Of a stretch of 64,000 nucleotides of DNA, positions 1-64,000 are shown piece by piece. A program made the position numbers and the translations under genes. The first letter of the stretch is position 1. Each line of letters starts with the position of its first letter. Source of the DNA: Natrinema ejinorense (GTDB lineage Archaea > Halobacteriota > Halobacteria > Halobacteriales > Natrialbaceae); the NCBI RefSeq assembly GCF_002494345.1, contig NZ_NXNI01000001.1, forward strand, positions 1 through 64,000, written 5' to 3'. The notes under the pieces were generated by a model. The model saw only the letters and a list, made by a program, of their open reading frames with translations, did no database searches and had not been told where the DNA came from.

Positions 1-636
1 ATGGAAGTCCACCACGTCACCGAGGACGCGGAGACGTTCACTTGCAACGCCTATCTGGCCGTCGGCGAGGACGGAACGGCGACGCTGGTCGACGCCGGCG
101 CGGTCGAGGGCGTCGTCGACGAAATCAGCGAGCACACCGACGAGCTCGAGGCCGTCGTCATGACCCACCAACACGGCGACCACGTCGCCCAACTCGAAGC
201 CGTCGTCGAGGCGTTCGATCCCGCCGTCTACGCCTACGCCGACCATCCGACGCGGACCCAGGCGATCGACGACGGCGACACCGTCACGGTCGGCGACGAG
301 GAGTTCGAGGTCGTCTACACCCCGGGTCACGCCGACGATCACGTCTCGCTCGTCTCCGACTCGTCGCTGTTCTCCGGCGACGTCGTCGTCCACGACGACG
401 GGGCCTTCGACTACGGCAGCTTCGGTCGCACGGACATGGCCGGCCAGTCCCGCGAGCGACTCATCGAGAGCATTCGGGACCTCCTCGAGCGCATGCCCGG
501 CGAACGAAGCGGGGCTGCCGGCGTCGAGCACATGTACGCGGGCCACGGCGACGTCTTCCACGGCGACGTTCGCGACGTGGTGGAGACGGCACTCCAGCGC
601 GCGGAGAAACGGGAGCCCAAGTATCCCGACGAGTAG
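1..636 (+). CDS. MBL-fold metallo-hydrolase
   Basis: A 211-residue protein of the metallo-beta-lactamase superfamily, probably a cytosolic hydrolase. The zinc-binding signature THQHGDH sits near residue 55. The later metal-site elements follow in order: TPGHADDH near residue 107, SGDVV near 125, and a GHGDV segment near 180. The length fits the short glyoxalase II-like branch. The substrate cannot be read from the sequence; thioester (glyoxalase II-type) hydrolysis is only one possibility. The ATG lies exactly at the first base of the window, so an upstream extension cannot be excluded, although the N-terminus looks natural for the family. The next gene, RPA, follows after about 245 bases with its own promoter, so an operon is not indicated. 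Confidence 0.85.
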   Translation: MEVHHVTEDAETFTCNAYLAVGEDGTATLVDAGAVEGVVDEISEHTDELEAVVMTHQHGDHVAQLEAVVEAFDPAVYAYADHPTRTQAIDDGDTVTVGDEEFEVVYTPGHADDHVSLVSDSSLFSGDVVVHDDGAFDYGSFGRTDMAGQSRERLIESIRDLLERMPGERSGAAGVEHMYAGHGDVFHGDVRDVVETALQRAEKREPKYPDE

Positions 637-880
637 TCGGGACTACCGAGCCCCCTCGTACCGATCGGACCACACTGACGTTTATCCGTCGTGGCGCGGC
701 CAGCATCGTGTATGCTCTCCCACTGGCGTCTCGGCGACGCACGGTCACGGCGAAGCGTCTTTGCAGGATCGAGACCCCGAAATACGGCGTATAGAGTCGC
801 CGTATCCCCCGAACGCGCCACAGCAACAGGACACCGAATGGATAACGCTTATGCGCGGGCTACCCATGCACGAGCCTAGA

Positions 881-2380
881 ATGAGCGACATCGAGGGCGT
901 ATATGAGGACCTCGAGGCCGACGTTTCTCTCGAGGAGTTTCGCGAGGCCGTCGAGGCGAAAGTCGAGCAGATGGGTGGACTCGCGGACGAGGAGACGGCG
1001 GCGATGCTCGTCGCTCACGAAGTCGGCGAAAGCGAGGTCGGCGGTATCGCCGACATCGAGCCCGGCATGGAAGCGGCCAAGTTCGTCGCCAAAGTGATCT
1101 CGATCGGCGAGAAACGGACCTTCGAACGTGACGGCGAGGACGAGGACGGACAGGTCGTCAACGTCGAAGTGGCAGACGAGACCGGGTCGGTGCGGGCGGC
1201 CTTCTGGGACGACCACGCCGAGGCCGCCATCGAGGAACTCGAGGTGGGGCAGGTACTGCGGATCAAGGGCCGACCCAAGGAGGGATTCAGTGGCGTCGAG
1301 ATCAGCGTCGACAACGTCGAACCCGATCCCGACACCGAGATCGAGGTACAGGTTTCGGATACGTACACCGTCGAGGACCTCTCGCTTGGCCTCTCGAACG
1401 TCAATCTCGTGGGCCTGCTTCTCGACACCGACAGCGTCCGCACCTTCGACCGCGACGACGGCTCCGAAGGGAAGGTTTCGAACCTCGTGCTCGGCGATTC
1501 GACCGGCCGCATCCGGGTCACGCTCTGGGACGAGCAGGCCGATCTGGCCACGGAACTCGAGGCGGGCACGACCGTCGAGGTGATCGACGGCTACGTCAAG
1601 GATCGCGACGGCAGCCTCGAACTCCACGTCGGCAATCGCGGTGCGGTCGAGGAAGTCGACGAGGACGTCGAGTACGTCCCCGAGAGCACCCCCATCGAAG
1701 ACCTCGAGATCGATCAGGTCGTCGACATCGCGGGCGTCGTCCGCTCGGCGGATCCCAAGCGCACCTTCGACCGGGACGACGGCTCGGAGGGACAGGTCCG
1801 CAACATCCGCGTCCAGGACGCGACCGACGACATCCGCGTGGCCCTCTGGGGCGAGAAAGCCGACATCGGCGTGGGGCCGGGCGACGAGGTGGCGCTCGGC
1901 GACGTCGAAATCCAGGACGGCTGGCAGGACGACCTCGAGGCCTCCGCGGGGTGGCAGTCGACGATCACGGTGCTGGAATCCGAGTCCGCCGGCTCCGGGC
2001 GCAGCCAGGCGGATGCGGACGGCTCGAGCGACCAAAACGCGGGGCTGTCGGCGTTTGCCGGCGACGATGACGAGTCCGACGGGGGGATGACAGCGGACGG
2101 TCCGGGTTCGACCGACTCGACGGAATCGGCCAGCGAAACGAGCGAACCCACGGCCGAGACCGGCAACACCCCCAGCGGTGAGACCGGTGGGGACGACCCA
2201 GCCGACGGCGACGAACTCGAGTTCACCGGCGTCGTCGTCCAGGCGGGAGATCCGGTCGTCCTCGACGACGGCGAAACGACGATGAGCGTCGAGACCGACG
2301 TCGACGTCGGTCTCGGCGAGGAGGTAACCGCCCGAGGGATCGTCCACGATGGCCGTCTCGAGGCAAACGACGTGTTTTGA
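881..2380 (+). CDS. rpa2: Replication protein A-like single-stranded DNA-binding protein
   Basis: A 499-residue ssDNA-binding protein for replication and repair. Three successive OB-fold repeats lie at about residues 60-155, 165-270 and 275-370. They share the recurring core RTFDRDDGSEG followed by a VTLWDE- or VALWGE-like strand. A long acidic Ser/Asp/Glu/Gly-rich linker follows, then a short C-terminal OB-like domain of about 55 residues. This single-chain, multi-OB layout matches haloarchaeal Rpa2. I chose the ATG at 881 because the N-terminus MSDIEGVYEDLE is the acidic start expected, and an AT-rich box (acgcttatg) lies about 30 bases upstream. An upstream in-frame extension to 761 has poor codon character. 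A histone gene follows after 65 bases, then a deacetylase-family gene, a known haloarchaeal neighbourhood. Confidence 0.92.
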   Translation: MSDIEGVYEDLEADVSLEEFREAVEAKVEQMGGLADEETAAMLVAHEVGESEVGGIADIEPGMEAAKFVAKVISIGEKRTFERDGEDEDGQVVNVEVADETGSVRAAFWDDHAEAAIEELEVGQVLRIKGRPKEGFSGVEISVDNVEPDPDTEIEVQVSDTYTVEDLSLGLSNVNLVGLLLDTDSVRTFDRDDGSEGKVSNLVLGDSTGRIRVTLWDEQADLATELEAGTTVEVIDGYVKDRDGSLELHVGNRGAVEEVDEDVEYVPESTPIEDLEIDQVVDIAGVVRSADPKRTFDRDDGSEGQVRNIRVQDATDDIRVALWGEKADIGVGPGDEVALGDVEIQDGWQDDLEASAGWQSTITVLESESAGSGRSQADADGSSDQNAGLSAFAGDDDESDGGMTADGPGSTDSTESASETSEPTAETGNTPSGETGGDDPADGDELEFTGVVVQAGDPVVLDDGETTMSVETDVDVGLGEEVTARGIVHDGRLEANDVF

Positions 2381-2445
2381 CGCCGCGAGCAACCTCATCG
2401 CAGTCTAGGAAAAGCGTTAAGGGAGTTAGCTTCGCCTATCATGAT

Positions 2446-2877
2446 ATGAACGTCGAACTCCCGTTCGCCCCGGTGGATACGATCATCCGGCGGAACGCGG
2501 GCGATCTTCGGGTGAGTGCCGACGCGTCGAAGGAACTCGCTACACGGATTCAGGAACACGGGAGCGAACTCGCGATCGACGCCGCCGAAACGGCGACGAC
2601 GGACGGACGCAAGACGTTGATGGCCGGCGATTTCGGCGTCGATCGGGTCGTCGACAAGGACGATCTCGAGCTCCCGGTTGCACCGGTCGACCGCATCGCC
2701 AGGTTGGAGATCGACGACCGATATCGCGTCTCGATGGACGCACGCATCGCGCTAGCCGATATCCTCGAGGACTACGCGGACAACGTCGCCCGAGCCGCCG
2801 CGATCCTCGCACACCACGCCGATCGGCGGACGATCACCGACGACGACATCGAGACGTACTTCTCGTTGTTCGAGTGA
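2446..2877 (+). CDS. hstA: Archaeal histone, tandem histone-fold protein
   Basis: A 143-residue DNA-packaging protein with two histone folds in one chain, as haloarchaeal histones have. The first half begins VELPFAPVDTIIRR and the second repeats the pattern as ELPVAPVDRIARL near residue 67, followed by RVSMDARIALADILEDYA and the closing helix TITDDDIETYF. The two halves pair internally like a eukaryotic histone heterodimer (family knowledge). ATG 2446 is chosen because it gives the canonical MNVELPFAPVD start; a TATA-like gcgttaagg lies about 30 bases upstream. Another ATG at 2441 opens only ATG-ATA-TGA and overlaps this start. The deacetylase-family gene starts 4 bases after the stop, so the two are probably cotranscribed. 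Confidence 0.95.
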   Translation: MNVELPFAPVDTIIRRNAGDLRVSADASKELATRIQEHGSELAIDAAETATTDGRKTLMAGDFGVDRVVDKDDLELPVAPVDRIARLEIDDRYRVSMDARIALADILEDYADNVARAAAILAHHADRRTITDDDIETYFSLFE

Positions 2878-2881
2878 GCAA

Positions 2882-3910
2882 ATGCAGTTCGGCTACAGCG
2901 AGCTCTGTCTCGCACACGATCCCGGTTCGCGCCATCCCGAGTCGCCGGACCGGCTACGGGCGATTCGGGAACGGCTGAAGAAAAAACACGGCGTCGAATA
3001 CGTCGAATCCGACTCCTGCGAACTCGACACGATGGCGGCCGTCCACGAGCGGGCGTACCTCGAGTCCGTCCGGGAGTTCTGTGACGATGGCGGTGGAAGC
3101 TGGGATCCCGACACCACCGCCGTCGAAGAAACGTGGGACGCGGCCCGTCAAAGCGCCGGGCTCGCCTGCTGGGCCGCCGAACAGGCCCTCGGGGGGGCAA
3201 CGGGACGAGAGACGCCGTTCTCGATCGGCCGCCCGCCGGGCCATCACGCGGTGTACGACAACGCCATGGGGTTTTGTTTCGTCAACAACGTCGCCGTCGC
3301 CGCCCAGCACGCGCTCGATCACGACGAGTACGACGTCGACAGTGTTGCGATCATCGACTGGGATGTCCACCACGGCAACGGGACGCAGGACATCTTCTAC
3401 GATCGGGGCGACGTCTTCTTCGTCTCGCTCCACGAAAAGGAGCTCTATCCCGGCACCGGGGCGATCGACGAAATCGGGGACGGCGACGGTGAGGGGACGA
3501 CGATGAACGTCCCGATGCCGGCAGGGACCGACGACGCCGAATACCTGGCCGCCCTCGAGGGACCGATCACTGCCGCACTGACCGACTTCGATCCCGACCT
3601 GCTGTTGATCAGCGCCGGCTTCGACGCCCACCGCCACGATCCGATCTCCCGGATTCGCCTCTCGACGGAGGCCTACGCCCTCATGAGCGACCGCGTCCGG
3701 TCCCTCGCCGACGACACCGACGCCGCGCTCGCGTTCGTTCTCGAGGGCGGCTACGGGCTGGACGTACTCGCCGACAGCGTGGCCATTGTCCACGAAACGT
3801 TCGACGGTCGCGAGCCGATCGAACCCGGCGACGAACTCGGCGACAACACGGAATCCGTCCTCGAAGACGTCCTTGAGGCCCACGATCTCGAGTCGGATCT
3901 GGGCGACTGA
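2882..3910 (+). CDS. Histone deacetylase / acetylpolyamine amidohydrolase family protein
   Basis: A 342-residue zinc amidohydrolase of the arginase-deacetylase fold. All catalytic elements are present: RPPGHHA with the paired histidines (near residue 120), the zinc ligands in DWDVHHGNGTQ (near 160), the third metal aspartate in SAGFDAHRHDP (near 240), and the transition-state tyrosine in LEGGYG (near 285). The gene starts 4 bases after the histone stop, which suggests cotranscription. That placement makes protein (histone or other) or polyamine deacetylation an attractive role, but the substrate is not defined by sequence. Haloarchaeal histones lack long lysine-rich tails, so the target need not be the histone. 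The stop codon overlaps the first base of an inverted repeat shared with another convergent gene pair in the window. Confidence 0.93.
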   Translation: MQFGYSELCLAHDPGSRHPESPDRLRAIRERLKKKHGVEYVESDSCELDTMAAVHERAYLESVREFCDDGGGSWDPDTTAVEETWDAARQSAGLACWAAEQALGGATGRETPFSIGRPPGHHAVYDNAMGFCFVNNVAVAAQHALDHDEYDVDSVAIIDWDVHHGNGTQDIFYDRGDVFFVSLHEKELYPGTGAIDEIGDGDGEGTTMNVPMPAGTDDAEYLAALEGPITAALTDFDPDLLLISAGFDAHRHDPISRIRLSTEAYALMSDRVRSLADDTDAALAFVLEGGYGLDVLADSVAIVHETFDGREPIEPGDELGDNTESVLEDVLEAHDLESDLGD

Positions 3911-3986
3911 TACGGTCTGCTGTACCGATTTATCGGCGTAACACTGTCTTGCGGTTACACCGTCACTGACGTCCAGCAGACCGTAT
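3910..3986. repeat. Convergent-gene hairpin repeat, copy 1
   Basis: A 77-bp inverted repeat between the convergent deacetylase and cca genes. The arms ATACGGTCTGCTG (3910-3922) and CAGCAGACCGTAT (3974-3986) are perfect 13-bp complements. Inside, GGCGTAAC and GTTACACC form a second partial stem. The first 22 bases match the copy at 50357 with one difference. The position suggests a bidirectional transcription terminator or a REP/MITE-like element; this is inference. Confidence 0.8.
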
Positions 3987-4029
3987 GGACGGGTAGAACC
4001 GGTCGACTCGGACCGCGTGGCCGGCCAGT

Positions 4030-5430
4030 TCAGGGACGCGGGTCGAAGTAGGCCGCGAGCTCCGTTCCGAACGTTTCTAAGAGGGGAGTGACCTCGTCGT
4101 CGAGCAGTACTTCGTAGCCGTCCTCGAGTGCGGTCTCGACGTGTGCGCCGAGCCCCACGTCGAACAGGCGATCGCTCTCGAGAAACGCGCGAGCGGTGGT
4201 GAACGCCCGCTCGCGCTCGGTTACGTATCGGCCGTCCTCGATGAAGGGACCGTAGGCCTCGGCATCGTCGGCGTAGGTGTCGTAGAACCCCTCGGCGTGG
4301 TCACGAACGTGAACCGGTGGCCCCGCGTGGCGTTCGACCGCGGGGCGCTCGCTGACCGCGAGTTCGGCGAAGACGACGGCGGTCTCGTCCGCGATCGCCG
4401 TCGCTCGGAAGACGTCGAACCCGCGATCGTCCAGCCCCTGCGTGATTCCCGTCACCGATTTCTGTAGCTGCGGGTAGAGCTGATCCTCGACGAGGTCGGG
4501 CGCGTCGAACCGGATCGCAACGGCGGTGGTGCCCCGGCGCGCGAGGTGTGCGAGCAGTTCGGATTCGGACAGGGGGGCAGGCTCGTCGGGTTCGAAGAGA
4601 TCGAACCGGGGCGTTTCGAGGAACTCGCGGGCGTAGTGTTGGAACCGGGCGACGTTCTCCGGCGAGCAGACGGCCGCGACGTTGCGCTCGGGATCAGTCG
4701 GATCGATGACCACGAGCGGATCGTCGAACGTCGTGTTGCCGTGGGCCTCGGGATCGAGTTCGACCGGCGGCTGCCAGTCGGCCGCGGCCTCGAGTAGCGC
4801 TCGAACGCCGCCGTACTCGCAGACGAGCAGTTCGGTCAGATAGCCGCTGAAGCCACGCGTTCGGAGATCGCTGCCGTAGACGCCGATTCCGGTGAGGAAC
4901 TGCTTGGCAACGCGGACGTCGCCCGCGAGGTCGTCGTCGAGTCGCTGTTGCAGGTACCGGGTGTGGAACGGCGTCCGGTCGACGGCCGATCGGATCTCGG
5001 TGGCCGACGCGAGTCGGAAACAGGGGACGACGTCGATGTCGAATCCCTCGACCGTTCCCTTGACGTACGGATGTTCGGCGTACTCCTCGTGCCCCTCCGG
5101 GAGGGTCGCGTGGCCGACCTCGAGGCCGTACTCCTCGAGCGTTTCGCGATCGAGTTCCGGCGGGAATCGGACGAAGATGTCGATGTCGCGATCGCCGCTG
5201 ATCCAGGTGTCGCGTGCGGTCGAGCCGACCTGCAACACGTCGGCGTCGGAACACAGCGCCGTCGCCGCGGTTTCGGCCCGATCCATGAGCCGGTCGGCGA
5301 CCTCGCGGAGGCGTCTCCGTTCGTCCTCGTCGGGCGTGACCCGCGCCCGAACCTCGGCGACGACGTGTTCGACGTCTCGATTCCCGTCTCTCTTGGCGGG
5401 TTCGTTGCCGTCGGCGTCCTCCTCGCTCAT
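4030..5430 (-). CDS. cca: CCA tRNA nucleotidyltransferase, archaeal class I
   Basis: A 466-residue enzyme that adds or repairs the 3' CCA of tRNAs with CTP and ATP and no nucleic-acid template. The nucleotidyltransferase signature is clear: LQVGSTARDTWISGDRDIDI with its DxD metal-binding pair in the N-terminal third, then VDVVP-like FDIDVVPCFR carrying the third carboxylate. The central GFSGYLTELLV region is typical of archaeal CCA enzymes, and the length fits. The start at 5430 (MSEEDADGN) is preferred over an in-frame extension to 5484, because the acidic N-terminus is natural and the extension is Pro/Ser-rich. It lies 95 bases from a divergently read tRNA-Asn and converges on the deacetylase-family gene. 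Confidence 0.95.
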   Translation of the reverse strand: MSEEDADGNEPAKRDGNRDVEHVVAEVRARVTPDEDERRRLREVADRLMDRAETAATALCSDADVLQVGSTARDTWISGDRDIDIFVRFPPELDRETLEEYGLEVGHATLPEGHEEYAEHPYVKGTVEGFDIDVVPCFRLASATEIRSAVDRTPFHTRYLQQRLDDDLAGDVRVAKQFLTGIGVYGSDLRTRGFSGYLTELLVCEYGGVRALLEAAADWQPPVELDPEAHGNTTFDDPLVVIDPTDPERNVAAVCSPENVARFQHYAREFLETPRFDLFEPDEPAPLSESELLAHLARRGTTAVAIRFDAPDLVEDQLYPQLQKSVTGITQGLDDRGFDVFRATAIADETAVVFAELAVSERPAVERHAGPPVHVRDHAEGFYDTYADDAEAYGPFIEDGRYVTERERAFTTARAFLESDRLFDVGLGAHVETALEDGYEVLLDDEVTPLLETFGTELAAYFDPRP

Positions 5431-5525
5431 CGGGTAGGGGTACTCGAGCAGTGCGTGAAAGGGTGTCGAACCCGATGCAGGCAAAACGAAAGCCCTATCA
5501 AATGCACCCGGCTATCACAGGATGA

Positions 5526-5598
5526 GCCGAAGTAGCTCAGATGGTAGAGCACCTCGCTGTTAACGAGGTTGTCCCAGGTTCGAGTCCTGGCTTCGGCG
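5526..5598 (+). tRNA. tRNA-Asn (GUU)
   Basis: A complete cloverleaf of 73 nt. The acceptor GCCGAAG pairs with CTTCGGC, the discriminator is G, and CCA is not encoded. The anticodon stem CCTCG/CGAGG encloses CTGTTAA with anticodon GTT. The T arm is CCAGG-TTCGAGT-CCTGG. No intron is present. Confidence 0.97.
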
Positions 5599-5821
5599 CT
5601 TCTTCGAAATTCACGGTCACGGGAGAGCCGTCCTCGATTGATTCTCGATACCGGATCCCACGGCAAAGCCGCCCGTCGTCGGCCGCACGGCCGTAGAAGC
5701 GCTTTCTGGATCGTCGACACCCGTTGCGATAACGGGACTGTCGGTCGTTCGGACTGTCCGGCAGCCGATCTGCTGCCGTTCGGGGGAGGGATTAATCGTC
5801 TTCCGGCAGTGACGTGCGTAC

Positions 5822-6409
5822 ATGTCCAGTGATAGCGACGACCGACGAAGTACCGACGACCACGGCCACGACATCATCGACCCACTCTCCGTCGGCATCG
5901 TCACCGTCTCGAGTTCGCGGGCGGGCGAGGACGATCCCGACGACCCCGGTGGGGATACCATTCAGGCGTGTTTCGAAGCCGAGGGCCACGAGGTCCAGGA
6001 ACGACTGCTGGTCCGGGACGACTACTCGTCGATCCGGACCGCGGTCCGGGGGCTGGTCGCGCGCCGGGATATCGACGTCGTCTGTACCACCGGCGGTACC
6101 GGCGTCACCGCCGACGACGTCTCACCGGAGGCGACGTCCGCACTGTTCGAGCGCGAGTTGCCCGGGTTCGGCGAGCTGTTCCGATCGCTCTCGTGGGAGG
6201 AGGTCGGCACGCGGGCGATGGCCTCGCGCGCGACGGCGGGAATCGCCGTCGATACGCCGGTCTTCTGTCTCCCCGGAAGCAAAAGCGCCTGTGAGACCGC
6301 CTGCACGGAACTGATCGTCCCCGAGACCCCACATCTCGCCGGACTGGCGACGCGTCACCGTTCGAACGGAACCGATCGGTCACTGGACGAGTACGGAACC
6401 GGGGACTGA
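5822..6409 (+). CDS. moaB: MoaB/Mog family molybdenum cofactor protein
   Basis: A 195-residue MoaB/Mog-like protein, predicted to adenylylate molybdopterin before metal insertion. The family core is visible: SVGIVTVSSSRAG near residue 23, the TTGGTGVTADDVSPEAT molybdopterin-binding loop near 90-107, and FCLPGSKSACETA near 150. The length is slightly above the usual 165-180 because of a Ser/Asp-rich N-terminal segment of about 20 residues. It stands alone, about 220 bases after tRNA-Asn and upstream of a transporter operon with its own promoter. Neighbouring genes give no direct link to a molybdoenzyme. Confidence 0.92.
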   Translation: MSSDSDDRRSTDDHGHDIIDPLSVGIVTVSSSRAGEDDPDDPGGDTIQACFEAEGHEVQERLLVRDDYSSIRTAVRGLVARRDIDVVCTTGGTGVTADDVSPEATSALFERELPGFGELFRSLSWEEVGTRAMASRATAGIAVDTPVFCLPGSKSACETACTELIVPETPHLAGLATRHRSNGTDRSLDEYGTGD

Positions 6410-6511
6410 GCGATTCTCCTGCCCGATCTTTTGTTTCTGGATCGTTCCGGTCGCTCGTGAGTGTCGCCTTCGATCGATGCCAAGCGACAGCTCCGATCGA
6501 TTCGAACCGTT

Positions 6512-6552
6512 ACTAAAATAAAGTTTCACTTGTACAATCTCACTTGTGAAAC
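6512..6552 (+). promoter_or_regulatory. Promoter and NikR-like dyad operator of the ABC operon
   Basis: An AT-rich TATA-like stretch (ctaaaataaag, 6512-6522) is followed at once by a perfect dyad: GTTTCAC (6523-6529), a 16-bp spacer, and GTGAAAC (6546-6552). The dyad lies where the transcript should begin, about 110 bases before the lipoprotein gene, so it is well placed for repression. The 7-bp half-sites with 16-bp spacing have the same geometry as the E. coli NikR site (GTATGA-N16-TCATAC); the half-site sequence differs. The assignment to NikR is inference. Confidence 0.6.
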
Positions 6553-6660
6553 ACACGAATCACGTAGACGGACCCGTTCGTTGCGAGACGATCGGGAACG
6601 AGGCAGGAGACGGATCGGACGGGGAATCACCGGCAGCCGCGTGTCGAGAGCGGTGATAGT

Positions 6661-8184
6661 ATGCCTGAGAGTCATTCGAGACGGCGCGTTCTCGGGAGCA
6701 TCGGCGTCGGTATCGGTTCGATTGCGGGTTGTCTCGGCGGTTCGTCCGACGGTGCCGAAGTGACGGTTGCTCGCCCTGAGACGTCACAGGACGGTAACTG
6801 GGGCGTCTACGGCGGCGTCATCCCATACTACACCGAGGTGTTCGAGCCGCTCGTCCGAGCGAGCGCCGAGATGAAACCGGAACCGCTGCTCGCGACCGAC
6901 TGGAAACGGACGGACGAGTACACGTGGCGGTTCGACCTCCGCGAGGACGTGACGTTTCACAACGGTGCGGAGTTGACGGCCGAGACCGTCGTCTCGTCGT
7001 TCGAAGCGCTGATCGACCACCACGAAGCGACTGGCTGGATCAACGTCGAACCCGACGGTGTGCGGGCACTCGCCGACCATGCCGTCGCGTTCGAGACGAC
7101 CGAACCGTTTCCGACGTTTCCGGGATCGATCTCACACAGCTACTTCGGGATCGTCCATCCCGACACGGACGAGGACGAGAGCGCCGCGATCGGGACGGGA
7201 CCGTTTCGCCTCGCGGACCGCGACGGCGACGACGTGACGCTCGTCCCCTACGACGACCACTGGCGCACCACCCCAACCGTCGATCGACTCCGGTTCGAGG
7301 TCGTCAGCGATGCGACCACCCGCACCAAGGCGCTCGAGGGAGCGGCTGCCGATATCGCTCTCGACCCGCCACGCAGCGCCGTTTCCCAACTCGAGACGGC
7401 AGCAGGGACGACCGTGTCGACCCAGCGAGCACCCCACGCCTGCTTCGGGGCAGTAAACATCTACGCGGAACCGACCGACGACAGGACGTTCCGGCGGGGG
7501 CTCGCCCACGCCATCGACCAGGAACGGCTCGTCGACACTGTCCTCGAGGGGATCGGAGATCCCGCCCGCGGCCCCATCTCGCCGGAGATCCCGTGGGCCG
7601 TCCACGACGACCTTCCGACACATGGGCCCGACCGTGACCGGGCCCGCGAGCTCGTCGCGGACTCGGCGTACACCGGCGAGACGCTCGAACTCTTGATCGA
7701 TGGCGACGAGCCGGACGATCGGACCGTCGCCGAGCGGCTCCAGCACGTGTTCGACGAGATCGGCGTCGACAGCGAGATTACCAGCGCCGAATCGGCGGCG
7801 TTCAGGGAGCGGTTCGTCGGCGGCGAGGCCCACGTCACGATCGTCTCGTTTGGGTCGAACAGCGCCGCGTCGGACTACCTCATCCGGGCGATGTTCCACT
7901 CGCTGGGCAGTGACAACCGCGATCTGTACGAACGAGAGGGAACCGGCGTAATGAACCCCGGTCCGGAGGTCGATCGGCTCATCGAGGACGGCTACCAGGC
8001 GGACTCGTCCGAAGCGAAACGCGAGGCCTACGGTGCAGTCCAGCGACGCATCGTCGACGACGCAGTCGTGCTCCCGCTGTACTATCGCGAGTACGTGCTT
8101 GCCCACGAGACCGACATCGTCGCACCGGAACTCCACCCGATCGACAAACTGATCGACTTCACCGAGAGCGAACGGAGGCAGTAA
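6661..8184 (+). CDS. ABC transporter substrate-binding lipoprotein, family 5 (nickel/peptide type)
   Basis: A 507-residue extracellular solute-binding protein. The N-terminus has a twin-arginine-type start (SRRRVLG, residues 6-12), a short hydrophobic segment and a lipobox ending at Cys24 (SIAGC), so a Tat-exported lipoprotein is predicted. The body is SBP family 5: WRFDLREDVTFHNG near residue 85 and the AETVVSSFEALID helix are diagnostic of the NikA/DppA/OppA group. The ATGWINV segment resembles the equivalent part of NikA, and the operon has a NikR-like dyad at its promoter. Nickel or another chelated metal is therefore favoured, but dipeptides remain possible. It is the first gene of a four-gene transporter operon; the permease gene begins 85 bases after its stop. 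Confidence 0.88.
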   Translation: MPESHSRRRVLGSIGVGIGSIAGCLGGSSDGAEVTVARPETSQDGNWGVYGGVIPYYTEVFEPLVRASAEMKPEPLLATDWKRTDEYTWRFDLREDVTFHNGAELTAETVVSSFEALIDHHEATGWINVEPDGVRALADHAVAFETTEPFPTFPGSISHSYFGIVHPDTDEDESAAIGTGPFRLADRDGDDVTLVPYDDHWRTTPTVDRLRFEVVSDATTRTKALEGAAADIALDPPRSAVSQLETAAGTTVSTQRAPHACFGAVNIYAEPTDDRTFRRGLAHAIDQERLVDTVLEGIGDPARGPISPEIPWAVHDDLPTHGPDRDRARELVADSAYTGETLELLIDGDEPDDRTVAERLQHVFDEIGVDSEITSAESAAFRERFVGGEAHVTIVSFGSNSAASDYLIRAMFHSLGSDNRDLYEREGTGVMNPGPEVDRLIEDGYQADSSEAKREAYGAVQRRIVDDAVVLPLYYREYVLAHETDIVAPELHPIDKLIDFTESERRQ

Positions 8185-8269
8185 CGATGGAACGACTGGG
8201 TTTCGACACCACCACCGCGACGGCAACCGAGCCCGAGTGCCGTCGCACCATCAGCGATCCACACACACC

Positions 8270-9211
8270 ATGAGCTACCTGCTACGGCGAATCGCGAGTT
8301 CCGTCGTCGTCTTACTCGGCGTTACGGTCCTCACGTTCGGATTAACCCATCTGACCCCTGGCGACCCGGCACGGACGATACTCGCCGAACGACACGGCCG
8401 TCAGCCCTCCGAACAGTCGGTCGCGGAGTTTCGTGCCGAACAGGGACTGGACGAACCGATCCCGCTCCAGTACATCGACTGGCTCGGGAACGTCGTGCGC
8501 GGTGATCTCGGTCGATCGTACTACGGCGACGGTACTGTCCTCGAGTTGCTGGTCGAGCACCTCCCGAACACGGCCGAACTCGCCGGCGTGTCGATTCTCG
8601 TCGCCGTCGTCATTGCGGTCCCGGTCGGCACCCTCAGTGCCGTCTATCGAGGGACCTGGATCGATTATCTCGGCCAGATCGCCGCCCTGGTCGGCGTCTC
8701 GATGCCGAATTTCTGGCTCGGCTACCTCCTCATTATCGGCGTCGCGCTCCGACTCGAGTTCGTCCCCGTTTACGGGGCCGGGACGCTCGCCCATCTCGTG
8801 TTGCCGGCGCTGACGCTCGGGAGCGGGATGGCCGCGCTCCTCACACGACTCGTCCGCTCGTCACTGCTCGAGACACTCGCGGAGCCGTACGTCGACGCGG
8901 CTCGCAGCCGGGGACTTGCCGAACGCGGTGTCGTGGTCGCCCACGCGCTTCGGACCGCCCTCTTGCCAGTCGTGACGATGGTCGGACTCCAGTTGGGCTC
9001 CGTCTTGGGCGGTGCCGTCGTCGTCGAAGTGGTGTTCCAGCGACCCGGTCTCGGCACGCTAGTGGTCGATGCCGTCTTCGCTCGCGACTATCCGATCGTT
9101 CAGGGGGCCACGCTCGTGGTCGGCGTCACCTTCGTCATCGTCAACCTGTTGACCGATCTCGCGTACCGCCGTCTCGATCCCCGCGTCTCGTTGCAGGGTG
9201 ATCGCACGTGA
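8270..9211 (+). CDS. ABC transporter permease, NikB/DppB type
   Basis: A 313-residue inner-membrane permease, the first of the pair. It starts MSYLLRRIASSVVVLLGVTVLTF, the standard opening of DppB/NikB permeases, followed by the LTPGDPA motif near residue 30. Six hydrophobic segments are apparent. The EAA-like cytoplasmic loop that contacts the ATPase is EPYVDAARSRGLAERGVV near residue 205. ATG 8270 is chosen because it gives this family start; an in-frame extension to 8237 is Ser/His-rich and atypical. The stop overlaps the GTG start of the second permease, so the two are translationally coupled. With its partners it should form the channel of a nickel or peptide importer. Confidence 0.9.
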   Translation: MSYLLRRIASSVVVLLGVTVLTFGLTHLTPGDPARTILAERHGRQPSEQSVAEFRAEQGLDEPIPLQYIDWLGNVVRGDLGRSYYGDGTVLELLVEHLPNTAELAGVSILVAVVIAVPVGTLSAVYRGTWIDYLGQIAALVGVSMPNFWLGYLLIIGVALRLEFVPVYGAGTLAHLVLPALTLGSGMAALLTRLVRSSLLETLAEPYVDAARSRGLAERGVVVAHALRTALLPVVTMVGLQLGSVLGGAVVVEVVFQRPGLGTLVVDAVFARDYPIVQGATLVVGVTFVIVNLLTDLAYRRLDPRVSLQGDRT

Positions 9212-10122
9212 GCGCACTCGAGACCCACCGCTCGAGCGTCTCGGCGTGGCTCGATCGTCCGACAGTTCGTGCGCTCCGGCGGAACCCGTCGGCGGTCGTC
9301 GGCGCGGTCGTCGTCGGCACGCTCGCCCTCCTCGCGATCGTCGGGCCGGTTCTCGTTCCGTCCGATCCGAACGCACAGCAACTCGCCGCTCGGCTGCAGG
9401 GGCCGTCGCTTGCCCATCCCCTCGGCACCGATCAGCTCGGCCGCGACGTCGCCACCAGGCTCCTCTATGGTGCCCGCGTCACGCTCGGTATCGCCCTCCT
9501 CGTTACGGCGGTCAGGCTCTCGATCGGCGTCACCGTCGGTCTCGTCGCGGGCTACTGTGGTGGCCGGATCGACGAGGCGTTGATGCGGCTGGTCGATATC
9601 CTGCTCGCTTTCCCCGGCATCGTCCTCGCGCTCGTCGTCGCCGGCGTGCTCGGGCCGAGTCTCACGAACCTCGCGCTCGCGCTCGCCACCGTCGGCTGGA
9701 CGCGCTACGCCCGCATCGTCCGTTCGAGCGTCCTCGAGTTACGGGAGCGACCGTTCGTCGCGGCCTCGCGGCTGACCGGTGCGCCACGTCGGCGCGTGCT
9801 CCGCCGCCACGTCCTGCCGAACGTCGCCGGTCCGGTCGTGGTGTTGGCGACGCTCGATCTCGGCGGCGTCATCCTCTCGGCTGCCGGCCTGTCTTTCCTC
9901 GGGCTCGGAGCACAGCCGCCAACGCCCGAGTGGGGGACCATGCTCTCGACCGGTCGCCACCACTTGCGGGAGGCGTCGTGGCTGGTCAACGCGCCCGGAC
10001 TGGCGATCGTCCTCGCAGTGCTTGGCACGAACCTGTTGGGTGATGGCCTGCGGGACGCGCTCGATCCAGCCGATCGGACCGACTCCCGGGACGTTCGAAC
10101 GGAAGTGAACCGCCATGAGTGA
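9208..10122 (+). CDS. ABC transporter permease, NikC/DppC type
   Basis: A 304-residue inner-membrane permease, partner of the preceding gene. It has the DppC/NikC pattern: an N-terminal transmembrane segment (VVVGTLALLAIVGPVL), the periplasmic motif HPLGTDQLGRDV near residue 72, and the EAA-like loop FVAASRLTGAPRRRVLRRH near 188, which docks on the ATPase. The C-terminal WGTMLSTGR segment is also typical. It starts with GTG and overlaps the upstream stop by 4 bases. Its own stop overlaps the ATPase start by 8 bases, so the operon is tightly coupled. Confidence 0.9.
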   Translation: MSALETHRSSVSAWLDRPTVRALRRNPSAVVGAVVVGTLALLAIVGPVLVPSDPNAQQLAARLQGPSLAHPLGTDQLGRDVATRLLYGARVTLGIALLVTAVRLSIGVTVGLVAGYCGGRIDEALMRLVDILLAFPGIVLALVVAGVLGPSLTNLALALATVGWTRYARIVRSSVLELRERPFVAASRLTGAPRRRVLRRHVLPNVAGPVVVLATLDLGGVILSAAGLSFLGLGAQPPTPEWGTMLSTGRHHLREASWLVNAPGLAIVLAVLGTNLLGDGLRDALDPADRTDSRDVRTEVNRHE

Positions 10123-12160
10123 GCCGCTGCTCGATGTCTCGGACCTGCGCGTGCGGTTCGATACCGATACCGAGACGGTCCGTGCCGTCGACGGGCTCTC
10201 ACTGTCGGTCGCGCCCGGCGAGATCGTCGGGCTCGTTGGCGAGAGCGGCTGTGGCAAATCAGCGGCCGTGCGCGCGATCGCCGGCCTCCACGGCGACGCG
10301 GCACGCGTCGACGGGTCCGTCACGTTCGACGGCACCGATCTGCGCGCGCTCCCGGCCGAGCGTCGCCGCCGCATCCGCGCGACCAGGCTCTCGACGGTCT
10401 TTCAGGATCCCTCGGCGACGTTGACGCCAACGCGGAGCGTCCGATTCCACCTCGAGGAGGCGTTGCGGCTCGCCGACCGTCCCGAGGACCGCTCGCTCCG
10501 AGGGGCGCTGGGGCTCGATCCACGCGACTGGGGTGGGGCTGGTCGTTCCCGTCGCGAACGCGCGCTCGAACTCCTCGACCAAGTGGACCTCGACGATCCC
10601 GACTACCTCGAGCGCTATCCACACGAGTTGAGCGGCGGTGAGGCCCAGCGCGTCTCCATCGCCGTCGCGCTCGCGTCCGATCCCGACCTGTTGCTCGCCG
10701 ACGAACCGACGACGGCACTGGACGCAACGACGCGGACGGCCGTTCTCGAGTTGCTCGCGGAACTCGTTTCCCAGCGGGACCTGGCGACGCTGCTCGTCAG
10801 TCACGACCTGCAACTCGTCGGCGAGTACTGTGACCGGGTCGTGGTTGCGTACGCCGGCACGGCGATGGAAGCCGGCCCCGCAGACCGCGTGCTCACGGCT
10901 CCACGCCACCCGTACACGCGGTTACTGCTCTCCTGTAGGATAGACGGAACGCCCCCAGGTGAGCGGCTTCCGACCATCGACGGGACGGTACCGGACCCGA
11001 CTGTCGAGTCGGCCGGGTGCCCGTTCGCGCCCCGCTGTCCTCATGCGACCGATACCTGCCAAACGACGGCCCTTCCGACGGTCGATATCGAGACCGACGG
11101 TCGGGTCCACTGTCGCGAACGCACGGCGATCGAGGCCGCAACTGGAGGGCCACTCACTGGGTCGCCCTCGGCTGCTGACGCCGGCCGAGACCGCTCTCGG
11201 CCGACCGAACCGTCCGCTGGGAGGGCAGCCACTGCCGCTGGGGACCGCTCTCAGCCACCGAATCCGCGCTCCTCCGCGTCGAGTTCGCCGTCGACCTTCG
11301 GCAACGAGACGACCGATCACGAGGGGCCACTCCTCGAACTTCGGGACGTCTCCAAGCGGTATCCGGCCGACGACTCGTGGCTCTCGCGCCTGCGTGGCCA
11401 CGAACGATACGTCCAGGCCGTCGACGACGTTTCGCTCACCGTCCGTCGCGGCGAAACCCTCGGCCTCGTCGGCGAAAGCGGTGCGGGGAAGTCGACCGTC
11501 ATCGATCTGATCACCGGCCTCGAGTCCCCGACGGCCGGGACGATCAAGTTCGATGGCGACCCCATCGGGACAGTCGACGATCGGTCACAGGAGCACCTCG
11601 CCGCCGTCGGTCGACTCTTCCAGCACCCACGCTCGAGTCTCGATCCCCGACAGCGTGTCCGGACGGCGATCGAAGAACCGCTTCGCGAGGCTGACTGGAG
11701 TCGGGAGCGACGACGCCAACGGATTGCCGCATTGCTCTCCCTCGTCGGACTCGACGACCGCCACGCCGACCGCCGACCCCACCAACTGTCCGGCGGCCAG
11801 TGCCAGCGCGTTGCCCTCGCGCGCGCGATCTCGCTCGAGCCGTCCGTGGTCGTCCTCGACGAGCCGACGGCCGCACTGGACGTCTCCGTTCGCGCGCAGG
11901 TATGCAACCTGCTACTCGACCTGCAGGCACGGCTCGACTGTGCGTTCGTACTCGTCAGCCACGATCTCGCCGTCGTCCGCCACCTCGCCGATCGAATCGC
12001 CGTGATGTGCGATGGCCGCATCGTCGAGTCGAACTCAGCAGAGCGACTCCGTACCGATCCCGAGCGTGCCGCGACCAAGCGACTCCTCTCGGCAGCGAGC
12101 GGACTCACCTCCTCCGAACCCGACTCGTCCGACGATTCCCGTGGGTTCCCCGAGGTCTGA
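10115..12160 (+). CDS. Fused dual ABC transporter ATP-binding protein (NikD-NikE / DppD-DppF type)
   Basis: A 681-residue cytoplasmic protein with two complete ABC ATPase domains. Domain 1 has Walker A GESGCGKS near residue 45, signature LSGGEAQR near 170 and Walker B LLADEP; it ends with the Cys-rich oligopeptide-type tail CPFAPRCPHATDTC near 305. A Pro/Ser/Thr-rich linker (about residues 335-400) leads to domain 2, which has Walker A GESGAGKS, signature LSGGQCQR and Walker B VVLDEP. In bacteria these are usually two separate genes (NikD/NikE). It is the last gene of the operon and overlaps the preceding permease by 8 bases. It should energise import of the ligand captured by the lipoprotein. 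Confidence 0.92.
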   Translation: MSEPLLDVSDLRVRFDTDTETVRAVDGLSLSVAPGEIVGLVGESGCGKSAAVRAIAGLHGDAARVDGSVTFDGTDLRALPAERRRRIRATRLSTVFQDPSATLTPTRSVRFHLEEALRLADRPEDRSLRGALGLDPRDWGGAGRSRRERALELLDQVDLDDPDYLERYPHELSGGEAQRVSIAVALASDPDLLLADEPTTALDATTRTAVLELLAELVSQRDLATLLVSHDLQLVGEYCDRVVVAYAGTAMEAGPADRVLTAPRHPYTRLLLSCRIDGTPPGERLPTIDGTVPDPTVESAGCPFAPRCPHATDTCQTTALPTVDIETDGRVHCRERTAIEAATGGPLTGSPSAADAGRDRSRPTEPSAGRAATAAGDRSQPPNPRSSASSSPSTFGNETTDHEGPLLELRDVSKRYPADDSWLSRLRGHERYVQAVDDVSLTVRRGETLGLVGESGAGKSTVIDLITGLESPTAGTIKFDGDPIGTVDDRSQEHLAAVGRLFQHPRSSLDPRQRVRTAIEEPLREADWSRERRRQRIAALLSLVGLDDRHADRRPHQLSGGQCQRVALARAISLEPSVVVLDEPTAALDVSVRAQVCNLLLDLQARLDCAFVLVSHDLAVVRHLADRIAVMCDGRIVESNSAERLRTDPERAATKRLLSAASGLTSSEPDSSDDSRGFPEV

Positions 12161-12273
12161 CTGCAACCGACCCACTCGCTGCCCCGGTTTCGCTCGTGAT
12201 CCCGACCACGCCGTCGCAGTACTCCGACGCCATCGTCGACGACTTCCAGGCACACTGCGTCGCGGAACGTCGA

Positions 12274-12359
12274 CTCCAGTAGCCACTGCAACGAGTGGCA
12301 CACTGAGCACACCGCTGTCGTGCGATCAGATGGACACTACCGCTCAGGCGCGACTATAC
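12274..12359. repeat. MITE-like palindromic element, decayed copy
   Basis: An 86-bp stretch that aligns end to end with the reverse strand of the element at 21312-21397, which is also 86 bp. Shared blocks include CGCTGTCGTG, GATCAG, CACACTGA and the terminal ACTATA. The arms have diverged, so the perfect palindrome is lost. It lies in the gap between the ABC operon and the CAU tRNA. Confidence 0.65.
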
Positions 12360-12469
12360 GACCCCCCCCGAATGACTAGCCGAGCCACGGAGCGACTGCT
12401 CGAGTCGGTCGACTCGAGCGCAACGGAGAGTAAGGGTTAACTATATTCCATGGTTTCCCCCAAGTGCAG

Positions 12470-12576
12470 GGGCCCTTAGCTCAGTCTGGTAAGAGCGCTC
12501 GGCTCATAACACGATCTGACCGAGTGAGATCGTGTGAGACACCGAGTGGTCGATGGTTCGAATCCGTCAGGGCCCA
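12470..12576 (+). tRNA. tRNA with CAU anticodon, intron-containing (probably elongator Met)
   Basis: The acceptor GGGCCCT (12470) pairs with AGGGCCC, and the discriminator is A (12576). The T arm is GATGG-TTCGAAT-CCGTC. Anticodon CAT is at 12505-12507. A 32-nt intron (12509-12540) follows position 37. It creates a textbook bulge-helix-bulge: 4-bp helix CTCA/TGAG with 3-nt bulges TAA and ACA, and the intron interior folds as ACACGATCT/AGATCGTGT. The mature length is 75 nt. Haloarchaeal elongator tRNA-Met is known to carry an intron at this site, but a tRNA-Ile2 with modified CAU cannot be excluded: the body also resembles bacterial tRNA-Ile(CAU). A TATA-like ctatatt lies about 28 bases upstream. 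Confidence 0.93.
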
Positions 12577-13566
12577 TCCGCAACAAACCCGAAGCGTGGC
12601 CGAATCCTATTCGGCTACGGAAGTCCATCTAAACGGGTCAAAACGGTTGTTCTCTACTCCGAACGCTCCAGCCTCTGAACCGGAACCGAACCAGCGACTG
12701 GTTCCGGGTCGCCGCAGTCATGCGAAATTAGTAGCCGAAACGGGGTGGTCGGCGTGACGGTCGCTCCCTGGCCGTCGGTCGACAACACAACGTACGAACA
12801 CCGTGATACCCACGTCACTGGCCGATTCTGCCGTGTCTTCGGTGACGACGATCGCGCTCATCGGTGTGGCGATTGCGATAGCTACGCATGACCGAGTCAC
12901 GGATCCGCAGCTGGCGTCGACGTTTTGGTGCGGTTCCGGGCCCAGAAACATCACCCGGTCGTCACGGAGGGGAAGCCGATGCATAGCGGGTTCGTCCCGG
13001 CGAGTCGGCTGTACGACGTCGAGAAACGGAACGAACCGGAATTCAGTAACACCCGCGAGAAGGGAGGGGGTGAGTTACGTACGACAGCGTTTGACAACGC
13101 TCGAAAAAGGGCATCGCTTCCACTGGAGAACGGCGATCGCAGAGCGAACCCGTTCGACGAGAACGGTGGGTTGCGACGAGTCGCCTCGTCGAACCGACGA
13201 GCGCGAGCGGTGTGGCGATCACCCGATTCCGATGTCGTTGTGGGTAACGGTCGTCGCGGCAGTAGGCGACCCGGTCATCCCAAGACTGTCATGAACGGCT
13301 CACGGCCGGGAAATCAGCTTGCCGCGGGCGTTATCCCCCCCCGTAATCGCGGCTACAGTTGCATCGACAACTACTGTCGGGACTGATTCGCCGGTGACCG
13401 TCGTCGGGCCGAATCTCGTCCCACAGCCTGTGATCGCGGTCGGTTGGGTGACTGTGCGCCGGTGATTCACCCTCGAGAGAGTAGCCCACAACTCGTAGCG
13501 TCGTTCTCACCGATTCGACGACTGTCAGTAGAATACTCTTTATCTGCCGGCCGTTGACCTGTGGCT
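12577..13566. other. About 1 kb with no convincing gene
   Basis: The longest gene-free stretch in the window. Open frames exist on both strands (for example 12925-13386 +), but none has a recognisable domain, a consistent third-position G/C bias over its length, or a promoter in the right place. Short islands with high third-position GC suggest remnants of decayed genes. The right end carries the TATA-like ctctttatct (about 13534) that serves the DUF6544-like gene. No copy of the tRNA 3' end, as expected for an integrated element, was seen downstream. Confidence 0.5.
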
Positions 13567-14436
13567 ATGTATCACGTCCGTGTTCTCAAACGTCTTCTCA
13601 GTGCAGCCGTCGCTCTCCTCGTCGTCGGTCTCGTCGGCACCGTCTGGCGGCAGCGTGAGACGGCCCGGCGCGTGGACGAACTCCATCAGCCTGCGAACAT
13701 CGGGCGCGAAGCGATGTTCACCGAAGACGACCTAGAAGGCTTACCCGACCCCGTCCGCGCGTACCTGGCCAGCGCACTTCGCGAGGGACAACCCCACGTC
13801 GACTCGGTCCGTCTCGAGCAGACCGGCAAATTGCGCCTGGGTGACGCGTCGTCACCGTGGAAGTCGTTCACTGCGACACAGCACGTCACCGTAGATCCGC
13901 CGGGGTTCTATTGGGACGCATCAATCAAACTCGCCCCGCTCCTCTCGTTGCGCGTCCGTGACCTGTTCTGTGACTGGGCGGGCACTGCGAGCGTGTCCCT
14001 GTTCGGCGTCATTCCGCTCGACGGGGCCGACTCGAGTCCCGAGTTGGAAGAAGCAGAATTGATGCGCTATCTCGCCGAGGCCGTCTGGTATCCGACCGCG
14101 CTCCTTCCCACAGCGGGCGTCGAGTGGGAGTCGATCGACGACAGTACGGCGAACGCGACCCTCGAAGACGGGGACGTGTCCGCCACCCTCACGTTCTCGT
14201 TCAACGAGGACGACGAGGTAACCAGGGTCCACGCAGATCGGTATCGGCGCGTGGACGACGGGTACGAGCAGACGCCCTGGTCCGGCTACTGGCGGAACTA
14301 CGAGACGCGGAACGGCGTGCGTGTGCCGACGGAGGGGGAGGTCGTCTGGCAGCTTCCAGACGGCGACGTGCACGCGTGGCAGGGACGGGTCACGGACATC
14401 CAGTACGACGAACGTCTCTCCCGTCGTGAACGATGA
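13567..14436 (+). CDS. DUF6544-like membrane-anchored protein
   Basis: A 289-residue protein with one N-terminal membrane segment (LLSAAVALLVVGLVGTVW, residues 9-26) and a soluble domain. The domain begins LPDPVRAYLASAL near residue 60 and ends in a beta-rich part (GYWRNYETRNGVRVPTEGEV). This pattern matches the DUF6544 family, whose function is unknown. The ATG at 13567 is preferred to a GTG six bases upstream because the TATA-like ctctttatct (13534-13543) is about 28 bases away, as for a leaderless transcript. There is no operon partner: about 1 kb without genes lies before it and 590 bases after it. Confidence 0.72.
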   Translation: MYHVRVLKRLLSAAVALLVVGLVGTVWRQRETARRVDELHQPANIGREAMFTEDDLEGLPDPVRAYLASALREGQPHVDSVRLEQTGKLRLGDASSPWKSFTATQHVTVDPPGFYWDASIKLAPLLSLRVRDLFCDWAGTASVSLFGVIPLDGADSSPELEEAELMRYLAEAVWYPTALLPTAGVEWESIDDSTANATLEDGDVSATLTFSFNEDDEVTRVHADRYRRVDDGYEQTPWSGYWRNYETRNGVRVPTEGEVVWQLPDGDVHAWQGRVTDIQYDERLSRRER

Positions 14437-15027
14437 CTGCCTTCGTCTGCATTTGAGACCGTACAATGACCACGTCCTCGTCACCGACACTGTACGGGTG
14501 TCGACGAGACCATCCGTCCCCTTGAGGGGGGATGTGGCCTCCATCGGGTGAACCGCACTCGAGTTCGTGACGTTTCTGGTGGCACCCGTCGTGCTTGGGA
14601 CGATGATATCGGCCTTCTGAAAGCTTCGGCTCGTCGTCGAGCCGTGGGCTGGCGTCTCCGCTCGACTGCTCGCGTTGGCGCAGGAGGGTCCCGATCCGAG
14701 TCGTGTGCTCGTCCGACTCGATGGGACAGTTGCGTGGGTTGGTCTCGCCGTCCTCAGTGGACTGCTTCCGCTGTACAGTGCGATTCGGCGTCACCGGTTC
14801 GCCGTCGCTTCTGTCGGCCGTCCGTTGAGGGGCCGTCCTCGCTATCTGGTGGGCCCGCACGTTTTGGCTGTTCTCAGTCTGCCTCAAGCAAGCGTTTGCA
14901 CAATTCCGAGCCAACGGTGTGGCGGAAGCGGTCGTCGATGCCCCTTCCCCCATGTGTGAACGCAGACACATGTTCGTTCGAGATGAGAACCAGATGGTAT
15001 ATTTCTCGCAGGGACCAACCGTCGAAC
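14437..15027. other. Intergenic region with a possible membrane-protein remnant
   Basis: No intact gene is supported. On the + strand one frame, interrupted by a stop near 14620, reads VTFLVAPVVLGTMISAF, then a segment with WVGLAVLSGLLPLYSAI (about 14730-14785). These hydrophobic stretches look like pieces of a decayed membrane protein. The opposite-strand frame is polar and Arg/Gln-rich and looks like an antisense shadow. The right end holds a TATA-like gtatattt at 14997-15004, which sets the nosD start. Confidence 0.4.
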
Positions 15028-16959
15028 GTGCCCGTCCGCTCTCGTAATACGATATTTCTGGGACTTCTCGTCGTCGTCGTGCTGGCCAGCGTCGGGTTGT
15101 TCGCCGCCGATGTCGGGTCGACGACGCCCGATCCCGTCGCGTTCGACGAGACGGTGCCGGTCGGCCTCACGCTCGAGGCCGAGTACGCGCTCGGCGACGA
15201 CGTCGCGCTCCCTCGCGCACAGGTGTTCTACTCGCAGTACCAGTACGTCGTCGGCTACTACGGCGTCGAAACGTTCGTCGAAGATCGGCGCGGGCCGGAC
15301 CACGAACAGCGGTTCGGCCACTCGCTGGCGGTGTACGTCACCGACTACGGCGGGACGGGCATCGAGTTGACCGACGAGGGGTATCCGGTCACGGATCGAT
15401 CGCCCGGCTGGATCGAGGCCGAAGCGGCGTGGTACGTCGTCGACAGCGACGCACGAACGCCCGCCGGGGACACCGTCGTCTCGTTCGCCGATCGCGACGA
15501 GGCGGCAGCGTTCGCCCAGACCCACGGCGGTACGCTCCACGCGTGGGACTCGCTGCTCGAGGTCCCCTTCGAGAGCGACGACGCGAGCATCGCTCGCGAG
15601 CGCGTCGACGACCGGCGCGACCTGGCCGACGAGCGGGTCGAAGCGGCTGCGGGAGCCACGGAACGGCCGACATCGGTTGTCGTCGGTGAAGACGCGGACA
15701 CGATCCAGGCGGCGATCGACGACGCGCCGGCGAACACCACCGTCGTCGTCCCGGAGGGGACCTACGCGGAGACGATCGAGATCGATCGTCCGATCACGCT
15801 CGCCGGCGAGGGGAACGCGACGATCCGCGGTGACGGCAACAGCACCGTCATCACCGTCACGACCGATCGGGCGGCGATCCTGGGGCTCGATATCGAGGGC
15901 GTCGGAAACAAGACGAGGGACGCCGAGGAACTCCCCGTCGAGATGGACGACGAGGCCTGGGACGCGACCTTCACGAAGTACTACGCCGGCACCGACGCCG
16001 GAATCGGGGCCTATACCGCCGAGGGCCTCCTGGTCGAGGACGTCCGAATCGACACCCCGGCGAGCGGGATCATCACGTACGACAGCACGGATGCCGTCAT
16101 CCGGAACGTCACGGTAACGGGGACCGACGACCCGACCGAGGGACTCGCCGGCATGCTGTTGTACCACTCGCCGGTCGTCGTCGAGAACTCGACGGTCCTG
16201 GGCAGCAGGAACGGCATCTACCTGTATCGGTCCCCGACCGCAGTCGTTCGCTCGAACGAGATCGAGGGGAACAAGCTCGGCGTCCACGTGATGCACACGA
16301 ACGACGCCCTGATCGCGGACAACGAGCTTCGTGGCCAGGAGCACACCGGGATCTATATCATGACCGGGCCCGTTCGAAACGCGGTCGTCGGGAACACGGT
16401 CCGGGACACGGGGTACGCTCTCACTACTGGCGGGAGCGATACCTACATCGCATCGAACCTCCTCACGGACTCCGACATCGGGCTTCTCGTCGGCTCGACC
16501 GCGTCGATCTACGAGGACAACGTGATCGCCGGCAACGACCTGGGGACGGAGGTTTTCTCTCTGCTCCCGACGAACCGCGTCGTCGGGAACGACTTCGTCG
16601 GGAACGACGCACACGCCGACGTGCGGTCAGGGCCGCTCCGGGTCTGGAGCGACGGCGACACCGGAAACTACTGGCAGGGTAGTGCCACCGTCGCCGACGG
16701 TGACCGGGCCGACCTGTCGTATGCCCCTACGGATGCCGTCGACGGGCGCTTGCACCGGACGGACGGTGCACCGACGCTCGTCCGGGCACCCGCGCTCAGG
16801 GCCCTCGGCGGACTCGAGGGCTCGGTCCCCGGGATGCGAACCGGCAGTATCGTCGACCAGGCACCGACCTGCGAGCCGAACAACCCGGACCTGCTCGAGC
16901 GCACCGAGTGGGCCGACGACGCCTGGACATGCTACGAGACGACACGGACGACCCCATGA
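15028..16959 (+). CDS. nosD: NosD nitrous-oxide reductase maturation protein with N-terminal NosL-like segment
   Basis: A 643-residue exported protein needed with NosF and NosY to assemble the copper-sulfide centre of N2O reductase (family role). It has an N-terminal signal or anchor (FLGLLVVVVLASVGLFA). A segment at about residues 60-170 follows whose end, VVSFADRDEAAAFAQTHGG, closely resembles the C-terminal part of NosL; the copper-binding Cys/Met motif of NosL is absent there. From residue 225 a right-handed beta-helix (CASH) domain begins (DTIQAAIDDAPANTTVVVPE). The start is GTG 15028, 28 bases after a TATA-like gtatattt, so leaderless. An in-frame ATG at 14983 would precede that box. 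The stop overlaps nosF by 4 bases. No nosZ is present in the window. Confidence 0.88.
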   Translation: MPVRSRNTIFLGLLVVVVLASVGLFAADVGSTTPDPVAFDETVPVGLTLEAEYALGDDVALPRAQVFYSQYQYVVGYYGVETFVEDRRGPDHEQRFGHSLAVYVTDYGGTGIELTDEGYPVTDRSPGWIEAEAAWYVVDSDARTPAGDTVVSFADRDEAAAFAQTHGGTLHAWDSLLEVPFESDDASIARERVDDRRDLADERVEAAAGATERPTSVVVGEDADTIQAAIDDAPANTTVVVPEGTYAETIEIDRPITLAGEGNATIRGDGNSTVITVTTDRAAILGLDIEGVGNKTRDAEELPVEMDDEAWDATFTKYYAGTDAGIGAYTAEGLLVEDVRIDTPASGIITYDSTDAVIRNVTVTGTDDPTEGLAGMLLYHSPVVVENSTVLGSRNGIYLYRSPTAVVRSNEIEGNKLGVHVMHTNDALIADNELRGQEHTGIYIMTGPVRNAVVGNTVRDTGYALTTGGSDTYIASNLLTDSDIGLLVGSTASIYEDNVIAGNDLGTEVFSLLPTNRVVGNDFVGNDAHADVRSGPLRVWSDGDTGNYWQGSATVADGDRADLSYAPTDAVDGRLHRTDGAPTLVRAPALRALGGLEGSVPGMRTGSIVDQAPTCEPNNPDLLERTEWADDAWTCYETTRTTP

Positions 16960-17693
16960 CTGACACACTACCGATACTCGAGGCGATCGACATCGATCAC
17001 GACTACGGCGCGGTCTCCGTCCTGCGGAACGTCTCCGCGACCCTCCGTCGCGGAACCGTGACCGCGCTGATCGGCCCGAACGGCTCCGGCAAGACGACGT
17101 TGATTCGATCGCTCGCCGGCCTCCACGAGCCGACCGCGGGCGAGATCGCGTACCACGGACCCGAGACAGCACGACGGATCGGCTACTTGCCCCAACACCC
17201 CGCGTTCCGTCCCGGGTTCACGACGCTCGAGACGCTGCAGTTCTACGCGTCGCTCGTCGGTGCCGACGAAACCGTTGCGATGACTCACCTGGATCGGGTC
17301 GGCCTCGCGGACGCAGCCGATCGACCGGTCGAAGCGCTTTCCGGCGGTATGACGCGGTTGCTCGGCATCGCGCAGGCGACGATCGGCGATCCTCCGGTGG
17401 TCGTCCTCGATGAACCCGGCAGCGGGCTGGACCCGGGGATGAGCATGCACGTCTTCGACGTCGCGGCGGACCTCGCCGACGACGGGATCGCGGTCCTGTT
17501 GAGTTCCCACGACCTGGAACTCGTCGAACGGGCCGCCGATCGGGTGCTGGTACTCTCCGACGGACGGATCGTACGGCAGGGCGTGATCGCGGACCTGCAG
17601 GACGAGTTCGACGTCGACTCGCTGTGGTCGGTCTACGAGACCGCCATCGGCGGCGATCTCGACACCGTCCGGGTTCAGGGTGAGCGCGCATGA
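16956..17693 (+). CDS. nosF: NosF ABC transporter ATP-binding protein
   Basis: A 245-residue ABC ATPase. Walker A is GPNGSGKTT near residue 36. The signature region EALSGGMTRLLGIAQA is the NosF-type variant, lacking the usual QR after LSGG. Walker B is VVVLDEPGSGLD, and SSHDLEL supplies the switch histidine. It starts within the nosD stop (ATGA overlap) and its stop overlaps nosY in the same way, giving a single nosDFY transcript. With NosY it forms the ABC exporter that supplies the sulfur-containing species for the copper cluster; this is family knowledge and not visible in sequence. Confidence 0.9.
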   Translation: MTDTLPILEAIDIDHDYGAVSVLRNVSATLRRGTVTALIGPNGSGKTTLIRSLAGLHEPTAGEIAYHGPETARRIGYLPQHPAFRPGFTTLETLQFYASLVGADETVAMTHLDRVGLADAADRPVEALSGGMTRLLGIAQATIGDPPVVVLDEPGSGLDPGMSMHVFDVAADLADDGIAVLLSSHDLELVERAADRVLVLSDGRIVRQGVIADLQDEFDVDSLWSVYETAIGGDLDTVRVQGERA

Positions 17694-18586
17694 GCGGTGA
17701 ACTCGGGACCTCGGAACCCCAGTCGGCCGTCCGCGAGGAGGCGAGCGAGACCGATCGCTCGCGGCCGACGGCACCCGACTCGAAACACCTCCTCGCGACG
17801 ATCGTCGCTCGAGAGCTCCGAACGATCCGTCGGAACCGGACGTTCCTCGTGCTCGGGATCGCGTTCGCTGCCGTCCTGCTGGGGGTCGCCTGGGTCGGCG
17901 GGAGCGTGCGGGCCGGCTACGTCCCGACCCTGGTCGACCTGCTCACGCCGCTGGAGTTGCTCGTTCCAGTGGTCGCCGTCGCATTCGGGTATCGCGCCAT
18001 CCTCGGCGACGAGCAACGCGGCGAACTCGACGTGCTGGAGACCTACCCCGTCTCGAACCGCGAGATCGTCCTCGGCGTCTACGTCGGGCGGGCGATCGGC
18101 CTCCTCGTCACCATCGTCGTCCCGCTGGCGGTCGTCGCCGCCGCGGTGGCTCGCTCCGAGGACGACGCGCTGTCGATGTACGCGTCACACTCGGGCGCTG
18201 ACTCCCCGATCCTGTTTGCTCGCTTCATCGTCCTGACGGTGCTGTTCGCGCTGGCGGTGCTCGCCGTCGCGATCGCGATCTCCGCGGCGGTCAGCGGGAC
18301 GCGAAGCGCGCTCGCGCTGGCGGTCGTCGCGCTCGTCGTCCTGCTGGTCGGGTTCGACCTGGCGATCGCGTTCGGGGTGTCGGCCGGCGCGATCGGCGAC
18401 GCGGAACTCGTCTACTCGCTCGCGCTTAGCCCGCTCAGCGCCTATCGGGGACTCGTCTTCGACAGTGCGATCGTCGTCGCGGCGGGGACTGGGCCGGCGG
18501 TCGCCTCGCCGATCGCGAGCCTGGCGAGTCTCGCCGGCTGGACGATCGGTTCCCTCGGGTTCGCGGCGTGGGTACTGAACCGGTGA
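17690..18586 (+). CDS. nosY: NosY ABC transporter permease
   Basis: A 298-residue membrane protein with about six transmembrane segments after a hydrophilic N-terminal stretch of about 35 residues. It is of the ABC-2/NosY type: TIVARELRTIRRNRTFLVLG near residue 38, RGELDVLETYPVSNREIVLG near 112 (the conserved cytoplasmic loop), and LALSPLSAYR near 240, typical of NosY. The start overlaps the nosF stop by 4 bases. It is followed by 101 bases without a recognised terminator hairpin and then the convergent nosL. Confidence 0.88.
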   Translation: MSGELGTSEPQSAVREEASETDRSRPTAPDSKHLLATIVARELRTIRRNRTFLVLGIAFAAVLLGVAWVGGSVRAGYVPTLVDLLTPLELLVPVVAVAFGYRAILGDEQRGELDVLETYPVSNREIVLGVYVGRAIGLLVTIVVPLAVVAAAVARSEDDALSMYASHSGADSPILFARFIVLTVLFALAVLAVAIAISAAVSGTRSALALAVVALVVLLVGFDLAIAFGVSAGAIGDAELVYSLALSPLSAYRGLVFDSAIVVAAGTGPAVASPIASLASLAGWTIGSLGFAAWVLNR

Positions 18587-18687
18587 CGTTCTGCAAAGAG
18601 TCAGTCGTTTCGAGTTCTAGTTCCGATCGGTGGCTCCATCCCGTCCCCGACAGCTTCGATCGCGCTCCCGGCGTGGGCGGTGGAGCG

Positions 18688-19278
18688 TTACATCATCGAC
18701 ATGACGAGCTCCTGCGTGATCTCGTCGTGATCATAGCTGTCGCCGCCGTGTTCCTCCTGGAACGCCGCGGCGTCGTCGCCGTCGCTGAACGGAACGAGCG
18801 AGTCTCCCATCGCACCGCCCACGTCGCTGCCGGCGATCAAGGTGAGCCCCGATCGGTCCCCGAACCCGTCGGCGTCGAGGTGGCGGGAGATCACGGGGCC
18901 GTCGTCGCCCTCCTCGATGTCGTACTCGAGCGTCGAGTAGTCCGTGAGGTAGCTGACCGTGGGATCGACGTCCTGCTTGAAGGTGAACGCGTACGTACAC
19001 AGCGAGCTACAGAACTGGGCCGGCCGATCCTCCTCGAGCACTGCCGTCGGATCCTCGTAGTGTGCCTGCCCGGCCGGGCCGGGGTGGTTCCCGACGATCA
19101 TCGTACAGTTGTCACACCCCCGATCGTCGGCGATACTGATCGGCGCTGGAACGTCTGCCGTCTCGTCCCCACCGAGGCAGCCGGCGATCGATCCGAGCGC
19201 GCCACCCCCGACGGCGCCCAGCACGGTTCGACGAGTCGGTCTTCGATCGGTAGCGAACGCCGAAGTCGGTTCGTCCAT
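18688..19278 (-). CDS. nosL: NosL copper-binding lipoprotein
   Basis: A 196-residue exported lipoprotein. The N-terminus has twin arginines (RRTVLG, residues 16-21) and a lipobox ending at Cys34. The NosL copper site is present as CDNCTM (Cys55, Cys58, Met60). Further Cys residues (FCSSLC) and the C-terminal VPFSDGDDAAAFQEEHGG match NosL. The family delivers Cu(I) to N2O reductase. It is transcribed towards nosDFY, so it is not in that operon although it lies only 101 bases from nosY. A 36-bp perfect palindrome lies about 55 bases upstream of its start. Confidence 0.9.
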   Translation of the reverse strand: MDEPTSAFATDRRPTRRTVLGAVGGGALGSIAGCLGGDETADVPAPISIADDRGCDNCTMIVGNHPGPAGQAHYEDPTAVLEEDRPAQFCSSLCTYAFTFKQDVDPTVSYLTDYSTLEYDIEEGDDGPVISRHLDADGFGDRSGLTLIAGSDVGGAMGDSLVPFSDGDDAAAFQEEHGGDSYDHDEITQELVMSMM

Positions 19279-19331
19279 ACCGGATCTTGGAAGTACCCGA
19301 GTAAACCAGATTTGGTCCGATTCACGAAACG

Positions 19332-19367
19332 GCGGCCGATTCGCCCTCCAGAGGGCGAATCGGCCGC
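19332..19367. terminator. 36-bp near-perfect palindrome between GNAT gene and nosL
   Basis: The arms GCGGCCGATTCGCCCTC and GAGGGCGAATCGGCCGC are exact 17-bp complements around a central CA. It lies downstream of the GNAT-like gene stop (19422, minus strand) and upstream of nosL. It could act as a transcription terminator for the GNAT gene or as a regulatory site for nosL. No T-run follows on the minus strand, so termination is only one reading. Confidence 0.5.
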
Positions 19368-19421
19368 GGATCGACTCGGGTGGCGACCGACTCCGTCCGG
19401 GATTGGGGTCCGAAGACCGTC

Positions 19422-19859
19422 CTATGGCTCGAGTCGAAATCGAACCGTCGGGGAGCCGTCGAACTGTGGGCCGCGGCCGCGTCGCTCGAATCCCAGCTCT
19501 CGAGCAGCGTTCTCGATGGGGGTGGCGTCCTGTGACGCCAGTAGTTCGACGGCCATCGACTCCCGTTCGGCGAACCGGACGGGTTCGGCCAGCAACCGTT
19601 TGCAGGCCTCGCTCGTTCCGTCGAGTTGGGTGACGTGGACGGTGTCCTCGCGAGCGTCGAAGCTAATGAACCCGAGGAGGTCCTCCGGATCGGAGCCGTC
19701 GTATTGCGAGCCCGATACGTCCGCGTTCGGGTCGTGCGTCCCGTCCTCGGCGACCCGTACCGTCCGATCGTGGACGAGATTTCGCATCACGTCCGTCGGG
19801 GAGTCCGCGATCGACGCGAGGGCGTTGGCATCGGCCTCGAGTGCGTCCCGTACGTTCAT
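19422..19859 (-). CDS. GNAT-like N-acetyltransferase family protein
   Basis: A 145-residue small protein. It opens NVRDALEADANALASIADSP, the typical first strand and helix of GNAT enzymes, and has LLGFISFDAREDTVHVTQL near residue 65 and a C-terminal ENAARELGFERRGRGPQF segment. The usual acetyl-CoA loop (Q/RxxGxG/A) is not obvious, so activity is uncertain. The start at 19859 is preferred over 19958 because the extension is atypical, and a TATA-like element (reverse of caataaac near 19885) is about 28 bases upstream. It is a single-gene unit. Confidence 0.65.
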   Translation of the reverse strand: MNVRDALEADANALASIADSPTDVMRNLVHDRTVRVAEDGTHDPNADVSGSQYDGSDPEDLLGFISFDAREDTVHVTQLDGTSEACKRLLAEPVRFAERESMAVELLASQDATPIENAARELGFERRGRGPQFDGSPTVRFRLEP

Positions 19860-20037
19860 CGACGTATGGTAATGGCGCGCACAACAATAAACCCCGGTCG
19901 CGGATCGTTGGCTCGACCCGGTCGGCCCGAACCGATGGGGTGCTTGCATTCGAGTCACGGGAGCGTCGGATCAAGCGAGTCCTAAAAACGCGACCGATGG
20001 GACACAGTTATCTGCACGCTCTGGTAACTGACCGAGT

Positions 20038-20094
20038 ATGAGTCACACCACCGTCACGCACGCGGGCAGTGAGGTGTCAGCATGCGCGTCGTAG
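20038..20094 (+). CDS. 18-codon upstream ORF overlapping lysC
   Basis: An ATG at 20038, about 30 bases after a TATA-like gttatctg (20007), opens MSHTTVTHAGSEVSACAS and stops at TAG 20092-20094, 10 bases inside lysC in another frame. Three of the 18 residues are Thr and three are Ser. A Shine-Dalgarno-like GAGGTG (20071-20076) lies inside it, 5 bases before the lysC ATG. It may be a regulatory leader that couples lysC translation, or it may be chance. Confidence 0.35.
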   Translation: MSHTTVTHAGSEVSACAS

Positions 20095-21260
20095 CCAAGT
20101 TCGGCGGAACGAGCCTCGGTAGCGGCGACCGGATCAACCGTGCCGCGGATTCGATCGCTGCGGCCGTCGAGGACGGCCACGAGATCGCCGTCGTCGCGAG
20201 CGCGATGGGATCGACCACCGACGATCTGCTCGAGGAGATCAGCTTCGAGACGGACGAAGCCGATCGCGCCCAGATCGTCAGCATGGGCGAGCGGACGTCG
20301 GTTCGGATGCTCAAGGCCGCGCTGTCGGCTCGGGGCATCGACGCGATGTTCCTCGAGCCCGGAAGCGATCAGTGGCCCGTCGTCACCGACGAGTACGGCG
20401 AGGTCAACGTCGAGGAGACCCAGAAACGCGCACAGGAGGTCGCCGCGGAACTCGACGGGACGGTGCCGGTTATCACCGGCTTTCTAGCGGAGGGACCGGA
20501 TGGCTCGATCACGACGCTGGGCCGGGGCGGCAGCGACACGACGGCGGTCATGATGGGCAAGTACATGGACGCCGACGAGGTCGTCATCGTGACCGACGTC
20601 GAGGGCGTCATGACCGGGGATCCCCACGTCGTCGAAGGTGCCCGCAACGTCGGCGAGATTTCCGTCGACGAACTCCGAAACCTCTCGTTTCGGGGCGCTG
20701 AGGTCGTCGCGCCCTCGGCACTGTCGTACAAAGACGGGAAACTCGACGTTCGTGTCGTCCACTACCAGCACGGCGATCTGCTGTCGGGCGGGACGAGCAT
20801 CGAGGGCGAGTTCAGAAACCTCGTCGACCTGCGCGAGCGGCCACTGGCCTGCCTGACCGTCGCCGGTCGAGCCATTCGAAATCAGCCCGGTATCTTCAAT
20901 CACCTCTCGGAAGCGCTCGCCGAAAGCGACATCAACGTTGACGCCGTCGCCAGCGGAATGGACACGGTCACGTTCTACATCGACGAGGAAGAAGCCGAAC
21001 GTGCCGAGAACATCCTCCACCGCGAGGTCATCGCCCGCGACGAACTCTCGAGCGTCACCGTCGACTCGCCGATCGCCGTCATCCGGGTGACCGGCGGGGA
21101 GCTCCCAAACCAGCCGGGAATCATCAGCGAGATCGTCAACCCCCTCGCCGAGGCCCGCATTCATCTCCAGGACATCATCACGAGCGCGACCAGCGTCGCC
21201 CTCTTCGTCGACTGGGACGACCGCGAGGAAACCCTCGAGCTAACCCAGAACCTGTTCTAG
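20082..21260 (+). CDS. lysC: Aspartate kinase
   Basis: A 392-residue enzyme that phosphorylates aspartate, the first step to threonine, methionine and (where made) lysine. The kinase domain opens KFGGTSLGSGDR at residue 5. It has MGERTS near 67, and GRGGSDTTAV near 147, the aspartate-binding loop. The C-terminal third holds two ACT domains (VAGRAIRNQPGIFNHLSEAL near 262 and VTGGELPNQPGIISEIVNPL near 337), the usual allosteric sites. The start at 20082 is supported by a Shine-Dalgarno-like GAGGTG 5 bases upstream, so the mRNA probably has a 5' leader. That leader contains the overlapping mini-ORF. It is a single-gene unit followed by a MITE-like repeat. Confidence 0.95.
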   Translation: MRVVAKFGGTSLGSGDRINRAADSIAAAVEDGHEIAVVASAMGSTTDDLLEEISFETDEADRAQIVSMGERTSVRMLKAALSARGIDAMFLEPGSDQWPVVTDEYGEVNVEETQKRAQEVAAELDGTVPVITGFLAEGPDGSITTLGRGGSDTTAVMMGKYMDADEVVIVTDVEGVMTGDPHVVEGARNVGEISVDELRNLSFRGAEVVAPSALSYKDGKLDVRVVHYQHGDLLSGGTSIEGEFRNLVDLRERPLACLTVAGRAIRNQPGIFNHLSEALAESDINVDAVASGMDTVTFYIDEEEAERAENILHREVIARDELSSVTVDSPIAVIRVTGGELPNQPGIISEIVNPLAEARIHLQDIITSATSVALFVDWDDREETLELTQNLF

Positions 21261-21311
21261 CTCGAGCGATCCTGTTCGGTTCGTCTCACGCACTCCCGCG
21301 GGAATCGGCCT

Positions 21312-21397
21312 CTATAGTAGCAACTGAAAGTCATTGCACACCTGATCACACGACAGCGTTGCGATCAGTGTGTAAATCGTTTCAGTTGCTACTATAG
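21312..21397. repeat. MITE-like palindromic element, intact copy
   Basis: An 86-bp element with perfect 18-bp terminal inverted repeats CTATAGTAGCAACTGAAA (21312) and its complement ending at 21397. The centre has a second imperfect palindrome around CTGATC...GATCAG. No coding capacity. Related copies lie at 12274, 29679 and 38249. The size and symmetry fit a non-autonomous mobile element whose transposase gene is elsewhere. Confidence 0.85.
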
Positions 21398-21527
21398 TTT
21401 CGGCCCGGCGAATTCGGATTACAGCCGCCCCTACCAATCTATTACTTTCGTAGCCACCGGAGTATTCGATCGTTAATACTCTGGTAGCCGAACCGTAACG
21501 AAGGGGGAGAACGGTGCAGACGGGAGC

Positions 21528-22160
21528 ATGAGTACCGATCCGACAGTAACAGATGTTTTCGAGGGCATCGATCCCGATCCCGACGCCGTCCTCGCCGAGT
21601 TCGGCGTCGACTCGACCGACGACCTCCTCGAGGACGATGCCGGCGCTCACGATCCGATCCCGGACGACGCGGTCGATGTCGACGACACGACGGCGACCGA
21701 ACTGTTCGCCGACCTCGCAACCGTCGAGACGGCAGAGGCGACCGGTACGGACGGTGAGACGCCGGCGTCGAACGTCACGGACACCGATTCCAACGGAATG
21801 GGGGGAGTCAACGAGGCCGACGGCGGCACCCCGACGTGCGCGGACCTCGAGTTCGAGTTCATCGGCGACGCCGACGTGACCGTCCGGGCCGACGGCGAGG
21901 TGATCGACGCTACTGCGGCCGAACTCGGTGCGCTCACCGCAACCGATTCGAGCGAACCCGTCCCCGCCGACTCGAGCGAGCCCGACGACCGCGTCGAATC
22001 GAGCGAGCCCGACGCCGGCCCGACCCATGGCACTGCGCCGGCCAGGACACTCACCATCCGCGACGAGCGTCTCGAGGCCCTGGAACTCGTCGGCCCCGAG
22101 CCGACGAGGGAGCGGATCGCCGAGGACACCTTCGGCGGCGTCGGGATCGACACGCGCTGA
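21528..22160 (+). CDS. Acidic hypothetical protein, haloarchaeal
   Basis: A 210-residue, very acidic protein with no enzyme signature. It opens TVTDVFEGIDPDPDAVLAEFGVDSTDDLL, a short helical module. It ends with TLTIRDERLEALELVG and an ERIAEDTFGGVGID tail. Between them lies a low-complexity Ser/Asp/Glu/Pro region with three SSEP repeats (about residues 143-165). It looks like a haloarchaea-specific protein with folded ends and a disordered middle. ATG 21528 has no clear Shine-Dalgarno. Third-position G/C bias is strong, so it is a real gene. Tryptophanase follows in the same direction after 172 bases; a functional link is not evident. Confidence 0.7.
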   Translation: MSTDPTVTDVFEGIDPDPDAVLAEFGVDSTDDLLEDDAGAHDPIPDDAVDVDDTTATELFADLATVETAEATGTDGETPASNVTDTDSNGMGGVNEADGGTPTCADLEFEFIGDADVTVRADGEVIDATAAELGALTATDSSEPVPADSSEPDDRVESSEPDAGPTHGTAPARTLTIRDERLEALELVGPEPTRERIAEDTFGGVGIDTR

Positions 22161-22332
22161 GGTGGCGGACGTGAGCGACCCTGCCCGTACTGTGCCACCG
22201 TCAGACCCATTGGCGAGTTGCCCACCGATTCCGTCCATCGATGCGCCGATCCGTCCGGCGGGGGCCGTCTCGAGTCATCGACGCTCACAACCTCTCAGCT
22301 AGACTGAACACGCTGGACGGCATCGATCGGGT

Positions 22333-23712
22333 ATGGTCGCCTACAAGTCGAAAGTCGTCGAACCGATCCACCTACCATCGAAAGAACGGCGAACGAAGGC
22401 GCTCGAGGAGGCCGGATACAACGCGTTCAATCTTCCCGCTGACGACGTTTTCATAGATCTTTTGACGGATAGTGGGACGGGGGCGATGAGCGACGACCAG
22501 TGGGCCGCGTTGCTCCAGGGTGACGAGGCCTACGCCGGCTCGGCGAGCTTCGGCCGCCTCGAATCAGCGGTTGCGGACGTGATGGGGTTCGACCGTGTGG
22601 TGCCGGCCCACCAGGGTCGCGGTGCCGAGAACGTTCTCTACGGCAGCCTGCTCTCCGAAGGCGACGTCGCGCTCAACAACACCCACTTCGATACGACGCG
22701 AGCGCACGTCTCGAATCAAGGCGCCGATCCGGTCGACTGTCCGGTTCCGGGAGCCCACGATCCGGCGACGGACGAGCCGTTCAAGGGTGACTTCTCGCTC
22801 GAGCGAGCCCGCACGGTCGTCGACGAGGTCGGGGCGGAACGCGTCCCGCTGGTTATCCTGACGATCACGAACAACTCGACGGCGGGCCAGCCGGTCAGCG
22901 TTTCGAACACCCGTCGCGTCCGGGCGTTCGCCGACGAGATCGACGCCACGTTCGTGATCGACGCCTGTCGCTTCGCGGAGAACGCCTACTTCGTGACGCG
23001 ACGCGAGGACGAGTTCGCGGACGCGACGGTCGCCGAGGTGGCACGCGAGCAACTCGGGCTCGCGGACGCGATCGTCATGAGCGGGAAGAAAGACGGGTTG
23101 GCGAACGTCGGCGGCTTCGTCGCGACCGACGACGAGGCCCTCTTCGAGCGGTGTAAACAGCGTGCGATCCTCTACGAGGGGTTCCCCACGTACGGCGGCA
23201 TGGCCGGGCGAGACGTCGCCGCGATGGCGGTCGGTCTGCGCGAAGCCGTCGAGGAGGCGTACATCGAGGACCGGGTCGAACAGGTCCGCGAACTCGGCGC
23301 GATGCTCGAGGAGGCCGGACTCCCGGTGTACACGCCGATCGGCGGGCACGCGGTCTACCTCGACGCGGGGGCGACCTTTCCGGACATCCCGGCCGAGCGG
23401 TTCCCGGGACAGGTACTGGTCTGCGAACTGTATCGGGAAGGGGGTGTCAGGGGCGTCGAACTCGGGAGTTTCGCGTTCCCCGAGACCGACCGGCCGGAAC
23501 TGGTCCGACTCGCGGTTCCGCGCCGGACCTACCACCGGGAACACTTCGAGCACGTCGTCGAGACGGCCGAAGCCGTCCTCGAGAACCGCCACGAGGTGTC
23601 GGGACTCGAGATCGTCTCGAACCCCGCAGTCCCGGAACTCCGCCACTTTTCGGCGTCGCTCGAGCCGCTTTCGACCGATGCCCCACCCGCCGTCGACGCG
23701 GAATCCGACTGA
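22333..23712 (+). CDS. tnaA: Tryptophanase (tryptophan indole-lyase)
   Basis: A 459-residue PLP enzyme that splits tryptophan to indole, pyruvate and ammonia. It matches TnaA along its length. KSKVVEPIHLPSKERRTKAL opens the N-terminus, VPAHQGRGAENVLYGSL near residue 92 holds the cofactor-phosphate region, ITNNSTAGQPVS near 178 and DACRFAENAYF near 213 bracket the PLP ring, and SGKKDGLANVGG carries the Schiff-base lysine (Lys253). Tyrosine phenol-lyase is a close relative, but the overall match favours tryptophanase. No tna-type leader peptide or Trp permease gene adjoins it. It converges on a small haloarchaeal gene 24 bases away. Confidence 0.93.
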   Translation: MVAYKSKVVEPIHLPSKERRTKALEEAGYNAFNLPADDVFIDLLTDSGTGAMSDDQWAALLQGDEAYAGSASFGRLESAVADVMGFDRVVPAHQGRGAENVLYGSLLSEGDVALNNTHFDTTRAHVSNQGADPVDCPVPGAHDPATDEPFKGDFSLERARTVVDEVGAERVPLVILTITNNSTAGQPVSVSNTRRVRAFADEIDATFVIDACRFAENAYFVTRREDEFADATVAEVAREQLGLADAIVMSGKKDGLANVGGFVATDDEALFERCKQRAILYEGFPTYGGMAGRDVAAMAVGLREAVEEAYIEDRVEQVRELGAMLEEAGLPVYTPIGGHAVYLDAGATFPDIPAERFPGQVLVCELYREGGVRGVELGSFAFPETDRPELVRLAVPRRTYHREHFEHVVETAEAVLENRHEVSGLEIVSNPAVPELRHFSASLEPLSTDAPPAVDAESD

Positions 23713-23736
23713 GAAAGGGGCGCGACCGACGGCGAG

Positions 23737-24099
23737 TTACCGGCTCGAGAAAACGCTGCGCGCTCGCTCTCGAACCGTCTCCGGTTCGGGCTCGGACTGC
23801 CCGAATCGCCGCTTCGCGAGCGTTTGCAGCCCCTTCGAGGTCGCTTCGGAGGTTAGTACGTCGGCCGCCCAGTCGGGGACCTGGGACTCGAGTTCCTGCC
23901 GTTTTTGTGCCTTCATCTTGCTGAACCGGTGGAGCGCGACCCCGACGCCGAGGAACAGCCCGGCGTCGACCAGCTCGCGTCGGAACCGCTCGCGGTCGTT
24001 GCGGACCGCGATCGCTTTCACCAGCGAGAGAGCGCCGATCGCCAGATAGACCTTCGAACTCTTCGACGGATCGCCGCTGAGCATCCGTTGGAGCGCCAT
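23737..24099 (-). CDS. Small haloarchaeal protein with a hydrophobic segment, unknown function
   Basis: A 120-residue basic protein, unusual among acidic neighbours. It has two mildly hydrophobic stretches (KVYLAIGALSLVKAIAV near residue 16 and LVDAGLFLGVGVALHRF near 43). A charged C-terminal half follows (VPDWAADVLTSEATSKGLQ, then FGQSEPEPETVRERARSV). No known domain is recognised. The stop is 24 bases from the convergent tnaA stop. Upstream, a GNAT gene in the same orientation ends 72 bases away. Confidence 0.7.
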   Translation of the reverse strand: MALQRMLSGDPSKSSKVYLAIGALSLVKAIAVRNDRERFRRELVDAGLFLGVGVALHRFSKMKAQKRQELESQVPDWAADVLTSEATSKGLQTLAKRRFGQSEPEPETVRERARSVFSSR

Positions 24100-24171
24100 G
24101 CGACGACACGTACCACGTTCACGTCGGATAAAACTGCGCTGGCAGGCGACGGGTCCCCATGTGTGGGGTCG

Positions 24172-24597
24172 TCAGACGCGTCCGGCCGTCACCGCCACGC
24201 CGCGGTGGCGCTGCTCGTCGATCGGCTCGATCGAAAATCCCAGCCGCTCGTAGAACGGCCTGACGCCGTCGTCGAATCGCGCCGTGAGACGCCCCTCTCG
24301 TTCGAGCGCCCGCTCGATTAGCGCCGAGCCGATCCCGCGGCCCCGATGCCGACGACGGACGCCGATCGCCCCGACGTGGGCCCCCCGCTCGTTCTCGAGG
24401 GGCTCGAGGACGGCGGTCCCGAGGATTCGTTCGCTCCCGTCGGTGTCCGCACTCGCCGCCGTCCCGCGCCGATCGCCCGCCAGGAAGACGTCGCCGTCGT
24501 CGATCCGCCGTTCGACGTCGCCGAGCTCGAGCATCGCGCCATCGAGGATGCGCCGGACCTCGAGGGCGTCGTCGGAAGTCGCCGTGCGGACGAACAT
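24172..24597 (-). CDS. GNAT family N-acetyltransferase
   Basis: A 141-residue acetyltransferase. The acetyl-CoA pyrophosphate loop is explicit as RRRHRGRGIGSALI near residue 84, preceded by the strand GAHVGAIGV. The C-terminal FYERLGFSIEPIDEQ is the usual closing element of GNAT enzymes. The acceptor substrate is unknown. It lies 98 bases downstream of the SAMP2-like gene, in the same orientation, so cotranscription is possible. Confidence 0.88.
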   Translation of the reverse strand: MFVRTATSDDALEVRRILDGAMLELGDVERRIDDGDVFLAGDRRGTAASADTDGSERILGTAVLEPLENERGAHVGAIGVRRRHRGRGIGSALIERALEREGRLTARFDDGVRPFYERLGFSIEPIDEQRHRGVAVTAGRV

Positions 24598-24695
24598 TCA
24601 CACCGACGTTGGGCGGCGTGGCTCAACAACGCGTCGGTCCCGCCCGATCGAAACGGTGTGGGATCGGCTTTCGGGGCGGCGAGACGACGGTCGGC

Positions 24696-24944
24696 TCACC
24701 CCCAGGAGCCGCCCTTGATGAGGCGCAACACCGTCACGTGGTCGCTCTCGACGGGCTGATCTTCGGGCACTGGCCGGCCGTCGACGAGGACACTCACCTC
24801 GTGGGGACTCAACTCGACCTCGCGGAGGAGGTCCGCGTAGGTCGGCGTCGTGGCGCTGCCGCCGTCGCGGTCGGCACCGCCGGCCACCGCCTCGAGGTCG
24901 AGTTCGTAGGTGTCTTCGCCCTTGATATCGACGGTGACGCGCAT
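24696..24944 (-). CDS. samp2: SAMP2-like ubiquitin-fold small archaeal modifier with C-terminal tail
   Basis: An 82-residue beta-grasp protein. The stretch LSPHEVSVLVDGRPVPEDQP and the terminal VLRLIKGG closely match the haloarchaeal modifier SAMP2, which is attached to protein lysines through its C-terminal Gly-Gly and also serves tRNA thiolation (family knowledge). Here the Gly78-Gly79 pair is not the end: Ser-Trp-Gly follows before the stop. An N-terminal loop (AGGADRDGGSATT, about residues 21-33) is longer than in the Haloferax protein. The extra tail would need removal before E1-type activation. The reading frame to the stop is unambiguous. Confidence 0.88.
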   Translation of the reverse strand: MRVTVDIKGEDTYELDLEAVAGGADRDGGSATTPTYADLLREVELSPHEVSVLVDGRPVPEDQPVESDHVTVLRLIKGGSWG

Positions 24945-24998
24945 AGGTCACGGTAACGAGACGATCGTCTTGAGAGCATCGCTCCCGGCTAGTGGCGG

Positions 24999-25066
24999 CC
25001 CAAGCCTACACTGCTGAGCGAAATCATGCGGTGGGTTCCGATTTCGCTCAGCAGTCGACGCTTGGG
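24999..25066. repeat. 68-bp double-armed inverted repeat
   Basis: Outer arms CCCAAGC/GCTTGGG and inner arms CTGCTGAGCGAAATC/GATTTCGCTCAGCAG (15 bp, perfect) surround a 14-nt loop. It lies between the stop of the bactofilin-like gene and the SAMP2-like gene, both on the minus strand. It could terminate the former or be a small mobile palindrome. No other copy was seen in the window. Confidence 0.7.
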
Positions 25067-25072
25067 ACGGTA

Positions 25073-26176
25073 CTAATCCGCGGTCGGTTCGTCGCTGTCG
25101 GGCCCGGCTGGGCGTTGCTGGTCCCGGTTTCGAGCGCTGCGCCAGTTGCCCACTAGCCCACGAACGAGCGCACCCAGTCCCAGCAACAGGACGACCAGAT
25201 TGATCGCCCCGCCGACGACGGGGATCGGAAGCCGGGAGAGGAGGGCACCGGCGACTAGTCCGAGGACGAGCGCGAGCCAGCGGTTCCCGACGCCCAGCAG
25301 CGAGAGGAGCCACGCGGCGACGGCGAACCGGCCGTAGATCGTCCCGACCCACAACAGCAGTCCGAACACGAAGCCACCGATCAACGACAGCGGGATGCCG
25401 ACGACCGTGATCGCGAGCGCGATCAGAACCACGGGAATGCCCACGAACACGCCCAGCCCGACCAGTCCGGAGCGCAGGGGGCCGGCTGCGACGCGGTCGG
25501 CGACGCCGTCGGAGAACCGCGGAAACAGTGCGAGCAACACGGCCCCGAGCAGCAGGTTCACCGCCAGGACGTAGGCCGCGAACAGCCACGACGCAAACGG
25601 GTGAATCGTCGGCGCGACGTCGACCCCGAGCGAGGCGTCCTCCTGGATCTCGCCCGCGACCGCGTCGGTGTTCCCCTGGAGATCGCCGTCGTAGCGCAGA
25701 TCGCCGGCGATTGCGGCGGTTTCGCCCAGTCGAATCGTTTCGGCCCCGATTTCGGCGTCGCCCTCGAGCGTCCCGTCGATCGTCGCGCTCCCGACGCCGG
25801 CCATGAGGGTGCCGCCGACGGTCCCGCTCTCGGTGACCGTGAGGCTCCCTGCGCCGACCTCGACGTCGCCGTCGACGGTCCCGGCGATCGTGACGCTCCC
25901 GCCAGCGGCCTCGAGGTTACCCCCGACCTCACCGGTTCGTTCGATCCGTACGTCGCCCCCGACGGCACTCACGTCGCCGGTGACGGTTCCACGGACGACG
26001 ACGCTCCCGCCGAAGGCCTCGAGGTTGTCGACCGTTTCACCCTCCTCGACGACGACCGTGCCGCCGGTCTGACCGTTCGTTTGGGCGACAGCCGTCGCCG
26101 GGACGGTACCGCAGACGACGAGCGCGACCAGTAGGCAGACGACGACTCGCGATAGCGCATCATGCTCGAGCATCAC
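25073..26176 (-). CDS. Exported polymer-forming (bactofilin-like) beta-solenoid with C-terminal membrane domain
   Basis: A 367-residue protein. A cleavable signal (VVVCLLVALVVCGTVPATAVA) is followed by about 150 residues of short beta-solenoid repeats with the recurring pattern GGSVxVxGTVxGDVxxxxG, the bactofilin/polymer-forming signature. From residue 200 there are about four to five transmembrane segments, and then a charged tail (RNRDQQRPAGP). The solenoid is therefore predicted outside the membrane, unlike cytosolic bacterial bactofilins. Its role may be in envelope organisation or adhesion; this is inference. The start at 26176 or 26173 (consecutive ATGs) cannot be resolved. It is divergent from rfcS with 160 bases between. 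Confidence 0.8.
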   Translation of the reverse strand: MMLEHDALSRVVVCLLVALVVCGTVPATAVAQTNGQTGGTVVVEEGETVDNLEAFGGSVVVRGTVTGDVSAVGGDVRIERTGEVGGNLEAAGGSVTIAGTVDGDVEVGAGSLTVTESGTVGGTLMAGVGSATIDGTLEGDAEIGAETIRLGETAAIAGDLRYDGDLQGNTDAVAGEIQEDASLGVDVAPTIHPFASWLFAAYVLAVNLLLGAVLLALFPRFSDGVADRVAAGPLRSGLVGLGVFVGIPVVLIALAITVVGIPLSLIGGFVFGLLLWVGTIYGRFAVAAWLLSLLGVGNRWLALVLGLVAGALLSRLPIPVVGGAINLVVLLLGLGALVRGLVGNWRSARNRDQQRPAGPDSDEPTAD

Positions 26177-26336
26177 GGGTAGTACTTCCTCGAGCAGGGT
26201 GTAAAACCTGTCACCACGGTTTCAAGGCCGGGAACTGTCACGCTTCGTGAATCGTTCGTCACCCGCGAGGCCGCCGGTGACTCGGTCCGACGCCGACCTT
26301 CGGTCGTTTTATCTTGCGGCCCCACCTTCGACCGGT

Positions 26337-27329
26337 ATGAGCGAGGCCGACGCCCAGGCGGCGGAGCCCACACCCGGCAAGACCGAAGTCTGGATCGAGA
26401 AGTATCGCCCGGAACGACTCGACGACATCAAGGGCCACGAGGACATCGTTCCGCGCCTCGAAAATTACGTCGAGCAGGACGACCTCCCCCACCTCATGTT
26501 CGCGGGACCGGCGGGCACGGGGAAGACGACAGCCGCGAAGAGCATCGCTCGAGAGGTCTACGACGACGACTGGCGCGAGAACTTCCTCGAGCTCAACGCC
26601 TCCGACCAGCGCGGGATCGACGTCGTCCGCGAGCGGATCAAGGACTTCGCACGCTCGAGTTTCGGCGGCTACTCCCACCGCATCATCTTTCTGGACGAGG
26701 CCGACGCTTTGACCTCCGACGCCCAGTCGGCGTTGCGCCGGACGATGGAGCAGTTCTCGAACAACACGCGCTTTATCCTCTCGTGTAACTACTCGAGCCA
26801 GATCATCGATCCGATTCAGTCCCGCTGTGCGGTCTTTCGCTTTACCGAACTCACCGCCGACGCCATCGAGGCGCAGGTTCGCGAGATCGCCGCCACCGAA
26901 GACATCGCGGTGACCGACGACGGCGTCGACGCCTTAGTCTACGCGGCCGACGGCGACATGCGCAAGGCGATCAACGCCTTGCAGGCCGCCGCCGTGATGG
27001 GCGAGACCGTCGACGAGGAGACCGTCTTCGCGATCACCGCTACCGCCCGCCCCGAGGAGGTCGAGGCCATGGTCGAACACGCCATCGACGGCGACTTCAC
27101 CGCCGCCCGCGCCGCCCTCGAGGACCTCCTGACCGAGCGCGGCCTCGCCGGCGGCGACGTCATCGACCAACTCCACCGCTCGGCCTGGGAGTTCGACCTC
27201 CCCGAACAGGCCACCGTTCGACTGCTCGAGCGCCTCGGCGAGGTCGACTATCGCATCACGGAGGGCGCGAACGAACGACTCCAACTCGAGGCGATGCTGG
27301 CCTCGCTGGCGCTCGAAGAAACGGCGTGA
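26337..27329 (+). CDS. rfcS: Replication factor C small subunit
   Basis: A 330-residue AAA+ clamp-loader subunit that, with the large subunit, opens PCNA onto primed DNA. It has [18 protein letters not shown] (RFC box II), Walker [10 protein letters not shown] near residue 60, Walker B IIFLDEAD near 120, sensor 1 [12 protein letters not shown] and the arginine finger in the SRC motif near 165. The C-terminal collar domain is intact. ATG 26337 follows the TATA-like gttttatc (26306) by about 28 bases, consistent with a leaderless mRNA; an extension to 26247 is atypical. It is intein-free and a single-gene unit. Confidence 0.96.
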
Positions 27330-27455
27330 GGGCGATGGCTCTCGTTCGGGGCCGCGTCGGCAGTCGATCGTAGCACGGGTTCTGTACGTAGCGTCTTCCG
27401 CGGTGGAGTCCCGACCTTGAGGAGCGAACGCAGTGAGCGAGTAGGGTGGGGTCGT

Positions 27456-29600
27456 TTACGTTTCGTCGACCGATTCGACCCCTCGGAACGCGAAGGCGAT
27501 CCGATCGTCGTCCTCGGCGACGCCGACGTTCCAGCCGTGGGCGTCGGCGATGCGTTCGACGGTACCCAGTTCGAAACCGGTCCCGTCGCCCGCTGCCAGT
27601 CGCCCCGGGACCGGGTCCGTCTCGAGTCCGTCGTCGACGACCTGCCTGTCGGCGTCGGGGTTGTGTCGGGCGACGTAGAAGCCGTCGTCGGTCGCACCCA
27701 CCGTCACCACTTGCGTCGCGGGGTCCGTACGCTCGCCCTCCCCGTCTTGGGCTCCGTCGTCCGCCCCGGGAGCAGCCGTGTCGGTCGAATCGACCACGGT
27801 CCCCAGCACGTGTTCGAACAGTTCACGCAGCCGCGCTTTGTCCGCCTCGAGCACGCGGTCCGTCGTCGTCTGGGTGACGAGTCGCGCGTCGCCGGTCTCG
27901 ACGGCGACCCAGGCCCGTCGCGCGACGTCGTGGATGGCGACGGGTTCGGTCTCGACGATCACGTCGTCCTGGCGAGCGATCGCGACGAGTTGATCGACGA
28001 GTTCCCGTAGCTGCTCCTGTGCGTCCTCGACCGCCCTGAAGTGCTCTTCGTCCCCGGTTTCTGCCGCGAGCTCGAGGTAGCCACGCGCGACGTTCAGGGG
28101 CGACCGAACGTCCTCGTCGACCAGGTCCGCGATCGTCTCGAGGCGGTGGTGGGCGGCTGCCAGCTCCCGTTCGTGCCGGTTCGCGTCCGTTACGTCGCTG
28201 TAGACGATCAGCCCCGCCGGGTTGTCGTCACCGTCGCTGTTCCCGTCGTCGGCGTTCCGGTCGCTCGCGCCCGCTTCGGCCGGGACCAGCGTGAGCAGGA
28301 ACTCCCGGACGCCGTCGACGGTTTCCCGACGACTGACCAGTTGGCGACACTCCCCCGCCCGGAGCGACTCGAGCAGCGTCGTTCGTCTGGACTCGAGGCC
28401 CGGCGGGACGATGGCCTCGTCGACCGGCTCGTCGACGATCGTCTCGGGTGTCGTCCCGAAGACGTCGACGAACGTGTCGTTGACATCTCGGACGATCGGT
28501 TTCCCGTCGTCGATCTCGTATCGAACTGCCGGCTCAGGGACGTTCGCGAACAGTGCCTGAAACCGATCGTTCTGGGCCGCGAGTCGTTCGTTCTCGGTCG
28601 CAAGCCGATCGCGCTCGAGAGCCAATTCGTCGCGTTCGTCGGCGAGTCGGTCTCGCTCCGTCTGCAGTCGGTCCCGTTCTCGGCGCAACTGCTCGCGTTC
28701 CGTACTGTGGCTGGCTTCGGCGTCGATTCGCTCGAGGATCGCGGCGACGAACCGACACCACGCTGCCAGCCGGTCGCAGTCGCGCTCGTCGAACGCACCC
28801 GCGTTCTCGGCGGCGACCTGTAGAACGCCGGCGTCACCGACGGGGAGACAGCACAGCGATGTGACCCCGTCGAGGGGGACCGCCAGCCGGTCGTCAGTCG
28901 TGAGGTCGTCGATACGGATCGGCTCACCCGTTCGGAGCGCCTCCTCGAGAGGGCCCTCGCGTGCGACCGGCTCGAGATCGTCCGCCGAGAGCCCCGATGC
29001 AGTCGCTCGCGGTGTGAAATCGCCGAAGTGGACCGTCGAGAGCCAGCAGTAGTCGCGATCGAGTACGTCGCTCGCGGTCTCGACCAACAGGTCGAAAAGG
29101 CGGTCGCGATCGTGACAGGCGGCCGCTTCGGGAACGGACTCGAGGAGCCGGTCGGCCGGTTGGCCGTTCGTCGCTGCCCCGTCGTCGGTCGAACCGCTGG
29201 ACTCGTCGTCGCCCCGGCACACCCACTCGATCTCGTCCGCGAGGTGAACGACGGCGTCGTCGGTGTCGCGGCGGACGTAGCCGTCGATTCCGTCGGTCGA
29301 TCGTGCGGCCGGCGGCGCGTACGACGGGTCGGAAAAGAGCACTAGCGGCGTCGACCCACAGGCCTCGACGACCTCGAGGAGGTTGGACCCCGCGGCGGTC
29401 GTCGGCGTCTCGGCGAAGACGACGCAGTCGACTGCCGGGGCCCAGTTGCGGACGCGCTCGACCGTCGTCGCCGGTCGGATAGAGCGCTCCGGCCCCGTCT
29501 CGACGGTCTCGAGCGCGGTAGCACCGTCGCTGGCCGCTGCCTCGGTCGCGGCGACGTAGAGGATCGTTCGCGGTCGCGTTGTCGCAGGCGGATGCGTCAT
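27456..29600 (-). CDS. GAF/PAS sensor protein with degenerate histidine-kinase core
   Basis: A 714-residue cytosolic sensor. Order of domains: a receiver-like N-terminal domain (residues 12-130), a GAF domain (about 155-310), a coiled coil of RxRDRL-type repeats (315-370), a PAS domain (375-470), then a HisKA-like helix pair and an ATPase-like end. The H-box reads VDEDVRSPLNVARG, with Glu496 where the phosphoacceptor His belongs. The N-box (LFEHVLGTVVDSTD) and the DxGxG motif (YVARHNPDA) are also lost, though GTGFELGTVERIADAHG keeps the G2 outline. Autophosphorylation is therefore unlikely. It may sense a ligand and signal by protein contact or heterodimerise. It converges on rfcS. Confidence 0.82.
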   Translation of the reverse strand: MTHPPATTRPRTILYVAATEAAASDGATALETVETGPERSIRPATTVERVRNWAPAVDCVVFAETPTTAAGSNLLEVVEACGSTPLVLFSDPSYAPPAARSTDGIDGYVRRDTDDAVVHLADEIEWVCRGDDESSGSTDDGAATNGQPADRLLESVPEAAACHDRDRLFDLLVETASDVLDRDYCWLSTVHFGDFTPRATASGLSADDLEPVAREGPLEEALRTGEPIRIDDLTTDDRLAVPLDGVTSLCCLPVGDAGVLQVAAENAGAFDERDCDRLAAWCRFVAAILERIDAEASHSTEREQLRRERDRLQTERDRLADERDELALERDRLATENERLAAQNDRFQALFANVPEPAVRYEIDDGKPIVRDVNDTFVDVFGTTPETIVDEPVDEAIVPPGLESRRTTLLESLRAGECRQLVSRRETVDGVREFLLTLVPAEAGASDRNADDGNSDGDDNPAGLIVYSDVTDANRHERELAAAHHRLETIADLVDEDVRSPLNVARGYLELAAETGDEEHFRAVEDAQEQLRELVDQLVAIARQDDVIVETEPVAIHDVARRAWVAVETGDARLVTQTTTDRVLEADKARLRELFEHVLGTVVDSTDTAAPGADDGAQDGEGERTDPATQVVTVGATDDGFYVARHNPDADRQVVDDGLETDPVPGRLAAGDGTGFELGTVERIADAHGWNVGVAEDDDRIAFAFRGVESVDET

Positions 29601-29678
29601 TGGTCGGTGGCGAAGACGATCTATATGTGGTGACGGTAATCCAGGCTAATGTGTCTACTGGACGCATCGGCCGAGACG

Positions 29679-29760
29679 TATAGTAGCAACGGAAGTCTTG
29701 CACAACTGGTCGCACGACAGCGTTGCGACCAGTGTGGAAACCGTTTCAGTTGCTAGTATA
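29679..29760. repeat. MITE-like palindromic element, third copy
   Basis: An 82-bp element in the gap between the sensor gene and alaS. The ends are TATAGTAGCAAC and its near-complement GTTGCTAGTATA. The inner arms CTGGTCGC and GCGACCAG flank ACGACAGCGTT, as in the copy at 21312. Several arm positions have changed. Confidence 0.82.
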
Positions 29761-29883
29761 ACGCTCTCGACAGGTGGCGTCCGAGCGCCCGGTTCGGGGA
29801 GCCGATCACGTTCGTGTCGGTCGATCGGTTCTCGACGACGGTTGCGGAACTGTTTTACGCGCTGCAGGGGCAATTGACCCGTA

Positions 29884-32661
29884 ATGAGCGAACTAGAGGA
29901 GGAGTACCGCCTCGAGTACTTCGAGGAGGAAGGGTTCGAGCGCAAGGAGTGCCCGGAGTGTGGCGCTCACTTCTGGACGCGCGATCACGACCGGGTAACC
30001 TGTGGTGAGCCGCCCTGCGAGGAGTACGGCTTCATCGACAACTCGGGATTCGACGAGTCCTACGACCTGGCGGAGATGCGCGAGGCCTTTCTCTCTTACT
30101 TCGAGGCCAACGATCACGAGCGAATCGATCCCTACCCCGTCGCGGCGAACCGCTGGCGGGATGACGTCTTGCTGACGCAGGCGTCGATCTACGACTTCCA
30201 GCCGCTGGTGACGAGCGGCGAGACGCCGCCGCCGGCGAACCCGCTGACGGTCTCCCAGCCCTGCATCCGGATGCAGGACATCGACAACGTCGGCAAGACC
30301 GGGCGACACACGATGGCCTTCGAGATGATGGCCCATCACGCGTTCAACACGCGCGAGGACATCCCGGAAGACGAGTACGCCTACCACGGCGAGGTCTACT
30401 GGAAGGACGAAACCGTCGAACTCTGTGACGGCTTCTTCGAGTCGATGGGCGTCGATCTCGAGGAAGTCATCTACATCGAGGACCCGTGGGTCGGCGGCGG
30501 CAACGCCGGCCCCGCCATCGAGGTCATCTACCGGGGCGTCGAACTCGCGACGCTCGTCTTCATGTCCATGGAGCAAGACCCCGACGGCGAGTACGAGATG
30601 AAAGACGGGAACCGCTACAGCCCGATGGACACCTACATCGTCGACACCGGCTACGGGCTCGAGCGGTGGACCTGGGTCTCCCAGGGAACGCCGACGGTCT
30701 ACGAGGCGGTCTATCCCGACATGATCGCCTTCCTGAAGGACAACGCTGGACTCGACCACACCGACGAGCAGGAGGACCTCATTTATCGGACCGCCAAGCT
30801 CGCGGGCCACATGGACATCGACGAGGCCGAGGACATGGAGACCGCCCGCGGCGAGATCGCGGCCGAACTCGGCGTCGACGCCGCGGCACTCGAGGAACTG
30901 ATGGACCCTCTCGAGGACATCTACGCGATCGCGGACCACTGCCGAACCCTCGCCTACATGCTCGGCGACGGTATCGTCCCCTCGAACGTCGGGACGGGCT
31001 ACCTCGCCCGGATGGTCCTCCGACGCACGAAGCGGCTCTGTGACACGGTCGGCGTCGACGCGCCGCTGGACGAACTCGTCGACATGCAGGCCGAGCGTCT
31101 GTCGTACGAGAACCGCGACACGATCCGGGACATCGTCCGCACCGAGGTCGAGAAGTACCGCGAGACGCTCGAGCGCGGCGGTCGTCGGGTCGAGACCTTA
31201 GCCGAGGAGTACGCGAAGAAAGGCGAGCCGATCCCGACCGAGGAGCTAATCGAACTCTACGACTCCCACGGCATCCAGCCGGACATGGTCGCAGAGATCG
31301 CGGCGGACGCGGGTGCAGCAGTCGACGTCCCCGACGACTTCTACAGTTTGGTTGCACAGCGCCACGACACGCCCGAGTCCGTCGGGGTGACCGAGGACGG
31401 CGACGACGAACGCTTCGTCGATCTTCCGGAAACGGAGAAGCTCTACTACGACGACCAGCAGCGGACGCAGTTCGAAGCCGTCGTCCTCGACGTCTTCGAA
31501 CGCGATGACGGCTACGACGTCGTCCTCGATCAGACGATGTTCTATCCGGAAGGCGGTGGGCAGCCCGCGGACACGGGGACGCTCTCGACCGACGACACCA
31601 CCGTCGAGGTCGAGGACGTCCAGATCGAGGACGGCATCATCCTCCATCGGACCGACGAGGACCCCGGCAAAGGCGAGTTCGTCAACGGACAGGTCGACGG
31701 GAGCCGACGCCGCCAACTCATGCGCCACCACACGGCGACCCACATCGTCATCCACGCCACACGACAGATCCTCGGCGAACACATCCGGCAGGCGGGTGCC
31801 CAGAAAGGCGTCGATTCCTCGCGGATCGACGTCCGCCACTACGACCGGATCTCACGCGACGACGTCAAGCGGATCGAAAAACGCGCAAACGAGATCGTGA
31901 TGGATAACTCCGCAGTCTCCCAGGAGTGGCCCGACCGCCACGACGCCGAGGCCGAATACGGCTTCGACCTCTATCAGGGCGGCATCCCGCCGGGCGAGCA
32001 GATCCGGCTGATTCACGTCGACGAGGATACCCAGGCCTGCGGTGGCACTCACGTCGCCCGCACCGGCGACATCGGGACGATCAAAGTCCTGAACACCGAG
32101 CGCGTTCAGGACGGGGTCGAGCGGATCACCTTCGCGGCCGGCGAGGCCGCCATCGAGGCGACCCAGGTCAAAGAGGACGCGCTCTACGAGGCCGCCGAGG
32201 TCCTCGACGTCTCCCCCGAAGACGTCCCCGAGACCGCCGAGCGGTTCTTCGAGGAGTGGAAAGCGCGAGGCAAGGAGATCGAGGACCTGACGGAACAGCT
32301 CGCCGAGGCCCGCGCCGGCGGCACTGGCGGCGGCGAGGAAGTCGAGGTCGGCAACGCGACGGCCGTCGTCGACAGGATCGACGCCGACGTGGACGAACTG
32401 CGGGCGACTGCGAACGCCCTCGTCGAAGCGGGCAAGATCGCCGTCCTCGGCAGCGGTGAGGGCAGTGCCCAGTTCGTCGTTGCCGTGCCGGACGACGTCG
32501 GCGTCAACGCGGGGGAGGTCGTCGGCGAACTCGCCTCGAGAGTCGGCGGCGGCGGCGGCGGTCCGCCGGACTTCGCACAGGGCGGGGGCCCCAACGTCGA
32601 CGATCTCGACGAGGCGCTCGAGGACGCGCCCGACGTGTTGCGGCAGGTGCTGAACGCGTAA
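29884..32661 (+). CDS. alaS: Alanyl-tRNA synthetase, archaeal type
   Basis: A 925-residue enzyme charging tRNA-Ala. The archaeal N-terminal extension carries a Cys-rich segment ([12 protein letters not shown], residues 21-32, and CGEPPCEEY). The catalytic core follows ([19 protein letters not shown] near 120; [10 protein letters not shown] near 202). The editing domain has the zinc-binding HHTATHIV near 615 and CGGTHV near 718. A Gly-rich C-terminal segment ([17 protein letters not shown]) is the C-Ala domain signature. The ATG at 29884 gives the expected [18 protein letters not shown] start. It is preceded by a MITE-like element about 120 bases upstream and is a single-gene unit. Confidence 0.97.
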
Positions 32662-32762
32662 GCGTTCGCGATTTCGTCTCCAGTATCGGTCCCGTTGGCG
32701 TGGTATTGCGACGGATGACCTCGAGCCTTCTCATCACCCATCAAGAGGCGCGATAGATTCGA

Positions 32763-33923
32763 TCAGAGCAGGCGATCTCGGATGCGCTGCTCGATCCCCT
32801 CGACGTCCTCGACCCCCTCGAGATTCTCGAGGAACCGATCCATCTCTCGGAGACCCTCCTCCGTGAGGCCACCCTCGCGAGCGACACGGCCGAGGCTGAT
32901 GAGCAGATCCACTTTGGCGACGTCGACGTCGAGAGCCATGACCTTCGAAACGATGGTTTCGTCGTCCCGATCGTCGAGGCGGACGAACGCCGGCGGGACC
33001 CCTCGCAGTAACGTCGAGACCATCAGCTCGTCGGCAGCGGCATCCGCAGGGACGTCCTCGAGCATTGCCATCATGAACGCGGCGGGATCGCCTGGATCCT
33101 CGTTGACGACGTTGCGGACGAACGCGCCGGTATCGAGCCGGCGGAGGTTTCGCTCCTCGTCGACGCGGACGTGCACCAGTTCGAGGTCCTCGTTGCGGAA
33201 CTCGGGACCGATCTTCTCGCGGGGGACGCAGAGATCCGTCCCGATCGCGCCGGTCTCGAGGGCGGCGAACGGATCGCCGAAGCCGTGGTCCTGCTGTGCT
33301 CGTTCGTCGGAATCGTCGAACGTGACGGTCTCGAGGAAGTCGGCGTCGGTCGGTGGCCGCCAGTCGATCCGATCCCAGGGCTGTTCGGTTTCGACGACGA
33401 CGATTTTGTCGCCCTCGAGGGTCGCGGTGTACCACGGCGGTGCGTCGAACATGGCCTCGAGGCCGCCGAACTGTTCGACGACGGTTCGGTCGTAAACGCC
33501 GATTCGGGGGTGTTCCTCGAGATTTTCGCCGATCGGGCGACCGTCGAGGCCTGCACGCCGATTTGGCGGACAAAACAGGGGTGCGTAGTCGACGTCGAGC
33601 GTCACGGAGAGCCGACAGAGGAGTTCGAAGACTGCGCTCATCCGATCTCGGAATACCCGTTCATCCGATGCTTTGGCCGGCTTGATCAGTTGCGCACAGC
33701 TGATACCGACCACCGGCTCGTTCGGGGGGCGCTCCTCGTCCGGATGGATAAATACGTTGAGCCAGCCCTCGTTGTATCGTATACGAAACTCACGGGACCC
33801 TCGCTCACTAGGGTCTCCACTGATCTCGAACCCGATCCGCTCACAGGTTTCGATAGTTTTTCCGATGATATCATCCGGGAGAGAAGATGTATAAAATGCG
33901 ATCATATCACTTGCGCCACTCAT
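32763..33923 (-). CDS. Conserved haloarchaeal protein of unknown function
   Basis: A 386-residue soluble acidic protein without a domain I recognise. The first third (FEISGDPSERGSREFRIRYN, WLNVFIHPDE) looks like an alpha/beta module. The rest is rich in Asp/Glu and Leu, ending in a helical segment (MDRFLENLEGVEDVEGIEQ). There is no signal peptide or membrane segment. The start at 33923 (MSGASDMIAF) is favoured because a TATA-like sequence (reverse of tctatatatc, 33952-33961) lies about 30 bases upstream. The upstream region 33924-34010 is markedly AT-rich. It converges on alaS; its other neighbour diverges. Confidence 0.7.
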   Translation of the reverse strand: MSGASDMIAFYTSSLPDDIIGKTIETCERIGFEISGDPSERGSREFRIRYNEGWLNVFIHPDEERPPNEPVVGISCAQLIKPAKASDERVFRDRMSAVFELLCRLSVTLDVDYAPLFCPPNRRAGLDGRPIGENLEEHPRIGVYDRTVVEQFGGLEAMFDAPPWYTATLEGDKIVVVETEQPWDRIDWRPPTDADFLETVTFDDSDERAQQDHGFGDPFAALETGAIGTDLCVPREKIGPEFRNEDLELVHVRVDEERNLRRLDTGAFVRNVVNEDPGDPAAFMMAMLEDVPADAAADELMVSTLLRGVPPAFVRLDDRDDETIVSKVMALDVDVAKVDLLISLGRVAREGGLTEEGLREMDRFLENLEGVEDVEGIEQRIRDRLL

Positions 33924-34221
33924 ATATAACTGATCGCGCTGAAACCCATGAAATCTATATATCAACGCTCCATTTTATATCTTGTTGATCAATTTAGTGA
34001 GTAGGAAAACACGGGAATCGAGAGAGATCTCACAGTACCATCGTTGTCGATTCTGGATTTCAGGAGCTGTTTTCGAGGCACTGAGATCGCATCGACGAGA
34101 TCGAGTCAGTTGATAGTTTCGTCGAGGCCGGCTCGAAAGACGGCCGCATCGCGGGCGGGACCTCACGCGGTGTTCGCGGGGAACCGAAACTGTCGCCTTA
34201 CTCCGGGCGCTCACTGCTCGT

Positions 34222-35007
34222 ATGCCGACCGCATCGAACGATGGCGTCTCGCTGTACTACGACCGCGCCGGCGAGGGCGAGTCCGTCGTCTTCGTCCCCG
34301 AAGCCGGCCTCGGCGGCTGGCTGTGGGGCTGGCAACACGCCGCCGTCGCCGGTCCCCACGAGGTCGTCGTCTGGGATCTGCGGGGGACGGGCCGCTCCGA
34401 CGCACCGCCGGGCCCCGACGACCTCGAGACGCTCGTCGCCGACCTCGAGGCGGTCCTCGCCGACTGTGACATCCGCAAGGCCCACCTCGTGGGCTGTGGC
34501 CTCGGCGGCGCGATCGCGCTCGCGGCGGCCCGGACCTCGAGTCGCGTCGAGACGCTGTCGCTGTTCGGAACGGCGGCTCGGGGCTCCGAGTTCGACCTCG
34601 AGCCGCTGTTCGCACCCCCGGACGACCCGGACGCGCTTCGCCGATCGCTCGAGACGGGACTCTCTGCGGACTTCCTTGAGGCCCAGCCCGACGTTCTGGA
34701 CGGGATCGTCGAGTGGCGGGCGGATGGGGACGCGGATCGCGAGGGCTGGGACGCGCAGGTCACGGCGCTCCAGGGGTTCGATGCGACCGAGTGGCTGGTC
34801 GAGGTAACGCAACCGACGCAGGTTGTTTACGGGACTGCGGACGAACTGGTAGCGCCTGCTGCCGGGCGGGACCTCGCGCGAGGACTGCCCCGCGGGGAGT
34901 TCACTGGGCTCAAGGGGGCGGGTCATCTCGCGTTCATCGAGCGCTCGCGGACGGTCAACGATCTGTTGTTGGGGTTTCTCGAGGACCAAACCACGGACGA
35001 CGCGTAA
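34222..35007 (+). CDS. Alpha/beta-hydrolase fold protein with altered nucleophile elbow
   Basis: A 261-residue alpha/beta-hydrolase. The fold is clear: VVFVPEAGLGGWLWGWQH (oxyanion-hole region), VVWDLRGTGRSDAP, a candidate acid in VYGTADELVAPAAG and a candidate base in KGAGHLAFIE. The nucleophile elbow, normally GxSxGG, reads LVGCGLGGAIAL, so Gly93 replaces serine, with Cys92 one position earlier. Classical esterase chemistry is therefore doubtful; it may be a non-hydrolytic member, or Cys92 may contribute. The next gene in the same direction is an AMP-forming ligase-like protein with its own degenerate active site. A promoter is not clear, and the 298-base region upstream holds no other gene. 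Confidence 0.82.
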   Translation: MPTASNDGVSLYYDRAGEGESVVFVPEAGLGGWLWGWQHAAVAGPHEVVVWDLRGTGRSDAPPGPDDLETLVADLEAVLADCDIRKAHLVGCGLGGAIALAAARTSSRVETLSLFGTAARGSEFDLEPLFAPPDDPDALRRSLETGLSADFLEAQPDVLDGIVEWRADGDADREGWDAQVTALQGFDATEWLVEVTQPTQVVYGTADELVAPAAGRDLARGLPRGEFTGLKGAGHLAFIERSRTVNDLLLGFLEDQTTDDA

Positions 35008-35277
35008 CGGGTCCCGAAGGCGGTGAGAGTCGTGTGATCGCCGGCCACGACCGGTACCAACGGAACCGCGACGCCGGGGAGATCCACTCCCTCCCCAACC
35101 GATTCGTTCGCGTTCCGAGGCGCTCACTCCGTTCTCGCCTCGCATCGCTCACTCATCCCTCGCGGTTCGAGCAGCGATTCGCTGCTCGCTCATCGCTGCC
35201 CAGCGCGCCGTCTCGGTAGTCGTCGGGACCTTCGCTCCGTGCTTGCGACTGACCCCCGCCCTACTACGTATGCGAGC

Positions 35278-36540
35278 GTGGAAGCGACCGCCGTGACCCT
35301 CTCGCTGGCTCGACGGGCCGAGCACTTCCCGGACCGGACGGCAGTCGTCGACATCTCCGAGCAGCGGCTGTACGCCCCGGCGGAGACGGTCCACCAGGAT
35401 CGGATCTCCTACGAGGAGCTGTCGACCATCGCGACGCGGACCGCAGGACGGCTCTCGGCGCGGGATATCGGCCCCGGGGACACCGTCTGTCTCGTCACGC
35501 GAAACCGGGTCGCTGCGCTCGCGGTGTTTTTCGCCTGTCGACGGCTGGGTGTGACGTTCGCGCCGATCTCGCACCTGCTGACGCCGGCGTCCGTCGAGCG
35601 CCCGTTCGACGCCCTCGAGCCGAATCTGGTCGTTTCGGAGCAGGCCCAGCGCGACCTCGTGCGGTCGATCCCCTTCGATCGGTCGGTGACGCTCGAGGAA
35701 CTGTCCGAGAGCGATCGCGACGCCGTCGATTTCGACGAGCAACGCCCGAGTGAGAGCCCGCTCCTCGCGATCCACGGCGAGAGGGGGCGGCCGGTCGCCG
35801 ACTACTCGGCGACGGCCATCGAACGCAACTGCATCACGGGCGTCGTCGCCTGGGGGCTCGCCGCGAACGATGTGGTTTCGCTGCCGACCCCGTTATCGGC
35901 CGTCGACGGTCTCGTCCGCGTCGCGCTGTCGGTGCTGTACGTCGGCGGCACGCTCTTGCTCGATCGGGCGTTCGATCCCGGCGACGCCGTGACCGCGATC
36001 ATCGAGGAGGAGGCGACGCTGTTGCCCGGCCGGGAGCCGTCCCTTCGCGATATCGCGGCCGAATCCGGTTTCGACGCCGCCGCGGAGTCACTCGAGCGGG
36101 CGATCTGTGACGCTCCGGTCAGCGACGACGTGCGCACGGCCTACCGGGATCGTGGCGTGCCGGTCGCGCAGGTCTACGGCCGCCTCGAGTGTCCGACCGC
36201 ACTGAGCCAGGGGTTCGAGACCGAGGCTGATTCGACGGTATCGGACACCGACGATACCGCTGTCGGTCGCCCTGTGCCGGACTGTCGCGTCCGGCTGATC
36301 GACGAGGAAGGGGCGGTCCTCGAAGGCGATGGCGTTGGACGGCTCCAGCTCTCGGGGCCAGTCGTCGCCGACGGCTATCGAACTGCGACCGCCACCGAGG
36401 CGGAACACGGGGACGAGCCAGCCGCCCTCGAGAGTGCCGAGGACGACGAGCGGGGCGACCCCGGTCGGTTCGTCGGCGGCTGGTTCGACACCGGCGAGCG
36501 CTTCCGCAGAGAGTCCAACGGGAACTACTCCCTCCAGTAA
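35278..36540 (+). CDS. AMP-dependent acyl-CoA synthetase-like protein, truncated and degenerate
   Basis: A 420-residue homologue of AMP-forming ligases; full members have about 510-560. The N-terminal region is family-like: FPDRTAVVDISEQ, YEELSTIATRTAGRLSARDI, and GDTVCLVTRNRVAALAVFFA. The phosphate-binding loop, normally TSGTTGxPKG, has decayed to HGERGRPVADYS. The adenine motif is QVYGRLEC in place of YGxTE, and the protein stops just after GWFDTGERFRRESNGNYSL. It therefore lacks the C-terminal lid with the catalytic lysine. An active ligase is unlikely. The start is uncertain: GTG 35278 is preferred because the extension to GTG 35239 has weak codon bias; GTG 35293 is also possible. Confidence 0.72.
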   Translation: MEATAVTLSLARRAEHFPDRTAVVDISEQRLYAPAETVHQDRISYEELSTIATRTAGRLSARDIGPGDTVCLVTRNRVAALAVFFACRRLGVTFAPISHLLTPASVERPFDALEPNLVVSEQAQRDLVRSIPFDRSVTLEELSESDRDAVDFDEQRPSESPLLAIHGERGRPVADYSATAIERNCITGVVAWGLAANDVVSLPTPLSAVDGLVRVALSVLYVGGTLLLDRAFDPGDAVTAIIEEEATLLPGREPSLRDIAAESGFDAAAESLERAICDAPVSDDVRTAYRDRGVPVAQVYGRLECPTALSQGFETEADSTVSDTDDTAVGRPVPDCRVRLIDEEGAVLEGDGVGRLQLSGPVVADGYRTATATEAEHGDEPAALESAEDDERGDPGRFVGGWFDTGERFRRESNGNYSLQ

Positions 36541-36668
36541 CCGCTACAACGCCCGACACGGTGGTCGATGCGCTCCTCGAGAGGCGACTCCGAACCCACT
36601 GTCGTCGGTTTCGGCAACGTCGGCGCTGGGCGGAAGGTCTATTTTCACCGAGTCGCCACTATGGTGCA

Positions 36669-37409
36669 ATGAGTCACCCCCGCATTGCCGTCCTGAACGC
36701 GGCGCATCGGGACGAGAACACGACGCGGAACTTCCGACGGGAACTCGACGCCTCGCTGGCGGAGTTCGACGCCACCGACGGGACGGTCCCGGACGACTTC
36801 GAGTACGACGGCGCCGTCGTCACCGGCTCCCGGTCGTCGGTCTACTGGGACGACGAATGGATGGAGCCGGTCGCGGAGTGGGTCGACGAGGCGATCGATC
36901 GCGGCATTCCCTTCCTCGGGGTCTGTTGGGGCCACCAGCTGCTGGCCGACGTCCTCGGCGGCACCGTCGCGGACATGGACGTCTACGAGGTCGGCTACAG
37001 CGAGATCGAACACACCGGCGACTCGCGGCTGTTCGACGGCATCGACGAGACGTTTCGCTCCTTTACCAGCCACTCCGATGCCGTTACCGACCTCCCGCCC
37101 GGATCCGACCCCCTCGCCGAGAACGATTACTCCAATCACGGCTTCCGCAAGGATCGCGTCTTCGGCGTCCAGTTCCACCCCGAGTACGACAGCAAAACCG
37201 CCCGGGAACTCGTCCACCGCAAGGAACTCTCCGACGAGCGCCGCGAGTCAGTACTCGAGGAGATCACCGAGGAGAACTACCAGGAGGCCTGCGAAGCGAA
37301 ACTCGTCTTCGACAACTTCCTCGAGTTCGTCCGCGAAGTAAAGGCCGAAGACGCCGTAGTCGCGGCTGAGAGCGAGGATTCGGTGGCATCGACCGGTTGT
37401 TCCGACTGA
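36669..37409 (+). CDS. Class I glutamine amidotransferase
   Basis: A 246-residue triad-type glutamine amidotransferase. The nucleophile is Cys86 in FLGVCWGHQLLAD, and the His-Glu pair is in VFGVQFHPEYD near residue 165. It is a stand-alone domain with no synthase partner next to it, like the GuaA-like or gamma-glutamyl-hydrolase-like proteins common in haloarchaea. The acceptor is unknown. The C-terminal tail (about residues 215-246) is helical and ends with Ser/Thr-rich residues. The ATG at 36669 is about 28 bases after a TATA-like tctatttt (36639), so a leaderless mRNA is likely. Confidence 0.88.
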   Translation: MSHPRIAVLNAAHRDENTTRNFRRELDASLAEFDATDGTVPDDFEYDGAVVTGSRSSVYWDDEWMEPVAEWVDEAIDRGIPFLGVCWGHQLLADVLGGTVADMDVYEVGYSEIEHTGDSRLFDGIDETFRSFTSHSDAVTDLPPGSDPLAENDYSNHGFRKDRVFGVQFHPEYDSKTARELVHRKELSDERRESVLEEITEENYQEACEAKLVFDNFLEFVREVKAEDAVVAAESEDSVASTGCSD

Positions 37410-37486
37410 TCGCCTTCCCCTGTCGTTCGTTTTGTGCCCTGTGTTGTAACCGTACCCACTCTGTACGCCGGACTGTCCATATTCTG

Positions 37487-37510
37487 TCTCCAATACAGGA
37501 GAAAAGTATT
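37487..37510 (+). promoter_or_regulatory. Small dyad next to TATA of the toxin-antitoxin pair
   Basis: TCTCC (37487-37491) and GGAGA (37498-37502) form a short dyad with a 6-base centre. It directly precedes an AT-rich aaaagtattt (37502-37511), which is the likely TATA box about 28 bases before the antitoxin ATG. A position touching the TATA box suits autoregulation by an antitoxin-toxin complex; this is inference. Confidence 0.35.
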
Positions 37511-37536
37511 TCCAGTGGAATCCGCTACTACTGCGT

Positions 37537-37815
37537 ATGAGTACGTCGGTCAAAGTCACCGACCGGACGAAGTCCCATCTCGAGGAACTCCAGGCCGAGA
37601 TCCGCCTCGAGACGGGGACGAACGTGACGCAACAGGAATTGCTCGAGAGAATCGTCACCGACACGTACGAATCGAAAGACGAACTGATCGATTCCTTCCG
37701 CGATGATCTCGAGCCGCTCTCCGATGACGAAATCGAACGGTGGTTGTCCGGCAGTTCGGACTGGGGCGTCGAAACGACCGAAGACGAGATCGATGCGGTA
37801 CTGTACGGCGAATGA
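37537..37815 (+). CDS. VapB-like antitoxin
   Basis: A 92-residue acidic protein. The N-terminal part, VKVTDRTKSHLEELQAEIRL, resembles a ribbon-helix-helix DNA-binding module. The C-terminal half (DDLEPLSDDEIERWLSG, then TTEDEIDAVLYG) is the flexible acidic region that usually wraps around the toxin. The stop overlaps the start of a PIN-domain gene by 4 bases, the classical VapBC arrangement. It should neutralise that toxin and repress the operon. Confidence 0.82.
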   Translation: MSTSVKVTDRTKSHLEELQAEIRLETGTNVTQQELLERIVTDTYESKDELIDSFRDDLEPLSDDEIERWLSGSSDWGVETTEDEIDAVLYGE

Positions 37816-38264
37816 GTCTCCTCATCGATACCGGAGTTTTCGTCGCTGTTCAGAACGAACGTGACGAACACCACGACGCAGCGACGAACGCATTGGAAGC
37901 CGCGTTGACCGGTGAGTTCGGTGCACTATATACAAACGATTACGTGTACGACGAAGCGGTGACGCTCACCCGAATGCGGACGGACAGTCACCGTGAAGCA
38001 CGGACTATCGGCGATCGGATCGCCGGACGCGGTCCGTTTCCCGATCGGATCGAGGTGCTGTTCGTCTCCGACGATCGATTCGAACAAACGGTACGCGTTT
38101 TCGAACGCTACGACGACCACCACCTCAGCTTCACAGACGCGAGCCTCGTTGCGCTCGTCGAAAACGGTGATCTCGATGCCGTTCTCAGCTTCGACGACGA
38201 TTTCGACGGCCTCATCGATCGGATCGATCCGACAACGATCAGCGAGGACTATAGTAGTCACTGA
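37812..38264 (+). CDS. PIN-domain ribonuclease toxin (VapC-like) ending in a MITE
   Basis: A 150-residue PIN-domain protein. The acidic metal-binding residues are in place: LLIDTGVFVA (Asp6), NDYVYDEAVT (near 43), HLSFTDASLVAL (Asp near 113) and VLSFDDDFDGL (near 132). VapC toxins cleave tRNA or rRNA (family knowledge). The last codons (TAT AGT AGT CAC TGA) lie inside a palindromic repeat that begins at 38249, so the element now provides the C-terminal Tyr-Ser-Ser-His and the stop. Translation is coupled to the antitoxin by a 4-base overlap. Confidence 0.88.
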   Translation: MSLLIDTGVFVAVQNERDEHHDAATNALEAALTGEFGALYTNDYVYDEAVTLTRMRTDSHREARTIGDRIAGRGPFPDRIEVLFVSDDRFEQTVRVFERYDDHHLSFTDASLVALVENGDLDAVLSFDDDFDGLIDRIDPTTISEDYSSH

Positions 38265-38323
38265 ACACCTGACGCACGACTACGTCGCAATCAGCGTGTA
38301 AATCATTTTAGTGGCCGCTATAG
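38249..38323. repeat. MITE-like palindromic element, fourth copy, overlapping PIN gene end
   Basis: A 75-bp element running from CTATAGTAGTCACTGAA to a mismatched complement ending GCCGCTATAG. Internal blocks GCACGACTACGTCGCAATCAG and GTGTAAATCATTTTAG align with the copy at 21312. It overlaps the last 16 bases of the PIN-domain gene and supplies its stop codon. Confidence 0.82.
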
Positions 38324-38407
38324 CGGTCCGACCGTTCGAATTCTCCCGTTCGATCGATTCAAAACGTGAATCGGATTCATCGGCTACCGGATCGACCGGC
38401 GCACCGA

Positions 38408-40612
38408 TCAGTCGGCTGCGACTTCCACCTTCGCTTCGTCTTCCTTGCCGATGGCCTCGACGATGAGTTCGGCCACGTCGACGATCTCGATCTCGTCCTC
38501 GAAGTCGCCGGTCTTGCGGCCGTCCTCGTACATCGTCATGCACATCGGACAGGCGACGACGAACTTCTCGATCCCGCTGCCGGCGTCGGTATCCTCGAGT
38601 GCTTCTCGGATCCGTTCCTCGCTGGGCTTTGGCTCCTCCTCGAAGTCCATCCAGAGGCCGCCACCGCCGCCGCCACAGCAGAAGGAGTTGCTGCGGTTGC
38701 GGGGCATCTCGTCTAAGGTACAGCCGGTCGCTTTGATGAGTTCGCGCGGGGCCTCGTACTCGTCGTTGTACCGCCCGAGGTGACACGGGTCGTGGTAGGT
38801 GACCGTGTAGTCGAGTTCGGTTCCGCTCAGGTCGAGCTTGCCCTCGTCGACGAGCTCTTCGACGGCCTGCGTCCAGTGGAGCACGTCGATCTCGCCGTCC
38901 TCGTTCCACTGCTCTTCGTACTCGAAGGGCATCATCGGGTCGTCGGCGAACTCGTCGAAGTTGACCTCCGGATACTCGTTTTTGAACGTATTGTAGGAGT
39001 GGGGGTCGGTACAGACGATCTTGTCGAACTCGCAGTCTTCCCACGTTTCGACGTGGTGGCCGGCCAGTTCGACGTAGAGCAGTTCCTCGCCGACGCGGCG
39101 GATGTCGTTGCCGTCGAACTTCTCGTCGTCGAAGAGGATGCCGAAGCTGACGTCGGCCTCCTGCAGAATGGTCGCCAGCGAGCGAGCGACCTGCTTGTTG
39201 CGCTCGTCGTAGCTCGGGAAGTCGCCGACGTACCAGAGGTAGTCGACCTCCTTTTCTCGGGCGTCGGTCACGTCGAACTCGAGTTCGTCGGCCCAGTCGC
39301 CACGATTGCGCGGCGAGTCGCCGAAGGTGTTGCCGTTCTGCATGACGTTCTGGAAGACGTCCTGCATGCTCGAGGAGACGTCGCCCTGATCGGTCTGCTG
39401 GCGGTTGAGCCGGGTGAAGCTCTTGAGGTGTTCGATCTCGACGGGGCAGGCGTCCATACAGGCCATGCAGGCCATACAGGAGTCCATCGTCTCGGAGTTG
39501 ATCACCGAGGTGCCGCCGTCGGCGATGATCGGTTTCTCCTCGCCGCCGGCGTCGAGGTCCTCGCGGTAGGATTTCAGGTCGAGGATGACGTTTCGGGGAT
39601 CGAGCGGTCGGTCGGAAGCCTTGGCGGGACAGACGGAGGAACAACGGCCACACTTGGTACAGGCGTCCTGGTCGAGGATCTCCTTCCAGGTGAAGTCGTC
39701 GATGGATTCGGCGTTGGTCGCGTCCAGATCCGACGGGACGTTGGGTAGACGCTTGCCCGCTTTCTCGTCGCGCGTGACGACGTTCGCGAACGAGGAAATC
39801 ATGTGGAAGGGCTTGGCGTAGGGGATCCACGCGATGAAGAAGAACGCGATCAAGGAGTGGGACCACCACGTGAGCCAGTGGAGCGTCTCGGCGTTGGCTC
39901 CGAGATTGGCGGACGCACTGTACTCGGGGCCGGCAGCCACTGCGGCTTCGGTGGTCGGGAGGCCGATTCCATCGAACAGCGTTGCGAGTCCGTAGCCGAC
40001 GAAGCTCACGATTTCGTGGTTCGGAATCCCGGCGATGTAGATCCGGAGGCCCTCGAGGAGGAAGCCGCCGACGCCGAGCGCGAACAGCGTCCAGATGAAG
40101 AGATCGTCCTCGTTGGAGGTGTGTCGTCCCCAGAGACGGTGGTTGCGCACCCAGTAGCGTCGGTACATCGCCATCCCGATGCCGACGACGAATAGCAGTC
40201 CCAACGCGTCGACCATGAACTGGTAGGCGAGATAGAAGTCTCCGTCCCAGAACGACATATGCAGGATCTTCTGGCCGACATAGAGGTCTGCCCCGAGAAT
40301 CAGTGTCGCGATAAACAGCGTCAGGAATCCCCAGAGGATAAACGAGTGCATCAGCCCGCCGTAGAGATCCCTGTTGAACTGTTTCTCGTTCGAGAGAACG
40401 ATCTTGGTTGCGCTCACGATGCGGTTTTGCAGGTCGTCGATCCGTGGGAAGGAGTCGTCGTCCCCCTTGGCGTAGCGGGCGAACCGCTGGTACGCGCCGT
40501 AGGCGAAGACGAGGACGGCAGTAAACGCGAGGAGGTAAAACACCGCGTATTCGGTGCTGGATATCCCCCAGTACGTTTCCCTCGCCACGTCTGACTGTGC
40601 TAAGGCATCCAT
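38408..40612 (-). CDS. Membrane-bound FeS oxidoreductase, HdrD/EtfD-like
   Basis: A 734-residue protein. The N-terminal third has about six transmembrane helices of the nitrate-reductase-gamma/HdrE type, with several His residues that could ligate haem b. Two 4Fe-4S clusters follow (DACTKCGRCSSVCPAKAS near residue 320 and CMACMACMDACPVE near 385). Then come two CCG-type domains; the second has CHLGR and SFCCGGGGGG near 640. This layout is that of heterodisulfide-reductase-related proteins such as EtfD, which pass electrons from soluble flavoproteins (for example ETF) to the quinone pool. No etfAB genes are nearby. ATG 40612 is chosen as a natural start (MDALAQSDV); an extension to 40696 is unlikely. 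Confidence 0.88.
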   Translation of the reverse strand: MDALAQSDVARETYWGISSTEYAVFYLLAFTAVLVFAYGAYQRFARYAKGDDDSFPRIDDLQNRIVSATKIVLSNEKQFNRDLYGGLMHSFILWGFLTLFIATLILGADLYVGQKILHMSFWDGDFYLAYQFMVDALGLLFVVGIGMAMYRRYWVRNHRLWGRHTSNEDDLFIWTLFALGVGGFLLEGLRIYIAGIPNHEIVSFVGYGLATLFDGIGLPTTEAAVAAGPEYSASANLGANAETLHWLTWWSHSLIAFFFIAWIPYAKPFHMISSFANVVTRDEKAGKRLPNVPSDLDATNAESIDDFTWKEILDQDACTKCGRCSSVCPAKASDRPLDPRNVILDLKSYREDLDAGGEEKPIIADGGTSVINSETMDSCMACMACMDACPVEIEHLKSFTRLNRQQTDQGDVSSSMQDVFQNVMQNGNTFGDSPRNRGDWADELEFDVTDAREKEVDYLWYVGDFPSYDERNKQVARSLATILQEADVSFGILFDDEKFDGNDIRRVGEELLYVELAGHHVETWEDCEFDKIVCTDPHSYNTFKNEYPEVNFDEFADDPMMPFEYEEQWNEDGEIDVLHWTQAVEELVDEGKLDLSGTELDYTVTYHDPCHLGRYNDEYEAPRELIKATGCTLDEMPRNRSNSFCCGGGGGGLWMDFEEEPKPSEERIREALEDTDAGSGIEKFVVACPMCMTMYEDGRKTGDFEDEIEIVDVAELIVEAIGKEDEAKVEVAAD

Positions 40613-40800
40613 GTCCAATGACGTGGGTGGCTGTGACTTAATTCTTGTCACACCGCCCAATTCTCGCCCCGACGCTGTCTGCCGAAAACATTCCATCTAT
40701 TCTTAGTTTGTAATAGATTGACATACAATAGATCTCGACGATAGATCAAAAATAATTGTATAGTTGGAAAGACGAAAACAGGCGGGCGTGGTGGCCGCAC

Positions 40801-41673
40801 TTACAGCGGGACAGCGACGAGGTGAAACAGTCCGAGCCACGCATAGCTTCCGACGACGTACCACTCGACGGCATGCCGGACCGTCGTCGGACTGGCGCGG
40901 TTTCTCCCGAACGAGAGCGTCGCGACCAGCGTTCCGGCGAGCAGCAGTATCGGAAGGACGGTCGACGGCAGTCCCCGGTGAAAGAAGCCGAGCAGAATCG
41001 CTACCGAGACGGTGAGACTCACGGCGATTGTCCCCGCGACTGCCGTTCGCGAGAAATCGCGGCCGAGCGAGGCTATGCCGGCCCGTCGGTCACCATCGCT
41101 GTCGAGATACGCACCGATCGTATCGTGGCAAATGTCCCACAACCAAGTCGCAGCGAAGATCGCCGCCAGTCCTGCCGTGAGTCCACCGTAGACGGTCCAT
41201 CCCATCACGCTGAACATCGAAATACTGGTCACCGTCACGAGCGTCGAGATACCGGTGACGTCCAGACGGTTGAAGACGAGCGGGTCCGCGATCAAGATCA
41301 CGTACAGGAGCGTCGCAGCCACGAGAAACGACTGCCCGACGAGCGCCGCCAGTCCCAGTCCGCCGCCGAGCATCGCAGCGCCCATCCAGAACGCCTGCGT
41401 TTTGGTGACTAACCCTGACGGGATCGGACGGTGTGGTTTCTCGATGGCGTCGGATTCGGCGTCGAAATAGTCGTCGTGAGTGAGGATGCTACCGCGGATG
41501 AGGAGCATACTCGCGAACGCAATCCCTGCGGTGAGGTCGACTCCGGCATCAGGGGCGGTAATCGCCAGAGGGAACCCGAACAGAGCCACGTCGATAGCGA
41601 AGTAGCGGATCGGTGTCACCCGATTGAACGTCACGAACGCGCGGAACGCGTCACTTGTCGACGACGTTGACAT
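40801..41673 (-). CDS. UbiA-family prenyltransferase 1 (DGGGP-synthase-like)
   Basis: A 290-residue membrane protein with about eight helices. Both Asp-rich diphosphate/Mg motifs of UbiA enzymes are visible: HDDYFDAESD near residue 66 and DSDGDRRAGIASLGRDFS near 192. The segment HRPIPSGLVTKTQA after the first motif resembles digeranylgeranylglyceryl-phosphate synthase, so a polyprenyl-transferring lipid enzyme is plausible; the acceptor is unknown. Its start overlaps the upstream phosphoribosyltransferase gene by 23 bases, so the two are translationally coupled. The downstream side is AT-rich with no further gene. Confidence 0.88.
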   Translation of the reverse strand: MSTSSTSDAFRAFVTFNRVTPIRYFAIDVALFGFPLAITAPDAGVDLTAGIAFASMLLIRGSILTHDDYFDAESDAIEKPHRPIPSGLVTKTQAFWMGAAMLGGGLGLAALVGQSFLVAATLLYVILIADPLVFNRLDVTGISTLVTVTSISMFSVMGWTVYGGLTAGLAAIFAATWLWDICHDTIGAYLDSDGDRRAGIASLGRDFSRTAVAGTIAVSLTVSVAILLGFFHRGLPSTVLPILLLAGTLVATLSFGRNRASPTTVRHAVEWYVVGSYAWLGLFHLVAVPL

Positions 41674-42259
41674 TATCTCCCTCGATTTCGATAGCGATCG
41701 ATGTCGTTACGTCGACTCCAGTTTCCTCGGCGACGCGATCGACGCCGTTTTTTCTTGTCTTTTCGACGATACAGTGGGCTTCTTCAACCGTCGCGCCCGC
41801 CTTCTCGACGGCCTCGATCATCGCGATCATCGTCCCACCGGTACTGATCGTATCGTCGACAATCGTGACCGAGTCGCCGGGTTCGATGCCGTTCAGGTAG
41901 AGATTTCCAGAAAAGTACTCGGAATCGATGTCGACCGCCGACTGACGGTCGGCATTTAGATCGTACGTGTACCAGCGAGCGACCGCGAGCGGCAGCGAGT
42001 ACTCTCGCGCGATCAACACCCCGAAGGGTAACCCCTTGTCCTCTTCGACTGCAAGTTTATCGACATCGAACGCCCCTTCCCTCGAAAGCAGCGTTTTCGC
42101 TGCCTCGAGCGTCCGCGGTTGCAGTGCTGGGAGTTGGTCGGTCAACTGATTGACCGTCGTCGCGTGTTCGCCTGAGTGGGTTACCCCGGCGTCCTCGTAG
42201 ATCCCCGCAATTTGCTCCGCAGCCGCTTCTATACTCATTTCGGCGTGTTTTGTTGACAT
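41651..42259 (-). CDS. Phosphoribosyltransferase, purine/orotate type
   Basis: A 202-residue type I phosphoribosyltransferase. The PRPP-binding loop is VTIVDDTISTGGTM near residue 130, with SGNLYLNGIEPGDS before it, as in archaeal Apt/Hpt-like proteins. An N-terminal helical part (SIEAAAEQIAGIYEDAG) precedes the core. It may be a base-salvage enzyme, a regulator of the GfcR/PurR type (though no helix-turn-helix is apparent), or a pathway enzyme. The 23-base overlap with a UbiA prenyltransferase argues for a joint pathway role. ATG 42259 is used; an alternative ATG at 42238 lies 7 codons inside. A 207-base AT-rich region separates it from the divergent P450. Confidence 0.82.
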   Translation of the reverse strand: MSTKHAEMSIEAAAEQIAGIYEDAGVTHSGEHATTVNQLTDQLPALQPRTLEAAKTLLSREGAFDVDKLAVEEDKGLPFGVLIAREYSLPLAVARWYTYDLNADRQSAVDIDSEYFSGNLYLNGIEPGDSVTIVDDTISTGGTMIAMIEAVEKAGATVEEAHCIVEKTRKNGVDRVAEETGVDVTTSIAIEIEGDNVNVVDK

Positions 42260-42466
42260 TACGTTAAGACTTAAACTAGTTTTGATTAAGTATTTTTCTA
42301 TATAATTCTATTAATTTGAATCAATGTATGAGCTTATCGAGATGGTTTGGTCGGCAACTGGTGAGCTGCCATTCCACCGGATCTCCGTCGGTCGTTATAA
42401 TACATAATATAAAATCGAAATAATTATGCAATTATTAGAAGTGGCCTCGATGAGAACTGTGTATCG
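42260..42466. promoter_or_regulatory. AT-rich divergent promoter region (PRTase / P450)
   Basis: A 207-bp intergenic region, strongly AT-rich against the GC-rich genome. It contains long A/T runs such as tatttttctatataattc (42289-42308) and tacataatataaaatcg (about 42401). Several TATA-like boxes face both ways, so exact promoters cannot be assigned. Such composition is common at recently acquired haloarchaeal gene blocks. Confidence 0.55.
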
Positions 42467-43864
42467 ATGAGGAGGTCACACTTGAGGCGAAATACGGAAG
42501 CTGCAGCGAACGTCGCGGAGCGACCGCCTGGACCCGACGGATTACCCGTCATCGGAAGTACCTTGTCGTTCGTCCGTAATCCGCTCGACTTCGTCCGATC
42601 AATCGGTGAGTACGGAGATGTCGTGAGCTACGTGGCATTCGGTCGTGAGTTCGTGGCGATTTCGGATCCCGAACTCGTCGAGACTGTTCTTGTTTCTCGT
42701 GACGATGAGTTCTGGAAGGGGGAATTCGAGAGTAGGTTCGGTGACCTCGTTGCCCCGGACGGCGTCTTCTATGCCGAGGGTAGCGACTGGCGGCGGCAAC
42801 GACGTCTTCTGCAGTCACTGTTCACACCGAAACGGATCGAATCATATGCGGCCGATATGGTCGGCGAAACGGTTCGAATGGTCGAGGGATGGACTGACGG
42901 AACGGTCGTGAACGTTCGGGAGGTGCTATCCACGTTTACCTTGGGTGTGCTGACTCGATCGTTGTTCGATCTCGACCTTAAGGGCGAACGCGCGGACGTA
43001 GTCGTCCGAATGGTGGATGCCCTCGCCGAGTACGTCGACTCGGAGATGCTCGGCCTTCGGTCCGTACTTCCGTCGTGGGTGCCGAGCAAAGCGGAACGGA
43101 AGTTCGATCGAGCGATGGCCGACCTTGACGCTCTCGTCGAATCGCTCGTCCACGAACACCGCGAGTCGGAGGGAGAGAGCGACGATCTGCTGTCGCTGCT
43201 CGCGACGGCCGAATACCCCGACGGCACGACGCCCACACCGAGCGAGGTGTCCGATCAGCTCGTTCAGTTCCTCGTCGCCGGACACGAGACGAGCGCGACC
43301 GCGCTGACTTATACCTGCTGGTTACTCGCCAACGATCCCGAGATGCAGCGTCGACTCGTCCGCGAAATCGAGACCGTCTGTGGTGACCAGAACCCGACGA
43401 TCGATGACCTGGGTTCGCTGACGCTCTCGGAAGCCGTCATCAACGAAGCGATGCGTCTGTACCCGCCGTTTCCCTTCATTCACCGCCAGCCCCACGAACC
43501 GACGACGCTCGGCGGGTATCGAATTCCGCCGGAGTCTACGCTTCAGTTGCCGTTGTCCTCCGTTCATTTGGACGACCGCTGGTGGCACAACGCCGAGTCG
43601 TTTCGCCCGGAGCGGTGGCTCCCTGAGGCAGAGCAGACCGGTGACTGGAACTGCGACAGGCCCGAGTATGCGTACTTCCCGTTCGGCGGCGGACCGCGCC
43701 ACTGTATCGGCATGCGATTCGCCATGACCGAGTTACAACTCTCCCTCGCGGCGATGATTCGTCGAATCGAATTCGAACCCGTTACGGAGACTCTCGATCC
43801 CACGTGGAAGGTTTCCCTTGATCCGGGACCGGTCGAACTTCGGATCCGTACCCGCGACCGGTAG
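42467..43864 (+). CDS. Cytochrome P450
   Basis: A 465-residue soluble P450 monooxygenase. It has the proline-rich start (PPGPDGLPVIGS), the I-helix oxygen-binding motif AGHETSA near residue 270, the ExxR motif in EAMRLYPP near 327, and the haem-binding loop FPFGGGPRHCIG with thiolate Cys413. The closest families I know are haloarchaeal CYP174-type and bacterial fatty-acid or terpene hydroxylases. No dedicated ferredoxin or reductase gene adjoins. It lies between two UbiA prenyltransferase genes and is convergent with the second (61-base gap), so an oxidised isoprenoid is a reasonable product guess. Confidence 0.94.
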   Translation: MRRSHLRRNTEAAANVAERPPGPDGLPVIGSTLSFVRNPLDFVRSIGEYGDVVSYVAFGREFVAISDPELVETVLVSRDDEFWKGEFESRFGDLVAPDGVFYAEGSDWRRQRRLLQSLFTPKRIESYAADMVGETVRMVEGWTDGTVVNVREVLSTFTLGVLTRSLFDLDLKGERADVVVRMVDALAEYVDSEMLGLRSVLPSWVPSKAERKFDRAMADLDALVESLVHEHRESEGESDDLLSLLATAEYPDGTTPTPSEVSDQLVQFLVAGHETSATALTYTCWLLANDPEMQRRLVREIETVCGDQNPTIDDLGSLTLSEAVINEAMRLYPPFPFIHRQPHEPTTLGGYRIPPESTLQLPLSSVHLDDRWWHNAESFRPERWLPEAEQTGDWNCDRPEYAYFPFGGGPRHCIGMRFAMTELQLSLAAMIRRIEFEPVTETLDPTWKVSLDPGPVELRIRTRDR

Positions 43865-43925
43865 CGATCTCGCGATTCGGACCGCTGCCGATCCGGCCGA
43901 AGGCGATTACGGCCGTGCGACGGGA

Positions 43926-44846
43926 TCAGGAGAAATAAAACGCGGTCGCAAACGAGACGAAAAACACTGCGTTGATGATCGTGATAGCGCGGTCCGTGGT
44001 CTCTCCTCCGTCCCACGACCAGAGAATATACGATCCGAACCCACCAAGAAGGGCGAAAAACGGGACGACGTAGTAGACGTCGAACAGTATCGGAGTGAGA
44101 ACGAACGTCGACGGGAGCGCGACGACCAGTATCTTGGTGAGTCGATCCTTGCCGTACCGGACGACGAGATTATCGATACCGGCCTTCGCATCGTGTTCTG
44201 CGTCTTTGAGGTCCTGATACGAGATCGTGAGTATAATTACGAGCGCTAATACCGTTGCTATCTGCCACGCGTCGGCCGGCGGGGAGGTTCCGACGACCGC
44301 ACTGCCGAGAATCACGGAAAGGAATCCACCGATACCGAAACAGAGTAGACTCGATATCGCTCCGTTTTTCAGACGGATTGGAGGGACCGTGTATATCATC
44401 GCTGCGAGAACCCAGGCCAGGGCACTCAGGAATCCAAGGGAGTTGACGGTGGCACCGTACATGACAGCGAATACCATCAACGTGACTCCGACTACGATCG
44501 CTTCGCGCTCCGAAATGAGTCCCTGCGTGGTGGCTCTGTCGGCGTTTGCCTCCTTGTCGATCTCTTTGTCGGTGATATCGTTTATGAACCATTGACCCCA
44601 GTGGGCGAGCGTCATCGCGACGGTCACGCCAACGAGATTACTCCGCTCTACCTCCTCGAGGCCGATCGGTTTCATCGCAACCACGATTCCGACCCCGGTC
44701 AACGCGATCCACGCGAGCGTGATCGGGAGCATCTTCGATATCCGCCGAATCGTGAGCAGCGCCGTTTCCGTCGACCAGATCAGGTAAACCCCGGTGACCG
44801 CCACGAACGCACCGCTGAGTATCGCCTGATTCGACATTTCTTCCAT
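43926..44846 (-). CDS. UbiA-family prenyltransferase 2
   Basis: A 306-residue membrane protein with eight to nine helices. The first Asp-rich motif is NDITDKEIDKEANADRAT near residue 90, and the second is DLKDAEHDAKAG near 212; both are needed to bind the prenyl diphosphate. The sequence differs clearly from the other UbiA protein in this block, so the two probably use different acceptors or prenyl donors. It is downstream of the methyltransferase gene in the same direction, but a 64-base AT-rich gap with TATA-like sequence (aatatatatttt on the minus strand) suggests its own promoter. ATG 44846 is used; ATG 44837 is also possible. Confidence 0.88.
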   Translation of the reverse strand: MEEMSNQAILSGAFVAVTGVYLIWSTETALLTIRRISKMLPITLAWIALTGVGIVVAMKPIGLEEVERSNLVGVTVAMTLAHWGQWFINDITDKEIDKEANADRATTQGLISEREAIVVGVTLMVFAVMYGATVNSLGFLSALAWVLAAMIYTVPPIRLKNGAISSLLCFGIGGFLSVILGSAVVGTSPPADAWQIATVLALVIILTISYQDLKDAEHDAKAGIDNLVVRYGKDRLTKILVVALPSTFVLTPILFDVYYVVPFFALLGGFGSYILWSWDGGETTDRAITIINAVFFVSFATAFYFS

Positions 44847-44910
44847 ACTTCAGTATAATAAATTAAAATATATATTATTAATGATTTCCGCTGTGCGGTC
44901 GCAGTCCGAC

Positions 44911-45495
44911 TCAGCCCTGGTTTCCCATGTCTTTGAGAAGTCTACGGAAGGTCCTCTCGTCGACGAATCGGGGAACATCCTCGCAGTACTCCTCGTACTC
45001 GCTCCCGTACTGTTCGGCCAACCACGCTTCTTCGGGGCGAGGGTGAATCCACAGCCAGACGATACAAAGCGCCAACAGCGGAACGAGTAGTTTCGCCGCC
45101 GCCGTCGCTATCAGTCCCACGGCGATCCCAATGAACCCGACGTACTGTGGATTTCGGGTGTATCGGTACGCACCGCCAGTGTACAACTGGCCCTCGAGTC
45201 CGAGCGTTGCGGTTCGAATGTAATACGCAGAGACGGCGGTGAAGACGACACTCGCCGCGAGAACGATGCCACCGAGGTACCTGATCCACAGCGGCACTGC
45301 GAGTGTCCCACTGTTCAGAATTGTAATCGTCAGGACCGAACCGGTAAAGATCGTACTCGCCGTCCAATACGTCCAGAAACGCCAATCCCTGTCGCCCGGG
45401 GGCCAGAACGAAAAGGAGTCGCTGACTACCGTTCCGACGATGCCGACGAGTAGCACTACTTGTGCGCCGAGCCCAGCGGCAAATACTCTATGCAT
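44911..45495 (-). CDS. Isoprenylcysteine carboxyl methyltransferase / PEMT-like membrane methyltransferase
   Basis: A 194-residue membrane protein with four to five helices. The C-terminal SAM-binding pattern of the ICMT/PEMT group is present: GAYRYTRNPQYVGFIGI near residue 105, followed by the helical hairpin and RPEEAWLAEQYGSEYEEYCED near 155. The enzymes of this group methylate membrane-bound isoprenoid or lipid substrates. Archaeal homologues have no known prenylcysteine substrate, so the target is unknown. It lies upstream of the second UbiA gene and beside AT-rich flanks. Confidence 0.85.
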   Translation of the reverse strand: MHRVFAAGLGAQVVLLVGIVGTVVSDSFSFWPPGDRDWRFWTYWTASTIFTGSVLTITILNSGTLAVPLWIRYLGGIVLAASVVFTAVSAYYIRTATLGLEGQLYTGGAYRYTRNPQYVGFIGIAVGLIATAAAKLLVPLLALCIVWLWIHPRPEEAWLAEQYGSEYEEYCEDVPRFVDERTFRRLLKDMGNQG

Positions 45496-45563
45496 CCTTA
45501 GATATTAGTTAATAGGTTGAATAAATAAACTCTTTGTATTTAGCAACAATTACGCCTGCGTCG

Positions 45564-45707
45564 CCGTATTCACTGTGGGTCGTGTGTGAGTACAACGCCC
45601 CCGGTACGTCCTACCGGTTTCGAGTAACGAACCGGCTCGTCGAAGGAGCAATCTCGGCTACAGCTAACCTTCAAATCTCCAATAGGAACCTACGTAACGT
45701 CCACTAG
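45564..45707 (+). pseudogene. Remnant of a glycosyltransferase-like N-terminus
   Basis: A 47-codon stretch reads SLWVVCEYNAPGTSYRFRVT followed by NRLVEGA, with a stop at 45705. The pattern EYNAPGTSYRFRV is typical of the first strand and helix of some GT4-like glycosyltransferases. No start codon, promoter or continuation in another frame was found. It lies in the 376-base gap between the methyltransferase and cmi4, at the likely edge of the accessory block. Confidence 0.45.
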
Positions 45708-45871
45708 TTTTTCAGGGGATGGCGTACTCAAAAATGAACTGACACGATCGCCGACGGGATCGCGACACCAGCGCGCGTTCCTGGTCCCGGTCAAACTCCG
45801 ACCTTGTCCGCTCCCTTCCCAAGGCAAAACGGCAACAGGCTTAAATAGACTCCCGTCTGGAGTGTCCACTC

Positions 45872-46462
45872 ATGAACGAAAAAACCGAGGAACTCCGAGA
45901 TATCTTCACCGACGTCACTGACGGCGAGGAAACCGTCACCGAATCGCAGGAGGATACCCGGGGGTCCCTCGAGCGAGACGAACGATCGGACGCGGAGCGA
46001 CTCGAGAGCGTCGTCCAGCAGATGCGCGAGCGATACGCGTTCGAGACGCCGCTCTCCGACGAGGAGTTGATCGCGGTCGCGAGGGGGTTCTACGACGACC
46101 GGAGCGACGAGGCGCTCGCCGACGAACTCGGCGTCGACGCCGAGGACGTCTTCGAGGCCCGACTCTCCTTGCATCTGGTGGGCGAGGACGACGCCGACGA
46201 AGTCGATCTCGCGGCGATCCGCGACCGCGAGGAAGACGACGCAACGCTCGCCGCGGAGTACGACGTCAGCGAGGGTCGGATCCGTCGCTACCGTCGCGTT
46301 GCGGCGGCGGAAGACCAGTCCAGGACGGCCAACGACCGGTACCGCGACGAGTTCGACAGCATTCTCGCGGACGCCGACATCACCGAGCGCATGACGACCG
46401 ACGTTCGCGAGGACGGCCTCGAGGACGCGACTGAGGGGATGGAAACTGAGGTGGACTTCTAA
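45872..46462 (+). CDS. cmi4: Conditioned-medium-induced protein 4 (Cmi4)-like
   Basis: A 196-residue acidic protein that matches the haloarchaeal protein named conditioned medium-induced protein 4. It opens EKTEELRDIFTDVTDGEETV. The middle (TPLSDEELIAVARGFYDD, then DEALADELGVDAEDV) and DATLAAEYDVSEGRIRRYRR near residue 125 look like two helix-turn-helix units, so a DNA- or RNA-binding regulatory role is plausible. The function is not established as far as I know. A Cas4-like gene follows, separated by two strong hairpins. The TATA-like ggcttaaata (45838) lies about 30 bases before the ATG. Confidence 0.82.
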   Translation: MNEKTEELRDIFTDVTDGEETVTESQEDTRGSLERDERSDAERLESVVQQMRERYAFETPLSDEELIAVARGFYDDRSDEALADELGVDAEDVFEARLSLHLVGEDDADEVDLAAIRDREEDDATLAAEYDVSEGRIRRYRRVAAAEDQSRTANDRYRDEFDSILADADITERMTTDVREDGLEDATEGMETEVDF

Positions 46463-46476
46463 GACCGAACTTTTTA

Positions 46477-46515
46477 CGCGGGGTCCTCGCTCGCTCCGCT
46501 CGCTCGAACCCCGCG
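46477..46515. terminator. Hairpin after cmi4
   Basis: CGCGGGGT (46477-46484) pairs with ACCCCGCG (46508-46515) and is followed by caaaaac. The loop is the Ser/Arg-like repeat tract ctcgctcgctccgctcgct, common in haloarchaeal intergenic DNA. A run of T lies just before it (46471-46475). It probably ends the cmi4 transcript. Confidence 0.5.
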
Positions 46516-46536
46516 CAAAAACTTCGATGAAAAAGG

Positions 46537-46561
46537 CCGAGCGCGCCCACGGCGCGCTCGG
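46537..46561. terminator. Second hairpin between cmi4 and the Cas4-like gene
   Basis: CCGAGCGCGCC (46537-46547) and GGCGCGCTCGG (46551-46561) are perfect 11-bp complements with a CAC loop, preceded by aaaaa. It may be part of a composite terminator with the hairpin at 46477. Confidence 0.5.
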
Positions 46562-46624
46562 TACGACTGCTTGCACCGCCGTTCCGAGCGCGACTTCTTA
46601 TACGAAGCCGCGGCCAGACGGATC

Positions 46625-47311
46625 GTGACCCAGACTCCCGTCTCGTTTAGCGACCTGCGGACCGCCGCCTACTGTCTCCGGAAGTGTTACTATCAGCAGC
46701 GACTCCCGGCCGAGGATCGCGAACCGCCACCCGAGGTCGACTCGATCCGCGCGCTCGAGCCCCGGTACGAATCGCTGCTCGAGGCTCCACCGGGCGACCT
46801 CGACGCCGAACCGATCGCCGTCCCGTCGGTTCGGTACCGCGAGCGGCTGGCGGCGACCAGACGGCGACTCGCGGATGCGGGCCAGTGGGACCGTCTCCGG
46901 AACCCTCGCGGACGGGACGTCCTCGCAACCGGCCGCCACTGTCGCGGGATCGTCCACAAGGTGGTTCCCGATCCGCTCGAGCCGGCGCTGGTGTCCTCGG
47001 GAGCGCCACCCGAGAACGGCGTCTGGGAGTCCCAATCGGTTCACGCGGTCGCGGCCGCGAAGGCGTTGGCCTGGGAACACAAGGAGTCGGTCGAGCGGGC
47101 CTGGCTCGAGTATCCGGCCTACGGCGTGATCCGTTCGATAGAGCTGACGACGCGACGGAAGGCGCAGTATCGGAGCGCGTTGCGGGCAGTTCGCGAGTTA
47201 GATGGCCCGCCGGCGCGGACGACTAACCGCTCGAAGTGCGAGTCCTGCGAGTTCACGGCCGAGTGTGGGGTCAAGACGCGGACGCTGCGGTCGTTGCTCG
47301 GGTTCGGATGA
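46625..47311 (+). CDS. Cas4-like / RecB-family protein, probably nuclease-inactive
   Basis: A 228-residue protein with the Cas4/PD-(D/E)XK outline. It has an N-terminal Cys pair in YCLRKCYYQ (Cys17, Cys21) and a C-terminal cluster CESCEFTAEC (Cys205, Cys208, Cys214). These four or five cysteines could hold an FeS cluster, as in Cas4. The catalytic aspartate of GxxD is His in GIVHKV, and the expected E-x-K strand reads PALVSSG, so cleavage activity is doubtful. No CRISPR array or other cas gene is in the window; it pairs with cmi4 as is usual in haloarchaea. GTG 46625 is chosen; an extension to TTG 46571 is possible but less natural. Confidence 0.75.
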   Translation: MTQTPVSFSDLRTAAYCLRKCYYQQRLPAEDREPPPEVDSIRALEPRYESLLEAPPGDLDAEPIAVPSVRYRERLAATRRRLADAGQWDRLRNPRGRDVLATGRHCRGIVHKVVPDPLEPALVSSGAPPENGVWESQSVHAVAAAKALAWEHKESVERAWLEYPAYGVIRSIELTTRRKAQYRSALRAVRELDGPPARTTNRSKCESCEFTAECGVKTRTLRSLLGFG

Positions 47312-47341
47312 CGCTCTTCCACGGGCCGCTGGCTCGCGCCG

Positions 47342-47962
47342 TTACGAATCCTCGAGCCAGGCCTCGATCTCGTCGGCCATCGCGCCGCGGCGGTGGATCG
47401 TCTCGCTCGAGACGTCGACGACGGTACTCTCGGTCCTGCCGTCGTCAGACTCCGTCTGACGGGACGACGAGTCTCGCTCGTCGACGTCGTCGAGGACGAC
47501 GGCCGCAGCCTCGCGGATCTCGGGATCGAGGTCGGCGGGCCGGCGCGCGCTCTCCCGGCCGCTGACGTTCGCGCTCGTCGCGGTGATCGGCGTGCCGGCC
47601 CGTTCACAGAGTCGCAGCGCGACCGCGTGGTCGGGCACCCGGACCCCGACGCGGTCCTGCCCCGCCGTGAGTTCGTCCGGGACGGCCGCGCGTCGCCGAC
47701 AGAGAACCGTCACGGGGCCGGGGAGAAACGTGCCCATGAACTGCCGTTCCCGCTCGGTCGCGCGGACGTATTGCAGCGCCGACGGGACCGAGGGAACCGC
47801 CATGGAGATCGGCTTCGATCGGTCTCGACATTTCACCTCGAAGACCCGCTCGACGGCGGCGGGCGCGAGGGCATCCGCGGCGAGGCCGTAGACCGTCTCC
47901 GTCGGGTAGACGACGAGACCGCCGTCCTCGATCGCTTCGGCCGCGCGGTCGAACTCGCTCAT
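47342..47962 (-). CDS. Sua5/YrdC-family threonylcarbamoyl-AMP synthase
   Basis: A 206-residue enzyme making threonylcarbamoyl-AMP for the t6A37 modification of ANN-decoding tRNAs. Motifs: VVYPTETVYGLAADA near residue 16, the substrate-binding KCRDRSKPISMAV near 43, and TSANVSG near 130. An acidic insertion (about residues 155-185) precedes the C-terminal helix. It is the YrdC-length form, without the C-terminal Sua5 domain. It converges on the Cas4-like gene with a 30-base gap, and a redoxin-glutaredoxin pair lies upstream in the same orientation. Confidence 0.92.
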   Translation of the reverse strand: MSEFDRAAEAIEDGGLVVYPTETVYGLAADALAPAAVERVFEVKCRDRSKPISMAVPSVPSALQYVRATERERQFMGTFLPGPVTVLCRRRAAVPDELTAGQDRVGVRVPDHAVALRLCERAGTPITATSANVSGRESARRPADLDPEIREAAAVVLDDVDERDSSSRQTESDDGRTESTVVDVSSETIHRRGAMADEIEAWLEDS

Positions 47963-48016
47963 TCGATTCGAACTCGGCTCATGTCGGTCAAAAAGGTATC
48001 GTTCGGTCTCGAGACC

Positions 48017-48532
48017 TCACTCGAGGCCCAGCTCCGCTTCGAGCTCGTCGTAGTCGGGGAAGTCGGGCCAGTCGGTTGCGACCCACGCGCCCGCGATCGT
48101 GCGGTCGTCCTCGAGCGCAAAGAAGGCGACGCGGGGTTCGCTGATGCCGGTCATACCGTCGAGCTCGTGCTCGATTCCGTACGACGCCGCGACCTCGTTG
48201 CTCGGATCGGAAAAGAACGTGAAGGGATAGCCGTTGTCGCCGAGCAGTCGCTTCACGCCGTAGGGGGTCGAGGCCGTGACGCCGACGACCCGGCCCGCGC
48301 GGTCGTCCCAGTTTCGCTCCGTGAGCTCGTCCCAGACGTACTTCGCGAGGAACGACCCCGTCATCGGGGTGAACACGAGGATGGTCCGGCCCTCGGTCTC
48401 CGCGACGAGTTCCGACAGCGTCCGGTCCTCCCAGAACTCGTCGGTGACCAGCGGCCGGGTGAACTCGGGAGCGGTGTCGCCGGGTTCGGGGTGGTCGGCC
48501 GGCCCGAGTTCGACGACCTCGAAATCGGGCAT
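48017..48532 (-). CDS. AhpC/TSA-fold redoxin without cysteine
   Basis: A 171-residue protein with the thioredoxin-like AhpC/TSA fold: ELGPADHPEPGDTAPEFTRP at the start, TILVFTPMTGSFLAKYVWDE where the peroxidatic site should be, VVGVTASTPYGVKRLLGD, then YPFTFFSDPSNEVAASYGI. No cysteine occurs anywhere in the protein, so it cannot act as a conventional peroxiredoxin or bacterioferritin-comigratory protein. It overlaps the glutaredoxin gene by one base (TGATG-type junction), so the two are cotranslated. It may be a structural or scaffold partner; this is inference. Confidence 0.82.
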   Translation of the reverse strand: MPDFEVVELGPADHPEPGDTAPEFTRPLVTDEFWEDRTLSELVAETEGRTILVFTPMTGSFLAKYVWDELTERNWDDRAGRVVGVTASTPYGVKRLLGDNGYPFTFFSDPSNEVAASYGIEHELDGMTGISEPRVAFFALEDDRTIAGAWVATDWPDFPDYDELEAELGLE

Positions 48533-48837
48533 CAGTCGTCACCTCCCGCGTCCGCCGCGCCTGCGTCGGAACGGTCGCCCTCGCCGTAGGTCGACTCGAG
48601 GTAGCCCACGATGTTGGCGCTTTCTGCCATCGTGACGCCGGTGTTTTCGTCGACGATGACGGGAACGGTTCGAACCCCGGCCACGCGTTTGACGGCGTTG
48701 CGCTCGGAGTGCATCGGTTCGACGAACCGCGATCGGTAGGAGAGGTCGTACTCGTTCAACAGCCGGGTAACCCGCTCGCAGAACGGACAGCCCTGGAGCC
48801 GGTAGAACGTGATCGGTGGGGTGGCAGCCTCGCTCAT
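48532..48837 (-). CDS. Glutaredoxin / GST N-terminal-like thiol protein
   Basis: A 101-residue glutaredoxin-fold protein with redox motif CPFC (residues 17-20 in LQGCPFCERVTRLL), the cis-proline TVPVIVDENTG near 59 and the C-terminal AESANIVGYLES. An acidic Gly/Ala/Asp tail closes it. Haloarchaea use gamma-glutamylcysteine in place of glutathione, so the electron donor is likely that system or a thioredoxin reductase. It overlaps the Cys-free redoxin gene downstream. A functional pair is suggested. Confidence 0.88.
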   Translation of the reverse strand: MSEAATPPITFYRLQGCPFCERVTRLLNEYDLSYRSRFVEPMHSERNAVKRVAGVRTVPVIVDENTGVTMAESANIVGYLESTYGEGDRSDAGAADAGGDD

Positions 48838-48949
48838 GGGCGAACGTAGGGGAAACGGCCGGGTAAACGTGTCGTCGCCGGCGTCGATGACCGCGATCCG
48901 TTGTAAAATGGGAAACGGTTAACCGATCCGGCTATAACGCTGTATATCA

Positions 48950-50350
48950 ATGGCGTTGTCTCCGCTGTTTGCGGTCCCGTTGGCCGCCTATGAGGTCCCG
49001 GTCGTGGGTGTCGGGTTCGATCAGTCGACAGTAACGGTTCTCGGAGTGGTCGCTATCGCCGCCCTCATCGCACTCTCCGCATTCTTCTCCTCGTCGGAGA
49101 TCGCGATGTTCAACCTGCCGAAACACCGCCTCGAGGGGATGATCGAGGACGATATTCCGGGTTCGGACCTGGTCAAAGGACTCAAGGACGACCCCCATCG
49201 GCTGCTCGTGACGATTCTGGTCGGCAACAACATCGTCAACATCGCGATGTCTTCGATCGCGACGGCGATCCTGTCGATCCACTTCGGGGGGCTGGCCGGC
49301 GTCTTGCTGGCGACGTTCGGGATCACCGCCCTCGTCCTCCTGTTCGGCGAGAGCGTTCCCAAGTCCTACGCCGTCGAGAACACGGAAGCGTGGTCGATCC
49401 GTATCGCGAGACCGCTGAAGGCCACGGAGTACCTCCTCTTTCCGCTGATCGTTATCTTCGATTACCTCACCCGACAGATCAACAAGCTCATCGGGTCGAC
49501 GGGCGCGATCGAGTCGCCGTACGTCACCCGCGACGAGATCCAGGAGATGATCGAATCCGGCGAGCGCGAGGGCGTCTTAGAGGAGGAGGAACACGAGATG
49601 CTCACGCGCATCTTCCGTTTCAACAACACGATCGTCAAGGAAGTGATGACGCCGCGGCTCGACATGACGGCGGTTCCGAAAGACGCCGACATCGACGAGG
49701 CGATCGAGACCTGTATCCAGAGCGGCCACGCCCGCATCCCGGTCTACGAGGGCAGCCTCGACAACGTACAAGGCGTCGTCCACATCCGGGATCTCGTCCG
49801 TGATCTCAACTACGGAGAGACCGAAACCCTGGAACTCGGGGACCTCATCCAGCCGACGCTGCACGTCCCCGAGTCGAAAAACGTCGACGAACTGTTGACC
49901 GAGATGCGGGAAAATCGGATGCACATGGCCATCGTCATCGATGAGTTCGGCACCACCGAGGGGCTGGTGACGATGGAGGACATGATCGAGGAGATCATCG
50001 GCGAGATCCTCGAAGGCGGCGAGGAACAACCGATCGAGGAGATCGACGAGGACACCGTCCTCGTCCGGGGCGAGGTCAACATCGAAGACGTCAACGAATC
50101 GCTCGAGATCGATCTCCCGGAGGGCCAGGAGTTCGAGACGATCGCCGGCTTCATCTTCAACCGCGCCGGCCGGCTCGTCGAGGAGGGCGAGGAGATCACC
50201 TACGACGGCGTTCGTATCACCGTCGAGACCGTCGAAAACACGCGCATTCTGAAAGCGCGCCTCAAGAAACTCGAGGTGCCCGACGAGAACGGCGACACGG
50301 AGACGGAAACCGAGACCACGCCGCTCGAGATCGACGAGAACGACGAGTGA
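48950..50350 (+). CDS. CNNM/CorC-type membrane protein (DUF21-CBS-CorC_HlyC)
   Basis: A 466-residue protein of the hemolysin C/CNNM family, linked to Mg2+ or Co2+ homeostasis. Domain order: DUF21 membrane part with three to four helices (SAFFSSSEIAMFNLPKHRLE near residue 43; ILVGNNIVNIAMSSIATAI near 88), a CBS pair (VMTPRLDMTAVPKDADIDEA near 235 and VIDEFGTTEGLVTMEDMIEE near 328), and the C-terminal CorC_HlyC domain (EIDEDTVLVRGEVNIEDVN). The ATG at 48950 is about 12 bases after tgtatatc and about 20 bases after gctataac; the latter may be the TATA box. It converges on a hypothetical membrane gene across a hairpin repeat. Confidence 0.93.
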   Translation: MALSPLFAVPLAAYEVPVVGVGFDQSTVTVLGVVAIAALIALSAFFSSSEIAMFNLPKHRLEGMIEDDIPGSDLVKGLKDDPHRLLVTILVGNNIVNIAMSSIATAILSIHFGGLAGVLLATFGITALVLLFGESVPKSYAVENTEAWSIRIARPLKATEYLLFPLIVIFDYLTRQINKLIGSTGAIESPYVTRDEIQEMIESGEREGVLEEEEHEMLTRIFRFNNTIVKEVMTPRLDMTAVPKDADIDEAIETCIQSGHARIPVYEGSLDNVQGVVHIRDLVRDLNYGETETLELGDLIQPTLHVPESKNVDELLTEMRENRMHMAIVIDEFGTTEGLVTMEDMIEEIIGEILEGGEEQPIEEIDEDTVLVRGEVNIEDVNESLEIDLPEGQEFETIAGFIFNRAGRLVEEGEEITYDGVRITVETVENTRILKARLKKLEVPDENGDTETETETTPLEIDENDE

Positions 50351-50356
50351 CGAACG

Positions 50357-50438
50357 ATACGGTCCGCTGTACCGATTTTCCGGCACAACCCCGAACCGCC
50401 GTGGGGTAGCGCCGACGCTGACTGACAGGAGTCCGTAT
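50357..50438. repeat. Convergent-gene hairpin repeat, copy 2
   Basis: An 82-bp element filling the 87-base gap between two convergent genes. The ends are ATACGGTCCGCTG and CAGGAGTCCGTAT, imperfect complements. The left end matches the copy at 3910 in 21 of 22 positions and the right end shares GACAGGAGTCCGT with the copy at 57595. The centre has further GC-rich stem sequences (CCGGC, GCCGACGCTGAC). Confidence 0.78.
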
Positions 50439-51187
50439 CAGGGCTCCGATCCGACGAGCGCAGCGATGTCGCGCGCGACTGCCGGCGGAACGACGATCCG
50501 ACGAGGCCCCTGGACGTACTGGCCGTCCGGCTGGGCGTAGCTGAGCCTGAGGACGGTGACGTCCCCGAACTGTCGAATCGAGACGCGCTCGATGAGCGTG
50601 AGGTCGATCGCCTGTTCCGGTTCGTAGAGGTAGATCGTCCGCTCCTCGCGGTCGAGTGCGCCGACCGACTGCAGGAACGAGGCGAGGACGAGCGCGATGA
50701 GCGCGCCCGGAACGAGCAGTGCTGCCAGCCCGGTAAACGGGCCGGCACCGACGCTCAGGAGTTCGTTCCGCGAGACGTAGCGACCGATTCCCATCAGGAC
50801 GCCGATGACCGCTCCCATGACGACCGTCCCGACGGCAGCGTCCGTCGCCCGATGGAGGCTCACTCCCGACGGAGCGTCGATCGGGAGCCGCCGCGTCAGC
50901 CGCTCGAGGTGGCGTTCGGTCCGACTCGAGCCGGCTATCGCGAGCGTCGTCGCGGCCAGCGAGACGATGAGGGCGATGACGACGGTTCGGCCGGTTCCCC
51001 CGGCGGCTTCGCCGGCGAGCCTGTACAGTCGCCAGCAGACGACGGTGCCGATCGCGGCGAAGAAGGTACCGACGCCGAACGCCCACAGGAGGCGTACGGT
51101 CCGGGAGGTGCTGGCGTCCCGTCGCCACTGGATCGTCTCGTCGTCCCCGCCGCTCCCAGCGGTCCCGTCGACGGCGTCCTCTTCCAT
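50438..51187 (-). CDS. Haloarchaeal membrane protein with C-terminal PH-like domain
   Basis: A 249-residue protein. After an acidic N-terminus of about 28 residues come four transmembrane segments (LLWAFGVGTFFAAIGTVVCW, VVIALIVSLAATTLAIA, VGTVVMGAVIGVLMGIG, FTGLAALLVPGALIALVLAS). A C-terminal beta-rich part follows (RTIYLYEPEQAIDLTLIERV, then FGDVTVLRLSYAQPDG) that looks PH-like. The function is unknown. ATG 51187 is preferred to 51199 because of the acidic MEEDAVDG start. The stop touches the hairpin repeat. The phosphate permease gene lies upstream in the same orientation after 117 bases. A similar layout (helices plus PH-like end) is seen in the protein at 55442. Confidence 0.72.
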   Translation of the reverse strand: MEEDAVDGTAGSGGDDETIQWRRDASTSRTVRLLWAFGVGTFFAAIGTVVCWRLYRLAGEAAGGTGRTVVIALIVSLAATTLAIAGSSRTERHLERLTRRLPIDAPSGVSLHRATDAAVGTVVMGAVIGVLMGIGRYVSRNELLSVGAGPFTGLAALLVPGALIALVLASFLQSVGALDREERTIYLYEPEQAIDLTLIERVSIRQFGDVTVLRLSYAQPDGQYVQGPRRIVVPPAVARDIAALVGSEP

Positions 51188-51304
51188 ACCCGAACTCACG
51201 ACCCGTCGTGTAAAGACCGTTCGATGTCACACGGCTCGTCCTGCCGGCCGAACCGGTTCACGTACCGCTCGCGCTCGAGCCAGCATCGGGTTCGACGGAC
51301 AGCG

Positions 51305-52498
51305 TCAGAGCAGGACTGCGCCCACAGCGGTGTAGCCGGCGTAGGAAACGATAATCGCGCCGGCCAGCGACCCGATCCACGCGAGGACGGTAATGCCCAT
51401 TTTGCGGGGACTGACGCCACCACCGGCGCCCGCAGCGGCGTAGCCGCTCCCGATGATCGCGCTGACGATGATCTCGTTGAACGAGACCGGAATGCCATAG
51501 AAGACGGCGGCCTGCGCGATGATAAAGGACGGGATGAGTGCCGCGATCGATCGCCGCGGCCCCAGCGAGGAGTAGTCCTGCGAGATCGCCTTGATCATTC
51601 GGGGTGCGCCGGTCCACGAGCCGAGCAGGAGGCCGAACCCGCCGCCGACGAGCATCGCCAGCAGCGGGAGGTCGAGTTCGCCCGACAGGGGAATCAGCGG
51701 TCCGATCGCCAGCCCGACCTGACTGCCGCCGGCCGAGAAGGCGACGAGGCCGCCGAGGACGAGCAGGAAGTGGCGCTCACCTTGCTCCGTTCCGCTTTGG
51801 AGGTCGAACGCGATCACACCCGCCCAGACGACCGCGATCGCGAGCGTCGCGACGGCGGTGCCGGCGATCGCCGGCCCGGGAATCCAGCCGCTCGAGGCCT
51901 GTGCGATCGACGCCCCGCCGGAACCGGAGCCGAGGATCGCGAACTCGATGTTGGCGACGATCGCGCCGACGAGCGCCGCGAGGACGATGACGAGGTACTC
52001 CTCGGAGAGTGCGTCGGCGCGAAGCGCCCGGGCGACCGCGTACGCGATGCCGCCCCCGACGAACGGCGTCAACACCCACAGCGTGGCGATTTCGGTGTAT
52101 TTCGGCCACGCGGGAGCGCCGCCCATGGCGAGTCCGACGCCGATGACCGCTCCCGTGACGGTAAACGCCGTCGCGATCGGATACCCCGTGAAGATGCCGA
52201 TCGCCACCAGCGCGGCCGCGATGAGGAGGGCCATCGTGGCGGCCAACGACGACAGCGTGACGTCGCCGGCGATCAGTTCGGTCCCCACCGCTTCGGAGAC
52301 GTTCGCCCCCTGGAGCACCGCGCCGCTGAAGCCAAGCAGTCCCACGAGAAAGCCCGCCCGCATTACCGAAATCGCGTTCGCGCCGACCGCCGGTGCGAAG
52401 GGTGTCGAACCGCTCGAGCCGGCGCCGATCGCCCAGGCCATGAAGAGACTCGCGAGTGCGGCCACGGCGAAGGTCCCGAGCGTGGCGATTTCGACCAT
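51305..52498 (-). CDS. Inorganic phosphate transporter, PiT family
   Basis: A 397-residue secondary transporter with about ten helices. The duplicated PiT signatures are visible: FAPAVGANAISVMRAGFLVG near residue 33 and the mirrored FSAGGSQVGLAIGPLI near 252, plus VSFNEIIVSAIIGSGYAAAG near 345. Members import phosphate with Na+ or H+. The usual GANDVAN motif is replaced by VGANAIS, as in other haloarchaeal PiT proteins. No PhoU-like regulator gene adjoins directly; the gene upstream in the same orientation encodes a DUF5828-type protein. Confidence 0.88.
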   Translation of the reverse strand: MVEIATLGTFAVAALASLFMAWAIGAGSSGSTPFAPAVGANAISVMRAGFLVGLLGFSGAVLQGANVSEAVGTELIAGDVTLSSLAATMALLIAAALVAIGIFTGYPIATAFTVTGAVIGVGLAMGGAPAWPKYTEIATLWVLTPFVGGGIAYAVARALRADALSEEYLVIVLAALVGAIVANIEFAILGSGSGGASIAQASSGWIPGPAIAGTAVATLAIAVVWAGVIAFDLQSGTEQGERHFLLVLGGLVAFSAGGSQVGLAIGPLIPLSGELDLPLLAMLVGGGFGLLLGSWTGAPRMIKAISQDYSSLGPRRSIAALIPSFIIAQAAVFYGIPVSFNEIIVSAIIGSGYAAAGAGGGVSPRKMGITVLAWIGSLAGAIIVSYAGYTAVGAVLL

Positions 52499-52587
52499 CT
52501 ATCCGGTTCATATTGGCGGCCCCTACAAGTGTGTGCCGACCTGTAGCTGTCAGCGTAGGCCCCGAGTCGGTGTGTCGGTCGGCCGTC

Positions 52588-53310
52588 TCAGTTCGTCGTG
52601 GATCTGGAGTTGTCGTCGGGTTCGGGTGGTGGCTCCGCACCCTCGATCGCTTCGGCCGCGTCGGTGTTTTTCTCCACTTCGACGTGCCAGCGGTCGATCT
52701 CGTCCTCGTACTCTGCGAGGCGGTCGGAGACCTCTTCTTTCAGTTCGTCGTCGTTGACGTTGACCTCGAAGACGAACTGTTCGCCGTTGTCGCCGTTTCG
52801 CGTCGACTGCTGGACGTTGGCACTGACGAGTTCGTTGTCGAAGTAGTAGGGCGCGAGCTGGGTCATCACGTTCTGATAGACCGTGTCCTCGACGCGGCGC
52901 AAGGCCTTCCGACTCGCGGAGTCGGCCGCGCGCGCGACGTAATCGACCGACTCCTTCCAGTTGTCCATCGCGGCCCCCGCGTCGTCGTCCTCGAGTTGCT
53001 CGTAGGACTCCGAGAGTTTCTCGCCGGCGGTTTTGATGTCTTCGTCGGGCTCTTTGCCCGCTTTCTCGCCTTTGCCCTCCTCGACGCTGGCCTGATCGGC
53101 GGTCTTTTCGCTGACGTCGGACTCGAGCGTTTCGTGGGCCTTGGGTCGCCACTCGTCCCACTCCTCGAAGGCGCGTGCGAAGTCCGCGCCGTCGTCCTCG
53201 TCAGGATCGTGAACGTCCACGTCTCGAAGGGCGCGCGTGATGCGCTCGCCGTGTTCGACGATATCGCCCCAGTCACCGCGAACTTTGAACCCCGAGATGC
53301 TCTCTTCCAT
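52588..53310 (-). CDS. DUF5828-like haloarchaeal protein
   Basis: A 240-residue, highly charged soluble protein, predicted mostly helical. It opens MEESISGFKVRGDWGDIVEHGERI. A Lys/Glu-rich central segment (EEGKGEKAGKEPDEDIKTAGE, about residues 77-97) precedes the conserved-looking core DNWKESVDYVARAADSASRK and NVMTQLAPYYFDNELVSAN. It corresponds to the haloarchaeal DUF5828 family as far as I recall; function unknown. A TATA-like ggtataaac lies about 30 bases upstream of the start. The phosphate permease gene follows 89 bases downstream. Confidence 0.72.
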   Translation of the reverse strand: MEESISGFKVRGDWGDIVEHGERITRALRDVDVHDPDEDDGADFARAFEEWDEWRPKAHETLESDVSEKTADQASVEEGKGEKAGKEPDEDIKTAGEKLSESYEQLEDDDAGAAMDNWKESVDYVARAADSASRKALRRVEDTVYQNVMTQLAPYYFDNELVSANVQQSTRNGDNGEQFVFEVNVNDDELKEEVSDRLAEYEDEIDRWHVEVEKNTDAAEAIEGAEPPPEPDDNSRSTTN

Positions 53311-53871
53311 TCGGCTGGGCGAGTCATAGCGTGCGGATCGGTATAAACTTCTCTGCCGTGACCTGCTTGGCCGGGAAATCGTCGGCCGTGGTGAGCTCTC
53401 GGAGCCGCTGCAACGGTTTCCACACTACTCGCGACGCTGTCGGGCGATTAAGTGTGCAGTGGCTTTCAGTGAGTACTCTACTGCTGCCCACCCGTTCCCT
53501 GCCCGCCACCGTCCCCTGCGTTCCCGCTCCCCACTCACGCATCATCCCACCCCCGGTTCGGTGCCCATCCATCCGCTGTCCACCGCTCGTTTCGTGGCCA
53601 CCGACCAACTCGAGGGACGTCGTACTGGAATCGATCGGCCGCTCGATCACCCCGATCGTCTCGGCGACGTGGGGATGGTGCTGGTCCTGCCGGCGCTTGG
53701 GGCGGCTCTCGGTGGCCATCCGGACGACCGTGTCGGCAATCACGGGCCCGAATACGGCGTTTCGGGCGATCGACCGCGCGGTAACTCCGGTCAGTTCCGC
53801 GAGACGACACGTCGGGTCGCCGTTCGCTGCTGATCGATACTGTGAACTACCCGGCGAGTGGCCATACGGGT
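53311..53871. other. 561-bp gap with a possible decayed gene on the minus strand
   Basis: No intact gene is supported. On the minus strand, from about 53835 to 53600, a frame encodes [19 protein letters not shown] and VIADTVVRMATESRPKRRQD with strong third-position G/C bias. The bias fades below 53590 and no good start exists. This may be what remains of a gene. The upstream 100 bases serve as promoters of the DUF5828-like gene (ggtataaac, 53339) and the right end precedes upp. Confidence 0.35.
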
Positions 53872-54549
53872 ATGACGATCGAAGACCGCGATAACGCCTA
53901 TCTCATCACGCACGCACTGGCGAAGGACACCCTCTCGCGCCTGCGAGACGTCGAGACCGAGCAGGTCAGCTTTCGCAAAGGGCTGGTCAAACTCGGCCGA
54001 ATCTGTGGCTACGAGATCATCGACGGCCGAATGGAGACCGAGTACGTCGAGATCGAGACGCCACTGGAGCAGACGATGGGCGAGCGGGTCCGCGGCCTCG
54101 ACGACGTCGTCATCATCAACGTTTTGCGCGCTGCGACGCCGTTCGTCGAAGGGCTGTTGAAAGCGTTCCCACGAGCGCGACAGGGTGTTATCAGCGCGAG
54201 TCGCGACGAGGAAGCCGGCCGGGCCGAGGACGGCTCCTTCCCGATCACGGTCGACTACGTGAAGCTGCCCGAAATCCACGAGGAGGACACGGTCATCATC
54301 GCTGACCCGATGCTCGCAACGGGGAGTACGATGTGTACCGTCCTCGAGCACGTCGTCGAGAACGCGACCCAGCCGGAGAACCTGATCGTTCTCTCGGCGC
54401 TGTCGGCACCCGAGGGACTGCTTCGGGTCAACGAGGCGTTCGACGAAGCCGACCTGTTGACGGTGTCGATCGACGACCGCCTCGACGAGGACGGCTTCAT
54501 CGTCCCCGGCCTCGGCGACGCCGGCGACCGCGCGTTCCGGACGACCTGA
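53872..54549 (+). CDS. upp: Uracil phosphoribosyltransferase
   Basis: A 225-residue salvage enzyme converting uracil and PRPP to UMP. The PRPP-binding loop is [20 protein letters not shown] near residue 137, and the uracil-binding end is [12 protein letters not shown] near 215. [19 protein letters not shown] near 87 and SASRDEEAG are family-typical. The ATG at 53872 ([14 protein letters not shown]) is preferred to 53842. A frameshifted cupin gene follows in the same direction after about 77 bases. Confidence 0.94.
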
Positions 54550-54626
54550 TTCGGTCGCTCCGGCCGGCTGTCGGGGCGGAACCGGGTGCCGACGGACTTT
54601 CGCGGATCCCCGCGAGTGGAACGTCT

Positions 54627-55000
54627 ATGGAGTACAGCGTCGTCGATCCGGACGACCTCGAGCGAGCCGACGACCGACCGTGCGATCTCCGCCGACTGAG
54701 CGAGGCGGCCGGGATGGACAACGTCGCGATCAACCACTTCGACGCGAAGCCGGGCGAGCAGTTGCCGCTGGCCTCCCACGTCCACGACACCCAGGAGGAG
54801 CGTTCCTCGTCCTCTCGGGACCGCTTCACGTCGAGACACCTGAGGAAGACCCCGTCGTACCCGAAGGCTCGATGTTCGCGGCCAAACCCAACTCCCCACA
54901 CCGAGCGTACAATCCCGACGACGCCGAGGGATCGGTCTCGGTCGTCGCGATCGGTGCGCCGCCGGTCGACGACGTCGCGCCCTACGATCTCGCCGAGTAA
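54627..55000 (+). pseudogene. Cupin-domain gene with a single-base frameshift
   Basis: From ATG 54627 the first frame encodes a cupin start: MEYSVVDPDDLERADD, then FDAKPGEQLPLASHVHDTQE with the metal-site histidines. At 54795-54801 (ggaggagcg) the frame must shift by one base to continue as AFLVLSGPLHVETPEEDPVV, then SMFAAKPNSPHRAYNPDDAE and a stop at 54998. Restoring one G would give a normal cupin of about 124 residues. Without it, translation continues in the wrong frame to 55187. It may be a true recent mutation or a sequencing error at the GGAGGAG run. Confidence 0.82.
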
Positions 55001-55049
55001 GCGGTCGAGCGATCTCCGGGACTGTGCGATGCTCGCGGTACTATCGACC

Positions 55050-55244
55050 CTATTCGCAGGTGTCGATTCCCAGCAACGCGTTCATCGGACATCGCTGGAT
55101 AACCGCAGTAGCGAAGAGGTCGCTCCCGGCGATGAACAGGAGCGTACCAGCCGTCCGATTTCGGTTTCGGTACCCGATCACCAGTAACACCGCCGCGAGG
55201 ACGAACCGGCCGAGCCGGTCGTATCCGCCGACGTTTTTGTCCAT
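55050..55244 (-). CDS. DUF2892-like small membrane protein
   Basis: A 64-residue protein starting MDKNVGGYDRLGRFVLAAVL, the classical DUF2892 opening, with two short transmembrane segments and the ending RCPMNALLGIDTCE. The conserved Cys residues (CPMNALLGIDTC) suit the group that is often fused to or beside rhodanese domains; no rhodanese is adjacent here. Function unknown. The start at 55244 is preferred to 55283 because the family opening begins there. Confidence 0.85.
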   Translation of the reverse strand: MDKNVGGYDRLGRFVLAAVLLVIGYRNRNRTAGTLLFIAGSDLFATAVIQRCPMNALLGIDTCE

Positions 55245-55441
55245 ACCGAAGCGAACGTTCGAAAGCGGTATAGAGGTTCTCACCGATCCCCTCGCTTTCG
55301 ATCGACTACCGTTCGGCCGGCTATCCCGTCAGCGGTTCGAACCGGACGAGCCGATCACTCGAACGCGAGGCCTCCGTCTTCGAGTCGTCGACAGTCGCCA
55401 CTCTCATTACTATTTTAACACCACTGACCGTCCCTTCGGTC

Positions 55442-56323
55442 GTGACTGATCGTGACTCGAGTCGCTCGCTCGAGCGCGGCGAGGAGGCCACCGAGAGATC
55501 GGACCTGGCGTTTCGACTCGCGTTCGGGGGGTACGTCGGCGTTCTCCTCGCGGGCATCGTGGCGAGCGTCCTGGCCCTGACGGACCGCCCGTCGATCGTC
55601 GTTCTCGGAGCGACGGTCGTCGCTCTCCTGAGCGGGTGTCTCGTCGCGATCGCCCTCGCGAGGCACGCCGGCGGGCTGGCGGTGTGGCTCGGCGGAACCC
55701 GCGGCCGGCGATCGGCGATCGTTCTCCTGGCCGGTCCGTTCGGGATGGCGACTGCCGCCTCGCTGGTGACTGCGTTCCCCTCACGATTCACCAACGCGAC
55801 ACTCGGAGCGGGGATCGTCGTCGCCATCGTCGGGGCCGTCCTCGGATGGATGGCCCAGAGCCGCGCCGTGAACGCGGTGACGGGGGACGAACCTGCAGCG
55901 ACGTGGCAGTGGCAGCCCCCGAGCAGCCCCAAACTGGACGCCGTTTTGCTCGCCACCTGGGCCCTCTTGGGGGCGACCGCCGCCGCCAGTGGCGACTGGG
56001 CGGAGTCGATGCTGTGGGCTGGTCTGGCGGCGTTCTGGGTGTGTAGCAGTCTCGTCGAGGGCCGTTGGCGGGTGGGTTCGGTGGGAGAAACGCCCGAAAT
56101 CCGCGTGTATGATGCCGGTCTCGTCAAACAACGGCCGTATACCCGATCGCTCGTCTCGTGGAGTGACGTCTCGCACGTTCGGGTCCGGGAGGACGAACTC
56201 GTTCTGGATCGCGGCCTGTTCGACGTTCGCTTCGATCGTGACGAACTCGCGGAGCTCGAGGCCATTCGGGCGGAAATCGAACGCCACTTGCCTGACGGTG
56301 TTCCGAGCGCAGTCGCGGAGTGA
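55442..56323 (+). CDS. Haloarchaeal membrane protein with C-terminal PH-like domain
   Basis: A 293-residue protein. An acidic N-terminus of about 23 residues is followed by about six hydrophobic segments (for example YVGVLLAGIVASVLAL, SAIVLLAGPFGMATAASLVT, LLATWALLGATAA). The C-terminal domain is beta-rich with EIRVYDAGLVKQRPYTRSLV and WSDVSHVRVREDELVLDRG, then a helix (LAELEAIRAEIERHL), as in bacterial PH domains. The function is unknown. The start is GTG 55442: the TATA-like ctattttaac (55408-55417) is about 28 bases upstream, and no in-frame ATG fits better. It converges on yigZ with 42 bases between. Confidence 0.75.
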   Translation: MTDRDSSRSLERGEEATERSDLAFRLAFGGYVGVLLAGIVASVLALTDRPSIVVLGATVVALLSGCLVAIALARHAGGLAVWLGGTRGRRSAIVLLAGPFGMATAASLVTAFPSRFTNATLGAGIVVAIVGAVLGWMAQSRAVNAVTGDEPAATWQWQPPSSPKLDAVLLATWALLGATAAASGDWAESMLWAGLAAFWVCSSLVEGRWRVGSVGETPEIRVYDAGLVKQRPYTRSLVSWSDVSHVRVREDELVLDRGLFDVRFDRDELAELEAIRAEIERHLPDGVPSAVAE

Positions 56324-56365
56324 TGGAGTCGAGCCAGCCACACAGGCCCTGCTCGGGGTTCTTCG

Positions 56366-56983
56366 TCACTCGAGGTCGGCTCGTCCGCTCGTCGCGCTCC
56401 GAACGCGATCCCGGAACGCCTCGCCCTCCGCGAGCGGGACGCGAACGTCGAAGCTGACCGCGGCCTCGTAGTCGGCCTCGAACTCGTAGCCCTCGCTCTC
56501 CAGAATCGACCGGACGGTTCCGGAGTCGTCGTACTCGACGGTGATCGTGACCCGTTCGTGGGGTCGCTCCTCGACGATGCCGGCCGCGTCGACTGCCTCT
56601 TTCACCGCGCGGGAGTACGCTCGGACGAGTCCGCCGACGCCGAGATTCGTCCCGCCGTAGTAGCGCGTCACGACGACCGCGCAGTTCTCGAGGTCCTGCT
56701 GTGCGAGGACGTTCAGCGCCGGTTTCCCGGCCGAGCCGGAGGGCTCGCCGTCGTCGCTGGAGTACTCCCGGAGGAAGTAGCCGTCCGTCTCCTCGTCGCC
56801 GGCCCGGACGCGATAGGCTGGCACGTTGTGGGTCGCGTCGGCGTACTCCTCGCGGACCGCGTCGACGAAGGCCTCGGCGGCGTCGACCGATTCGACGGGC
56901 CGAACGTGGCCGATGAACTCCGAGCCCTGGACGACGAACTCGGCGGTAGCCGGCGCCACAACGGTGCGGTATGCCCGGCTCAC
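56366..56983 (-). CDS. YigZ/IMPACT family protein
   Basis: A 205-residue protein. The IMPACT/UPF0029 core is evident: SEFIGHVRPVESVDAAEAF near residue 21, THNVPAYRVRAGDEETDGYF near 51, SSDDGEPSGSAGKPALNVL near 75, and VVVTRYYGGTNLGVGGLVRAYS near 103. A C-terminal DUF1949-like domain (ERVTITVEYDDSGTVRSILE) follows. Eukaryotic IMPACT modulates GCN2; bacterial YigZ has no settled function. It may be a translation or stress factor. It stands alone, divergent from the gene at 57170. Confidence 0.9.
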   Translation of the reverse strand: MSRAYRTVVAPATAEFVVQGSEFIGHVRPVESVDAAEAFVDAVREEYADATHNVPAYRVRAGDEETDGYFLREYSSDDGEPSGSAGKPALNVLAQQDLENCAVVVTRYYGGTNLGVGGLVRAYSRAVKEAVDAAGIVEERPHERVTITVEYDDSGTVRSILESEGYEFEADYEAAVSFDVRVPLAEGEAFRDRVRSATSGRADLE

Positions 56984-57169
56984 GGCCGTCCACCCTCCAC
57001 GTCTCGCCGCAGATGTCGCAACTCGAGGCCGGCCATAGCCGGCGATACTGCCGCCGGCGAAAAGAGCCCGTCGGTCCCGCTTTTCGGTCGCCTCGGGAAC
57101 TGGTTCGGCTCCCGGGTACGTTTCGCTGGGACCCGTAGGCTATTATTACTGCGTGCGCTTTGTCCACAC

Positions 57170-57592
57170 ATGGACGGGGAAACTATCGCTTCGGAACTCG
57201 CAGATGAAATACACAGCGTCTGTCGGACGACGGTCGGCGACGAACTCCGTAGTATCACCTACTTCACCGAGGACGAGGTCGAACAGCTGTACCTCCGATC
57301 CGACCTCGAGCAGACCGCAGACCTGATCGGCTTCGCCGAACACGAACGACTTGGCTTTCGCTCGCAGTCGGCCTACCGGAACACGCAACTCGGCGAGTAT
57401 CAGGCGACGATTCGCATGTTCGAAAACGGCTACCTCTCGCGGGTCATTCGCGGCCCACACGGCGTCTGGGTGACGACCGACGACATGTCGATGGAGCGAT
57501 TCGAGGAACTCACGAGCGCGCTCGCGTCGGTGCTCGACGAGTACGCGGACACCGTCGACGTCGAGGGCGAACGCGACGACGGAGACAGGTAG
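57170..57592 (+). CDS. Conserved haloarchaeal protein, 140 residues, unknown function
   Basis: A soluble acidic protein opening ETIASELADEIHSVCRTTVG. The centre reads SITYFTEDEVEQLYLRSDL and LGEYQATIRMFENGYLSRVI, followed by GPHGVWVTTDDMSMERFEEL and a helical end. The alternating strand-helix pattern suggests a roadblock/PAS-like small fold, but no family is recognised. The ATG at 57170 follows the TATA-like ctattatta (57140) by about 27 bases, so it is probably leaderless; an extension to 56558 would run through yigZ antisense and is rejected. It converges on the ACT-domain gene across a hairpin repeat. Confidence 0.75.
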   Translation: MDGETIASELADEIHSVCRTTVGDELRSITYFTEDEVEQLYLRSDLEQTADLIGFAEHERLGFRSQSAYRNTQLGEYQATIRMFENGYLSRVIRGPHGVWVTTDDMSMERFEELTSALASVLDEYADTVDVEGERDDGDR

Positions 57593-57594
57593 GT

Positions 57595-57661
57595 GTCGCT
57601 GGGTCCCGACGCACCCGCAGGCGGGTCGCCGCTGGGTCGGCACTGACCGACAGGAGTCCGT
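57595..57661. repeat. Convergent-gene hairpin repeat, diverged copy 3
   Basis: A 67-bp element in the 81-base gap between convergent genes. ACCCGC and GCGGGT form an inner stem with a CCGAC/GTCGG outer stem. The right end ACTGACCGACAGGAGTCCGT matches the copy at 50357 in 17 of 20 positions. The left arm is no longer recognisable. Confidence 0.6.
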
Positions 57662-57673
57662 CCGAGCAGCCGG

Positions 57674-58177
57674 TTACTGAATCTCGATCTTCCGGACGAA
57701 CTCGAGGTCGCGCAACGCGGTGATCACCTCGCCCGGCAACTCCTCGTCGGTGATCAGGTAGAGCCGGGGTTCGTCGGTGAACTCGGGATCTTCGCTGATC
57801 GTCTGGCGAATCGAGATGCCGTGTTCGGCCAGGGTTCCCGTGACCGTGGCGACGAGCCCCTTCTGCTCGGCGTCGATCACTTCGATCGAGAGGACCGTCA
57901 GATCGAGCACGGGTGCCAGATCCATCAGACTCGGTACCTGCGAGATGTTCTGGAAGATCCGGCGCAGCTCGGGATCGTCGAGGATGACGTCGGTCGTCGA
58001 GTCGACGACCCGGCGATCGACACCGATTTCGCGGGCGATTCCCGTGTTCGGAATCTCGATTCCACCGGAAACGACCCGGCCATCGTCGTTGACCGAAAAG
58101 CCACGCTCGAGGAGCAGTCGGATGACGGCCTGCTGACTCGGCGACCCCTCGAACTTCTCCATGATCTCGTCGAACAT
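57674..58177 (-). CDS. ACT-domain regulator of amino-acid metabolism
   Basis: A 167-residue protein. The N-terminal half is helical with a helix-turn-helix-like part (QQAVIRLLLERGFSVND, then NTGIAREIGVDRRVVDST). The C-terminal half is an ACT domain (LTVLSIEVIDAEQKGLVATV, GTLAEHGISIRQTISED) for binding an amino acid. This layout is the archaeal COG2150-type regulator. The genes it controls cannot be inferred from its neighbours. It converges on the gene at 57170. Confidence 0.85.
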   Translation of the reverse strand: MFDEIMEKFEGSPSQQAVIRLLLERGFSVNDDGRVVSGGIEIPNTGIAREIGVDRRVVDSTTDVILDDPELRRIFQNISQVPSLMDLAPVLDLTVLSIEVIDAEQKGLVATVTGTLAEHGISIRQTISEDPEFTDEPRLYLITDEELPGEVITALRDLEFVRKIEIQ

Positions 58178-58326
58178 TCGTTGCCGAGTGTACGCACGCG
58201 CCGGTATAATGCCCGGTGGTCGGCTCCGCAGCGGCGGGTCCGGTGGCGCGGGAACCGCCGGCGATCCGTCACGCCGGGTGACCGTCCGACGAATGCCTTT
58301 TTACTGTCTCCGTGACAGTCGATAGT

Positions 58327-59160
58327 ATGCGCCAACTCCGGAGCTGTGACTTCTGTGAGGCCGACGCTGTCGGTACGTTCGAGATCGTCCCCCCGGAACT
58401 CGAGCCGACCGACGCCGAGCAGCGCCGCGTCGTCTGCTGTTCGAACTGCAAGGAGCGACTCGAGACCCTGCTGGAACCCTTGCTCGCCCGTGCCGGGGCC
58501 GACGCTGTCGACGGTGACCGCGACGCGACTGTCGATCGCGACCGGACGGGCACGGGGACTCCCGTCGCCACCGCCGACGAATCGACGGCGAGCCGATCCC
58601 GGACGTCGGCTCCTCACGCGACCGTCTCCGAGCCGACTGGTGCGTCCGACGATCGAGCCGGTTCCCCGGCGGGCGAGGACGAACCGGACCCCGAATCGGA
58701 ACGCGAGTCCGGGTCGCGATCCGAATCGGTACTCGAAGCGGGGATTACCTTCGAGCGCGACGCTCAGGCGGACAGCAGTGGCGAGCGACCGGACGACGAT
58801 GGCGTCGACGAGGTGGCCGACTCGAGCGCCCCGTCGGAGCCGGCGTCCGACTCGCCGGCCGAGACGGAGTCGTCGGAATCGGACCCGGCGACCGACGCGG
58901 AACCCGACTCCGAAGCCGATTCGGCCGATTCTTCGACGGCCGTGACCGAGCGGACGGACTCGTCGAGCCGGCCACCGGCGGCGTACAACAAGGTCGTCCG
59001 GCTCCTCCGAAACCGCGAGTTCCCGATGAAACGCAGCGCCGTCGAAACGTTGGCCGCTGGGGCCTACGACCTCGAGAGTCACGAGGTCGAGGCGATCGTC
59101 GACCACGCGATCGAGGACGGCGAGTTCGTCGAGAAGCGAGGGAAACTCCGCCGGACGTAG
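58327..59160 (+). CDS. Zinc-ribbon protein with disordered acidic linker and C-terminal helical domain
   Basis: A 277-residue protein. The N-terminus has a treble Cys pattern (LRSCDFCEADAVGTFEIV, then VVCCSNCKERLE) suited to zinc. A low-complexity Asp/Ser/Glu/Thr region of about 150 residues follows. It ends with a compact helical module (AAYNKVVRLLRNREFPMKRS, YDLESHEVEAIVDHAIEDGE, VEKRGKLRRT) that resembles a winged helix or UBA-like fold. The overall role is unknown; nucleic-acid binding is plausible. ATG 58327 is chosen since it follows a TATA-like ctttttact (58292) by about 30 bases and starts just before the Cys motif. Confidence 0.75.
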   Translation: MRQLRSCDFCEADAVGTFEIVPPELEPTDAEQRRVVCCSNCKERLETLLEPLLARAGADAVDGDRDATVDRDRTGTGTPVATADESTASRSRTSAPHATVSEPTGASDDRAGSPAGEDEPDPESERESGSRSESVLEAGITFERDAQADSSGERPDDDGVDEVADSSAPSEPASDSPAETESSESDPATDAEPDSEADSADSSTAVTERTDSSSRPPAAYNKVVRLLRNREFPMKRSAVETLAAGAYDLESHEVEAIVDHAIEDGEFVEKRGKLRRT

Positions 59161-59221
59161 CCGATCGTTGGTGTTCGACGGAGTCCGGCTGGGGCCGATC
59201 CCCGAGCCAGTGCGTGACCTG

Positions 59222-59809
59222 CTACAGCGTTCCTTTCGTACTCGGCGTCCCGTCTCGGCGCTCGTCGAGTCGCGTCGCATCGTCGAGGGCCCGCGTCAGG
59301 GCCTTGAACAGCGCCTCGACCTCGTGGTGGGCGTTCTCGCCCGTGACCTCGAGATGGAGCGTCAGGCCGGCGTTCATCGCCAGCGATTCCCCGAAGTGAC
59401 GCGCCATGTCGCTCGTGAACCCGCCGATCGATTCCTGGGAGAAGTTCCCGTCGAAGTAAAACCGCGGCCGCCCGCTCACGTCGACGACTGCGCCAGCGAT
59501 GGCCTCGTCCAGCGGGACCCGGCGATCCGCGTACCGGACGATCCCCGATCGATCGCCGAGGGCCTCGTCCAGCGCCGTTCCGAGTGCGATCGCGACGTCT
59601 TCGACCGTGTGGTGATCGTCGATCTCGAGGTCGCCGTCGCAGGTGACCTCGAGGTCGAACAGGCCGTGGTTGGCAAACGCCGTCAGCATGTGATCGAAGA
59701 ACCCGATGCCGGTGTCGACCGTGGCCGTTCCGGTGCCGTCGATCTCGAGCGTGCACTCGATCGACGTCTCGGCCGTTTCGCGCGTGACAGTTGCCGATCG
59801 CTCGCTCAT
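59222..59809 (-). CDS. hisB: Imidazoleglycerol-phosphate dehydratase
   Basis: A 195-residue enzyme of histidine biosynthesis, converting imidazoleglycerol phosphate to imidazoleacetol phosphate. The two metal-binding His clusters are [14 protein letters not shown] near residue 63 and [20 protein letters not shown] near 162; [17 protein letters not shown] near 35 is also diagnostic. The monofunctional length fits archaea. The start at 59809 ([12 protein letters not shown]) is preferred to 59836. No other his gene is nearby, as is common in haloarchaea. It converges on the zinc-ribbon gene. Confidence 0.95.
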
Positions 59810-60086
59810 GAGAGAGTGATGCTGCCCCCGGTACAAGGGGGTTCCGCTCGTCGCAGTCCACGCATCGCTGACCGACGCTCGATAGTCGGCTCGAACGCCG
59901 ATCGACGTCGATTCAGCAAAACGCTCTCAGATCAAATTATAAAATGTCTAAGTATCTCTGAAGGAGTATAAAAAAGTAATTTGACGCCGATCTCGAGGGT
60001 GAAACGGATCGAAATGACGCCAATATTCAACCCGTTATATGATCGTCTGGCTGAATGTGTTATTCGAGAAGAGGTGTCCCGACCCC

Positions 60087-60353
60087 ATGTCAAACCCCTC
60101 CACCGTGTCGAACGAATCGATCGCCCCGTCGGACCCTGAGGCAAAACTCCTCAGGGAGTACTCCGACCGAATCCGCCGCTCGCTCAAAGGCCCCGCACAG
60201 TTCCTGTCGTTCTGGATCGCTATCGCCTTACCCTTCATCCATCTCCCGCTCCTCGCACAGGGGCTCGGCGATCCGACCGTCACGCTGACGTTCGTCGTCT
60301 TGCTTGCCATCAACGTCCTCGCCCTCTACGCGGGTCACGGCTACAACAACTGA
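60087..60353 (+). CDS. Small two-helix haloarchaeal membrane protein
   Basis: An 88-residue protein. A polar N-terminal half (SNESIAPSDPEAKLLREYSD) is followed by two hydrophobic segments (QFLSFWIAIALPFIHLPLL and TLTFVVLLAINVLALYAG). No domain is recognised. The ATG at 60087 is used since a GAGGTG lies 11 bases upstream. The 230-base region before it is AT-rich (two TATA-like boxes at 59937 and 59967, ttatatg at 60035). It could be a subunit of a membrane complex, but context gives no lead. Confidence 0.6.
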   Translation: MSNPSTVSNESIAPSDPEAKLLREYSDRIRRSLKGPAQFLSFWIAIALPFIHLPLLAQGLGDPTVTLTFVVLLAINVLALYAGHGYNN

Positions 60354-60527
60354 GCCGCTCCGTCGACGGTCGGCTCCCCTGCCCGATTCGGTCCCACACT
60401 TGATTCGCGTCTTCCGAACTGTTCTTCCGTTTCGCTGTGCACGTCCGGCTAGTCGGTACCGGTTCGCGTCGATTGGTCCTCGAGCCCTTCGAGACGTTTA
60501 CCTGTGGTCCGGCCCGACGTGGGAGCA

Positions 60528-61598
60528 ATGACGCTGTACTCGCGGCTCCGCCCCCTCGCGTTCAAACTCCCGGCCGAGACGGCCCACGAACTCGGCAAAC
60601 GGACGCTCCGGGCGGCCCAGTCGACGTGGCCGACGCGAACGGCGCTTTCGTATGCGTATCGGTACGACGACCCCGCCCTCGAGGTCGACCTGTTCGACAC
60701 CACGTTTCCGAACCCAGTCGGCGTCGCTGCCGGCTTCGACAAGAACGCCGAAGTGACCCACGCGCTCGCGGCCCTGGGCTTTGGCTTCGTCGAGATCGGG
60801 ACCGTCACGCCCTACCCGCAGGCGGGTAACGACCGGCCTCGACTCTTCCGCCTGCGCGAGGACGAGGCGATGATCAACCGGATGGGGTTCAACGGACAGG
60901 GGATGGAACGCGTCAAGTCCCGACTCGAGGCCGACGGCACGCCCGACATCCCGCTGGGGGTCAACGTCGGCAAGATGAACACCTCGAGCGAGCGGGAGGC
61001 CATCGAGGACTACCGGCGCGTCTTCGATCGGCTCTCGCCGTTTGCCGACTACGTCGTGGTGAACGTCTCCTGTCCGAACACGCCCGATGAGTTCGACGAA
61101 GGGTCGCCCGAGCATCTGCGGACGATCTTCGAGACGCTCGAGGCCGAAAACGATCGGGACGTGCCGATCCTGGTCAAGATCGGCCCCGACGAGCCCGAGG
61201 AATCCGTCTTCGACCTCGTGGACATCGTCCGGGCGTTCGACCTCGACGGCATCGTCGCGACCAACACATCCACGAGCCGCGAGGGGCTCACGTCGCCCCG
61301 ACGGGAGGAGTGGGGCGGGCTCAGCGGGAAGCCCCTCGAGGATCGCTCGACGGCCCTCATCCGCTCGCTGGCGGACTATACCGACGGCGACCTGCCGATC
61401 GTCGGCGTCGGCGGCGTCGATTCGGCCGAAAGCGCCTACGAAAAGATCCGCGCCGGTGCATCCCTCGTTCAACTCTACACCGGATTCGTCTACGAGGGAC
61501 CCTCGACCGCCACCCGGATCAATCGCGGGCTCTCGGACCTGCTCGAGCGCGACGGCTTCTCGTCGGTCGAGGACGCCGTCGGCGCGGACCTCGAGTGA
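60528..61598 (+). CDS. pyrD: Dihydroorotate dehydrogenase, class 2-like, with Cys at the catalytic-base position
   Basis: A 356-residue flavoenzyme of pyrimidine synthesis. The helical N-terminal extension (LYSRLRPLAFKLPAETAHEL) is characteristic of class 2, quinone-linked enzymes that sit on the membrane. The FMN site is seen in VGVAAGFDKNAEVTHALAAL near residue 65, NRMGFNGQGMERV near 118 and VGVGGVDSAESAYEKIRAGA near 300. The catalytic segment reads VVVNVSCPNTPDEF, where class 2 enzymes normally have SSPNT with Ser as base; Cys182 is the residue class 1 enzymes use. ATG 60528 is about 30 bases after gacgtttacc. It is a single-gene unit. Confidence 0.93.
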   Translation: MTLYSRLRPLAFKLPAETAHELGKRTLRAAQSTWPTRTALSYAYRYDDPALEVDLFDTTFPNPVGVAAGFDKNAEVTHALAALGFGFVEIGTVTPYPQAGNDRPRLFRLREDEAMINRMGFNGQGMERVKSRLEADGTPDIPLGVNVGKMNTSSEREAIEDYRRVFDRLSPFADYVVVNVSCPNTPDEFDEGSPEHLRTIFETLEAENDRDVPILVKIGPDEPEESVFDLVDIVRAFDLDGIVATNTSTSREGLTSPRREEWGGLSGKPLEDRSTALIRSLADYTDGDLPIVGVGGVDSAESAYEKIRAGASLVQLYTGFVYEGPSTATRINRGLSDLLERDGFSSVEDAVGADLE

Positions 61599-61670
61599 GC
61601 GGCCCCGCCGGCGAAACCTGGGGCCACGTGAATCCCGTATCCGGGTACCTCCTGCATCCGCGTAGTACTT

Positions 61671-63278
61671 TCAATCGAAGTGGAACCCTTCGACGCGACG
61701 GACCGCGTAGGCTGCCGAGAGGAGGCCGGCGATCGCTGCGAGCGTACACGACGCGATCGTTCCGACGATGCGGACGACGGCCTGTGACGGGCCGATCGCC
61801 GACGCGATCGCGTGGCCGACGATCGAGCTGTGGGCGACGAGCGTCGGCATCGCAACGAGGAAGACGACCAGCGAGTAGGCGGTAAACGCCAGCATGCTCG
61901 GGACGATCGCTTCGGTGCTCCGGGAGACGCTGACTTCCTCGAAGCGGGGGAATATCGCGCCGATCCCGGTGGCGATCGGACCGGCGAAGACGGTGAGTAC
62001 GAGCGCACTCACGGCAAGCGTGACGACTGCCCCCATCGTGTGGGGGCTCGCTACCCCGAGTCCGACGACCGTCACGAGAGTTACCGGCCCCACGAGGAGC
62101 ACACCGGCCACGACGTGTCCGACGACGAGCGCTCGGCCGGGGGCCCTGCTCAGAAGCGTCGCCGGGAGGGCGGCCCCTTCGTTCCCGACGACGTTGAGCG
62201 CGAACAACGCGCCGGCGATCCAGGGGCCGAAGCAGACGATCCAGATCGGGAGCCCCCGGCCGATCGTTCCCGTCTGGACGGCGTTCATGACGGGACTGAT
62301 CAACAGAAAGAGGGGATAGACCGCGAACGTCAGCGTGATCGGGGCTCGCCGCGCTCGCTTCCAATCCGCCGTCGCGACGCCCAGTACGGGCTGTGGGAGA
62401 AGTCCCGACAGTCGGTTCCCCGTGGACGAGGATTCGGGCTCGGCTTCGTGCTCGATGTGAACGCCGTCGGCGTACCAGACTCCGGCCGCGAGTCGGGGCA
62501 ACGCGGCGGCGCTCGCGAGCAGGAACGCGCCACTCGCGAGCAGTGTTCCGGCGCTGCGACCGATCGATGCCCCCGACACCGAGCCCACGAGCGCGAGGTC
62601 GCCGTACCAGCCGATCGGTGTCGGCTCGAGGAGGTGATACAGCGGCTCGAGCACGGACGCGAACGACTGCGTGAAAATGACGCCGAAGTAGGCGATCGCG
62701 AGCAGTCCGAACAGGACCGACCGGAGTCGCGTCAGCAGTTTCGATCGCACGCCGGCGTTTCTGATGGTGAGCGAGACGAGGAAGCCAGTCGTGAGCGCCG
62801 TCGCCAGCGTCGTGCAAACGGTCAGAAAGAGGAGTGGTGCCGACAGCACCGATCCGGTTCCCGCGGCGAACAGGAGTGACCCGCCGACGGCGATCAGGAT
62901 GGCAGGGGCTCCCCAGACGACGCACTCTGCCAGCAGCAGGCCGGCAAGCAGTTCCCGGTGGGAGACGGTCGTCAGATAGCCCTCGAGGCGGTCCGGGCGG
63001 AGCGCCGTCGCGTACGCTCGATAGCCGCCGAAACCGGCGACGAACAGCCACGCGTAGACGAATCCGAGCCGGGTCAGCGACAGCGGCGTTTCGATCTCTC
63101 CGGACGCGACTCCCGAACCGAAGAGGTAGGTCCCGATCATCCCGCCGAGCCCCAACGGGACGAAGAACAGGGCGGAGATCCCGATCGCGATCAACTGGGC
63201 CGTGTTTCCGGACAGGACCCGCCAGCGGCGGCTGAGTTCGAGGCGACCGATCGTAACGACGTGTTCTCGCGTGCCCAT
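61671..63278 (-). CDS. ABC-2 type transporter permease, large
   Basis: A 535-residue membrane protein with about twelve hydrophobic segments in two halves. A cytoplasmic loop (TLPRLAAGVWYADGVHIEHEA-like region near residue 285) separates them. It starts MGTREHVVTIGRLELSRRWR, the usual amphipathic opening of haloarchaeal ABC-2 permeases. The substrate is unknown; export is assumed from the ATPase type. The start at 63278 lies 2 bases after the ATPase stop, so the two are cotranscribed. It converges on pyrD with 72 bases between and no obvious terminator repeat. Confidence 0.82.
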   Translation of the reverse strand: MGTREHVVTIGRLELSRRWRVLSGNTAQLIAIGISALFFVPLGLGGMIGTYLFGSGVASGEIETPLSLTRLGFVYAWLFVAGFGGYRAYATALRPDRLEGYLTTVSHRELLAGLLLAECVVWGAPAILIAVGGSLLFAAGTGSVLSAPLLFLTVCTTLATALTTGFLVSLTIRNAGVRSKLLTRLRSVLFGLLAIAYFGVIFTQSFASVLEPLYHLLEPTPIGWYGDLALVGSVSGASIGRSAGTLLASGAFLLASAAALPRLAAGVWYADGVHIEHEAEPESSSTGNRLSGLLPQPVLGVATADWKRARRAPITLTFAVYPLFLLISPVMNAVQTGTIGRGLPIWIVCFGPWIAGALFALNVVGNEGAALPATLLSRAPGRALVVGHVVAGVLLVGPVTLVTVVGLGVASPHTMGAVVTLAVSALVLTVFAGPIATGIGAIFPRFEEVSVSRSTEAIVPSMLAFTAYSLVVFLVAMPTLVAHSSIVGHAIASAIGPSQAVVRIVGTIASCTLAAIAGLLSAAYAVRRVEGFHFD

Positions 63279-63280
63279 CG

Positions 63281-64000
63281 TCACTGTACCGCCGCGCCGT
63301 GGTCGGTCGTGACCGCCAGGAAGACGTCCTCGAGCGTCGAGTCCGACTCGCTTTCGACCTGCCGAGTCAGGGCCTCGGGAGCTCCCTCGGCGACGATTCG
63401 GCCGTCCGAGAGCACACCGACGGTATCGGCGAGCTCCTCGACGACGGGGAGGATGTGCGTCGAGAGGAAGACGGTGTGACCCTCGGCGGCCATCTCCGCG
63501 ATGGCGTCCATGACCGTTCGGGCGGCCCGCGGGTCGAGTCCGCTCGTCGGCTCGTCGAGGAAGAGCACGTCGGGTTCGTGCAATAGCGCCTGAACGAGCC
63601 CGATCTTCTGGCGCATCCCCTTGGAGTACTCTTCGATCCGTTTCCCGGCATCGCCGGCCAGATCGAAGCGCTCGAGCCACGCGTCGATCCGCTGCTCCGC
63701 CGCCGAAGCGGGGATATCGCGAAGCCGTGCGAAGTACTCGAGCTGTTCGTACCCGGTCAGTTCGTCGAACACGGGCGGGTCCTCGGGCAGGTAGCCGATC
63801 GCGTCGCGGACCCCGTCGCGGTCGGTCACGGGGGTGCCCACGATCCTCGCGTCGCCCGCGGACGGCCGAGTGAGAGTCGTCAGCATCCGCATCGTGGTCG
63901 TCTTGCCCGCCCCGTTCGGGCCGAGAAAGCCGTAGACGGTCCCCCGCTCGACGGCGAGGTCGACGCTCTCGACGGCGAGCGTGTTGCCGAATCGTTTCCG
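63281..64000 (-). CDS. ABC transporter ATP-binding protein (5' end beyond the window)
   Basis: At least 239 residues of an ABC ATPase, reading out of the window at base 64000, so the N-terminus is missing. Walker A is GPNGAGKTT (about 63930), the Q-loop region IGYLPEDPPVFDELTGYE, the signature EEYSKGMRQKIGLVQALLHE and Walker B VLFLDEPTSGLD follow; STHILP gives the switch His. It is the NatA/CcmA-type class that powers ABC-2 exporters. It ends DSTLEDVFLAVTTDHG, typical of the group. The permease starts 2 bases after its stop. Confidence 0.9.
   Translation of the reverse strand, partial: RKRFGNTLAVESVDLAVERGTVYGFLGPNGAGKTTTMRMLTTLTRPSAGDARIVGTPVTDRDGVRDAIGYLPEDPPVFDELTGYEQLEYFARLRDIPASAAEQRIDAWLERFDLAGDAGKRIEEYSKGMRQKIGLVQALLHEPDVLFLDEPTSGLDPRAARTVMDAIAEMAAEGHTVFLSTHILPVVEELADTVGVLSDGRIVAEGAPEALTRQVESESDSTLEDVFLAVTTDHGAAVQ

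Follow-up and report, generated by a model that had tools for sequence, protein, structure and literature searches.

What do five adjacent genes in the haloarchaeon Natrinema ejinorense make together, and do they belong together at all? The genome measures 4.48 Mb, and its largest contig carries the analysed stretch of DNA (64,000 nucleotides, hereafter the window). This stretch encodes two UbiA proteins, a phosphoribosyltransferase (PRT), a cytochrome P450, and a membrane methyltransferase within about 5 kb. A preliminary description made from the sequence of the window proposed that this block produces a prenylated, oxidised, and methylated compound, possibly with a ribosyl or purine part.

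Gene content and distribution of the island

The five open reading frames lie where the preliminary description placed them, and their Pfam families (PF01040 twice, PF00156, PF00067, and PF04191) concur with its assignments. The features are:

40715–45830, no strand: five-gene island of ~5.1 kb, present or absent as a unit, delimited by comparing its junctions with empty sites
40801–41673, minus strand: UbiA1 (PF01040, E 5e-27; 95.1 bits, cut-off 34.2)
41651–42259, minus strand: PRT, an adenine-PRT-like type I phosphoribosyltransferase (PF00156, 38.4 bits, cut-off 26.3)
42260–42466, no strand: divergent AT-rich promoter region between the PRT and P450 genes (34% GC, from base composition)
42467–43864, plus strand: cytochrome P450 (PF00067, E 5e-85)
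43926–44846, minus strand: UbiA2, a membrane prenyltransferase (PF01040, E 1e-29; 103.6 bits, cut-off 34.2)
44911–45495, minus strand: ICMT/PEMT-type integral-membrane SAM methyltransferase (PF04191, 39.1 bits, cut-off 25)

The UbiA1 and PRT genes overlap by the 23 bp previously noted (41651–41673), and the overlap is kept in G193, a genome of the same genus, and in both Natronolimnohabitans copies of the island. The gaps of the block had all been described as AT-rich. Three of them are, with 39%, 34%, and 33% GC at 40697–40800, 42260–42466, and 44847–44910, respectively, but a gap that had not been listed (43865–43925) is 69% GC; the other intergenic gaps in the window range from 50 to 75%. 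The suggested comparison of GC and codon use with flanking genes also sets the block apart, GC3 being 0.68–0.76 in the five genes versus 0.84–0.86 in their neighbours.

The block is wholly absent from another genome of the same species (G005), whose sequence is ~95% identical up to 40714 and again from 45831, with 36 bp between the two flanks. Three more genomes (G307, G096, and G143) are empty at the same site. The complete set, in identical order, occupies this site in G193, Natronolimnohabitans innermongolicus JCM 12255, and Natronolimnohabitans sp. A-GB9. Between island copies, dN/dS is 0.13–0.22 across the five genes, all of which are under purifying selection. Synonymous divergence is uneven. 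The dS of UbiA1 is 0.25 to Natronolimnohabitans and 0.41 to the congener G193, and that of UbiA2 is 0.16 to G193 and 0.54 to Natronolimnohabitans, a pattern from which we infer recombination between lineages.

UbiA2 homologues, taken at an E-value of 1e-20 or better, are found in 6 of 292 haloarchaeal genomes, and UbiA1 in 4 of 391. PRT orthologues (at least 60% identity) are confined to the genomes with UbiA1, where they lie beside it, and the next matches are ~30% identical. Relatives of the P450 (50–62% identity) and of the methyltransferase (35–44% identity) are scattered across many haloarchaeal genera. By these distributions, UbiA1, PRT, and UbiA2 are specific to the cluster, and the P450 and methyltransferase were recruited from a common haloarchaeal stock.

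Co-occurrence of the five families, which the preliminary description put forward as a check, is borne out in part. The five genes stand together in four genomes, and UbiA1, PRT, and UbiA2 are also linked in a distant lineage, but the complete set is limited to Natrinema and Natronolimnohabitans, and elsewhere the partners differ. The synteny in four genomes, the linkage of three genes in a second, distant lineage, and the clean empty site establish the block as a real unit, beyond chance. The island is best read as rare and horizontally exchanged among haloarchaea. Insertion of a mobile element with its own recombinase was rejected, as there is no recombinase gene among the five.

Two divergent UbiA proteins

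Both UbiA proteins had been credited with two Asp-rich motifs. This holds for UbiA2, in which both are canonical: motif I is NDITDKEID (NDxxDxxxD), and a DxxxD motif II is also present. Motif I of UbiA1, however, has Asp in place of Asn (DDYFDAESD; motif II, DSDGD). In a tree that also includes the UbiA proteins of the host, UbiA1 and UbiA2 form two separate groups on long branches.

The description of the Archaeoglobus fulgidus enzyme AfUbiA assigns active-site roles to the motif Asps, a catalytic Tyr, and a diphosphate-binding Lys and Arg (PMC4106721). UbiA2 contains R35, N89, D93, D97, Y152, K160, D215, and D219. The Asn and Asps of motif I, the Asps of motif II, the Tyr, the Lys, and the Arg are invariant in an alignment of nine homologues; the Arg, R35, is the putative counterpart of AfUbiA R22. 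By these residues the active site of UbiA2 is a complete prenyltransferase set, and its function is predicted accordingly. The AF2 model of UbiA2 (pLDDT 88.6) has the UbiA fold and superimposes on AfUbiA (4tq3) with a Z-score of 24.5 and an rmsd of 3.2 over 258 aligned residues. Fold and catalytic residues are shared with both AfUbiA and the archaeal DGGGP synthase (6m31), but identity over the structural alignment is 16–19%, and UbiA2 constitutes a group of its own, far under the DGGGP synthase cut-off. Judged from its model, UbiA2 is closest to ordinary prenyltransferases.

In UbiA1, by contrast with UbiA2, the pocket is altered. The Asp ligands are retained, but in all four homologues the Asn of motif I is replaced by Asp, Asp stands in the column of the Tyr, and Asp or Asn in that of the Lys, whereas the Tyr is kept in 6 of 6 host UbiA proteins included in that alignment. 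Because the Tyr and Lys are both replaced in this alignment of distant sequences, UbiA1 may carry out a different reaction; its chemistry could be of another kind, or the protein could lack activity. Its structure model, built from only four sequences, has a pLDDT of 40.

Neither protein is a core UbiA enzyme of the host. The host encodes separate members that score above the model cut-offs for haem O synthase (CtaB), DGGGP synthase, MenA, and the lycopene-elongase type (bacterioruberin), and UbiA1 and UbiA2 fall far under the NCBIfam cut-offs for all four. Since the host retains its own UbiA proteins for haem O, archaeol lipids, menaquinone, and bacterioruberin, a core lipid, quinone, haem, or carotenoid identity was rejected. 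The preliminary description had named core ether-lipid or menaquinone orthologues without linkage as the outcome that would speak against a pathway; instead, the core enzymes are separate and the genes of the block are linked elsewhere. The motif II region of the lycopene elongase type (PRK12875) resembles that of UbiA1 by eye, but UbiA1 gives no score to this model and the host copy lies elsewhere. An EboC identity was also rejected, with 56.7 bits for UbiA1 and 44.4 bits for UbiA2 against the NF035940 cut-off of 250. The ebo clusters that encode EboC (PMC5133447) likewise combine a divergent UbiA with horizontal spread and a product that is not known, but they lack a P450 or PRT, and no eboA/B/D/E/F-like gene is found among the five of the block.

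The combination of a UbiA family with a PRPP-binding gene recalls the polyprenyl-phosphoribose branch mentioned in the preliminary description. A DPPR-like product of this kind would serve to decorate glycans or lipids, and PRPP is indeed used by one UbiA branch (PMC11127046). The scores make this highly improbable. UbiA1 reaches 25 bits against the PRK12324 cut-off of 234, and UbiA2 does not appear among the matches to this model; a DPPR synthase identity was rejected on these grounds. The UbiA2 model matches DPPR synthase (8j8j) with a Z-score of 17.0, below the 24.5 to prenyltransferases. Moreover, the block contains no phosphatase or glycosyltransferase, and a DPPR synthase works without a separate soluble PRT.

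Loci of the UbiA2 relatives

By gene content, the relatives of UbiA2 sit in isoprenoid loci. In Haloferax larsenii, UbiA1, PRT, and UbiA2 are linked in an arrangement that differs from the island. The locus also encodes a lycopene-elongase-type UbiA (UbiA3), an alpha/beta hydrolase, a SnoaL-like protein, and a member of the geranylgeranyl-reductase family. It resides on a 344 kb plasmid in one strain and is without the P450 and methyltransferase of the block. In Halocatena marina and on a plasmid of Halorussus caseinilyticus, the UbiA2 homologue belongs to a long same-strand run. The other members of the run are genes for an amidohydrolase, the methanogenesis marker 12 (TIGR03281), an NDT-like protein, an ABC transporter, an SHC-like protein that carries DxDD, an MMPL transporter (scored HpnN-like in the Halocatena copy), and a polyprenyl-diphosphate synthase. 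The metagenome-assembled genome QS_1_68_20 combines UbiA2 with ABC genes, an NDT-like protein, marker 12, and a pair of SHC-like proteins, of which one has DxDD where it is expected. In Haloarcula amylolytica and Natrinema mahii, UbiA2 is accompanied by P450s, a class I methyltransferase, an NDT-like protein, and marker 12.

The island of the latter two species lies between nuoCD and nuoH, and the block in the window adjoins a gene for an Fe-S membrane oxidoreductase. These respiratory neighbours, and the resemblance of UbiA2 to AfUbiA, a UBIAD1 homologue, would fit an alternative lipoquinone, in which UbiA1 or UbiA2 prenylates an aromatic head group that the P450 and methyltransferase modify. 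Such a modified respiratory quinone is decidedly unlikely: the host already has MenA, the island carries no aromatic head-group genes, the gene for the Fe-S oxidoreductase belongs to the host and is also present without the island, and respiratory genes were not seen near the other UbiA2 loci.

A gene of purine or ribosyl type lies within ~9 kb of UbiA2 at all seven distinct loci, PRT at two and an NDT-like gene at five, the NDT-like matches to PF05014 being under Pfam's cut-off. Amidohydrolases of the adenosine/SAH-deaminase type, under every named equivalog cut-off, are found at three of the loci, and a gene of the IMPDH/GMP-reductase family opens the Halorussus run. The presence of a PRT or NDT-like gene at every UbiA2 locus seen, and of deaminase-like or IMPDH-like genes at some of them, lends indirect support to the proposed ribosyl or purine part.

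Putative tailoring enzymes and candidate products

The PRT retains its PRPP loop, as first described (IVDDTISTGGT, kept in 4 of 4 orthologues). It scores 183.7 bits with the adenine phosphoribosyltransferase model PRK12560, narrowly under the equivalog cut-off of 188, and could serve plain purine salvage. In the P450, the haem Cys is residue 413, again as described, and AGHET (AGxET) and ExxR motifs are present. Among named models, it comes nearest to those of terpene P450s (CYP170A1 and pentalenene oxygenase), and the structure 3dbg is matched with an E-value of 1e-50. Its nearest relatives elsewhere (~60% identity) have ferredoxin-like and regulator-like neighbours, as judged by eye, rather than UbiA. 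The ICMT/PEMT pattern ascribed to the methyltransferase was located by motif positions and agrees with its PF04191 score; the protein is narrowly under the cut-off for PF04140 (23.6 bits versus 24) and does not reach that of the protein-S-isoprenylcysteine methyltransferase model NF040696 (32 bits versus 160). No isoprenoid gene was noticed in the neighbourhood of an ICMT–P450 pair in another genome (G233).

We favour, with a probability of roughly 0.55, the reading that the block is a short specialised-isoprenoid pathway on a rare exchanged island. UbiA2, with its complete active site and the prenyl-diphosphate synthases linked to its relatives, would ionise a prenyl diphosphate of the host and move the prenyl group to a membrane acceptor. 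UbiA1, with its altered pocket, may catalyse a second prenyl or diphosphate reaction of a non-standard kind. From the chemistry of their families, the P450 would oxidise the isoprenoid and the ICMT/PEMT-type enzyme would O-methylate it to a methyl ester or ether. The PRT, paired with UbiA1, most likely supplies or consumes a phosphoribosylated, purine-like acceptor, which is the weakest step. Against this reading, the P450 and methyltransferase come from common families, and Pfam annotation of the block reveals no terpenyl-diphosphate synthase or cyclase gene and no prenyl-diphosphate synthase, SHC-like genes being confined to the loci of relatives. The prenylated, oxidised, and methylated compound first proposed is thus partly supported, by a real unit, non-core UbiA proteins, and UbiA2 relatives in isoprenoid loci.

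The tailoring logic has a precedent in Antrodia cinnamomea, in which a UbiA-type synthase, a P450, and a methyltransferase make a terpene methyl ester (PMC9835599). The tps1/tps2 clusters, encoding a UbiA-type bisabolene synthase, resemble the block in joining a UbiA-superfamily enzyme to P450 and methyltransferase tailoring, but they are fungal, differ in UbiA motif I, and are not described with a phosphoribosyltransferase (PMC9835599). The same enzyme logic would allow UbiA1 to be a UbiA-type terpene cyclase whose terpene is turned into a methyl ester by the P450 and methyltransferase. The missing prenyltransferase Tyr and Lys of UbiA1 and the terpene P450 models nearest to the P450 agree with this idea, which is nevertheless quite unlikely. 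Compared by motifs only, UbiA1 has DDxxDxxxD and UbiA2 NDxxDxxxD, not the NxxxG/AxxxD motif I that is the signature of the UbiA-type terpene cyclases Fma-TC, EriG, and Tps1A (PMC9835599).

Another possibility, with the odds against it, is an isoprenoid–purine, that is, a terpenyl or prenyl nucleoside or nucleobase. The PRT, or the NDT-like enzyme of the relatives, would prepare a nucleobase or nucleotide acceptor, a UbiA would prenylate it, and the P450 and methyltransferase would decorate the chain. The purine-type genes at the UbiA2 loci and the confinement of PRT orthologues to the UbiA1 neighbourhood speak for it. However, the NDT and deaminase genes, all below their cut-offs, belong to the relatives and not to the window, and no UbiA known to us prenylates a purine. 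Mycobacterial TbAd is a terpene nucleoside whose locus was acquired horizontally, and it demonstrates both the existence of isoprenoid–purine products and their spread in small blocks (PMC11476799). This locus, Rv3376–Rv3378c, shares with the island small size, horizontal acquisition, atypical GC, en bloc presence or absence, and isoprenoid chemistry, but its enzymes are a tuberculosinyl transferase and the synthase for tuberculosinyl diphosphate, with no UbiA, P450, or PRT (PMC11476799). For the product of the block, a purine part is only putative. By the features tested, neither the Antrodia clusters nor the TbAd locus is a relative of the block. A broader and unlikely proposal is that a haloarchaeal island family including the block makes isoprenoid–purine or isoprenoid–ribosyl conjugates, archaeal terpenyl nucleosides, with membrane UbiA enzymes joining the two halves. 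UbiA2 would do so in every member, and the acceptor module would be either PRT/UbiA1 or NDT/marker 12.

The specialised-metabolite island is a known kind of locus, but, in line with the preliminary description, a search of the open-licence literature turned up no description of a pathway with this combination of genes, and no work on UbiA-type terpenes in archaea. To our knowledge, few archaeal small-molecule pathways have been described beyond carotenoids, quinones, and membrane lipids. The related loci place methanogenesis-marker-12 proteins in haloarchaea, and they link UbiA enzymes with SHC-like DxDD proteins, prenyl-diphosphate synthases, and MMPL/HpnN-like transporters in archaea, where sterol or hopanoid synthesis was not known according to a 2019 review (PMC6770870). 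If the specialised-isoprenoid reading is true, the island would represent a compact, naturally present or absent isoprenoid pathway in culturable haloarchaea, with an empty-site partner in the same species.

Marker 12 proteins and UbiA2 islands

Proteins of the methanogenesis marker 12 family (TIGR03281) are rare in haloarchaea (4 of 282 genomes), and their genes mostly neighbour UbiA2 and an NDT-like gene. The scan took in two copies that both scored just below the cut-off.

Marker 12 family proteins, by locus
L018 (Haloarcula amylolytica) 8197-9243
L019 (Natrinema mahii) 17162-18148
L028 (MAG QS_1_68_20) 8847-9821
L078 10187-11296
L079 4275-5300
L118 3953-4978

In both Haloarcula amylolytica and Natrinema mahii, which belong to different families, the nuoCD-nuoH junction holds a UbiA2/marker 12/NDT island of low GC3 (L018 7662-14530 and L019 9430-18148, respectively).

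SHC-like proteins near UbiA2 relatives

Haloarchaeal SHC-like proteins at three loci contain a DxDD motif (SDWDDT), with an apparent signal-like segment at the N terminus and an apparent membrane segment at the C terminus.

SHC-like proteins, by locus
L017 14619-16859, DxDD
L028 2403-4442, DxDD
L118 7765-9846, DxDD
L028 5292-7397, second copy, without DxDD

Flanks and composition of the five-gene block

A low-GC spot in the window (37410-38264), poorly conserved among strains, contains short ORFs, one of which resembles a PIN-domain toxin by reading; a related genome carries an antitoxin-like ORF at the matching place. Near the block, an ORF kept by relatives (46571-47311) weakly resembles Cas4, matching TIGR00372 at E 1e-5, which falls short of the cut-off.

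At another haloarchaeal locus (L109 7997-12243), two P450s, matching the window P450 at 51% and 43%, adjoin an ICMT-like gene. Because no UbiA is present there, P450 and ICMT may pair independently of UbiA.

Within the block, the neighbouring genes UbiA1 and UbiA2 (40801-44846) are strongly unlike in synonymous divergence, a contrast pointing to intra-block recombination between genera.
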